Source: a virus. From it: 33,332 bases of DNA. The position numbers and the translations under genes were made by a program. Positions within the stretch are counted from its first letter, which is position 1; each line of letters opens with the position of its first letter. The notes beneath the pieces were generated by a model. The model made no database searches. It worked only from the letters and a program-made list of their open reading frames with translations, and was not told the DNA's origin. The stretch is taken from positions 1-33,332 of IMG/VR virus record IMGVR_UViG_3300047551_000604, one strand, 5' to 3'. Positions 1-33,332 of the stretch are shown one piece after another.

Positions 1-813
1 GTGTACCGTGACCTCAAGCAGAACCCGCCCCCGCCGCGCAAGCGCAAGGGACAGAGCAAACCCTGCGAGCAAGGTCAAGGTCAGAGCAACTCGCAAGAGG
101 AGAGCGGTACGCTCGATCACCATGACTTGTCGAAAGTCAAAGGCATGACAGACGATGAGCGCAAGGAGTTGACCAACCGCGTGGAGCAAGCGTTGCAGCA
201 GGGCGGCATGTTGGCCGGGAAGATGGGACAGAAGATGCCTCGTGCTGTGTCTGACTCGCTCGTGCCGAAGGTTGACTGGACTGATGTCATGCGTGAGTTT
301 GTGATTAACCAGACGCAGGGCAAGGACGATGATGTGTCGCTACGCCGCCTCGACCGACGTTGGTTATCGATGGATGTGATCATGCCGACAACAGTGGCCG
401 AGACCGTGGACGAGGTGGTGTTCGCGTTCGACACGTCGGGTTCGATCAGTGCTGCGCAGATCGCAGAAGGCGCGGCAGAGATTCACTCGCTTGTCCAGAC
501 TGTTCAACCCGAGCGTGTGCGTGTGTTGTGGTGGGACACGATGGTGCATTGTGAGCAAGTGTTCACGCCAGACCAGTACAACGATATCCTCAAACTGCTC
601 AAGCCAGAGGGCGGTGGCGGTACGCGAGTGTCATCGGTCAGCAAGCACATGCGCGAGGCAGGGCATCGCCCGGACTGCATCGTGGTGTTCACGGATGGTC
701 TCGTCGAGAGCGAGATCGACTGGGATGGGATGCCGCCTACACTGTGGGTGGTGACGAGTAACAAGGACTTCGACCCGCCTGTGGGGCGTGTTGTCGAATA
801 CAACAACGATTGA
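1..813 (+). CDS. VWA-like (DUF2201-type) protein, C-terminal part
   Basis: The visible 270 residues end in a von Willebrand A-like domain (about 135-265) with a complete metal-ion-dependent adhesion site: D144-T-S146-G-S148, T208 after a glycine run, and D232 in a TDG motif. This matches the DUF2201 VWA-like family, which normally has an N-terminal putative metallopeptidase domain. That domain is not seen, so the gene very probably begins upstream of the window and the GTG at position 1 is probably internal. The residues before the VWA are a low-complexity Lys/Gln/Ser linker and a helical stretch. Such proteins are usually encoded next to a MoxR-like AAA+ ATPase, which may lie just upstream (inference). 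The role in a phage is unknown; VWA-AAA pairs are generally thought to act as metal-dependent remodelling complexes. Confidence 0.8.
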   Translation: MYRDLKQNPPPPRKRKGQSKPCEQGQGQSNSQEESGTLDHHDLSKVKGMTDDERKELTNRVEQALQQGGMLAGKMGQKMPRAVSDSLVPKVDWTDVMREFVINQTQGKDDDVSLRRLDRRWLSMDVIMPTTVAETVDEVVFAFDTSGSISAAQIAEGAAEIHSLVQTVQPERVRVLWWDTMVHCEQVFTPDQYNDILKLLKPEGGGGTRVSSVSKHMREAGHRPDCIVVFTDGLVESEIDWDGMPPTLWVVTSNKDFDPPVGRVVEYNND

Positions 814-823
814 GGAGACTACG

Positions 824-1816
824 ATGAACAAGATGTATGACGCCTCTGTACCAGAGGCTGAACGAATTGCGCTGATGATGTCTGACTTGTACCGCCCTGC
901 GCTGCACATCACATCGAAGATGCAGATGCAGGTGTCATCGTTCAGTCAGAATAGTGGCCCTGCCATTCTGGACTTCTCGTACCAAGGGTGTCGGGTACTG
1001 CGTGTTGTTCACAATGATGCTCACGGCATCAGTGCATCAGTGTGTGGCCGCATCAACAGTATTCATGGGTATGAAGTGGTGGTCGAGACCAACAAACCCA
1101 TGTACATGGCGAAGGCACTGACCAATTCAAGAACCAAGGCATGGGACGAACTTACTGACCGTATCAGTGATGCACGACGGGTGATGCCGTCTTTGATTGA
1201 GGGGCATGTACGCTTTGGCTACAACAGTCTCGTTAATCAGCGCAACATGCATATGATTTATCGGGATCTACTCAACAACACAGCCATCGCCGCGTTGGTA
1301 CAAGTGTTCTTCAATGAGCGCAATGCGATTGATGTTCGTCCGGATATTCGTGAGACGTTGGAGACGGTACGCAATGAGCGTGACCGGCGAGACAACAACC
1401 GCAAGGAAGTTGAGGGACTGATGCGCCGCATGTTTGAACCGCGCAAGTGGTTCGTGACCTACATGCCTTCACATGGCTACACGGTGCGGCAGATCGATAT
1501 CGCTCACTCATGGGATCACCTGCAGAAGGAATCTGTGCATAACATCGGTGACAAGCCGGGGATTGTAGAGACTGTACCCATGCAGTTCTTCCGCAGTCTG
1601 GAGGATATGCCGGGGGAAATGCGCGACGAGATTCTGCCGTCGTTGACCTATGCCAAGTTGCACTTGCAGGGCAGGCACCCGGAGTTAAAGTTTGACGCAG
1701 AACCACATGACCTTGTGCCGCACGTTGACAGTAACAAGTCCACATTCTCCGCAGAGACGGGTGTGTCTTACCTCACTTACGAGAGCGTACGGTCAGTCAT
1801 GGTTGATGCGGGGTGA
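824..1816 (+). CDS. hypothetical phage protein, 330 aa
   Basis: I do not recognise this protein. The start is placed at ATG 824 because a GAGGAGA ribosome-binding site lies just upstream (812-818); a start at 788 would overlap the VWA gene and lacks such a site. The product is soluble-looking, with no signal peptide or membrane segment. It has a charged helical stretch rich in Arg/Asn/Glu around residues 175-205, possibly a short coiled coil. It directly follows the VWA gene with an 11-nt gap, so the two are probably co-translated and may work together. The stop overlaps the next start in a GTGA arrangement. Confidence 0.8.
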   Translation: MNKMYDASVPEAERIALMMSDLYRPALHITSKMQMQVSSFSQNSGPAILDFSYQGCRVLRVVHNDAHGISASVCGRINSIHGYEVVVETNKPMYMAKALTNSRTKAWDELTDRISDARRVMPSLIEGHVRFGYNSLVNQRNMHMIYRDLLNNTAIAALVQVFFNERNAIDVRPDIRETLETVRNERDRRDNNRKEVEGLMRRMFEPRKWFVTYMPSHGYTVRQIDIAHSWDHLQKESVHNIGDKPGIVETVPMQFFRSLEDMPGEMRDEILPSLTYAKLHLQGRHPELKFDAEPHDLVPHVDSNKSTFSAETGVSYLTYESVRSVMVDAG

Positions 1817-2139
1817 GTATGAAAATTCTGATGGTAACGTTTAAAGATGATCAGTATGTCGTTGAGGGTAGCCAAGGATCTACAACGATTCGTTACTTCA
1901 CTGACACAACTTTGCCAGATGAGATCAAGCATAAGTTGGGGCTGCTCATGTTTGGTTCCAAAGACAACACCATCGGATGGCGTGGGGGGTATCAATCGGA
2001 TTGGATGCTTAATGATCCAAATACCCCCCGGTCATTCGTTGTCCGAGTTAGTGAAGATACATACAAACAAGTGATAGGAAGGATAAGCCATGACACCGGA
2101 AGCCAAGGTGAAGGCCAAGGTCAAAAAGATTCTGAATGA
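1813..2139 (+). CDS. hypothetical protein, 108 aa
   Basis: Small protein of unknown function. The frame opens with GTG 1813, overlapping the preceding stop, but ATG 1819 two codons later is an equally good start. The first 80 residues look like a compact beta-rich domain (hydrophobic strands around MKILMVTF, a Trp-containing GWRGGYQSDW segment). The last 20 residues are a Gly/Gln/Lys-rich tail. The tail lies in the 50-nt overlap with the VRR-NUC gene, so its low complexity may simply reflect dual coding. There are no recognisable catalytic residues. Confidence 0.6.
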   Translation: MSMKILMVTFKDDQYVVEGSQGSTTIRYFTDTTLPDEIKHKLGLLMFGSKDNTIGWRGGYQSDWMLNDPNTPRSFVVRVSEDTYKQVIGRISHDTGSQGEGQGQKDSE

Positions 2140-2374
2140 ACTGGGCTGTTACTACGTGATGCCAGTTACAGGCGGCTACGGGAACAGCGGCGCACCAGAT
2201 TTTATTGTATGTAAAGAAAGTTTGTTTTATGGTATAGAATGTAAAGCGAACGGTGGTAAGCCCACCGCATTGCAGTTGAAGAACCACGATGACATCCGCA
2301 AAGCGGGTGGAGTCGCATTAGTGATCGATGAAACAAACGTAGAAACCCTACGCAAGGAGTTAAATCATGTCTAA
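2090..2374 (+). CDS. VRR-NUC domain nuclease
   Basis: A 94-residue stand-alone VRR-NUC nuclease of the PD-(D/E)XK superfamily. Visible motifs are GAPDFIV (catalytic D37), the E50-C-K52 pair in GIECKANGG, and Q62 in ALQLKNHDD, together with the conserved N-terminal helix. VRR-NUC enzymes act on branched or flapped DNA; single-domain phage versions are thought to help replication or recombination. The start is supported by an AGGAAGGA ribosome-binding site at about 2075-2082. The gene overlaps the previous one by 50 nt and the next one by 8 nt, so it sits in a translationally coupled run. Length is normal for the phage form. Confidence 0.9.
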   Translation: MTPEAKVKAKVKKILNELGCYYVMPVTGGYGNSGAPDFIVCKESLFYGIECKANGGKPTALQLKNHDDIRKAGGVALVIDETNVETLRKELNHV

Positions 2375-2825
2375 GAAGAAGCAGACCAAGACGCAACGCA
2401 TCAACGCATTGCTTGTATCCCGCCCCGAACTGACAGCGAAGGAGATCGCCAAGCGGTTGAATGTCAGTCCGAATCTTGTGCATCAAGTGAAGTGGCAGGC
2501 AAAGAGGAACTCTGAATTTGTAAGCAAGGTGTTTACAAAAGTGGGGTTGAAGAAGCCGTCGAAGATTGTCGAAGCGGCGCAGATTACCAAGGCTGAACTA
2601 AAGGCGTTGCTCCCGAAGCCCGATCCCGTCAACCATCCTCCCCACTACAAGGCGGGGGGCATCGAGACCATCGACTTCATCGAGGCCAAGGATCTGAACT
2701 ACCGACTGGGCAATGTCATCAAGTATGTGAGCCGTGCCGGTAGGAAGGACTCCGATCCTGTGCAGGATCTTGAGAAGGCTGCGTGGTATCTGAACCGTGA
2801 AATCGCGGCGAGGAAGCGAGCATGA
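2367..2825 (+). CDS. HTH-DUF3310 fusion protein
   Basis: The C-terminal half (about 86-150) is a DUF3310 domain: VNHPPHYK at 88-95, GGIETIDFI, NVIKYVSRAGRK at 116-127 and DLEKAAWYL at 134-142. This family includes T7 gp1.7, a nucleotide kinase. The N-terminal part (about 8-45) looks like a helix-turn-helix: ELTAKEIAKRLNVSPNLVHQVK. The middle is a basic linker. Domain identification comes from sequence; nucleotide kinase activity is inference from T7. The HTH could target the protein to DNA or make it regulatory. The start at ATG 2367 overlaps the VRR-NUC stop, and the stop overlaps the methyltransferase start in an ATGA. Confidence 0.85.
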   Translation: MSKKKQTKTQRINALLVSRPELTAKEIAKRLNVSPNLVHQVKWQAKRNSEFVSKVFTKVGLKKPSKIVEAAQITKAELKALLPKPDPVNHPPHYKAGGIETIDFIEAKDLNYRLGNVIKYVSRAGRKDSDPVQDLEKAAWYLNREIAARKRA

Positions 2826-3472
2826 ACTCCCTGCAAATTGGACGTCGCCGATTCAGCGAGTTGTTCTGGAACATTGTGGATGAGAAGGTAAGCGATATAC
2901 CGTGGCAAGAAATTGAGGACATGATTGCGAATAGGCAGGAGTACCGCCGCAAGGCTGAATACAACACCGGGTCGCTGAGTGTGAACGATGCTGCTGAGTT
3001 GTATCGTCTAGTAAAGTTTTTTAAGCCAAGCACCATTGCTGAAGTAGGTACGTTTATTGGTGTATCTACGATGGCGATGTACATGGCCGACAAATATGTG
3101 TCTATCGATACTTGCGACATGTCAAACGACATTCCTAACTTGTTTGCAGATACCAAGGGCATGGTGACTTACTTTCCAAAAACTTCATCAACAGAGATGC
3201 TCAAGAAGTTGGCAGAAGAGGAAGATCCTAGTATCGATCTGGTATATCTGGACGGGCGGTTGTCTCCGGATGACTTTGAACCACTGAATAAGATCATTCA
3301 CGAGAAGACCGTGTTCGTGTTGGATGACTTTGAGGGTATTGAGAAAGGCATAGCCAATGCACTCATGCTTGAGCATCCAAGCCGTGTACTGATCTACCCG
3401 CGTAGGGACAACAAGACTGCTGTGTCGCTGCCCGTTGGGTTGATCCAACTTGTTCCGCAGGAGATGACATGA
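2822..3472 (+). CDS. class I SAM methyltransferase-like protein
   Basis: A 216-aa Rossmann-fold protein resembling the Methyltransf_24 type. The glycine-rich motif I is EVGTFIG (74-80), followed by an acidic segment near 94-100, DLVYLDG (139-145) and VLDDFEG (166-172). The first 60 residues are helical and may form a cap or oligomerisation region. This family often methylates small molecules or sugars, and glycosyltransferase genes follow directly, so a role in glycan modification is plausible (inference). It does not carry the NPPY motif of DNA adenine methyltransferases. Start ATG 2822 overlaps the previous stop. Confidence 0.75.
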   Translation: MNSLQIGRRRFSELFWNIVDEKVSDIPWQEIEDMIANRQEYRRKAEYNTGSLSVNDAAELYRLVKFFKPSTIAEVGTFIGVSTMAMYMADKYVSIDTCDMSNDIPNLFADTKGMVTYFPKTSSTEMLKKLAEEEDPSIDLVYLDGRLSPDDFEPLNKIIHEKTVFVLDDFEGIEKGIANALMLEHPSRVLIYPRRDNKTAVSLPVGLIQLVPQEMT

Positions 3473-3591
3473 TCAGTTGGTTTAAGCGTATGTATCGCCA
3501 GTGGAAGTGGGAACACGAGACCGATTGGAGTCATGTGCCGCCCCCGAACTGGGCGTGTTCAAGGCGTAAGACTGGAGGATATTACTGGTGA
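3469..3591 (+). CDS. small basic Trp-rich protein, 40 aa
   Basis: A short frame that fills the gap between the methyltransferase and the TPR-glycosyltransferase. ATG 3469 overlaps the upstream stop in an ATGA, and its TGA (3589-3591) overlaps the GTG start of the next gene. Both junctions follow the coupling pattern used throughout this operon, which is the main reason to call it. The product begins MISWFKRMYRQWKWEHE and is rich in Trp and Lys/Arg. It has no clear domain and no long hydrophobic segment. Function unknown. Confidence 0.55.
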   Translation: MISWFKRMYRQWKWEHETDWSHVPPPNWACSRRKTGGYYW

Positions 3592-5456
3592 GTGAGCAGC
3601 AACCCAAACAGCAAACGCTGTTCGATATGGCCCGGTACGTCTATGACATCGGGTACAAGACCGCACAGGAAGGCAAGTACGACGATGCGATTGGCATCTT
3701 GGAGAATGTCAATTCCCTACTTCCTATGGTCACCGTGACGATGTTGCAGGCAGGGCGTTGTCATTGGGAGATGCACCGTTGGGATGCGGCGAAGCGGTAT
3801 TTCGATATCGCGGCGCGTCTTGAACCGGAGAACAACGACACGGCGTGGACTGTTGGGTTGCTCGCTTTACAGACAGGTGATTTCCTTAACGGTTGGAAAG
3901 GGTACGAGCGGCGGTGGGGCAGCAAGGCATTTAAATCACCCAAACTCTACACCAAGCACCCGCAATGGGTACGGTTCAGTCACATGAAGCGGCCTGTGGT
4001 CTGGTGTGAGCAGGGGATTGGCGATCAGTTGTTGTATGCCTCACTCATTCAAGCCTTGGCCGAAGAGTGTACTCATGTCACGGTGCTGATCGACTCGCGT
4101 CTGGCGGGGCTGCTACAGCGTGGGTGCAAGGCGGAGAACGTGACGTTCTTGTCCCACAATGCACGGATAAAGATGTCGGAGCATGACTCGCACATTCCCA
4201 TTGCCAGTCTAGGTAAGTACTTCATACGCGAGGTGTGGGACATTCCGCTGCACCGGTCAGAGATATATCTCAAGGCAGATCTGGACTATGTAAAGTATTG
4301 GCGCAGACATCTGGGGCTGAAGGACGAGCGGGTGATCGGTCTGTCATGGGTCAGCACTGCTCCGGTCATTGGGCCGCACAAGTCTGTCGGGCTTGAGGGT
4401 ATGCGGACGTTGTTCGATCTGCCCAACACCAAGTTCATCAACCTTCAGTACGGGGACTCGCGCAAGGATGCGGAAGGGTTTCACCCAAACTTGATTACGC
4501 CAGATGTTGAAGCGTTTTTTGATCTGGATAACATGGCTGCGCTGATGGACTTGTGTGATGTGATCGTGTCTCCGTCGAACGCCAATGTGCATCTGGCCGG
4601 TGCGTTGGGTAAGCCTGTCATGCTGCTCGATGCCAACAAGTTATGGTACTGGAACAACCGCAAGGGGTACGAGAGCCTGTGGTATCCGAGCGTCAAGGTC
4701 TTTCAGCGCGAGAACATGAACGCGCCGTGGGATTTGCAAGTGTCACAGGTCAAGCATGAACTAGAGATTCTGTTTGGGTTGCGCGAACGCAAGGCGAGTT
4801 ACTTCGCTTTCTTCCACGTTGGGCAAGATATTTCTTATCCACAGAAGATGGTCAAGTCACTGCTGCGGCACAACCCAGACGCTACGGTGTACATGTTTAC
4901 GGATTACTCGACTCCGGATGTGATGGGCGTGGCAGCGCGGTATGTGGTCGATGTAGACAAAGATAATCTGATGTATTCGCGCATGAAGGCGTACTCCCAG
5001 TGGAATAGCGATGTTCCTGTGATGTATCTGGATACCGACATGATCATTCAAGACAAGATCGTGGTGGAAGACTTATTGAGCGGCAAGGACGCTGCCTTCT
5101 TGCAAAGATCGTTTAACAGTGACGCTGAGTTCAACATCGAGCAGCGAGGGATGCAGTTTGAAGACTACAAGGGCAAGACGTTGGGTGAGTTGTATCCATA
5201 TGTCGGATGTACCGTTGTGGTCAAAGACAACAACGTATGGATGGATCTGCTCAAGATCTACGACGAGTTGGATCCCAAGTTCAAAAAGTGGTACGGAGAT
5301 CAAGAAGCCCTACGTATCTTTTTCGAGCGGCACTCCGAACGTGTGGCGTTGATGGTTGAAGCAGAGTATGGGTGCTTGCCAGAGTATGTACATGAGGGCG
5401 CAAAGATCCTGCATTACAAGGGCGAGAACCGTAAGAAACTATTTGAGGTGGCGTGA
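3588..5456 (+). CDS. TPR / GT9-like / GT-A two-domain glycosyltransferase
   Basis: 622 residues in three parts. Residues about 10-110 form TPR-like helical pairs. Residues about 110-395 resemble the GT-B fold domain seen in TPR-linked glycosyltransferases: NGWKGYERRW, then WCEQGIGDQLLYAS (139-152), and the donor-site-like stretch SPSNANVHLAGALGKPV (348-364). Residues about 400-622 look like a second GT-A fold transferase, with VMYLDTDMI containing a D482-T-D484 metal-binding DxD. The protein may add two sugars in sequence, either on a virion protein or on a host glycan (inference). The start is GTG 3588, preceded by GGAGG at about 3574. The methyltransferase upstream and the second glycosyltransferase downstream fit a glycan-modification cluster. 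Confidence 0.8.
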   Translation: MSEQQPKQQTLFDMARYVYDIGYKTAQEGKYDDAIGILENVNSLLPMVTVTMLQAGRCHWEMHRWDAAKRYFDIAARLEPENNDTAWTVGLLALQTGDFLNGWKGYERRWGSKAFKSPKLYTKHPQWVRFSHMKRPVVWCEQGIGDQLLYASLIQALAEECTHVTVLIDSRLAGLLQRGCKAENVTFLSHNARIKMSEHDSHIPIASLGKYFIREVWDIPLHRSEIYLKADLDYVKYWRRHLGLKDERVIGLSWVSTAPVIGPHKSVGLEGMRTLFDLPNTKFINLQYGDSRKDAEGFHPNLITPDVEAFFDLDNMAALMDLCDVIVSPSNANVHLAGALGKPVMLLDANKLWYWNNRKGYESLWYPSVKVFQRENMNAPWDLQVSQVKHELEILFGLRERKASYFAFFHVGQDISYPQKMVKSLLRHNPDATVYMFTDYSTPDVMGVAARYVVDVDKDNLMYSRMKAYSQWNSDVPVMYLDTDMIIQDKIVVEDLLSGKDAAFLQRSFNSDAEFNIEQRGMQFEDYKGKTLGELYPYVGCTVVVKDNNVWMDLLKIYDELDPKFKKWYGDQEALRIFFERHSERVALMVEAEYGCLPEYVHEGAKILHYKGENRKKLFEVA

Positions 5457-5629
5457 TGGAGTATGCACAAGACAGGTTGAAGGCTGAGATCCGTGATCTG
5501 CGTAAGGAGATCGACAAGATGGAGGCCGAGTTTGAGGTTCGCCAACGTGAGGCAATGATTGGCGAGATTGTGATTTGTATTGTGGTGTTTTTTGTAGGTA
5601 TGGCGTTTGGTTGGATGCTCGACAAATAG
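5456..5629 (+). CDS. small coiled-coil membrane protein, 57 aa
   Basis: ATG 5456 overlaps the stop of the glycosyltransferase (ATGA) and the frame ends at TAG 5627-5629. Residues 1-33 are a charged amphipathic helix with heptad-like Leu/Ile/Met spacing. Residues about 34-54 (MIGEIVICIVVFFVGMAFGW) are one hydrophobic segment long enough to cross a membrane, followed by a short LDK tail. It is a predicted tail-anchored or N-in membrane protein of unknown function. A holin or other lysis role is possible from size but the context gives no support. Confidence 0.6.
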   Translation: MEYAQDRLKAEIRDLRKEIDKMEAEFEVRQREAMIGEIVICIVVFFVGMAFGWMLDK

Positions 5630-5637
5630 GAGGGCGT

Positions 5638-5826
5638 ATGGTTGTCCACGAAGAAGACGCTTGGGATCGCGAGTGGGATCGTATGTCCCACACCATATCT
5701 GAGTACCAACAACAGATACGCGAGATGCGTGAGCGGATCAGATGGTACGTGTCTCGCATTGAACAATTGGAAGCAGAAGTGAAACAACTGAGAGCGCAAG
5801 ATGCGCGATGGGTGCAAGAGCCATGA
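5638..5826 (+). CDS. small coiled-coil protein, 62 aa
   Basis: The start is chosen at ATG 5638 because an AGGAGG ribosome-binding site lies at 5628-5633; the longer frame from 5575 would overlap the membrane protein. The product is almost entirely a charged helix (SEYQQQIREMRERIRWYVSR, then IEQLEAEVKQLRAQ), with heptad spacing of Ile, Leu and Val that predicts a coiled coil. Following a membrane coiled-coil protein, the two could interact, but that is a guess. Function unknown. Confidence 0.6.
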   Translation: MVVHEEDAWDREWDRMSHTISEYQQQIREMRERIRWYVSRIEQLEAEVKQLRAQDARWVQEP

Positions 5827-6011
5827 CTGAACAACCAAATATTGAAAGCCTAATTATCAAACAGCCGGAATACGACTGCCCGGTACACGGAACCGTTGTT
5901 GGCACCGTCACATTCAGTCGTGCCGATACCGTGCGACGGTTCTGCATGGAGTGCTGCTTTGACAAGATGATTGAGATCGGCGTGTGCGAAGTGGTGGAGA
6001 AGAAGCCATGA
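5823..6011 (+). CDS. zinc-ribbon-like small protein, 62 aa
   Basis: ATG 5823 overlaps the preceding stop; an upstream ATG at 5808 is possible but would lengthen the overlap. The sequence holds two metal-ligand clusters about 20 residues apart: C19-P-V-H22 in YDCPVHG, and C41-M-E-C44-C45 in RFCMECC. This spacing fits a small zinc ribbon. Similar short proteins are common in phages and are of unknown function. The stop overlaps the next start. Confidence 0.65.
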   Translation: MTEQPNIESLIIKQPEYDCPVHGTVVGTVTFSRADTVRRFCMECCFDKMIEIGVCEVVEKKP

Positions 6012-6295
6012 CCCGCGACGAAGTGACACAACTGGCAAAAGAAGTTGGTGCAGAGATAAGCGCCTACATCAATTATCACTACGACGAAGCAGTGGTTGTG
6101 TTTTACAAAGACCAACTTGAACGCTTCGCCGCCCTCGTTGCCGCAGCCTCAAAGCGTGAGTGGGTGGGGCTGACCGACGAAGAGTTTAACGATTGCCTTG
6201 CTGGTGGAGACCCGTGCGAGAACTTAGCAGAACCCGAAGCATGGGCCGTGATGAAAGAAGTTGAAGCCAAGTTACGGGAGAAGAACAATGGATGA
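6008..6295 (+). CDS. small helical phage protein with RFAALVAAA motif (copy 1)
   Basis: 95 residues. ATG 6008 overlaps the upstream stop and is preceded by GGAGAAG. The N-terminal segment (TRDEVTQLAKEVGAEIS) and the motif ERFAALVAAA, followed by EWVGLTDEEF and a C-terminal EAKLREKN, form an arrangement I have seen repeatedly in small phage and prophage proteins of unknown function. It is related to the next gene: both have an N-terminal LAxEAG/LAKEVG segment and the FAALV(A/T)AA motif, and they share a 24-nt near-identical DNA stretch. Confidence 0.7.
   Translation: MTRDEVTQLAKEVGAEISAYINYHYDEAVVVFYKDQLERFAALVAAASKREWVGLTDEEFNDCLAGGDPCENLAEPEAWAVMKEVEAKLREKNNG
6125..6148 (+). repeat. 24-bp direct repeat, copy 1
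   Basis: TTCGCCGCCCTCGTT followed by G then CCGCAGCC, matched at 6405-6428 with one mismatch (G to A). It codes for the FAALV(A/T)AA core of two adjacent small proteins. The flanks are much less alike at DNA level. Confidence 0.9.
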
Positions 6296-6578
6296 AGAAA
6301 GCATAATTCGATTAGCACAAGAGGCGGGGATTTACTACCGCGAAATAGAAGACGAATTCTGTGAAGCGGACAAAGATGGTGTCCCGATAAAAATGATGGC
6401 TAAGTTCGCCGCCCTCGTTACCGCAGCCGAGCGTGAGGCGTGTGCGAAGATTGCAGACGATGAAGCGAATGACGCGATGACGGCAGGGGAACACAACCCA
6501 AAGTCTAACGCAGCATGGAACATAAGTATGACGGCAAAGAGAGTTGCCGACGCCATCCGTGCGAGGAGTGGGGAATGA
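6288..6578 (+). CDS. small helical phage protein with KFAALVTAA motif (copy 2)
   Basis: 96 residues. ATG 6288 overlaps the stop of copy 1; the preceding GGGAGAAG gives a ribosome-binding site. It begins MDEESIIRLAQEAGIYYREI and contains AKFAALVTAAEREACAKIADDEAND, typical of the same small phage family as its neighbour. It ends in a charged helix (AKRVADAIRARSGE). It is probably a diverged paralogue of copy 1, with a different C-terminal half. Function unknown. Confidence 0.7.
   Translation: MDEESIIRLAQEAGIYYREIEDEFCEADKDGVPIKMMAKFAALVTAAEREACAKIADDEANDAMTAGEHNPKSNAAWNISMTAKRVADAIRARSGE
6405..6428 (+). repeat. 24-bp direct repeat, copy 2
   Basis: Second copy of the repeat at 6125-6148, 23 of 24 bases identical, in the same reading phase within the downstream paralogue. 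The spacing between copies is 280 bp. Confidence 0.9.
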
Positions 6579-7252
6579 AAATCTTCATCGGTTGGGACAG
6601 CCGGGAAGACATTGCATACCAAGTGTGCCGTCACTCCCTGCTCAAGCATACGTCCATACCGCTCGACATCAAACCGATCAAGCAATATGAGATGCGCGAG
6701 CGCGGGATATACTGGCGTGAGCAAGACCCGTTGTCATCCACAGAGTTCTCATTCACCCGTTTCCTCGTGCCGTATCTTGCAGGATACAAGGGGTGGGCGG
6801 TGTTCATGGACTGTGACTTTTTCTGGCGAGGCGATGTCGCGGGGCTACAGGACTACATGAACCCATCCTGCGGAGTATGCGTAGTTCCGCATAACTACAC
6901 ACCAAAAGAAACTCACAAGATGGACGGCAAAGTACAGCATCAGTACCCGAGAAAGAATTGGAGCAGCCTCATGCTGATCAACTGCGGACACAAGAACACG
7001 GTTGAAGGACTGACGCTTCAAGATGTAAACAAGCAAAGTGGAATGTACCTGCATCAACTTCAGTGGGCGGGTAAACATGTTGGTCATCTGCCGATTGCAT
7101 ATAACTATTTAGAAGGATGGCACACCCGCAACGACTGTCCGAATCCGGTTGCTGTTCACTTCACCAGAGGGGGTCCGTGGTTTCACGGGTTCAAAGACGT
7201 AGAGTACGGACAGGAATGGTTAGCAGTATCAAAGGAGATCGTATATGAGTGA
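6575..7252 (+). CDS. GT-A fold glycosyltransferase (GT8-like)
   Basis: 225 residues from ATG 6575, which overlaps the previous stop. The N-terminus MKIFIGWDSREDIAYQVCRHSL is typical of phage GT8-like transferases, and AVFMDCDFFW gives the D79-C-D81 metal-binding motif. A late HFTRGGPWF segment (205-213) fits the donor-site end of this fold. It presumably transfers a sugar from a nucleotide-sugar donor. With the TPR-glycosyltransferase and two methyltransferases it forms a probable glycan-modifying set. Targets (virion, host surface, host protein) cannot be read from the sequence. Confidence 0.8.
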   Translation: MKIFIGWDSREDIAYQVCRHSLLKHTSIPLDIKPIKQYEMRERGIYWREQDPLSSTEFSFTRFLVPYLAGYKGWAVFMDCDFFWRGDVAGLQDYMNPSCGVCVVPHNYTPKETHKMDGKVQHQYPRKNWSSLMLINCGHKNTVEGLTLQDVNKQSGMYLHQLQWAGKHVGHLPIAYNYLEGWHTRNDCPNPVAVHFTRGGPWFHGFKDVEYGQEWLAVSKEIVYE

Positions 7253-7493
7253 GGAAGAAGCCTACTTGGAGATGCCGGAAGGCAATATCGCTGTAAATCC
7301 CGACACGGTTTGGGCGAAGATCAGCGACGAAGGGGAACTTGAGGTTTTGAGGTGGGACATCGTGCAGATATACGCACGGGAGTACGACATGCTGGCTAAA
7401 GCCAAGCAAAAGAAGCATGAGACCCACACGATCTGCAAGTTACTTGTACTTGTCCGTGACCAACTGAGGAAGGAATATGGATCCGCTCGCTAG
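7245..7493 (+). CDS. hypothetical protein, 82 aa
   Basis: ATG 7245 lies inside the end of the glycosyltransferase gene (8-nt overlap) and follows AAAGGAGA. The product is acidic at its N-terminus (SEEEAYLEMPEGN) with a basic helical C-terminal half (AKAKQKKHETHTICKLLVLVRDQLRKEYG). No domain is recognised and there is no membrane segment. The last 17 nt overlap the next methyltransferase-like gene. Confidence 0.65.
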   Translation: MSEEEAYLEMPEGNIAVNPDTVWAKISDEGELEVLRWDIVQIYAREYDMLAKAKQKKHETHTICKLLVLVRDQLRKEYGSAR

Positions 7494-8169
7494 AGGTGGG
7501 GTGCGCCGGTATCTGGACACCGTGAAGCCCGAAGAGTATGTGCCGAATGTAGGTGAAGTAAACCTGCAAGAGATGACGCTGACTGGGCTTGCTGATCTGT
7601 ACGGTAGCGACAAGGGTACGCTCAAGCACAACTACACCGTGCAGTACGAGAAGATCATCAATGAACTTCTGGCAGGGCGTAGCCGCAAGAGTACGAATCT
7701 GACGGTCTGCGAGGCGGGTGTGGCGTGTGGCGCATCACTGCGTATGTGGGGCAATTACTTGCCTGCATCCAAGATCATAGGCTACGACATTCGCGAAGAG
7801 TGTGCGGAACTCTGCAAGGATATGACCAATGTACACATCCAGATTGAAGATCTGTGCAAGAACACTTTCACTGAACCTGTCGATCTCTTTATTGACGACG
7901 CCTCCCACATCTCTGAACACATGGCAGCGATGTTCAACAACGCATGGGACGCAGTGCGTTCCGGTGGTTACTACGTCATCGAAGATCTGGCGTGTACGTA
8001 CAACCCGGCGTACACTGAACAGTTCCGTAAGCACTTTGATCCAGAAGTGAAGAACAACCGTTTGGCTATCGCTGCACTATTGGACAGTCTGATGCGAGCG
8101 ATTGACTTGCGTACAGGGGTTGCTGAAATCCGTTATTACCCGCAGATGCTTGTACTGAGGAAACTGTAG
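7477..8169 (+). CDS. class I SAM methyltransferase-like protein (YGSDKGT type)
   Basis: 230 residues. It has the conserved N-terminal signature DLYGSDKGTLKHNYT (40-54), a Rossmann motif I CEAGVACGAS (78-87), the acidic IGYDI (101-105), VDLFIDDASHISEH (135-148) and GGYYVIEDL (153-161). The set matches a family of small-molecule or sugar O-methyltransferases and related cephalosporin-hydroxylase-like proteins found in secondary-metabolite and surface-glycan clusters. The Asp pair D140-D141 and nearby histidines suggest metal-assisted catalysis, as in MycE-like enzymes (inference). The start at ATG 7477 follows AGGAAGGA. It probably works with the glycosyltransferases. Confidence 0.75.
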   Translation: MDPLARGGVRRYLDTVKPEEYVPNVGEVNLQEMTLTGLADLYGSDKGTLKHNYTVQYEKIINELLAGRSRKSTNLTVCEAGVACGASLRMWGNYLPASKIIGYDIREECAELCKDMTNVHIQIEDLCKNTFTEPVDLFIDDASHISEHMAAMFNNAWDAVRSGGYYVIEDLACTYNPAYTEQFRKHFDPEVKNNRLAIAALLDSLMRAIDLRTGVAEIRYYPQMLVLRKL

Positions 8170-8369
8170 TGGGTACCGAGGACGACATCCTAGATCTGAT
8201 CCGCGCACTACCGGATGAGATCAACAACGCGGGGACAACAACCGAATTTAAATTCCTAGCCGTGGGCAGTGTACTCTGGCAGTGCTACCACGAGATCAAG
8301 TATTTAAGAGAAGAGTTAGACAAAGCAAAAAGGGGTGGTAAGCGTGGCGTTCGTAACACTAGACTTTGA
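8169..8369 (+). CDS. hypothetical protein, 66 aa
   Basis: GTG 8169 shares one base with the preceding TAG. The product has an acidic N-terminus (TEDDILDLIRALPDEI) and a basic C-terminus (LREELDKAKRGGKRGVRNTRL) and is probably helical. It overlaps the polymerase gene by 26 nt, and the basic tail is in that overlap. No domain recognised. The call rests on operon position and start-stop coupling. Confidence 0.5.
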   Translation: MGTEDDILDLIRALPDEINNAGTTTEFKFLAVGSVLWQCYHEIKYLREELDKAKRGGKRGVRNTRL

Positions 8370-10203
8370 AACTTTTTACGACAAGAGTTTTTCCTTGTCG
8401 CGCATGACAACTGAGGAGTACATCCGCAGCCCACAGTTTGAAGTCATCGGCGTAGGGATGAAGATCGACGATGCCCCGACACAGTGGTTCAGCGGTACTA
8501 AGCAAGAGATCAAGGCGTGGTTGGATCAAGTTGACTGGGATAACTCCGCGCTGCTCTGCCACAACATGATGTTTGATGGGGCGATTCTGGCGTGGGCGTT
8601 TGATATCGTCCCTGCTTATTACTTCGATACTCTGTGCATGGCCCGTGCTAAGCACGGCGTAGAAGTCAGCGGGTCATTGGCTAATCTGGTGAAGATGTAT
8701 GCGCTTGGGGAAAAAGGTACGGAGGTCATCAACGCGCAAGGGAAACGTAGGCAAGATTTTACTCCTGCCGATCTTGCTGCTTACGGGGATTATTGCATTA
8801 ACGATGTCGATCTTACTTTCAAGTTGTTTAACGTTTTGCTCTCGGATTTTTTCCCGCAAGAAGAACTAGATCTGATCGACATGACCCTGCGTATGTACAC
8901 GCAGCCTGTGTTAGCGGTTGATGACGCACTACTCGTATCTCGTCTTGAAGAGATCAAGACCGAAAAGACCGCACTGCTGAACGGACTCAAAGGCATCCTG
9001 CAAGTGGGTGACGAGGAGGAAATCCGGGCTAAATTGGCAAGCAACCCGCAGTTTGCTGCGGTGCTGAAGGAGTTGGGTATACCCGTGCCAATGAAGATTA
9101 GCCCGACTACGGGCAAGGAAACCTACGCCCTTGCCAAGAATGACGAGGGCTTTATTGCACTTCTGGAACACGAAGACCCCGATATCCAACAACTGTGTGC
9201 AGTTCGTCTGGGTACGAAGTCCACCATCGAAGAGTCACGCATTGAGAGATTCATCGGTGTGGGAGAGCGCAATCGGGGGCTGCTGCCTATTCCGCTCAAG
9301 TATTACGGAGCGCATACGGGGCGATGGGCCGGTGCAGATGCGATCAATTTCCAGAACTTGCCGAGCCGCGACAAGAAAAAGAAGACATTGAAAAATTCCA
9401 TTCTGGCTCCGCCCGGACACTATGTTGTCAACTGTGACAGCAGTCAGATTGAGGCGCGGGTACTTGCGTGGCTTGCCGGACAGCGTGACGTGGTCGAACA
9501 GTTCCGCAAGGGTGAAGATGTGTATTCCATCTTTGCCAGTAAAATTTATGGCAAGACCATCAGCAAAGCATTTCCTGTCGAGCGGTTCGTAGGAAAGACT
9601 TGTGTACTTGGATTGGGTTACGGCACAGGAGCCAAGAAACTTCAGCACACGTTGAAGACTCAACCCCCCGGTGCGGATCTGCCAGAGGAAGAGTGCAAGC
9701 GCATCGTCGATCTGTATCGGCAGGAGAACAATCGGATCATCGAACTCTGGCGTGAGTGCGATGCCTCGCTACAACATTTGGCTGATTGGCCACACAAAAC
9801 TAACGAGTACAAACTCGGCGTTGCGCCAGTCGTCTGGGCTACTCCGCATGGGCTAAAACTTCCTAACGGACTCTTCATTCGTTACCCCAATTTGAGAATG
9901 CGCGACAACAAGTACATCTATGACTCGCGTAAGGGCGTCGTCAACATCTGGGGTGGCGCGATGGTGGAGAACATCGTGCAAGCCTTGGCCAGAATCATCG
10001 TTGGCGAGCAGATGCTGAAACTACGCAAACGCTATCGTCCCGTGCTGACAGTTCACGATGCTGCAGTGTGCGTGGTTCCGAAGGCAGAGATCGAAGAAGG
10101 AATGGCGTTTATCACAGAAGTTATGTCCACCCCACCTGAATGGGCGACGGGTCTGCCCGTAGCCTGTGAGGCTAAATATGGAGAGTCGTATGGAGAGTGT
10201 TAA
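8344..10203 (+). CDS. family A DNA polymerase with 3'-5' exonuclease
   Basis: 619 residues; the phage replicative polymerase. GTG 8344 is chosen because AGGGG lies 8 nt upstream; GTG 8335 in the same frame is an alternative. N-terminal proofreading domain: Exo I DFE (D7, E9), Exo II CHNMMFD (D78), Exo III YCINDVD (Y160, D164). Polymerase domain: HTGRWAG and NFQNLPS before motif A CDSSQIEAR (D365), motif B R-x3-K-x3-L-G-x2-YG (Leu422 at the position of E. coli Phe762), and motif C VHDA (D572). The 5'-3' exonuclease domain is absent, as in T7. Motif A has Ser where Tyr is usual (DYSQ) and motif C has Ala where Glu is usual (HDE). It starts the replication block and overlaps the downstream nuclease by 14 nt. 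Confidence 0.95.
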   Translation: MAFVTLDFETFYDKSFSLSRMTTEEYIRSPQFEVIGVGMKIDDAPTQWFSGTKQEIKAWLDQVDWDNSALLCHNMMFDGAILAWAFDIVPAYYFDTLCMARAKHGVEVSGSLANLVKMYALGEKGTEVINAQGKRRQDFTPADLAAYGDYCINDVDLTFKLFNVLLSDFFPQEELDLIDMTLRMYTQPVLAVDDALLVSRLEEIKTEKTALLNGLKGILQVGDEEEIRAKLASNPQFAAVLKELGIPVPMKISPTTGKETYALAKNDEGFIALLEHEDPDIQQLCAVRLGTKSTIEESRIERFIGVGERNRGLLPIPLKYYGAHTGRWAGADAINFQNLPSRDKKKKTLKNSILAPPGHYVVNCDSSQIEARVLAWLAGQRDVVEQFRKGEDVYSIFASKIYGKTISKAFPVERFVGKTCVLGLGYGTGAKKLQHTLKTQPPGADLPEEECKRIVDLYRQENNRIIELWRECDASLQHLADWPHKTNEYKLGVAPVVWATPHGLKLPNGLFIRYPNLRMRDNKYIYDSRKGVVNIWGGAMVENIVQALARIIVGEQMLKLRKRYRPVLTVHDAAVCVVPKAEIEEGMAFITEVMSTPPEWATGLPVACEAKYGESYGEC

Positions 10204-10849
10204 ATGGTCTTTCTCCGGTCTGAAACAGTATACGAACTGTCCTCGTCAATACTACGAGGTCAAGGTTCAGCGTAACTACGAAGTACGTGAGACCGACCAA
10301 ATAAGATACGGCAAGGAAGTACATACGGCGTTGGAAAATTATGTCCGTGATGGCACTCCACTTGCCAAGAACTATCAGCGATTCAAGTCAATGGTCGATG
10401 CACTGACAAACATAGATGGTGACAAACATGTCGAGCATAAGATGGCGCTGACGGCTGACAAAGAGCCATGTGACTTTGACTTCCCCGACTATTGGGTGCG
10501 GGGGATTGCCGACTTGTTGATCGTTAACGATGACACTGCATTTGTCGTGGACTACAAAACTGGGAGTAACCGTTATCCCGACGCAAAGCAGTTGAAGTTG
10601 ATGGCACTGATGACCTACGCACACTTTCCGCAAGTTGAACGGGTCAAAGCAGGTTTGTTGTTTGTGATGCATAATGCGTTTATCACAGATACGTATTACC
10701 GTGACTGTACTGAAGATTTGTGGAGTGTTTTTCAAACAGATTTATTTCGACTTGGTCATTCGTATGAAAACAACGTTTGGCCACCTAACCCGACCCCGTT
10801 GTGTGGTTGGTGTCCGGTGGATTCATGCGAGTTTTATCGGGAGAGATAG
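10190..10849 (+). CDS. Cas4/RecB-like Fe-S PD-(D/E)XK nuclease
   Basis: 219 residues. ATG 10190 is preferred because GGAGAG lies 6-8 nt upstream; ATG 10178 is possible. The protein has the RecB-nuclease pattern: GKEVH (H45), GIAD (D108), VVDYKTG (D121, K123) and Q134. Four cysteines are arranged as in Cas4 and AddB: C17 in NCPRQYY, and C205-x2-C208-x4-C213 near the C-terminus, predicted to hold a 4Fe-4S cluster. It should be a DNA exonuclease or endonuclease for end-processing or host DNA breakdown. There are no other cas genes, so this is a phage replication or recombination nuclease, not part of a CRISPR system. Confidence 0.85.
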   Translation: MESVKWSFSGLKQYTNCPRQYYEVKVQRNYEVRETDQIRYGKEVHTALENYVRDGTPLAKNYQRFKSMVDALTNIDGDKHVEHKMALTADKEPCDFDFPDYWVRGIADLLIVNDDTAFVVDYKTGSNRYPDAKQLKLMALMTYAHFPQVERVKAGLLFVMHNAFITDTYYRDCTEDLWSVFQTDLFRLGHSYENNVWPPNPTPLCGWCPVDSCEFYRER

Positions 10850-10852
10850 TAT

Positions 10853-11167
10853 ATGACTGAAGAAAACCCAGAACTTCAAATAATGAAGTTCAAGTTGTTA
10901 GTAAAAAAGAAGAATGCTCAGATAGACCATTTAAATGACGAAAAGTCAATTATTGCTTACGATGCGCGTTATTGGAGAAATAATTATGACGCTTTGCACG
11001 AAGCACATGAACGCTTAACCCGTAAGTTTGAAGCCAACTTTAAATTTCACGAATACATTAAAGACGTTCTAGATCACACAGCAGATTTAATGGAGAATTA
11101 CGATGCCTTACGTGAACAAATCCCGTCCGTACAAGAAAGAGTATCAACAGCAGAAGGAGAGGGGTGA
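10853..11167 (+). CDS. coiled-coil protein, 104 aa
   Basis: Starts 3 nt after the nuclease stop at ATG 10853, with GGGAGAGA just upstream. The product is highly charged and helical (KKKNAQIDHLNDEKS, then YDALHEAHERLTRKFEANF), consistent with a coiled coil. No catalytic motif. Its last 65 nt overlap the next gene in another frame. It looks more A+T-rich than its neighbours. Function unknown. Confidence 0.65.
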   Translation: MTEENPELQIMKFKLLVKKKNAQIDHLNDEKSIIAYDARYWRNNYDALHEAHERLTRKFEANFKFHEYIKDVLDHTADLMENYDALREQIPSVQERVSTAEGEG

Positions 11168-11357
11168 ACACCCCGACCGCATGGAACGGCAACGTGCCCG
11201 TCGTTCGTACGACAAGAAGGGTATCAATCGCAAAGGAAAAGATATCGCTCACGTCAAAGCGTTGTCGAAAGGTGGTAGCAATAGCGACGGCACTAGGCTA
11301 GAGTCGCCAAGCAAGAACCGCTCTTTCCGACGTAAGTCAAACGGAGCGATGAAGTAA
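11103..11357 (+). CDS. HNH-like small basic protein
   Basis: 84 residues, strongly basic; ATG 11103 follows GGAGA with 6-7 nt spacing. The C-terminal half, DIAHVKALSKGGSN (47-60) and then SPSKNRSF (68-75), resembles the minimal HNH arrangement seen in phage proteins: His50, Asn60, Asn72. The usual first D/E-H pair is reduced to A-H, and no zinc cysteines are visible. It could be a weakened homing-type nuclease, or a DNA-binding protein derived from one. It is the last gene before the structured gap. Confidence 0.6.
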   Translation: MPYVNKSRPYKKEYQQQKERGEHPDRMERQRARRSYDKKGINRKGKDIAHVKALSKGGSNSDGTRLESPSKNRSFRRKSNGAMK

Positions 11358-11387
11358 TTCCACACAAGGCATGAGTGTGTAGGGATA

Positions 11388-11421
11388 AAGGAAGCCTACT
11401 TTGCACCCCACTTGCTTCCTT
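11388..11421 (+). promoter_or_regulatory. stem-loop in the pre-helicase gap
   Basis: An 8-bp perfect inverted repeat, AAGGAAGC at 11388-11395 and GCTTCCTT at 11414-11421, with an 18-nt loop. It is not followed by a T-run, so it is not a simple terminator. It may be an mRNA structure or a protein-binding palindrome. It is the first of three structured elements between the HNH-like gene and the helicase. Confidence 0.45.
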
Positions 11422-11435
11422 GCGTTTCATCGGCG

Positions 11436-11472
11436 CATAACCATGCCTGTCAAGAGCAGGGTAAACTTTATG
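11436..11472 (+). promoter_or_regulatory. nested stem-loop in the pre-helicase gap
   Basis: Outer arms CATAA (11436-11440) and TTATG (11468-11472) enclose inner arms CCTG (11446-11449) and CAGG (11457-11460), giving a two-step hairpin with internal loops. It is individually weak, but lies between two other hairpins in the longest non-coding stretch of the window. Function unknown; a structured 5' leader of the helicase mRNA is one possibility. Confidence 0.3.
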
Positions 11473-11499
11473 TTTCCTCTACTGGGTCTTGACCGACTG

Positions 11500-11520
11500 G
11501 CCCCCGTAAGGGGCTTTATT
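11500..11520 (+). terminator. possible weak intrinsic terminator or attenuator before the helicase
   Basis: GCCCC (11500-11504) pairs with GGGGC (11510-11514) across a 5-nt loop and is followed by TTTATT. The stem is only 5 bp but all G-C, and the T-tract is imperfect. It ends 10 nt before the helicase ATG, so if it forms it would either end upstream transcription or hide the ribosome-binding site (GAGGAT at 11522-11527). Confidence 0.45.
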
Positions 11521-11530
11521 TGAGGATAAG

Positions 11531-13168
11531 ATGCAAATATTAGAAAACAAAGCGTTGCAACTCACGCTTCCTGCGCCGCTAGCGGAAAAGTCAGTTGAAC
11601 TAATTGATCGGTGCAAGGTTGTGCAAGACTTTGGCACTCGCAAGAATGTGGTTGTCTACTGGGGTTTTGATGAATTATCTGCCCTTGCGCAGATTCTTGA
11701 TACCGCAAAACCTAACATGGAGATTCCAGACGTTGTGTCACCCATCTTGCGTGACTACAACTGGCCGGGAGTGTTCAAGCCATTTGATCATCAGAAAGAT
11801 ACGGCATCGTTTCTGTCGCTGCGGCGACGGGCATTCTGCTTTAACGAAGCCGGGACGGGCAAGACTTCTGCGGCTGTATGGGCTGCAGACTACCTCATTA
11901 CATTAGGTCAAATTAGCAGGGTGCTAGTTATCTGCCCATTATCGATCATGCAGTCCGCATGGCAAGCCGACATCTTCAAGACCGCAATGCATCGCACGTG
12001 CGGGGTCGCACACGGCACCGCAGACAAACGTAAAAGAATCATCGACGGCACATATGAATTTGTCATCATCAACTTTGACGGTGTTCATACCGTGTTTGAT
12101 GACATACAGAAGGCCAACTTTGATCTCATCATCGTGGACGAAGCCAACGCCTACAAAACTACGACAACTCGGCGCTGGAAAACGCTGGCTAAATTAGTCC
12201 GACCAGATACACGATTGTGGATGATGACGGGTACGCCCGCTGCGCAATCGCCAACTGATGCATTCGGTTTGGCACGTTTGATTGCTCCAGATCGTGTACC
12301 CAAGTATTCAGGTGCTTGGCGCGACCGAGTGATGAATCAGCTTTCAAGATTTAAATGGGTTCCGAAACACAACGCTACGCAACAAGTACATGATGCATTG
12401 CAGCCAGCGATCCGCTTCACCAAGAAGCAATGCCTTGATCTACCAGAAGTTGTTTATCAGACACGCGACGTACCTTTGTCGCCACAGACACAGAAGTACT
12501 ACAACGTATTAAAGAAGCAACTGCTGATTGAAGCAGCGGGAGAACAGATCACTGCCGTCAATGCTGCTGCTAGTCTGAACAAGTTGTTACAAATATCAGG
12601 CGGCGCAGTCTACACGGACAAGCGTGAAGTGGTTGAGTTTGACATCCGGCCACGACTCAACGCACTTGAAGAAGTGCTTGCTGAAACGTTAAACAAAGTT
12701 GTAGTATTCGTTCCATTCATTCATACCATCGATGTGGTCAAGCAGTATCTAAACGATAGCCACGTCAGTTGTGAGGTGATTCAAGGCAGCGTGTCACTGA
12801 CTGAAAGAACACAGATCATTCAAAGATTCCAGAGTGATCCCGAGCCACGTGTTCTCATTATTCAGCCGCAGTCCGCTGCACATGGAATCACGCTGACTGC
12901 CGCAGATACCGTAGTGTTTTGGTCACCTGTGATGAGTGTGGAAACGTATCTTCAATGCATCGCACGTATTGATCGTGTGGGTCAAAGAAATACGATGACG
13001 GTTGTCCATCTGCAAGGCTCTGACGTAGAGCGAAGGATGTACAACATGCTGCAAGGCAAAGTGGATAGCCATCAAAAGTTGGTGGATTTGTATCAACAAG
13101 AACTGGAGGAAAACGATGAGCGTGGATACGGAACAAGCAGTCAAAGCGTATTTGGCGATCCGGGGTGA
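11531..13168 (+). CDS. SNF2-type superfamily 2 helicase
   Basis: 545 residues with all the usual SF2/SNF2 landmarks: HQKD ahead of Walker A EAGTGKT (106-112), motif Ia CPLSIMQSAW (135-144), motif II DEAN (203-206), motif III TGTP (233-236), motif IV VVFVPF, motif V SAAHGITLTAADTVVFW, and motif VI QCIARIDRVGQ (475-485, arginines 479 and 482). The DEAN variant replaces the common DEAH/DEGH. It should be an ATP-driven DNA translocase; phage members are linked to replication or recombination. The start ATG 11531 follows GAGGAT. The gene overlaps the next by 53 nt. Confidence 0.95.
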   Translation: MQILENKALQLTLPAPLAEKSVELIDRCKVVQDFGTRKNVVVYWGFDELSALAQILDTAKPNMEIPDVVSPILRDYNWPGVFKPFDHQKDTASFLSLRRRAFCFNEAGTGKTSAAVWAADYLITLGQISRVLVICPLSIMQSAWQADIFKTAMHRTCGVAHGTADKRKRIIDGTYEFVIINFDGVHTVFDDIQKANFDLIIVDEANAYKTTTTRRWKTLAKLVRPDTRLWMMTGTPAAQSPTDAFGLARLIAPDRVPKYSGAWRDRVMNQLSRFKWVPKHNATQQVHDALQPAIRFTKKQCLDLPEVVYQTRDVPLSPQTQKYYNVLKKQLLIEAAGEQITAVNAAASLNKLLQISGGAVYTDKREVVEFDIRPRLNALEEVLAETLNKVVVFVPFIHTIDVVKQYLNDSHVSCEVIQGSVSLTERTQIIQRFQSDPEPRVLIIQPQSAAHGITLTAADTVVFWSPVMSVETYLQCIARIDRVGQRNTMTVVHLQGSDVERRMYNMLQGKVDSHQKLVDLYQQELEENDERGYGTSSQSVFGDPG

Positions 13169-13511
13169 ACGTGACCGACTCCGTAACGAATACGAAGCCA
13201 ACGACAAAAGACTTGTTGAAGACTTGAAAAAATTAGAAGCCGTGTTGCTTGATGTGTGCAATACGGTAAACGCAGACAGTATCAAGACTAGCCTTGGTAC
13301 TGTCATTCGGAAGTTGAACGAGCGTTACTTCTGTAGCGACTGGGACAACTTCAAACAATACGTGCTTGAGAACGAGGCTATCGAACTTCTTGAGCGGCGT
13401 ATACACCAAGGCAATTTCAAGCAGCACATGGAAGAAATCCAGTCTGATGGACTGCCCCCCGGTGTCAACGTGATGCGTGAGTTCGGAGTCACGGTTCGTA
13501 AGGCTAGTTAG
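13116..13511 (+). CDS. conserved phage hypothetical protein, 131 aa
   Basis: ATG 13116 follows GGAGG at about 13106 and overlaps the helicase end by 53 nt. Residues about 10-50 are a charged coiled coil (IRGERDRLRNEYEANDK, then LVEDLKKLEAVLLD). Then come SIKTSLGTV (55-63), a SDWDNF segment, and a C-terminal GLPPGVNVMREFGVTVRK. This arrangement recurs in phage proteins encoded between the helicase and the ssDNA-binding protein; its function is unknown to me. It might be a helicase or SSB partner (inference from position). Confidence 0.75.
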   Translation: MSVDTEQAVKAYLAIRGERDRLRNEYEANDKRLVEDLKKLEAVLLDVCNTVNADSIKTSLGTVIRKLNERYFCSDWDNFKQYVLENEAIELLERRIHQGNFKQHMEEIQSDGLPPGVNVMREFGVTVRKAS

Positions 13512-13538
13512 GTAAGTAGAGTAAGTAAAGTAAGTAAA
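13512..13538 (+). repeat. three tandem 9-bp repeats in the leader of the SSB-like gene
   Basis: Three back-to-back units: GTAAGTAGA (13512-13520), GTAAGTAAA (13521-13529) and GTAAGTAAA (13530-13538). They run directly into the ribosome-binding site AAAGGAGA and lie 10 nt before the start codon of the putative ssDNA-binding protein. The first unit begins at the stop codon region of the upstream gene. The sequence has little self-complementarity, so the mRNA leader would be unstructured. A role as a translational operator for the encoded protein is discussed as a finding. Confidence 0.85.
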
Positions 13539-13548
13539 GGAGACTCAT

Positions 13549-14391
13549 ATGAGTACGGATATTATTTCGAGTTTGAAAAACGACCTCGCCGTCATCGGCG
13601 GCTTGGACGAGGACACCAAAGCCGTTGCGGGTAACTCCGCAACATCGAGCCGACGCATTTCCCTCAAAGGTAATGTGTTCCGCAAGATCGTGAACGGTAA
13701 GGAAGTGGGGGCTATCGAAGATCGCCACATGAACGTGATCTTTGTGAAGATGGCCCACAACCCGAGCCGCACGTTGTACACGGGTGGATACAAGGAAGGC
13801 GAGAAGGTTGCCCCGACTTGCTGGTCAAACGATTCCAAGGCTCCAGACCCAGAAGTTAAAAACCCGCCAGCCTCAGCATGTGACAAGTGTCAGTATAGTG
13901 TAAAAGGTTCTGGACAAGGCGGTAACGGCACTGCGTGTCGTCTGTCATGGCGTACTGCAGTTGTACTGCCCAACGATGTGAAGGGCGATGTCATGCAGTT
14001 GGTGCTTCCTGCTACGTCTGTGTTCGGTAAGGAAGAGAATGGGAAGTGGCCGTTCCGTGAGTACGTGAAGATGCTTGCTAACCACAACATCTCAGCGGGT
14101 CGCGTCGTGACCAAGATGCAGTTCGACACCAAGTCGCCTGTACCTCGTGTTCTTTTCTCGCCTGTGTCGGGTATCAATCCAGATGATCTGGATGTACTGA
14201 CGGAGCAGTCCAAGACCCAAGCCGCTGAAAGTGCGATCAAGTTGACCGTCTATCAGCAGGATGAAGGTAACAAGGAAGAGACTGTTGAGGTCGCTGCACC
14301 CGTTGCTCCCAAAGTCAGAGAGACCAAGAAGGCGGCTACTGCCCCCACTGCAGATGTGGCAGATGTCATCAAGGAATGGTCAAAAAAGTGA
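13549..14391 (+). CDS. putative ssDNA-binding protein
   Basis: 280 residues. Its place between the helicase and the primase-helicase, and its layout (a beta-rich core at about 35-215 with a low-complexity tail at about 235-270), suggest a phage SSB analogue of a type common in aquatic phages; this is not proven by a motif. Four cysteines, C91, C111-x2-C114 and C130, could bind zinc, as in T4 gp32. The tail has an acidic stretch (DEGNKEETVEV), then Ala/Lys/Thr repeats, and ends IKEWSKK; it lacks the acidic tail with terminal aromatic of T7 gp2.5. The ribosome-binding site AAAGGAGA is strong, which fits a highly made protein. Confidence 0.6.
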   Translation: MSTDIISSLKNDLAVIGGLDEDTKAVAGNSATSSRRISLKGNVFRKIVNGKEVGAIEDRHMNVIFVKMAHNPSRTLYTGGYKEGEKVAPTCWSNDSKAPDPEVKNPPASACDKCQYSVKGSGQGGNGTACRLSWRTAVVLPNDVKGDVMQLVLPATSVFGKEENGKWPFREYVKMLANHNISAGRVVTKMQFDTKSPVPRVLFSPVSGINPDDLDVLTEQSKTQAAESAIKLTVYQQDEGNKEETVEVAAPVAPKVRETKKAATAPTADVADVIKEWSKK

Positions 14392-14399
14392 GGTAAGCC

Positions 14400-14711
14400 G
14401 TGGCACGGTCGTACAGTCATAAATTCCTATTATCACTGCAAAAGGCAGATGGTGATCGGCTTGGTGTTAGATTGGGGAGACTGTGCGTCGAAGCCAATCT
14501 ACCGGCTTCATACGTAGCCAAGGCTTTGGAAACCTCGCGCATCAGTGTCTACAACTGGTTCAGAGGTGGTGGTATCCGTGAGGATAAACGAAGGATGATT
14601 GAGGTATTCATGGACCTCGTCCAAGAAGATATGAAGAACGGTACTCTCCCTGCCACCAACGTTTTCATGGCCAAACTCTATATCGAATCTATGATAGGAG
14701 TGAAGATTTGA
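14400..14711 (+). CDS. HTH DNA-binding protein
   Basis: 103 residues from GTG 14400, with AGGTAAG just upstream. A helix-turn-helix is visible at about 33-57: LPASYVAKALETSRISVYNWFRGG, with the Trp-Phe-Arg ending typical of Cro/C1-like HTHs. The rest is helical. A strong terminator follows the gene directly, so it closes a transcription unit. It may be a transcription regulator of the replication or late genes, but the target is unknown. Confidence 0.7.
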   Translation: MARSYSHKFLLSLQKADGDRLGVRLGRLCVEANLPASYVAKALETSRISVYNWFRGGGIREDKRRMIEVFMDLVQEDMKNGTLPATNVFMAKLYIESMIGVKI

Positions 14712-14728
14712 CCTAACTGATTGGGTTC

Positions 14729-14758
14729 GGCGGGAGGCAACCCCTCCCGCCTTTTTTT
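14729..14758 (+). terminator. strong intrinsic terminator
   Basis: A 9-bp perfect GC-rich stem, GGCGGGAGG (14729-14737) and CCTCCCGCC (14743-14751), with a 5-nt loop, followed by seven T residues (14752-14758). This is a textbook Rho-independent terminator on the + strand. It lies between the HTH gene and the primase-helicase, so the latter needs readthrough or its own promoter. I see no convincing sigma70 promoter in the 18 nt before its ATG. Confidence 0.95.
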
Positions 14759-14776
14759 ATCTCTGCGAGTTGGACG

Positions 14777-17626
14777 ATGATAAAACAATTTTACGAGAAG
14801 GCTTTACCTTCGCAGGGCGTCTACTGTGTAACTGCAATCGACAAGGACAGCAAAGTCCAGAATCGGTTCACGCAGACGCTTGACGAACTTGAGGAAATTA
14901 TCGATGCGCTAAAGGACGAGGGCAAGAATGTCTTCGTCGCGATGAGTACGTTCTCTGGTTACAGCCGCAAATCTGATTCGGCAATATACGCACGGTCGTT
15001 TTACATTGATCTTGATGTTGATCCAGAGAACTCTAAGAAGTACCGCAGCAAAGAAGAAGCGTTAGCAGCACTCGCTGACTTCCTTCAGATTACAAAGTTG
15101 CCCCCGCCAGTGCGCACAGATTCTGGCGGAGGAATTCACGCTTATTGGTTGTTTGACCAAGACATTCCCATATCAGAGTGGAAGCAGTACGTCCTGAAGT
15201 TCAAGGCGTTGTGCAATGACCACATTAAGATCGACAACAACGTCACGGGTGATGCTGCTCGTATTCTTCGCTGCCCCAACACCGTCAATTACAAGAACGA
15301 TCAAGAGCGGCCAACTCGATTTCTTGATGAAGACTTTGGGCAGTACAGTTTCCAACAGTTCAAAGAGTATTTGGGAGAAGAGGCAAGTGTTGAGGAAATC
15401 CTAGCAACCATCGCTCCCGACTTGCCTTCCAAACCAAGCAATTTTGAGTATGTATTCAGTGACGTTGTTATCAAAAGCCTGCAGGGTAATGGCTGCAACC
15501 AGATCAAGCATATTGTTCTAAACCAAGCGGATATCGAAGAACCGCTTTGGCGTGCGGGACTTTCTGTCGCTGTGAGATGTGTAGATGGAGAGGCTTCCAT
15601 CCACGCGATGTCAAACAAGCATCCCCAATATTCATCAGAAGAAACAGAGGATAAAGCACGTGCCACCCTTGAAGCCAAATGGGCCTACAGTTGCGATGCC
15701 TTCCACACCCTCAACCCAGCAGGATGCGAAGGATGCCCTCACCGAAACAAGTTTGGAAAGTCTGGGCCAATCCAACTTGGACGAAGACTCAAGGAAACTC
15801 CGACAACCGAAACGTATAGTGAAGAGGACGCAGTTCGGGTCATGGCGCATTCCGAAGAAGTTCCGTTATTTCCTGCATCGCTCTCCCCCTTTGTACGAGG
15901 GGTCAATGGAGGAGTCTGGTACAAGCCCAAGCCCGAGTTTGACGAAGAAGGGAACCCCATAGAGGCAAAGGCTTTCCAACTGATTGAAGACGATTTCTTT
16001 CCGCTCAAGCGGCTCAAGAGTCCGACTGAAGGCGAGTGCCTTTTAATGAGACATATCTCCCCCACGGACCCAGTCAGTGAATTTTTATTCCCAGTTAAGT
16101 TCGCATACGCTACTGACAAGTTGAAAGAGTTGCTGCCGTTCAATGGCGTGACGTTCCCGCCTACACTTGTCAAATACGTATCGGAGTACATCATCGCTTG
16201 GGACAACTATCTCAAGAAACAGAAGGCAGCAGACATTATGAGAATGCAGATGGGGTGGAGCGAAGACTTCACTTATTTCGTTACTGGCGCGGTTGAGATT
16301 ACGAAGGACGAGGTCAAGCCCTCTGCCGTATCCCCTGCTATCCGTGCCTATGCAAAGTACATCAGACCGACAGGTTCGTATGAGGTCTGGCAAAAGTCAG
16401 CCAACGCATTCAATTTGCCGGGGTTAGAACTTCATGCGCTAGGTTTACTGTCCGGGTTTGGCTCACCTTTGATGAGCCGTACTTCTACACCCGGATGCAC
16501 GATTAGTTATCTCAGCCCGGATAGCGGTGTCGGTAAGACCGGCTCTATGTACGCTGGACTCAGCGTGTTCGGCAACCCCTATTACACCAGTCTTGCGGAA
16601 GGTTCCGCGACTGATAACGCACTGACGGGACGGTATCTCGCTATTCGCAACATCCTGTTTGGGTTAGACGAAGCCACAAACATCGAAAGCGAGATACTGT
16701 CCCGTCTGCTCCATCGTATCTCAAGCGGTCGCGCCAAGTCACGTATGCAATCGTCCGTGAACGCAGAACGCGAAATCGAGCAGGGAGCAGCATTGATTGC
16801 TGTGATGACTACCAATCAGTCTTTGTATGACAAGTTGAAGCAAGTCAAGAAACGCCCAGATGGCGAGATCGCTCGTACGATTGAGTTCCAGTTAGAAATG
16901 CCCGAAGTCTTTGTTCAGAACCCAAATCTGAGTAAAGAGATTGTCAATCCGTTTAATGAAAATTATGGGCACGCCGGGCCTATCTACATTCAGTATCTCT
17001 TTACCAAAGGTGAACACGAGATAAAGACCATGATTCACAAGTGGTCTGAACGATTTCGTGACCACTACGGGGCTAACCCTGCTTATCGATTTTATGAAAA
17101 CATGATCGCTTGCTGCTTTGCTGGAGGCGAGTTCGCTGTGCAAGCAGGTATCGTACAACTAGACCTTGACCGAATATTCAAAGCGGTAATCAAGGCTATG
17201 CTCGACATCCGTAAGAATGTTTTCCGTATCAATGAAGTTGACTATAAGGCTTTGCTGGGAGACTTCTTCAATAACAACGTCAACGGATTCCTTGCGTTGA
17301 ACGACGGCAAGGTTGTGATGGAACCCCGTGGACCAAAGGTTGTCGGGCGCATTGAGGTGCATACTGGACTGCAATACATCGCTGCGTCGGCGCTAGAACA
17401 CTATCTGTCTGCTCCGGGTATGCAGATCAGCGTGGCTGCGGCAGAGAAAGAGTGGCGGAAAGCAGGAGTACTTGTTGTACATGAGGGTGACAAACTCACC
17501 AAGAAGCAGCGACTCACCACTGGATGGAAACAGGGCACACACCAGAATGCGGTGAAGTGTTACGTGTTTAACACTGAACTACCGGAAGATTTCTTCGATG
17601 CCGATAAGTCCGAGACAGTTGACTGA
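14777..17626 (+). CDS. AEP primase / P-loop helicase fusion
   Basis: 949 residues. The N-terminal third is an archaeo-eukaryotic primase-like domain: FYIDLDVD (D78, D80), GGGIHAYWLF (H121) and GDAARILRCPNTVNYK (R162). A middle region carries CEGCPHR, a possible zinc site, preceded by a PriCT-like helical part (WRAGLSVAVRCVDGE). The C-terminal half is a P-loop ATPase, Walker A SPDSGVGKT (580-588) and Walker B NILFGLDEA (625-633), similar to DUF927-type helicases. It should both prime and unwind, replacing a DnaG-DnaB pair. The start ATG 14777 follows a weak GAGTTGGA. The gene overlaps the next by 29 nt. Confidence 0.85.
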   Translation: MIKQFYEKALPSQGVYCVTAIDKDSKVQNRFTQTLDELEEIIDALKDEGKNVFVAMSTFSGYSRKSDSAIYARSFYIDLDVDPENSKKYRSKEEALAALADFLQITKLPPPVRTDSGGGIHAYWLFDQDIPISEWKQYVLKFKALCNDHIKIDNNVTGDAARILRCPNTVNYKNDQERPTRFLDEDFGQYSFQQFKEYLGEEASVEEILATIAPDLPSKPSNFEYVFSDVVIKSLQGNGCNQIKHIVLNQADIEEPLWRAGLSVAVRCVDGEASIHAMSNKHPQYSSEETEDKARATLEAKWAYSCDAFHTLNPAGCEGCPHRNKFGKSGPIQLGRRLKETPTTETYSEEDAVRVMAHSEEVPLFPASLSPFVRGVNGGVWYKPKPEFDEEGNPIEAKAFQLIEDDFFPLKRLKSPTEGECLLMRHISPTDPVSEFLFPVKFAYATDKLKELLPFNGVTFPPTLVKYVSEYIIAWDNYLKKQKAADIMRMQMGWSEDFTYFVTGAVEITKDEVKPSAVSPAIRAYAKYIRPTGSYEVWQKSANAFNLPGLELHALGLLSGFGSPLMSRTSTPGCTISYLSPDSGVGKTGSMYAGLSVFGNPYYTSLAEGSATDNALTGRYLAIRNILFGLDEATNIESEILSRLLHRISSGRAKSRMQSSVNAEREIEQGAALIAVMTTNQSLYDKLKQVKKRPDGEIARTIEFQLEMPEVFVQNPNLSKEIVNPFNENYGHAGPIYIQYLFTKGEHEIKTMIHKWSERFRDHYGANPAYRFYENMIACCFAGGEFAVQAGIVQLDLDRIFKAVIKAMLDIRKNVFRINEVDYKALLGDFFNNNVNGFLALNDGKVVMEPRGPKVVGRIEVHTGLQYIAASALEHYLSAPGMQISVAAAEKEWRKAGVLVVHEGDKLTKKQRLTTGWKQGTHQNAVKCYVFNTELPEDFFDADKSETVD

Positions 17627-17810
17627 ACCCGAGTACTTGCTGCCGTTTGAGCAGATGCGCGTAGGAGATAGTTTTTTCCTACCAACGCTACGCCCTGCCG
17701 AAATGATCTACGTCATGGACACTCGTGCCAAAGTGGCAAAAGTTCGGGTCAAGTCATACCCTGCGACCAAAAACGGTCTCATGGGTATTCGGGTCTGGCG
17801 CACTCGTTAG
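17598..17810 (+). CDS. conserved small protein, 70 aa
   Basis: The last + strand gene. ATG 17598 lies in the end of the primase-helicase gene. The pattern FEQMRVGDSFFLP, then KVRVKSYPATKNGLMGIRVWRTR, recurs in small phage and bacterial proteins of unknown function. It is basic at its C-terminus and could bind nucleic acid. Its stop TAG (17808-17810) overlaps, head-on, the stop of the opposite-strand giant gene. Confidence 0.7.
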   Translation: MPISPRQLTEPEYLLPFEQMRVGDSFFLPTLRPAEMIYVMDTRAKVAKVRVKSYPATKNGLMGIRVWRTR

Positions 17811-20800
17811 TACGGCTCAGCCATCAAGGCATCGGTCGCCATGCGCAAATTACGCGGCAAGTAGATACCATTGACTGCCTCAAGTGCTCTGCGGCGACGC
17901 TCACGAAATGAGGCACGAAGCGACTTAGGGTTAATTATGTACGACGGGTTCGCGGCGTTGAATTTGTCTATGGCCTCGTATGCTTCGATCATTGCCTGAC
18001 CATCACCTGCTTCAGTCGCAGCGTATACATTTGTTAACAGGGCAGTTCGACGATTACGGAGTTTGTCCGAGATTTGGAATGTCGCACCGATCTGTTCTTG
18101 TGTAGCCGCGAGTTCTGCAGGGGCAAAGCCGAAAATTTGCATGGTTGAGTTCCATGCATTGACATCGTCTACGATGGGTAGACCGTTTTTGGTCAGTGCG
18201 CCTTCTGTCGCATACCGCGCTGCCTTGAGTGGGTTGCGTAACGGTGCGGGCAGAATTGACTCAAACCCACGCTGCACGTTGCCATCCATCAAGTTCTCAA
18301 TACCGCGAATTTGTGATTGGACAAGCCCATAGGTGGGACCAGCGACACGCTCAGCGATGTACAGCGGGTAGCCGACTTCAGCCAAACGTTTTGAATCATC
18401 CCGCCACAACATACCATTGAAACCAGTTCTAGAAGCAATATCAACCTGCAGCGCAGCGTTGAGCGGACCGTTTAGCCCGAGCAAACCCACGCTATCGATC
18501 ACTTCTTGTTGTAGATCGTAGGGTTCATCGTCATCACCCATCAACGCAGCCGCGAGAACTTCAGCCGCGCCGAACAACGGCAGACCTTTCATACCTGCCA
18601 TCATGTAGGTGGCTCCGTACACGCCAAGCAATTGCTTACGCGCTAACGAACGTTCTTCTGGTGTAGCGTCAATAACTTTAAGCGCACGACCAAACATGCG
18701 GGACAGAGCGATGATTTGGGTCAAGGCAAAGGTGCGGAACGTCAAGATCACACGGCCAAGATTGGTCTGATACATGCGCGAGGCTTGTTCAGGCAGCACT
18801 GTACCGTTGATGTTGTTGTTCAACCGGATGGCTTCTTCAGCCGCCTCACGGAATCCCTTGCCTTTCTCCCGTGCCAACATGAACGAGGCCAGCATCGTCA
18901 CTTCACGGTTGAACCGCTCTGAGTTTTTGAACACGTAGCCTGCGACAAAGTTGATCTTGTCCATCGTGCTTTCGTAGCCGCTGATCGCTGCACGTTGGGC
19001 TTGACGCAGTTCTTGTTCTGCTGCAATACCTATCGCACCACGCTTTTCAAGGTAATTGAACAGTGTCTTGAGTTCGCCCGAGGCAGCGTTACCAAATGTG
19101 AAGTTGCCTTGAGCATCTACACCACCTTCAAGGAATATCTTCATGGCGCGACCCATCGCAGCGATAGATTTCACTGGGCCGTACTTCGACATCAGCATTG
19201 GCCACGTTATCATGGCAAGTACTGTAGTGTTGATCAGTGCCGAGGAGATGTTACCCGCGATGCTGTAAACGTAGTTGGCTGTAGCCGCTGCATTAACCCA
19301 CGGCGCATAGCTGGGGTTATAGGCAAAGTCGAGCCGACGCCGCATATCTTCAACGCCGTCGAACACAGCCTTGGGACTCATCAACTTACGACCTCTGAGT
19401 CTCTCAGGAATATTGTTGTCCCTGACAGCAATCTCGTAGAGTTTTGCTTGCTCCAAAATCTTCTTCATCGCGTTTTCAATTGGCAACGCGAACTTCAAAT
19501 TACCCAACTGATACGCCATCTTCGGCATGGTGCGGTCGTATACCGCAAGGACATCTTGGTCAAAGCCCAGCACACCGAACTGTATCGCACCGTCAACTTC
19601 TGAAGTCTGGCGGCTTGTCAGTTCCTGCCGCAGCATGTTGGACGGCAAGTATTGGAGGAACGTGTCGTAGACACCATCGATAATCTCTTTCCTCTGTGCC
19701 TCCGGCATATCGCTCAGTTTGTCTTCCAACTTGGAGATAATTTCACCCAAGAAGCCAACCGGCGGCGGACCTTTCTGTCGGATTTCTGACGGTCGCGTAA
19801 CGCGTTGAATTGTATTTGTATTAGCAAGACCTTCTTGCGTGATTCGCTTGATTTCAGTCTCTCGCGCTGCAGCGTTACTGAATGGTTGTTTGACTACTTG
19901 GCCATCGGTCGTTTCGTAATACAACCAGTGCGCACCTTCGCCACGGACAAGCGGGGCATACATCGGCAAACGCTCGCGTTCAAAGCGTTCACGCAGGTCA
20001 CGTACAACACCCATGCCCAACTGACCACCGTAGACCTCGGCAAAAATATCAAACTTCTTATCACCCATCTTGCGATAGTCAGCGAACAAACCACTACGCT
20101 CATCGGCGCTCAGGATTGAATTCTGAAATGCCTCGGGCAAGTCATAGAACTTTTTGGCGATGTCGTAGTACTTTTGTTTCTGCGGCGACAAGGTAGCGCG
20201 GTCTTGCGTTAACAAATCACGGACAGCCTGACTACGGACGGGTACCTGAAACAAGTTGATATTGTTTACGACATCTTTAAACTTGTCATAATCTTGAGGA
20301 TTCCCCTGCACAACACGGCTGTACTTTGCATGATTGTCTGCCGCTGTCTTCATCAAGTCAGTCGTGTACGAGGCACGGTAACCAATGAAGCGATCAATTG
20401 CTCTGATGCGTGGGATGTATCGCTCAAGCAACTCGACCATGTGAGGCATGGAGTAGACGTAGTACTGTCCTCTACGCAAGTTTTCAGGAAGGTTAGACAG
20501 TGTTTCGGCTACGCCGTCACCCAAGTTTTGCGACCACTGTGGCAGTGTAGCGTTGCGGGCCAGCGCATCGGAGATGATGTTATTGTACTGTGATATCTGA
20601 TACCGAGGCCGTGCATCAGGCGTCCCCAACTTCATCGGCCCCACACGGACACGCTCTGCAGACTCAAGCAGAATGTTGTTGATGTCGTTGTTGGTGTAGT
20701 CGAGTTGGATACCCATGCTGCGAATAAACTTGCGGATCATGGCAGCGAGACGGTTGAACGCCGCCCGGATACCCGGCTCTTTAATGACCCCTGCCTCTGA

Positions 20801-23800
20801 CTTGGCAGCGAGTACTTCTTCTACAGCGCGAGCAACACGGTCTACACCTGTATATACATCCGGGTGCTTACGTAGCCAAGCGTCCGCCTGACTTTGTATT
20901 GCACTGTTCGTGGCATAAATATCGTTAAGCGCCTTGTCTAACTTTTCACCGAAAAGCCCACGCAAACCATAATGGCCGAGTGATTCGTGGAACAGCGTAG
21001 CCTTGACTTCAGATGGTGATCCAGCGTTGGCTGCAACGATATACACGTCGTTACCCAGCAACATACCTCGGACACGCTTGTACTTGTCAGAGCGGTACGC
21101 TTTCGGCAGGTCTTTATGAGTATTGACGACTTTGATATTGGGTTTATTTACCCAGCCTTGGGTTAATTCTGATACTACTTTCTGGACTTGTGAGACCGCC
21201 ATGCCTTTGGTAGTCCGGCGACCCATGCGGAAGAGAGGCAGTTTGACGAGCAAGTTACTCCGCATCTCGGGAGTAATTTCAATCACCGTGCGGACTTCGC
21301 CCGGCTGAGTCTCATCTAGGGGGCGACTTTCTCTTTCGTAGGTTTTTACTGCGTCAATAAACTCACGGATGGCATTGTTCGTTTCAATACCTTCCGGTGT
21401 ATTAGGTTTACCAACACCAATATGCCCTTCATTGATTGGGTATAGGTCTATATCACCACTACGAAGTCCTTCCATCAGTCTAGTAAAAGCAGTTCTGCGT
21501 TTTTTGCCGATGCTTTGACCATCACCCAAGACCTCGTAAGCAGAGGCGACGCTCGGATTTGCCTCAAGTTCTTTTTTGATCGCAGCAGAAATCTTGGATT
21601 CCAACTCCCACGGCGACCTAACTTTAGAGAAAGTAACCTTTCCCTTGTATTTGTTTACGATATTTTTAATGTTTTTAGGCGAAATAACATCATAGAAGAA
21701 CTCTTGTCCACGTAGATCACCCATCGTATAACTTTTTGCTTCTTGTCCCTGCGGAAACATAATCCGTTCGTAACCATTATCTGCAGCGTACTTCAGGATT
21801 CGCTTCAGAATGAGGTTTTGCCACTTGTCCGTCGAACCACTAAACGGAAAGCGTGGGGTATCAAACCTTTTTTTGCGACCTCTAGATGTTTCTAAATTAG
21901 CTTCTTTTATTTGAGTAGCCATATTTTCTGCATCTCTTTTAACCAAACCGAGTTCCTCTCTAACTCTTCGAAGTTCTCGTGGAGGAATTGCAGATGAAGC
22001 GGAAATCTGGCCTAAAGCCCCGTAAAAAGATTCTTGTTTAAAAGGCGGTAAAGTTTCAAATCTTTTCTTTAGGGCATCTTTAGTCAACAACGATTGTGTT
22101 GATGGCTCTGGGAGAGTCGGGTCATATGACGAAAAATCATAAAGTCCGATATAAGCCCCAGACGCTGATTTAAATATAGCGTACGGAGATTCACCTTTCT
22201 CAAACTCAGAGATTATTTTTTCTGCGCCGGGAAATAAATCAACAAAATCAACTCTTATTCTAGGATTTGCGTAGTCCTCCCAGTTATTAATAGCATCTTC
22301 TAAATCTACCGTGTGTAGAGTTAACTTACGTTCTTCTCGCCGTAGGTCCTCTAACTTTTCATCGACATCATTTATAATTTTTTGTTGTTCTTGGTACTGC
22401 TGAAGCGCAGCCGCTATCTTGGGTTCTTTTTCTTCCCCAACAAATCCTCTATCGCGACCGGTCTGCGCGAGTTGAGATTGCATTTCATGAACCATCAGCA
22501 CTTTGCCGTCGTTCATGTCTGACATGCGCATATGGCCTATGGCGTTACGACCATACTCATTCCAATGCTCTTCTTGAAATGTATTTTCATTAGCAAGTTT
22601 ATTAATTTCGTGTGTTATTAAATCCCTTTTATGCCGCAGTTCATCTAGCTTAGTATAGTACCCCAGAGTCCTAGTGTTGTAGTCTGCGTCATTCTCGGAG
22701 CGACTTATCTGATCTTGGATGTTTACAAATTCATTTTGCGTATTTACTAATTCAGTACGGAGTGCTTCAGCTTTTTGTCGTACTGCAGGAATAGTAGGAA
22801 TACGAATAATTAATTCGCGATAGTTATCACCAAACGGATGCCTAAACCCAGAATATTTAACGGGACCGGCTATGCCTTCTGCGCCGGGGATGGTTTTTTC
22901 TTTTATTGAATAGCGGTCTCGCTCAAAGTCATACACTGCGTTTCTGTAATCGTCAAAATCTCCCTCATAATCTCCCGGCATATCGGCAGGATCCAACTCA
23001 TCTATTGCAATAAAAGAAATAGATCGTATAAAATTGTCAGCTTCGTATTCGCTGTCAAATGTATCAATAAGGTCCCCAAAATCAGAATAAACTTCGTATT
23101 GTTTACCACCCGCGTTCTCTCCCAACAGCGTTTCTTCAAGGGTTACACCATTGTTGGCGAGATAGTTCAGTGCGTCTTCTTTGCTGACATTACCTTCCTG
23201 TGCCTCAAGCCAGTCCTTGAAGCCGGTGTATTCAAGTTCTTCGTCTTTGACGTTCTTGTTGCGCAACGTGGCAAGCCACTGCTGCGGCGTAGCCGACTTG
23301 AGAGGCAGTCGTTCAGCCTGACGGGCAAGTTCGGAGTAGTACCAAGACTCCGGGTCTTCATCGATTTGGAACCGGGCGGGTTCTACGTTGAGAGCTTTTT
23401 GTCTCGCAGTAGTTGGTATCAGTATTTCTTCTTCCCCAAAATTTTTTTCGCCAATAGCATTGCTGTATGAAAGTACGTCTGATACCGGGACTTTTATTTC
23501 TTCAATCTGTCCACTACGTATACCTTGTTGCTCAGCAAAAAATTTAGCCGTATCTTTATCTAAGCTGTAACTCAGTACAGGAGTTTTATCTTCAGTACCT
23601 TTCAGCCCACGATAAAGAATGACCTCGTCGCCAAATCGTTTTTGCAACGCGTATTGTGAGACTTGTTTTATATAATTTTTGGCCCTTTCTATGTCATCCA
23701 TAGAAGGGACTTCATCTAAATCTAAATTTGTTGTAGTCGCATCTTGCGGGTCTGGCTCATAAAGCCCCCGTGCAAAATCAGATGCCCCTCTTCTGTTTAC

Positions 23801-24883
23801 AATCAGTTGCGAAATCGGATCGGGTTCTAGTGGAGGTTGTACACCTTCCTCTCCCTCATCAACCCGTCGAGCAGGGCCACGAGGAACGCCCATTCCTGCG
23901 GTTCTAAATCCCTCAACATCTGGTCCTGCGGCTCCAACTCGTGATACAGGCAGTTCAACGCCTCTTGTATCTGCTCCCGTGATAACTTGTTCAGTACCAA
24001 CTCTTGTACGTTCATCTTCGCCCTCCGGTGGGGCCACTGCACCACGAACACGGCGTCCCACGGCCAAATCGGTGAGTCCTTGTATAAAGGCTCCGATGCC
24101 GAACCCATAGGCACCTTCTTCTGCCGCCCCTTCAAAGACATCTTGTTCGGGGTTGTAGAGTCCTTTTTCAATGAGGTTTTGGGCGATGTTTGCCGAGGCT
24201 TCTTGTGCAAACTCTTCTCCACCAGCCGCCGCAGCGCGTTTGATGTACTCTAAAACTAATCCTTTATCTTGATCCGGCAAACGGTTAAGGATTCGGTCTG
24301 CGAATCGGAATACAGGCACAACTTCAGTCGCTCCGACCAAAGCACCGAGAGCCGTGGCTGCGCCACGCTCTTCCATGCCGCCTTCCTGTTCTGCCCGGAC
24401 CCGCGCCTCGCCTGCACCGGCACCTACGCCAAGCCCTGCAGCGCCCAACCGGCCTGCTACACCAAGAGGGCCAAGTGCAAAAAAAGGTGCGGTGGACCCG
24501 AGCGCCTCGCCTGCTTTACGTCCTATAGACTCTTCATAGCCAGCCGCAGCTTCAAACGGCTCACGAAGTGATCCTGCGATGTCTTCAATTTGCCCACGCA
24601 CAGCCCGTTCGGCTTGGTCAGGCAGAAGCGCAGCCGCACCTGTGGCGGCAGACTGAAGCAAACCCACCGCGCCAGACGGGATACCCTTGAGAACTTCTAA
24701 AACTTCACCCGAGATAGTGGTAGCTGGGGTCGTCCTTTTTTGTTCGACTGGCGTAGACAGTTGTTCATCAGGCGGAGGAAACATCCCCGCGATGTATTGC
24801 TCAACGTCTTCAGGGGCTAACCCCTCATCAACCTCAAAACGGCCAATTCGGCCATCCGGTAGACGGACTCGTGCAATAGGCAT
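17807..24883 (-). CDS. giant polyvalent virion protein with ART-, LPD- and zincin-like regions
   Basis: 2358 residues, about a fifth of the window. Regions in order: a short charged N-terminus, then Ala/Gly-rich hydrophobic segments (68-88, 129-160, 174-194, 244-265) that could insert in a membrane; an ADP-ribosyltransferase-like signature (LYRG with R425, S438-Y-S440, and E484-E-E486 in GEEEIL); a polyvalent-type PQQWLATL segment (about 525-590); an LPD-type region with VHEMQSQLAQTGR (about 800) and DKWQNLILKRILKYAADNGY (about 1020-1040); a zincin-like HESLGH (1299-1304); and a long C-terminal region with hydrophobic helices and an RFNREVTMLASFML segment, resembling podovirus internal virion proteins. 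The start ATG follows AGGGA. Probably packaged and ejected with the DNA; the catalytic activities are inferred from motifs only. Confidence 0.8.
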   Translation of the reverse strand: MPIARVRLPDGRIGRFEVDEGLAPEDVEQYIAGMFPPPDEQLSTPVEQKRTTPATTISGEVLEVLKGIPSGAVGLLQSAATGAAALLPDQAERAVRGQIEDIAGSLREPFEAAAGYEESIGRKAGEALGSTAPFFALGPLGVAGRLGAAGLGVGAGAGEARVRAEQEGGMEERGAATALGALVGATEVVPVFRFADRILNRLPDQDKGLVLEYIKRAAAAGGEEFAQEASANIAQNLIEKGLYNPEQDVFEGAAEEGAYGFGIGAFIQGLTDLAVGRRVRGAVAPPEGEDERTRVGTEQVITGADTRGVELPVSRVGAAGPDVEGFRTAGMGVPRGPARRVDEGEEGVQPPLEPDPISQLIVNRRGASDFARGLYEPDPQDATTTNLDLDEVPSMDDIERAKNYIKQVSQYALQKRFGDEVILYRGLKGTEDKTPVLSYSLDKDTAKFFAEQQGIRSGQIEEIKVPVSDVLSYSNAIGEKNFGEEEILIPTTARQKALNVEPARFQIDEDPESWYYSELARQAERLPLKSATPQQWLATLRNKNVKDEELEYTGFKDWLEAQEGNVSKEDALNYLANNGVTLEETLLGENAGGKQYEVYSDFGDLIDTFDSEYEADNFIRSISFIAIDELDPADMPGDYEGDFDDYRNAVYDFERDRYSIKEKTIPGAEGIAGPVKYSGFRHPFGDNYRELIIRIPTIPAVRQKAEALRTELVNTQNEFVNIQDQISRSENDADYNTRTLGYYTKLDELRHKRDLITHEINKLANENTFQEEHWNEYGRNAIGHMRMSDMNDGKVLMVHEMQSQLAQTGRDRGFVGEEKEPKIAAALQQYQEQQKIINDVDEKLEDLRREERKLTLHTVDLEDAINNWEDYANPRIRVDFVDLFPGAEKIISEFEKGESPYAIFKSASGAYIGLYDFSSYDPTLPEPSTQSLLTKDALKKRFETLPPFKQESFYGALGQISASSAIPPRELRRVREELGLVKRDAENMATQIKEANLETSRGRKKRFDTPRFPFSGSTDKWQNLILKRILKYAADNGYERIMFPQGQEAKSYTMGDLRGQEFFYDVISPKNIKNIVNKYKGKVTFSKVRSPWELESKISAAIKKELEANPSVASAYEVLGDGQSIGKKRRTAFTRLMEGLRSGDIDLYPINEGHIGVGKPNTPEGIETNNAIREFIDAVKTYERESRPLDETQPGEVRTVIEITPEMRSNLLVKLPLFRMGRRTTKGMAVSQVQKVVSELTQGWVNKPNIKVVNTHKDLPKAYRSDKYKRVRGMLLGNDVYIVAANAGSPSEVKATLFHESLGHYGLRGLFGEKLDKALNDIYATNSAIQSQADAWLRKHPDVYTGVDRVARAVEEVLAAKSEAGVIKEPGIRAAFNRLAAMIRKFIRSMGIQLDYTNNDINNILLESAERVRVGPMKLGTPDARPRYQISQYNNIISDALARNATLPQWSQNLGDGVAETLSNLPENLRRGQYYVYSMPHMVELLERYIPRIRAIDRFIGYRASYTTDLMKTAADNHAKYSRVVQGNPQDYDKFKDVVNNINLFQVPVRSQAVRDLLTQDRATLSPQKQKYYDIAKKFYDLPEAFQNSILSADERSGLFADYRKMGDKKFDIFAEVYGGQLGMGVVRDLRERFERERLPMYAPLVRGEGAHWLYYETTDGQVVKQPFSNAAARETEIKRITQEGLANTNTIQRVTRPSEIRQKGPPPVGFLGEIISKLEDKLSDMPEAQRKEIIDGVYDTFLQYLPSNMLRQELTSRQTSEVDGAIQFGVLGFDQDVLAVYDRTMPKMAYQLGNLKFALPIENAMKKILEQAKLYEIAVRDNNIPERLRGRKLMSPKAVFDGVEDMRRRLDFAYNPSYAPWVNAAATANYVYSIAGNISSALINTTVLAMITWPMLMSKYGPVKSIAAMGRAMKIFLEGGVDAQGNFTFGNAASGELKTLFNYLEKRGAIGIAAEQELRQAQRAAISGYESTMDKINFVAGYVFKNSERFNREVTMLASFMLAREKGKGFREAAEEAIRLNNNINGTVLPEQASRMYQTNLGRVILTFRTFALTQIIALSRMFGRALKVIDATPEERSLARKQLLGVYGATYMMAGMKGLPLFGAAEVLAAALMGDDDEPYDLQQEVIDSVGLLGLNGPLNAALQVDIASRTGFNGMLWRDDSKRLAEVGYPLYIAERVAGPTYGLVQSQIRGIENLMDGNVQRGFESILPAPLRNPLKAARYATEGALTKNGLPIVDDVNAWNSTMQIFGFAPAELAATQEQIGATFQISDKLRNRRTALLTNVYAATEAGDGQAMIEAYEAIDKFNAANPSYIINPKSLRASFRERRRRALEAVNGIYLPRNLRMATDALMAEPY

Positions 24884-24895
24884 AGAACGATCCCT

Positions 24896-26497
24896 TTACT
24901 CGTAACCGAGGAATGTTACACCACGACCCCCACCAGCCGCTTCCATACCTCGCGTTGCCGTCGTCACGTCTGCCGCGCTCAAGCCAAGTTCCCCGCGAAC
25001 TTCATTTCTACGCTGCTTCATCTGTTGTTGTATACCAGACGCAGCCTCAGTGTCACCGCCTTTTTTGGCTTTAAGAAGGTCAGTCTGAAGTTGTCGGTAT
25101 ATCGGATCAGTTTGAAGCTGTTCAGCAACCATCTGGGTTTCTTCCAGCCGCTGCCCCATTCCTGCCAAAGCCATACGGCCTTGCGCAGCTTCACGAGTCG
25201 CGCCAATTTGAGCCGCAGTACCTTCACGAGTCGCGGCGATGCGTTCAAAGTCCACCATGAGGTTGTCGCGATGTTTCTGCAAGTCATCTGCGCGAGTCTG
25301 CGCCTGTTGACGCAACGTGACAGCCTTCTCAACTTCGCCCCGAGCCTCAAGTTCGTCGGCTTTGTCGAGCGTGTATTTGGCCTGCATCATCTGTCTACGG
25401 TTAGCCTGCAGTTCTTTGTTCATGCCACGAATGGCTTGCGAGTAACTCACACCACCTTCAGATAATGCACCAAGGAACGTGGCACCCGGACGTGAAGCCG
25501 CCCCTGCCATACGGAACCCGGCTTCAGCCAAAGCAAGCGATCTGTCCTTGCCAAACTCTTCCTCCATGCGGGTTTGTTCGCCTGTGAGGTAGTCACGGAA
25601 CTTGTTACTCGCCACGCTCTGTCCTTCAGCAGTCAGCAAACCACGCTCAATTAGGGGCTTGCGTATCTCTGCGATGCTCTCATTCAACGTGGGTTGAGGC
25701 GCGGCTGCAGCAGGGGTGGGTTTCGCGATACGACGCACTGGGGGTGTTTCTGCAGCAGGGGGCGCGACAGGGGGAGGAACAGGAGAATCAGTGGGGGCAG
25801 CACCTGCCGCCGCCCCATACAGAATTTGATTCACCGGTTCTTGGGCCTTAGTTTGGCGAAGTTCGCTCAATCCAAGGGCTGTGTTTTTTCGGACGTAATT
25901 CATATAGTCCTGTGACAAACCTTTACGGCGCATCACAGGTTCAAGACGATTTGCAGTATCAAAGTCATTTTGACTGAGAGCTTTAGCATACATCCGTGCC
26001 AACTCTTCCGGCGAAGCTTGTTCCCCAAATTGATAAAGCGCAGTCAAATTAAACTGATCTGCACCCTGTGGCTTACCTCTGGAATAAACTTGCTCAACGT
26101 CAAAATCACCTCCACCCGCCAAAGCAACGACGCCACCGCCAGCAAACTGCGGATACTCCATACGGCCAGCGTCAATCGCGCCAAGACCACGATCCATCGG
26201 GCTAGGCTGAGGAGCCGAAGCCTGCATACCACCAATCCCACCCCGCATCTGCTGCTGTTGGTCCAACATATTCAACTGATCACGGATCGTAGGCGGGGTT
26301 TGCGGGGGCTGTGCCTGCGGCTGCTTTAAACGCTGGAACTGATTCATCATGGCGTAGAGATCCGCCAAGGGGGCCACGCCTTGCATAGCCATGCTCTTGA
26401 CATACTGGACCGCTTGGTCAGCGGGCATACCCTTCGCCATCGCTTGTTGGAGCGAGGCCATCATGGCGCGGCCTGTGCCGCTAACTGGACCAATCAT
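24896..26497 (-). CDS. virion-associated protein, 533 aa, coiled coil
   Basis: ATG at 26497 follows GGAGGTAG and overlaps the stop of the upstream 899-aa gene (ATGA). Residues 1-60 are helical, followed by a Pro/Gln-rich linker (QPQAQPPQTPPTI). FAGGGVVALAGGG (about 118-130) is a Gly-rich hairpin also echoed in the neighbouring 761-aa protein (FAGGGMPEY). The second half (about 290-500) is a long Arg/Gln/Glu coiled coil. Proteins of this layout accompany the Gln-rich and polyvalent proteins in related phages, so I infer an internal virion or ejection-complex protein. No enzyme motif seen. Confidence 0.65.
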   Translation of the reverse strand: MIGPVSGTGRAMMASLQQAMAKGMPADQAVQYVKSMAMQGVAPLADLYAMMNQFQRLKQPQAQPPQTPPTIRDQLNMLDQQQQMRGGIGGMQASAPQPSPMDRGLGAIDAGRMEYPQFAGGGVVALAGGGDFDVEQVYSRGKPQGADQFNLTALYQFGEQASPEELARMYAKALSQNDFDTANRLEPVMRRKGLSQDYMNYVRKNTALGLSELRQTKAQEPVNQILYGAAAGAAPTDSPVPPPVAPPAAETPPVRRIAKPTPAAAAPQPTLNESIAEIRKPLIERGLLTAEGQSVASNKFRDYLTGEQTRMEEEFGKDRSLALAEAGFRMAGAASRPGATFLGALSEGGVSYSQAIRGMNKELQANRRQMMQAKYTLDKADELEARGEVEKAVTLRQQAQTRADDLQKHRDNLMVDFERIAATREGTAAQIGATREAAQGRMALAGMGQRLEETQMVAEQLQTDPIYRQLQTDLLKAKKGGDTEAASGIQQQMKQRRNEVRGELGLSAADVTTATRGMEAAGGGRGVTFLGYE

Positions 26498-29193
26498 TGT
26501 CTACCTCCAGTTGTCTGGCCCAATCCGCCAAACAGGCTACCCAACCCTAATCCTACGCCAGCAATCTGTCCAAACAAACTACCCGGCTGCTGATAAATCT
26601 GCTGCGTCTGGCCGGTCGCCGGGATACCACGAAGGATACCTGACATGAACTCCGCCTGCTGGAACGGTAGCCGCTGCGCGTTGAGGAAGTCCTGATACTG
26701 CGTGTTGAGCAGTTCTTGGTTAAGCGCCTGCTGCTGACCGCCTGCACCGAGTTGCGCCTGTCCGATACCCATCTGCTGCTGGTACTGCTGCATACCAAGG
26801 CCACCCAAAGCACCCGCCGCAGCCAACTGCTGTTGCAGACCCTGAAGCCCAAGCCCCGCACCAAACTGTCGCGACTGCTCCGCCAACTGCTGCCCGGCCA
26901 GACCATACTGCGCCCGCTGCGCGGCATTCTGAAGTCCGAACTGGTTAGCCTGCGCCAACTGGGACAACCCCTGCTGCTGAGCCTGAAGTTGCGCGGCTTG
27001 GTTCAACTGTTGTGCCTGCAATCCCTGACCCGCGCCAAACTGCGCTTGGTTGATCAAGGCTTGGAGGTTGCTCTGCCCCGTCTGCATACCCGCCTGTTGG
27101 TTCGCCAGAGCCGCCTGAAGTCCCTGCTGAGACCCCAACTGCTGAATCCCCAAGAGCGCAGCAAGATTCTGCTGTCCAACCTGCATACCGGCTTGCTGAT
27201 TAGCCAACTGCGATTGGAGTCCCGCCTGCTGATTAGCCAAAGCCGACTGCTGTTGTGCCTGAAGGTTTTGTTGCCCCGTAGTAAGTCCAGCCTGTTGATT
27301 CGCCAGAGCCGCCTGCATCGCTGCCTGTTGGTTAGCCAAAGCCGACTGTTGCTGGGCTTGGAGGTTCTGCTGCCCGACCTGCATACCGGCTTGCTGGTTC
27401 GCCAGAGCCGCCTGAAGCCCCGACTGGGTACCCAACTGCTGAACCTGTAGCGCCGCCTGTTGGTTGGCCTGCTCAGCATTCATGCCCGCTGCTTGGTTCG
27501 CCTGAGCAATCTGGGCGCGGAGTTGTTCGGTCGAGAGTTGCCCCTGCTGATTGAGACGAGCAAGCTCCAACGCCTGCTGCGAGGACAGTCCCTGCGTCTG
27601 CAACTGAGCCGCCAAATTCTGCGAAGCCGTAGTCAAACCCGCAGCCTGATTAAGACGCTGGGCCTCCAGTTGCTGCTGAGCCATCAATTGTTGACGTTGC
27701 TGCTCGGCACCGACGTTAAACGCGCCGACGTTATAGCCCATCTGTTGATTGGCAAGTTGTGCCTGAAGCGCCTGCTGTGCGCCAAGTCCTTGAGTCTGAA
27801 GTGCAGCTTGAAGATTCTGCTGCCCAGTAGCCATCCCAGCCTGCTGATTAGCCAAAGCCGTTTGCAACGCTGCTTGCTGGTTCATACCAGAGGCTTGCAG
27901 ACGATTCGCTTCCTGCTGTACTCGTGCTTGCTGTTCATTCGACAGGTTCGCCATCGCCACTTGCAGGCCAGTCTGAGTACCCAACTGCTGCACACCGAGA
28001 CGTGATGCAAGGTTTTGCTGACCAACCGTGAGACCCGCTTGCTGATTAGCGAGAGCGGCCTGCATAAGCGCAGCACGGTCTTGTCCAAACTGACTCGCAG
28101 CCTGCTGGTACGCCTGCTGAAGTCCCGAAGCCTCAATATCGCCCATCCGCTCAGCAAGCCCACGCCGGGCCTCTGACTCAAGCAACGCCTCACGAGTGCC
28201 ACCACGACTACCGGCACGAGCGGCTGCACTGCCGATACCCGGCAACTGCCTCATGTAGTCACGGACTGCCGCCTGCTTCTGTTGCTCGACGACGCCCCGC
28301 ATGTAAGGCGACATGTACTCCTGCATCTGGGGAACGCCAAAACGCTCAGCCCCTACTTGCTGCGCCGGGCCCATTTCAAAGGCTTGCAGGTCAGGACGGA
28401 ACCCCGATTGTGCCGCTTGTAAAGCTCCAAGCCCAACTCGTTCTGCGCTTATACGCTCAGCCGGACCCATCTGATACTGTGTAAGCGACGGTGCAGACAC
28501 ATCACGCGGCCCCACCATACCGAGGCGTTCAAGTTCAGCAGCACGAACCTGCTGGGCAGGCGACATTTGATATTGCTGTAATGCAGGACCACCAACTTGC
28601 TGATAGGCCGCAGGACCCGCAACACGTTCCGGAGCCGCAACCCGGTACTGCTGGAGAGCGCCAATACCCACACGCTCAGCCGGACCCATTTGAGCAGCAC
28701 CCACACGCTCAGCACCCACCTGCTGGGGAGCAGCCATCTGAGCAGCACCTATCCACGACGCGCCCACTCGTTCGGCAGGCCCCATCTGAAACTCACGCAG
28801 TTGCTGTGCAGCGACCCGTTCTGGACCCGCCATCTGATACTGCGTAGCGCCCGGAGCCGAGACCCGCTCAAACCCAGTCGCCATTTCACGGAAGGCAGGA
28901 GACTCATAGAACTGCCGCTCAGCAGCCGGACTGTACCGGCTCAACTCCCCAGCCCTAGCACCCGCCAACCCAGCAAGGCCAGTGGCCTGACGGATCTGAT
29001 CCGCAGTCTGCATCCCAGCAATATTCTGGAACGCTTGCATTTGTTGCGGCGTGAACTCCGCTACGCGCTGCCCAGTATACGGCTCATAGCCACGTTGACT
29101 TAATGCTTGTGCCTGCCCCAGCAACTGCGCTGCATAGGGCTTCATCCACTCCGGAATGTTGGAGGTAGTTTGGATTGTTTCTGTAGCGGCCAT
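26494..29193 (-). CDS. Gln/Ala-rich hendecad-repeat virion protein, 899 aa
   Basis: N-terminal 1-60 has the phage signature IPEWMKPYAAQLL and GYEPYTGQRVAEFTPQQ. Residues about 108-290 hold at least seven QM-x-x-P-x-x-V type repeats (for example QMGPAERVG). Residues 300-375 are a basic helical joint (SPYMRGVVEQQKQAAVRDYM, then REALLESEARRGLAERMG). Residues 378-780 are 11-residue repeats such as QAALANQQAGM and QVGQQNLQAQQ. A Gly-rich hydrophobic C-terminus (LFGQIAGVGLGLGSLFGG) could interact with membrane. GGGAG precedes the ATG. Probable internal virion or ejection protein forming a long helical assembly (inference). It has almost no aromatic residues or cysteine in the repeats. Confidence 0.75.
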   Translation of the reverse strand: MAATETIQTTSNIPEWMKPYAAQLLGQAQALSQRGYEPYTGQRVAEFTPQQMQAFQNIAGMQTADQIRQATGLAGLAGARAGELSRYSPAAERQFYESPAFREMATGFERVSAPGATQYQMAGPERVAAQQLREFQMGPAERVGASWIGAAQMAAPQQVGAERVGAAQMGPAERVGIGALQQYRVAAPERVAGPAAYQQVGGPALQQYQMSPAQQVRAAELERLGMVGPRDVSAPSLTQYQMGPAERISAERVGLGALQAAQSGFRPDLQAFEMGPAQQVGAERFGVPQMQEYMSPYMRGVVEQQKQAAVRDYMRQLPGIGSAAARAGSRGGTREALLESEARRGLAERMGDIEASGLQQAYQQAASQFGQDRAALMQAALANQQAGLTVGQQNLASRLGVQQLGTQTGLQVAMANLSNEQQARVQQEANRLQASGMNQQAALQTALANQQAGMATGQQNLQAALQTQGLGAQQALQAQLANQQMGYNVGAFNVGAEQQRQQLMAQQQLEAQRLNQAAGLTTASQNLAAQLQTQGLSSQQALELARLNQQGQLSTEQLRAQIAQANQAAGMNAEQANQQAALQVQQLGTQSGLQAALANQQAGMQVGQQNLQAQQQSALANQQAAMQAALANQQAGLTTGQQNLQAQQQSALANQQAGLQSQLANQQAGMQVGQQNLAALLGIQQLGSQQGLQAALANQQAGMQTGQSNLQALINQAQFGAGQGLQAQQLNQAAQLQAQQQGLSQLAQANQFGLQNAAQRAQYGLAGQQLAEQSRQFGAGLGLQGLQQQLAAAGALGGLGMQQYQQQMGIGQAQLGAGGQQQALNQELLNTQYQDFLNAQRLPFQQAEFMSGILRGIPATGQTQQIYQQPGSLFGQIAGVGLGLGSLFGGLGQTTGGRQ
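26854..28062 (-). repeat. about 36 hendecad (33-bp) repeats
   Basis: Within the 899-aa protein, residues 378-780 divide into 36 consecutive 11-residue units with a single 7-residue unit near residues 565-571. Typical units are QAALANQQAGM, QVGQQNLQAQQ and QTQGLGAQQAL; LANQQAG occurs exactly seven times. At the DNA level this is a degenerate 33-bp periodicity, some units nearly identical (27150-27420). Eleven residues make three helical turns, so a continuous straight helix or right-handed coiled coil is predicted. Confidence 0.85.
28325..28870 (-). repeat. QMxxPxxV repeats in the 899-aa protein
   Basis: Residues about 108-290 carry at least seven copies of a QM/EM-x-x-P-x-x-V core, often followed by GAERVG or LQQY: QMAGPERV, QMGPAERV (twice), QMAAPQQV, QMSPAQQV, QMGPAERI, EMGPAQQV. 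Spacing varies from about 20 to 35 residues. The pattern is distinct from the hendecads and looks like short beta or turn repeats rather than helix. Confidence 0.75.
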
Positions 29194-29205
29194 GATCGCT
29201 CCCGA

Positions 29206-31491
29206 TTAAGCAGGAAGGTATTTGTTGGCTTTTACGGCAGGGGCTTGTTGTGATTTGCCCGTCCGAGCCTGACGAATACGATCCATCATTTGATAAAGTT
29301 TTTTGGCTCCCGCTTTCGTGGAGCCGTTACCGAGATGCGATACCACATCCGCCGGAATGACGAACTCGCCATCGGCCAACGCAGCACGTTGTACTCCCTT
29401 ACCGCGAATCACGGCAGGGATATCGTCTGACATACCATCGCCCGGACCATTCAGCAGTTTCCCACCGGCTTGGTACTCAGGCATACCGCCACCCGCAAAG
29501 CCAAAATTGTAGTCCTCGCCTTGTGCGCCGAACGGGTTTGGGGCGGTCATGCCGCCTTGAACGAACTTTTTTGTATTTTTCTTTCTGTCTTCGTCTTTTG
29601 GTAAGAGTCCGCCAGTAGGAGTGCTTGGAGTGTCTGCTCTTACACCACTGCGGAATGCGTCTAGAGTCATTACGTTTGGATCAGCAAAAATATTATTAAA
29701 AGCCTTTTGTGCCGCTGATCCCGCCAAAGCCCCTATAGGCCCCGCAAGCGTCCCTCCAACCAATGCCCCAGCATTTTCTTTTGCGTACTCAAGCGCCCTT
29801 TCTCCGGCAGCAGCAAGACGCTCCGTAAACGTAGGAGGCATATTAATTTCAGGCTGTGTAATCGGCGCACCCACGTCTACTGCCGGTATATCAGCCGGAG
29901 GCTCAGTCGGAGGCGCAGTGACATCGACCGGAGGTAAGTTAACCGGCGGAGCCGCAACAGGAGCCTCAACAGGAGGGGCGATAGGGGCAAAAGGTGTTTC
30001 AACCGGAGGAACAACCGGAGGCGGAGTCACGACAGGAGGCGGAGTCACGACAGGAGGCGGAGTCACGACAGGAGGCGGAGCCACAGGTGCCGGGGATGCA
30101 ATGGGCGGGGCAAATATCGGGGCCACCGCTTGCGGGGTACTGACCTCTTCTCTAGGCGCTACAGGATCCCGGTTTCGCGGGTCCGTAGGGTTATTCTCTG
30201 GGTCGAATGGGTTATACGGATTAAAAGGGGCTTTAGCCGGTGCCGTGTCGTATTTAGCAACAACCGGGTTCTTCGCCCTTCGGTTCAACTCTTCGACATA
30301 AGCCATCACAGCCGACGTATCGACAGGACCGCCATCAGCAAAACGCTGTTCTCCCGTATACGGGTCGATGGGTTCTTGGTATGACCCGACTACTTCTCGT
30401 GACTGGGGGTTTGCCGCGTAATTCGTTTGCATTACCGTCGAAAGAGGGTAGTTCGGATTAGGCGCCGGAATCATATTGGTTTGATGCGGCAATGACCGCT
30501 GCCCACTAAACGGGGCTACTACCCCACCATCGGCATAACCCGGAGCCTTGGCAAACGGATTGGTCGGAACCAGCCCCTGCGGGGTTTTCTTGTAGTACTG
30601 CCCCGGCAAGAAGTAGGACTCGCTGTACCCCTTACCATAGTTCGGGTTGACCTGCCCCGGAATGTAATACATGTCCTCGCCCAACTGCGCCTGAGTCGGG
30701 GGCTTCACTTCGGGTGTCATGGCATCCAACGCCCCAACGAGCGTGGCGTACTTAGAAGCACTCTGACCAAGTTTAGATTCAAAGCCCCCACCAAGCGCCG
30801 TACCGAATGCTTCGCGGGATTGCGGGCTAGTGAAGAGGCTCTTTGCGCCTTGTGTCAGACTTGCGAGACCGGTGGGAGCAGCAGTTGCTGCTTGGCTAGC
30901 GAGTTGCCCCATAGTTGAGGACTCAAGCAGTGAAGGGGCTTTAATACCCTGCATCCCAATTTTTGGAATATCCAGACCACCCGGAGTTGTATTGGTCACT
31001 ACTTGCGAGAGTTTTACAGCCTCCGGTCCTGCTCCAACTATGTTCTTTGCCGCTTCAGTGGCTTGGGTTACCTTAGCAACATCTTGCGGGGTGGGGGGAG
31101 GAGGCACCGCTGCTTCGGCGGCTTTGGTCAAGGCTTGAGAAATATTTGCCCCACTGTACGCCCCGAGACCCGCCATCAAGCCTTTCTTCAGGTCGCCTTC
31201 GATTAGCGCCGTGGCTCCGCCGACTAGCAAACCCGCTGTCATCGGGTTGATCAAGCCCCCCGTCAGTGGAGTCAGCACCGCCCCCGCGAGCATCGGCAGG
31301 AGTTTCTTCAAGAAGTTAGCTTCGTACAGGCCCGTTTCCGGGTTGATGGTCAGACTGCCGCCGTGAGCCGTTGCCAACTGTTGCAAACCCGCAACTTCTT
31401 GTGGGGCCATGTGAACAAGAACAGAATCCCCATTCCGGCCACGGGAGGCGAGGAGTGATGCGAGACCTGCTTCGGGGGCTTGGTTATACAT
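29206..31491 (-). CDS. virion-associated protein with hydrophobic N-region and Pro-rich repeats, 761 aa
   Basis: The N-terminal region, SVLVHMAPQEVAGLQQLA then LTINPETGLYEANFLKKLLP, followed by a hydrophobic Gly/Ala/Leu stretch (61-110), recurs in phage virion proteins. The middle is low-complexity, including PPPVVT repeats (about 468-494). The C-terminus (about 678-761) has GPGDGMSDDIPAVI, ADGEFVIPADVVSHLGNGS and AGAKKLYQMMDRIRQARTG, a domain widely shared by podovirus-type structural proteins. GGAGC precedes ATG 31491. Likely part of the internal or ejection apparatus. No lytic motif is seen. Confidence 0.7.
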   Translation of the reverse strand: MYNQAPEAGLASLLASRGRNGDSVLVHMAPQEVAGLQQLATAHGGSLTINPETGLYEANFLKKLLPMLAGAVLTPLTGGLINPMTAGLLVGGATALIEGDLKKGLMAGLGAYSGANISQALTKAAEAAVPPPPTPQDVAKVTQATEAAKNIVGAGPEAVKLSQVVTNTTPGGLDIPKIGMQGIKAPSLLESSTMGQLASQAATAAPTGLASLTQGAKSLFTSPQSREAFGTALGGGFESKLGQSASKYATLVGALDAMTPEVKPPTQAQLGEDMYYIPGQVNPNYGKGYSESYFLPGQYYKKTPQGLVPTNPFAKAPGYADGGVVAPFSGQRSLPHQTNMIPAPNPNYPLSTVMQTNYAANPQSREVVGSYQEPIDPYTGEQRFADGGPVDTSAVMAYVEELNRRAKNPVVAKYDTAPAKAPFNPYNPFDPENNPTDPRNRDPVAPREEVSTPQAVAPIFAPPIASPAPVAPPPVVTPPPVVTPPPVVTPPPVVPPVETPFAPIAPPVEAPVAAPPVNLPPVDVTAPPTEPPADIPAVDVGAPITQPEINMPPTFTERLAAAGERALEYAKENAGALVGGTLAGPIGALAGSAAQKAFNNIFADPNVMTLDAFRSGVRADTPSTPTGGLLPKDEDRKKNTKKFVQGGMTAPNPFGAQGEDYNFGFAGGGMPEYQAGGKLLNGPGDGMSDDIPAVIRGKGVQRAALADGEFVIPADVVSHLGNGSTKAGAKKLYQMMDRIRQARTGKSQQAPAVKANKYLPA
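30013..30084 (-). repeat. 18-bp tandem repeat coding PPPVVT
   Basis: Three near-perfect 18-bp units start at 30031, 30049 and 30067 (GACAGGAGGCGGAGTCAC on the + strand; the third has one change). A diverged fourth unit precedes them at about 30013. They encode a stretch of Pro-Pro-Val-Val-Thr repeats in the 761-aa protein. Such arrays change copy number easily by slippage and probably act as a flexible spacer. Confidence 0.85.
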
Positions 31492-31515
31492 GGTTGCTCC
31501 AGATCATATCACTGA

Positions 31516-32112
31516 TTAGTTGGCTTCGTAGTTCGACACCCAAACCACGGACAGAATAATGGACGGAATCGCTGGAATATTGCCTGATGCAGTCACGTAA
31601 GGAATGATCACATCGGTGTCAGACGACTGCCAAGCCAACTCAAAATAGTCGTTTGCCTGCATCACAAGCACGAAGTTCCACGCCGCCACGATCTCGTTGT
31701 TAGGGCCGTCGATTACGATCTTGGTAGCCGAATCGGGAACATTAACTCCATTAATCCGGGGCCAGATATACACGGCGCTTGCGCTACCGCCCGATTTATC
31801 CAACTGAGCGGAGAACTGAAAGTTATAAATACCCGTCTGGCTTACGTAGATTTTGGAAGTCGGTACCCCACGAGTAACGCCTTGCTCGGATACAGACGAG
31901 TTATATGTGAAAAGATTAACTGTGTCCGCCACCGGATTTGTTTGAGTAGTCGTATCAAAATACGACCCGTGCGCGGTGGGCGAGTTAATCCTATTCGTGA
32001 CCTGCGTAAAGTACAGCCGCAGGACGTTATTCAACTGGTCCTGAAACCGCATCTCATACTGGGACGGAGCCAGCGGCAGGTTAGGGGCGACAACTCCACG
32101 AGCGACGGTCAT
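31516..32112 (-). CDS. jelly-roll-like virion structural protein, 198 aa
   Basis: ATG 32112 overlaps the stop of the gp10-like gene (ATGA). The N-terminal 40 residues (PLAPSQYEMRFQDQLNNVLR) recur in phage tail-associated proteins. The rest is beta-rich, with SKIYVSQTGIYNFQFSAQLD, WPRINGVNVPDS and ANDYFELAWQSS, the pattern of C1q/TNF-like jelly-roll heads found on phage fibres and decoration proteins. It probably lies on the tail or capsid surface; receptor binding is possible but unproven. Confidence 0.65.
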   Translation of the reverse strand: MTVARGVVAPNLPLAPSQYEMRFQDQLNNVLRLYFTQVTNRINSPTAHGSYFDTTTQTNPVADTVNLFTYNSSVSEQGVTRGVPTSKIYVSQTGIYNFQFSAQLDKSGGSASAVYIWPRINGVNVPDSATKIVIDGPNNEIVAAWNFVLVMQANDYFELAWQSSDTDVIIPYVTASGNIPAIPSIILSVVWVSNYEAN

Positions 32113-33332
32113 CGGCGTCCATCCGGGCGAACATCAATTCGCATCATGCCCATCTGCCACGCCACACCAAGATCAGTCGAGTGGACTCGGAACGACATCT
32201 GACGGCCCCGGATGCGGGTGTAGACCTGACCCGTGTACTGCTGGATCGGTATCGTCGAAGTGCGCGTGACCGTGGGGCTGTCGGCAGAGGTGTAGTTAGT
32301 GCCAGAATTTTGACGCGGTTTGACCGTGAGCGTGACCGTGGGGCTGGTTGCTGAAGAGCCAGTAAAGTTTAAATCCGGCAGGATGCGCCAGACGTAGCCA
32401 AAACTCTGCCCGTCCTGAATGTCAAAGTCTGACGATTCAATAAAAGACTCAATCGGCAACGCGGGACTTACTGACGCATCGTCGTTACCTACCTCATGGA
32501 ACAGCGCCTGATTCGGCACCGTGTAGGGAGCGGCTGTGTACAGATCATGCGAGGCGGCAGTTGTACTGTTGGCACCCCGTATACACCCAGTGAGAGTATT
32601 GCCACTTAACCCTGTATAAGTAATCTGCTCCGAGTCAATCTGCACCGTGCCTTCAACCGGGTATGCCGACGCATCAATCAAGGCAATCGTCGTAACAGCA
32701 GAATTGATCGAAGTAGCAAGGTACGAGTTCTGTACTGAGAACGCCGCAACAGGCAAATCTCTCTGGGTGTGTTCCGCCCATGCAGTTCGGGTAAGAGTTC
32801 CGTAGTACCAGACTCGCTCAAGATAGTTATAGATCACGTACCGATCATTAGTCTGGCTATTGGCGGAAGGATAAAACCACCAGACCTCGTTGAAGCCTTG
32901 GTTAGAACCCGCACAGACCTGATCAATCTGATCGTAGTTAATATCGCTGTACACAAACTGACGCAGCGTACAAGGCAAGGTCTCGACACGACCTGTGTAC
33001 AGGAAGAACTTATCCCGCCCCATCCAGAACGTAATGTTATTTACCGTAATCGCTGCGCTTTGCGAAGCAATGGATATATCTTGGTCAATGAGGTTAAAAG
33101 TCCACACAAACGGAGGACCGACGTACTGCATGGAGAACACAGCCGTATCCGTCCAGATCAGGATTTCCTGACGGGTATTCGCAGCAGCGACGATATATGA
33201 CCCGTGCGAGAGAGTCTGTTCACCCGATTGGTTTGTTACCTGCGGCACCCATTCATACGCATTGCCCTGATCTGACCAGCGCACAAGCAGCGGGTTGAAT
33301 GTGGTTACGAAGTTAGTCGGATCATATGGGCA
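32109..33332 (-). CDS. P22 gp10-like tail protein, 3' part (runs off window)
   Basis: The frame stays open to the right edge; the GTG at 33284 is internal, and the codons up to 33332 read CPYDPTNFVTTFNPLLV in frame, so the gene is cut by the window. About 407 residues are visible. Features such as ILIWTDTAVFSMQYVGPPF, ITFWMGRDKFFLYTGRVETL and DRYVIYNYLERVWYYGTL are typical of the P22 gp10 tail-hub / stabilisation family (beta-propeller). An inserted small module (YLATSINSAVTTIALIDAS through NTLTGCIRGANSTTAASHD) lies in the middle. It should close the DNA channel and join the tail needle or knob to the portal. Confidence 0.7.
   Translation of the reverse strand, partial: CPYDPTNFVTTFNPLLVRWSDQGNAYEWVPQVTNQSGEQTLSHGSYIVAAANTRQEILIWTDTAVFSMQYVGPPFVWTFNLIDQDISIASQSAAITVNNITFWMGRDKFFLYTGRVETLPCTLRQFVYSDINYDQIDQVCAGSNQGFNEVWWFYPSANSQTNDRYVIYNYLERVWYYGTLTRTAWAEHTQRDLPVAAFSVQNSYLATSINSAVTTIALIDASAYPVEGTVQIDSEQITYTGLSGNTLTGCIRGANSTTAASHDLYTAAPYTVPNQALFHEVGNDDASVSPALPIESFIESSDFDIQDGQSFGYVWRILPDLNFTGSSATSPTVTLTVKPRQNSGTNYTSADSPTVTRTSTIPIQQYTGQVYTRIRGRQMSFRVHSTDLGVAWQMGMMRIDVRPDGRR

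What the first reader, a model, noticed from the sequence alone, without database searches (positions are those of the whole stretch)
23423..23620. ADP-ribosyltransferase-like signature inside a 2358-aa virion protein
Residues about 421-490 read ILYRGLK (R425), then SYSLDKDTAKFFA (S438, S440), then GEEEILIP (E484, E486). Order and spacing match the R-S-E class of ADP-ribosyltransferases, whose catalytic Glu is in an ExE motif. T4 carries ART proteins (Alt) in its head and injects them. A giant ejected polyvalent protein with an ART could modify host proteins at the moment of entry. The motif is seen; the activity and delivery are inference.
Basis: partly seen in the sequence, partly recalled or inferred. 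Interest (0 to 1): 0.8.

Follow-up and report, generated by a model that had tools for sequence, protein, structure and literature searches.

The report
ADP-ribosyltransferase module in phage polyvalent protein
A giant phage protein of the kind thought to be injected into bacteria at infection carries a small swappable module that looks like an enzyme that tags other molecules with ADP-ribose, and the module belongs to a phage enzyme family that nobody had named.

Summary
The bare R...SxS...ExE motif is worthless alone: 3 hits in the protein, 3.6 expected in shuffles. But residues 399-492 belong to an unannotated phage family (PHROG 4776/25265). A profile built without the window scores the protein at 34 bits; the best of 1000 shuffles scores 7.9. 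Across 30 divergent members the only seven invariant columns are R425, G426, S438, A446, F449, E484 and E486. The same seven, with the same S+8, S+11 and ExE offsets, are invariant in the T4 ModA/ModB set. AlphaFold2 models of the window domain (pLDDT 78) and a mycobacteriophage homologue (94.5) match PDB chains of the ART superfamily nearly throughout the top rows. R is on strand 1, S on strand 2, ExE at strand 5. The domain is a 148-residue in-frame cassette that the sister phage lacks, in a slot that carries other domains in related polyvalent proteins. A stand-alone member, LeBron gp117, was published as mildly toxic with no known function. The 2017 survey described polyvalent-protein ARTs as H-Y-D, with T4 Alt/VIP2 (R-S-E) ARTs absent. 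Activity, target and injection remain inferred.

The parts
17807..24883 (-). 2358-aa polyvalent-type protein that carries the ART module
   Evidence: ORF, translation; C-terminal PLxRFG domain NF032893 E 3.5e-104, DarB-like phrog_10089 E 3.4e-60
23384..23827 (-). 148-residue in-frame cassette (residues 353-500), absent from the sister phage
   Evidence: Pairwise alignment with the L002 homologue: single 148-aa gap, flanks 67% and 92% identical; GC 0.40 (4th percentile) and GC3 0.29 (2nd percentile) within the gene; TAGAACCCG repeated at both junctions
23408..23689 (-). ART-like domain core (residues 399-492)
   Evidence: hmmsearch with family profile built without the window, 34.4 bits; phrog_4776 E 1.9e-4 and phrog_25265 E 3.3e-4; AF2 model and fold search
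23609..23611 (-). R425, predicted NAD-binding Arg on strand 1
   Evidence: Invariant in 30/30; model strand 69-76; motif equivalent of ModB R73, whose mutation inactivates ModB (PMC10468400)
23564..23572 (-). S438-Y439-S440, motif II (S-x-S/T) on strand 2
   Evidence: S438 invariant in 30/30; model strand 85-89
23426..23434 (-). E484-E485-E486, ExE motif at strand 5; E486 predicted catalytic
   Evidence: E484 and E486 invariant in 30/30; model strand 134-139 begins at residue 485
23114..23383 (-). Downstream domain (residues about 501-590) shared with other polyvalent proteins; fixed edge of the variable slot
   Evidence: 92% identical in L002; 35% identical in Microcystis phage Mel-JY33; 11 further viral contigs besides the sister phage
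20972..20989 (-). HESLGH (residues 1299-1304), HEXXXH-type metallopeptidase motif
   Evidence: Motif position; the HEXXXH form is described for polyvalent-protein metallopeptidases in PMC5512222
17849..19963 (-). C-terminal PLxRFG / DarB-like C-terminal domain (residues 1641-2345)
   Evidence: NF032893 349.7 bits; phrog_10089
32109..33284 (-). Virion structural protein at the start of the same minus-strand run of genes (gene context)
   Evidence: phrog_3287 head and packaging E 4.8e-47

Best explanation
Residues about 399-492 form a compact ADP-ribosyltransferase domain of the R-S-E type. R425 on strand 1 and S438 on strand 2 would hold NAD+, and E486 of the E484-x-E486 motif at strand 5 would catalyse transfer. 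By analogy with other ExE enzymes it most likely mono-ADP-ribosylates arginines of host proteins. It sits as an interchangeable cargo module in a polyvalent protein made from the late, structural gene block. The protein is most likely packaged, ejected with the DNA, possibly cut by its own metallopeptidase domain, and the ART then modifies host targets at the start of infection. Shown by computation: homology to a phage family, invariance of the catalytic residues, ART-like predicted fold, modular insertion. Inferred: activity, arginine specificity, packaging, ejection, processing, targets.
For: Family membership: 34.4 bits with a profile built without the window, best shuffle 7.9; all 30 members match phrog_4776. 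Invariance: only R, G, S, A, F, E and E are invariant in 30 sequences. T4 ModA/ModB: the same seven residues are invariant in the six-sequence Mod set with the same S+8 A, S+11 F and ExE offsets; ModB R73 is essential (PMC10468400). Fold: window-domain model pLDDT 78, pTM 0.71; nearly all of the top 50 VIA rows are ART-superfamily chains (Tpt1/KptA Z 7.7, Arr-2 6.5, Rhs toxin TreX 6.3, pertussis S1 5.2, cholera A 5.1, tankyrase 5.1, ParT 4.9, RES 4.9). Aligned starts (model 68 to cholera residue 1, model 67 to pertussis residue 2) put R425 opposite R7 and R9 if no gap intervenes. Homologue model pLDDT 94.5, pTM 0.86, with ART neighbours again. Module: 148-aa indel against the sister phage with low GC. 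Context: PLxRFG/DarB-like C-terminus, virion structural gene in the same run, HEXXXH motif. Phenotype: LeBron gp117, a 245-aa member, slows M. smegmatis growth when overexpressed (PMC13148394).
Against: All VIA Z-scores are below 8 and no PDB Foldseek hit reaches E 0.001. No sequence-level hit to any named ART family in Pfam, NCBIfam or PDB. Profile-profile comparison with ModA/B aligns only 17 columns (probability 27%). The window copy is a very divergent member (about 18-24% identity) and differs at several near-invariant positions: W to Y and T to S in motif II, Arg after FA to Gln, Arg before ExE replaced, a short insertion before ExE. No proof of packaging or ejection. The LeBron phenotype is mild and its authors caution about overexpression artefacts.
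Confidence: 0.66

Rival explanations
1. The ART domain is active but works late, inside the producing cell (on phage or host proteins during assembly, or against immunity), and is not delivered at entry.
For: Stand-alone members in mycobacteriophages lie among small non-structural genes next to tRNA genes and in Catdawg near a DNA polymerase clamp gene, so the family is not tied to virions. PMC9503650 notes that ARTs near packaging genes could instead act on immunity aimed at the packaging apparatus.
Against: In the window the domain is part of a polyvalent protein with a DarB-like/PLxRFG C-terminus and an HEXXXH motif, the class proposed to be packaged and injected.
Confidence: 0.2
2. It is an ART-fold NADase or a modifier of RNA, DNA or small molecules, not an arginine-specific protein ADP-ribosyltransferase.
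For: Highest Z-scores are to RNA-repair Tpt1/KptA and to Arr-2, which acts on rifampicin; ART folds include NADases (PMC13285283 title) and RNA-targeting toxins (PMC12340436 abstract).
Against: The invariant residues are R-S-ExE, the pattern of ModA/ModB, not the H-H-h pattern of the KptA clade.
Confidence: 0.2
3. A decayed or non-catalytic ART-like domain kept as a binding or structural module.
For: The window copy departs from the family at near-invariant flanking positions and has an insertion before ExE; only one copy is known in this context, so selection cannot be measured.
Against: All seven family-invariant residues are retained despite only about 18-24% identity, and the reading frame is open.
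Confidence: 0.12
4. The motif is a coincidence in an unrelated fold.
For: Loose motif frequency equals shuffles.
Against: Family profile score, invariance pattern and predicted fold.
Confidence: 0.03

Closest known systems
phrog_4776 / phrog_25265 stand-alone phage proteins (Mycobacterium phage LeBron gp117, Catdawg gp78, Gordonia phage Octobien14 gp9, Lysinibacillus phage LysYB1 M3_0181)
   Same: Homologous ART-like domain, same seven invariant residues
   Different: They are mostly 200-280 aa proteins with a helical N-terminal half, annotated hypothetical; the window has the C-terminal domain fused into a 2358-aa protein
T4 ModA/ModB (R-S-E clade, Mod family)
   Same: R-G, S-x-S/T, A at S+8, F at S+11, ExE all invariant in both sets
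   Different: No full-length profile match; R to S spacing 13 against 24; Mod proteins are stand-alone
T4 Alt (head-packaged, injected R-S-E ART)
   Same: Proposed mode: ART carried in the virion, acting at entry
   Different: Not compared by sequence here; no sequence-level hit to any ART model; carrier protein is of a different type
H-Y-D ARTs of polyvalent proteins (Pfam ART-PolyVal PF18760; PMC5512222)
   Same: ART module inside a polyvalent protein
   Different: Active site R-S-E, not H-Y-D; no PF18760 match in the window genome

Membership tests
ART superfamily (fold) | ART-like alpha/beta fold | tested here: met
   AF2 models; nearly all top-50 VIA rows are ARTs; modest Z (7.7 and 6.6 at best)
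R-S-E clade of ARTs | Arg on strand 1, Ser on strand 2, Glu on strand 5 | tested here: met
   R425, S438, E484/E486 in 30/30 sequences and on strands 1, 2 and 5 of the model; strand numbering from PMC5512222
R-S-E clade of ARTs | The three residues line one NAD pocket | not testable with these tools
   Model coordinates are not exposed; only aligned ranges are given
T4 Mod family | Full-length profile similarity to ModA/ModB | tested here: inconclusive
   hhalign aligns 17 columns, E 6.6e-4, probability 27%
T4 Alt/VIP2 family | Sequence or profile match to Alt | not tested
   Alt was not fetched; Pfam and NCBIfam scans gave no ART model
ART-PolyVal PF18760 (H-Y-D) | Match to the Pfam model and H-Y-D residues | tested here: not met
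   No match in G000 at E 1; R and S occupy the strand 1 and strand 2 positions
phrog_4776/25265 phage family | Profile match over the C-terminal domain with R, S, ExE | tested here: met
   E 1.9e-4 and 3.3e-4; 34.4 bits with own profile
Polyvalent protein | Very large multidomain phage protein with metallopeptidase motif and a C-terminal domain shared with DarB-like phage proteins | tested here: met
   2358 aa; HEXXXH motif; PLxRFG and DarB-like C-terminus. The metallopeptidase is by motif only
Polyvalent protein | Packaged in the virion and ejected | not testable with these tools
   Only gene context and domain homology
Enzymatically active ART | NAD-dependent transfer | not testable with these tools
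   No assay possible

The most novel reading that the evidence does not exclude
A previously unnamed family of R-S-E ADP-ribosyltransferases, common in phages as small 'hypothetical' proteins, has been captured as exchangeable cargo in a polyvalent protein, so phages can swap chemically different ARTs and other effectors in one delivery slot and modify the host at the moment of entry.
Probability: 0.45. Interest if true: 0.68.

Novelty: new variant of a known kind. Interest (0 to 1): 0.52.

Why it matters
[quoted passage not shown] This is a candidate R-S-E exception, with a sister phage lacking exactly that module. It also gives a testable biochemical role to a family present in over 100 phage records, mostly of laboratory hosts, as 'hypothetical protein', including LeBron gp117, reported in 2026 as growth-inhibiting with no known function (PMC13148394).

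Tried and rejected
Motif alone as evidence: rejected, equals shuffles. Pfam, NCBIfam, PADLOC and PDB sequence searches with the domain, the whole protein or family alignments gave no ART. Close relatives of the cassette in viral contigs: none by pattern; only the sister phage by flank. One alignment of eight members was too diverse to search with. Genome collection: one Clostridia MAG contig only. Search of 13 other loci (12 distinct proteins or fewer, as L068/L069 look alike) with the shared downstream domain for the same ART family: none. PF18760 in Mel-JY33 and Nsp-JY18, where an LFHWS...SFFG stretch suggested an H-Y type ART in the same slot: no match, so it stays a guess by eye. The A4 pre-ejectosome paper was not held. 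No fold-search row for T4 Alt/ModB was seen, which is not evidence against relation.

Full report
What was claimed. The residues and coordinates are correct.

Is it more than chance? The motif alone is not: loose R-S.S-E.E matches occur 3 times in the protein and 3.6 times on average in shuffled copies. The evidence had to come from relatives. PHROGs gave two weak hits to families of unknown function over the right residues, and tblastn gave marginal hits to Gordonia phage Octobien14 gp9 and Lysinibacillus phage LysYB1. From these, searches reached over 100 mycobacteriophage records, 45 viral contigs and one Clostridia MAG contig. A profile built from 29 of them without the window finds P0001 residues 399-492 at 34.4 bits; the best of 1000 shuffled copies scores 7.9. 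In the 30-sequence alignment only seven columns are invariant: R425, G426, S438, A446, F449, E484 and E486. Four of the seven are the residues an R-S-E ART needs. The search patterns centred on the SWT and A..FA stretches, so invariance of S, A and F is partly by construction; R, G and the two E are not.

Independent comparison. T4 ModA/ModB and four relatives were aligned. All seven residues are invariant there too, with A at S+8, F at S+11 and E-x-E. ModB R73 is required for activity (PMC10468400). Profile-profile comparison aligns only the motif II stretch (17 columns, probability 27%), so this is a shared superfamily pattern, not membership of the Mod family.

Fold. AlphaFold2 on window residues 352-505 with the family alignment gives pLDDT 78 and pTM 0.71, with strands 69-76 (R425), 85-89 (S438, S440), 108-115, 121-124 and 134-139 (next to E484/E486). 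PMC5512222 places the active residues of ARTs on strands 1, 2 and 5, which is what is seen. Foldseek finds Rhs toxins of the ART fold first (TreX, E 0.016, probability 0.99). In the VIA second look nearly all of the top 50 entries are ARTs of several clades, Z 4.8-7.7. Z below 8 is not strong in itself; the uniformity of the list is the argument. The aligned starts put R425 opposite Arg7 of cholera toxin and Arg9 of pertussis S1, assuming no gap in the first residues. A mycobacteriophage homologue models at pLDDT 94.5 and pTM 0.86 and again matches mostly ARTs. In BFVD the closest model is the Octobien14 homologue (E 5.7e-6). Pocket geometry could not be measured.

The module. The closest phage found (L002) has a 2201-aa homologue that is 67-92% identical on either side and lacks residues 353-500 exactly. 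The cassette has lower GC (0.40 against 0.49 for the gene; GC3 0.29, 2nd percentile) and TAGAACCCG at both junctions. Insertion in the window lineage or loss in the sister cannot be told apart, though the composition favours a foreign origin. The domain immediately downstream (residues 501-590) occurs in other polyvalent proteins, and what lies upstream differs: a possible H-Y type ART stretch in two cyanobacterial phages, a ParB-like stretch (such as GRHRAIAAKELGIKEVPV) in three contigs, a metallopeptidase-like HELGH in another, nothing in L002 (these upstream readings are by eye). None of the 13 other loci examined carries the window's ART family in the stretch held.

The carrier. The protein ends in a PLxRFG domain (NF032893) that is also the C-terminus of DarB-like phage proteins (phrog_10089). 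It has HESLGH at 1299, the HEXXXH form described for polyvalent-protein metallopeptidases (PMC5512222). It is the last gene of a minus-strand run that starts with a virion structural protein (phrog_3287). Iyer et al. propose that such proteins are packaged, injected and self-processed, and P1 Dar proteins are ejected with the DNA (PMC12810830). For the window itself this is inference.

What is known and what is new. [quoted passage not shown] A 2022 survey lists Alt/VIP2 and Mod as the common viral R-S-E families. The phage family found here has no named model in Pfam or NCBIfam and is 'unknown function' in PHROGs. One member, LeBron gp117 (245 aa, matching L006), is reported as mildly cytotoxic with no known function (PMC13148394); the authors warn that mild scores may be artefacts. 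I therefore file it as a new variant of a known kind.

Confidence by step: ART fold with R-S-E residues about 0.88; catalytically active about 0.75; arginine-directed protein modification, given activity, about 0.65; delivered in the virion about 0.6. The confidence given for the best explanation (0.66) is for an active R-S-E ART carried as a module of a polyvalent protein; the whole chain, arginine targets and delivery included, is less likely than that.

Noticed in passing
window:26494-29193 (-): 899-aa protein made largely of Gln/Ala-rich repeats of the type LANQQAGMQVGQQNLQA; weak PHROG hit to a DNA ejection protein over residues 6-72. The sister phage has a shorter version with fewer repeats (L002:3314-5353).
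   Followed up: no
L006:1468-2205 (LeBron gp117) and homologues in over 100 phage records: Stand-alone members of the same ART-like family annotated hypothetical, several beside tRNA genes; LeBron gp117 is a published mild growth inhibitor of unknown function.
   Followed up: yes
L005/L058 (Microcystis phage Mel-JY33) and L059 (Nostoc phage Nsp-JY18): In the same slot upstream of the shared domain these 4-kaa proteins, annotated 'lysin', have an ELFHWS...SFFGV stretch that looks by eye like an H-Y type ART; no Pfam match.
   Followed up: partly
PDB 9k3a_B (cyanophage A4 pre-ejectosome), residues 1269-1604: A solved pre-ejectosome chain appears among the ART matches of the homologue model L039:3539-4255 (Z 5.0, 86 residues), hinting at an ART-like domain in an ejectosome.
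   Followed up: no
L072, L073, L076 upstream of the shared domain: ParB-like stretch (GRHRAIAAKELGIKEVPV or similar) in the slot that holds the ART in the window.
   Followed up: no
L056:2162-2770 (Clostridia MAG contig): The only member found in the bacterial genome collection, in a protein of at least 441 aa cut by the contig end.
   Followed up: no
window:3588-5456 (+): 622-aa protein that looks by eye like a tetratricopeptide N-terminus joined to glycosyltransferase-like parts; only a PHROG hit of unknown function.
   Followed up: no

Follow-up and report, generated by a model that had tools for sequence, protein, structure and literature searches.

A long repeat protein in a podovirus ejection cassette

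What does a repeat of some 400 residues do in a protein encoded near the tail nozzle gene of a podovirus? Podoviruses have tails that are not long enough to span the envelope, and the building of a DNA conduit is known mostly from relatives of T7 and P22. The window analysed here is the whole of one record (G000), a virus contig of 33,332 bases. Replication genes (HNH endonuclease, DNA polymerase, exonuclease, helicase and primase/DUF927) lie on its plus strand, and the minus strand carries, in this order, a nozzle fragment and the genes for proteins of 198, 761, 899, 533 and 2358 aa:

32109..33332, minus strand: podovirus tail nozzle protein (phrog_3287), C-terminal part, cut by the contig end
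31516..32112, minus strand: 198-aa protein between the nozzle and ejection genes, no assigned function
29206..31491, minus strand: 761-aa protein, the upstream partner, with a hydrophobic N-terminal part and FADGG motifs
26494..29193, minus strand: 899-aa protein of the PHROG 4287 (DNA ejection protein) family
24896..26497, minus strand: 533-aa protein, next gene downstream of the 899-aa ORF, matches no known family
17807..24883, minus strand: 2358-aa protein with a PLxRFG/DarB-like C-terminal part (NF032893, E 3.5e-104; phrog_10089, DarB-like, E 3.4e-60)

The nozzle was identified through a full-length homologue in L032, which matches the solved nozzle chains 9nwi_Y, 8zkm_E and 8zkk_O. An SD-like GGGAG precedes the ATG of the 899-aa ORF, whose TGA stop overlaps the start codon of the following gene (ATGA). 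Antisense ORFs over its repeat were taken as compositional by-products. Relatives were gathered from scans of IMG/VR and of bacterial genomes and from cultured phages, and 147 of these proteins carry both flanks of the repeat, a YMSPY..GG[ST]R domain and a C-terminal LLN.QYQDF helix. A nozzle homologue lies upstream of the family gene in 113 of the 147 loci, a homologue of the 761-aa protein in 126, and a giant PLxRFG/DarB-like protein is encoded downstream in 41. The 899-aa gene belongs to a podovirus ejection cassette that lies just after the nozzle gene, and the 2358-aa PLxRFG/DarB-like protein is probably ejected as well. No tail-tube gene or long-tail module was seen in the window, in which the genome is incomplete.

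The 899-aa protein matches the PHROG 4287 family

The window protein matched phrog_4287, labelled 'DNA ejection protein' (a label not traced to experiment), with E 5.6e-6 and a best stretch of residues 6-72 only; it had no match in Pfam or NCBIfam. The compact relative L018 matched over residues 3-305 of 435 (E 1.5e-8). Profile searches found short homologues in the cultured phages MinM2 (316 aa), DSL-LC04 (294 aa), HTVC023P (gp81, 278 aa), MJing1 (330 aa), CRP-901 (gp33, 461 aa), CV-1-33 (gene 42, 294 aa) and phiM5 (gp27, 468 aa). Each of these matches PHROG 4287, from E 6.5e-91 for phiM5 gp27 and 2e-19 for MinM2 to the weak matches of CV-1-33 (4.6e-5) and CRP-901 (1.4e-4); Pa223 gp56 gave 1.5e-10. 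The family was reached via L071, the phiM5 protein and the neighbouring nozzle gene; tblastn with the window protein and with L018 gave no matches in the annotated phage collection. Matches in the bacterial-genome scan came only from scattered metagenome-assembled contigs and one isolate. Sequence searches with phiM5 gp27, L018 and Pa223 gp56 returned no solved structure.

With the PHROG 4287 or LUZ24-like proteins (phiM5 gp27, Pa223 gp56, MinM2, HTVC023P gp81) the window protein has in common the flanking domains, the gene position after the nozzle and a Gly-rich hydrophobic C-terminus. By its profile match it belongs to this family, and match and gene order agree with the place in the DNA-ejection machinery that a sequence-only reading had given it. 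These homologues, at about 280-470 aa, lack the 11-residue repeat; in the window protein about 36 hendecads and a 16-residue repeat are added. As the repeat is missing from the short proteins of cultured phages, the rod is an extensible insertion. Presence in the virion is on record for one homologue, phiM5 gp27 of a Sinorhizobium phage, whose entry reads 'detected in phage particle proteome'; three genes annotated 'putative internal virion proteins' follow it. Our preferred reading, in which we have about even confidence, is a helical ejection protein that is stored in the head, is ejected and forms or extends a DNA conduit, with a hendecad rod inserted into the middle of its core.

Alternatively, the protein could be a tail fibre or spike that forms a trimeric coiled-coil shaft on the outside of the virion. 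Annotations as tailspike, tail fiber or chaperone of endosialidase exist for homologues in phiM5, vB_OspP_OH and MW202496, a Peptidase_S74 domain is present in phiM5 gp27, and rods of 75-125 nm would be possible outside the capsid. However, the S74 domain of phiM5 gp27 is the sole case among the homologues scanned, and neither S74 nor a receptor-binding domain was found in the window protein or the other relatives scanned. In most relatives the C-terminus is a hydrophobic Gly-rich segment, PHROG labels the family as DNA ejection and the gene lies among those for internal proteins. We regard a fibre or spike as highly improbable and return to the ejection protein.

The repeat has a period of eleven residues

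The map of the 899-aa protein, in order from its N-terminus, is as follows:

28969..29193, minus strand: conserved N-terminal domain, residues 1-75, IPEWMKPYAAQLLGQ..GYEPYTGQRVAEFTPQQ (phrog_4287 match over 6-72 and alignment)
28324..28866, minus strand: second, unrelated repeat of period 16/32, QMGPAERVGAERVGA, residues 110-290 (lag 32 z 9.8, lag 16 z 6.0)
28078..28335, minus strand: most conserved domain, anchor 1, residues 287-372, YMSPYM..VV..QK...GG[ST]R.ALL..EA.R (alignment columns)
26854..28062, minus strand: hendecad region, residues 378-780, about 34-36 units, with a 33-residue super-repeat
27517..27546, minus strand: phase slip (4/7 residues) and predicted helix break, residues 550-559 (Viterbi register; AlphaFold2 break at 550-554)
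27163..27426, minus strand: 99-bp tandem repeat, 2.7 copies, 68% matches at the DNA level (Tandem Repeats Finder)
26629..26889, minus strand: conserved C-terminal helix, anchor 2, residues 769-855, EQSRQFGAGLGLQGLQ ... LLNTQYQDFLNAQRLPFQQ (AlphaFold2 block with pLDDT up to 86; conserved columns)
26509..26577, minus strand: Gly-rich hydrophobic segment LFGQIAGVGLGLGSLFGGLGQTT, residues 873-895

The N-terminal domain is a separate ORF in some relatives. Anchor 1 has the invariant residues M294, P296, Y297, G328, G331, G332, G357 and A361. The period-16/32 region, with pLDDT of about 33-56 in the AlphaFold2 model, is probably unstructured. The Gly-rich segment contains the 19-mer with the highest hydrophobicity in the whole protein (mean KD 1.47), and in 59 of 76 complete relatives the hydrophobic maximum likewise falls after the C-terminal anchor, in the Gly-rich C-terminus.

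Within residues 378-780, self-identity by lag gave z 7.2 at lag 11, the self-alignment test set beforehand for this period, 6.9 at lag 22 and 14.7 at lag 33 (43% identity); the heptad lag was at background (lag 7, z 0.7). A fitted 11-position profile scored 241 compared to 73 +/- 6 in shuffles. Periods of 7, 10, 12, 15 and 18 gave nothing, and only the multiples 22 and 33 stood out among the other periods tried. The sequence-only reading had described the region as non-random 11-residue units spanning residues 378-780, and both the lags and the profile score, far above shuffles, bear this out; the coordinates it gave, 26854-28062, correspond exactly to these residues of the 899-aa ORF, and its count of about 36 units is a fair one. 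It had also reported one 7-residue slip near residue 565. A single slip is present, of 4/7 residues, and belongs at about 555-560: the Viterbi register holds from residue 377 up to about 558 and again from 560 to about 746, and is looser past residue 746.

Three unit types alternate (LQAALANQQAG, LTVGQQNLASR and LQTQGLSSQQA), so that the best-conserved repeat is one of 33 aa, or 99 bp. The 33-aa units agree with one another at 48% of residue positions, and the codons for identical residues agree between units at 0.42, compared to 0.42 expected at random. Residues thus agree while synonymous codons are randomised, which indicates that the units are old and that selection has held the protein sequence; they are not recently copied DNA. 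The repeat stretch has no Trp and 4% charged residues, and no Pro compared to 23 in the first 377 residues.

The repeat region is predicted to form a hendecad helix

An AlphaFold2 model built with 32 sequences placed helices at residues 332-435, 439-549, 555-683, 691-719, 724-749 and 769-855, with breaks at 436-438, 550-554, 684-690, 720-723 and 750-768, the slip being among them. Instead of a confident prediction of disorder, the model has helix over nearly the whole repeat, with block pLDDT mostly 60-80, down to 41-56 around residues 680-780. The whole model is of moderate quality (mean pLDDT 60, pTM 0.28), and a compact relative was modelled as all-helical too, with lower confidence. Foldseek of the model against the PDB found no solved relative, and its significant matches among viral models were uncharacterised phage proteins only.

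Amphipathic Fourier analysis was performed on 60 dereplicated relatives with shuffles as the reference. Mean power at 3.667 residues was 9.3 for Gln, 6.3 for Asn, 5.5 for Ala and 3.7 for large hydrophobics, compared to 1.0 in shuffles, and at the heptad value of 3.5 it was at noise level (0.4-0.9). The Ser/Thr signal has its maximum at 11/3 as well, and that of Gly is nearby, at 3.65. The evidence points to a hendecad helix, as had been read from the sequence, the amphipathic signal of the family being strongest at 11/3 residues per turn and absent at 3.5.

On the helical wheel, Leu/Met lie at 8 degrees and Ala at 174; Gln points to 56, Asn to 221 and Gly to 268 degrees. Position a is 85% large hydrophobics, Leu/Met included, with weaker hydrophobics on the same face at e and h. 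The Leu/Met and Ala residues form two apolar faces about 166 degrees apart, an arrangement suited to lateral packing, as a sheet or a wide barrel, and the Gln face lies between them. Repeats of 11 residues also occur in helices that lie on membranes, as in alpha-synuclein and the perilipins. The repeat may likewise be an amphipathic helix that coats the host membrane and seals or holds the conduit without being its wall. Its uncharged polar repeats, few charges and narrow Leu face would fit such a coat. However, the opposite Ala face suits two-sided helix packing equally or better, and we consider a membrane coat very unlikely.

Rod length is quantised in steps of eleven

In the 147 relatives the inter-flank distance is 66-831 residues, so that this widespread family is a natural length series of about 10-125 nm if extended, about 12-fold, on one conserved scaffold. 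Rods at the upper end, of about 830 residues or 125 nm, would be too long to fit unbent into a podovirus head. The distance is quantised modulo 11, with chi2/df 13.9 in 79 dereplicated proteins and a jitter-null maximum of 3.5, a value to be read with the caveat that related sequences are not independent and that tandem duplication alone also gives whole-unit steps. Stricter dereplication gave 6.1 (n=46) and 4.4 (n=32), with jitter-null maxima of 3.7 and 4.2. Moduli from 4 to 30 other than 11 (22 aside) stayed below 3, and the control, a variable segment upstream of the GG anchor, gave 1.1.

Two main modulo-11 classes, with 28 and 25 of the 79 dereplicated proteins, differ by 4; the minor classes 3 and 2 lie another 4, or else 7, away. 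Among near relatives, the length difference is a multiple of 11 in 41 of 71 cases, equals 4 or 7 modulo 11 in 26 and takes another value in 4. Steps of 4, 7 and 11 residues keep the phase of the helix, and other indels are nearly absent in spite of the divergence, which indicates that phase is constrained.

The sequence-only reading had further suggested one continuous 60-nm helix spanning the envelope. This was not upheld: the predicted helix is broken at five points, and the range of 66-831 residues in relatives goes beyond any difference between envelopes. A span of 10-125 nm between the same flanking domains argues against a length matched to the envelope. Rod length could instead reflect folding back of the rod on itself; we saw no clear parity of unit number, which a simple two-arm hairpin would require.

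Length might also have no function. Unequal recombination would then change the number of units, and selection would purge only helix-breakers. The roughly 12-fold variation between identical types of flanking domain is what such tolerated expansion would give, and the repeat-less short homologues seem sufficient in cultured phages. Against this, synonymous sites between units are saturated, yet residues are conserved where Leu, Gln, Asn and Gly stand, and distant relatives have period and faces in common. The rod itself is thus under selection, which makes tolerated expansion rather unlikely.

A third possibility is a ruler or spacer, in which a rod like that of a tape measure fixes a distance, either the height of the internal core or the reach from head to membrane, and is tuned by 11-residue units; lining of a channel would not be needed. 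Some siphophage tape measures have a variable number of 11-residue repeats, mixed 11-11-18 periods (18 being 11+7) and size changes by duplication or loss of whole units (PMC3271669). They are the closest analogue of the length behaviour seen here, as lengths in the window family also change in 11s with 4/7 slips. However, tape measures belong to long-tailed phages, have Trp/Phe markers and set tail length, and none of this was seen for the window protein, which lacks the four-marker Trp/Phe pattern; membership among tape measures fails on these markers and on the long-tail module, which was not seen in the window. The presence of a podovirus nozzle and the existence of homologues with almost no repeat also speak against a ruler, and we hold it to be unlikely. 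A related view, of the protein as a podoviral counterpart of the tape measure, an ejected hendecad ruler or tube that evolves in 11-residue steps with its reach set to head size or host envelope in each lineage, is only slightly less doubtful. The length series makes it testable whether conduit length matters and what sets it.

A proposed role in DNA ejection

We return to the helical ejection protein. Its core consists of the N-terminal domain, the helical YMSPY...GG[ST]R domain, the C-terminal helix and the Gly-rich hydrophobic tail, with the extensible alpha-helical hendecad rod inserted into the middle. Several copies may be stored near the portal inside the head and be driven out by way of the nozzle before the DNA. 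The hydrophobic end would then enter a host membrane, and the Gln/Ala/Leu helices of adjoining copies would pack laterally, lengthening a DNA channel with an amide-lined lumen. In such an oligomer the rod would set how far the conduit reaches. The repeat, its helical phase, the quantised length, the family and the gene context are shown by the analysis; ejection, oligomerisation, the amide-lined lumen and the purpose of the length are inferred.

Parallels are offered by T7 gp14 and P22 gp7. T7 gp14 leaves the internal core for the opened nozzle, where each copy lengthens the channel with two antiparallel helices (PMC11784390). Like these two, the window protein is an Ala/Gln-rich helical protein at the same position in gene order; the T7 ejection genes also follow the nozzle gene, and the P22 counterpart is the block of genes 7, 20 and 16. 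P22 gp7 also has a hydrophobic Gly-rich C-terminus. T7 gp14 and P22 gp7, both first ejection proteins, are smaller, at 196-229 aa; T7 gp14 forms the channel at the outer membrane. Homology was rejected at the profile depth used, for these two (hhalign against single sequences gave probabilities of 3% for P22 gp7 and 0.1% for T7 gp14) and for P22 gp20 and gp16. With no homology to gp7 or gp14 detectable, 'in place of gp14/gp7' describes position and architecture and not membership. No 11-residue period was found in T7 gp14-16, P22 gp7, gp20 and gp16, or Pa223 gp53, gp54 and gp56, and in the open-access literature we found no paper on hendecads in podovirus ejection proteins.

A tube built from hendecads is known from an unrelated virus. 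Protein H of phiX174 forms a decameric tube of hendecads and heptads with an amide-lined lumen (PMC7354561). H resembles the window protein in its hendecad helices, with a period of 11 in residues 151-194, and in its abundant amide side chains; it differs in having three hendecads followed by heptads, in a 17-nm tube. Profile resemblance to the H hendecads was weak to marginal, as 66 of 2000 shuffles scored as well. By analogy, the rod is plausible as the wall of a tube, which the sequence-only reading had raised as a possibility. The occurrence of hendecad helices in phiX174 H, in tape measures and in the PHROG 4287-type family suggests that they recur in unrelated phage DNA-delivery proteins.

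Repeat architecture of the ejection-protein family

One relative of the 899-aa protein, from phage CRP-901, carries a different repeat.
L090:18392-19777, CRP-901 gp33, family member with an 18-residue repeat (FGAEDVMRGRF..)
Self-identity of gp33 peaked at lags of 18 (z 8.2) and 36 (z 6.1), revealing a period of 18 in place of 11. This period is also compatible with a helix, as 18 = 11+7 and 18/5 = 3.6.

The 899-aa protein itself contains a second repeat.
28324-28866 (-), period 16/32 repeat (QMGPAERVGAERVGA...), residues 110-290
Asn is absent from this repeat, AF2 confidence in the predicted model is low across it, and its length differs greatly among relatives with no quantisation by 11. The family also has a split-gene form, seen in some relatives (loci L063, L064, L065, L068, L071-L074, L077 and L079), where one ORF encodes the N-terminal domain and a separate, adjacent ORF encodes the helical part.

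Annotation of the family and neighbouring ORFs

Homologues in phiM5, vB_OspP_OH and MW202496 bear the label tailspike or tail fiber in their annotation.
L084:11575-12981, phiM5 gp27, ejection-family homologue
These labels probably derive from a C-terminal S74 chaperone domain and are likely a naming error.

Long antisense ORFs span the hendecad repeat.
26716-27450 (+), antisense ORF
27460-28005 (+), antisense ORF
Both most likely reflect the Gln/Ala-rich composition rather than being genes.

A giant gene lies downstream.
17807-24883 (-), DarB-like 2358-aa protein with a PLxRFG domain (NF032893, E 3.5e-104)
Compared by eye, its first 30 residues are similar to the start of P22 gp16. It also contains a YRG..SYS..EEE pattern, which resembles an ADP-ribosyltransferase motif.
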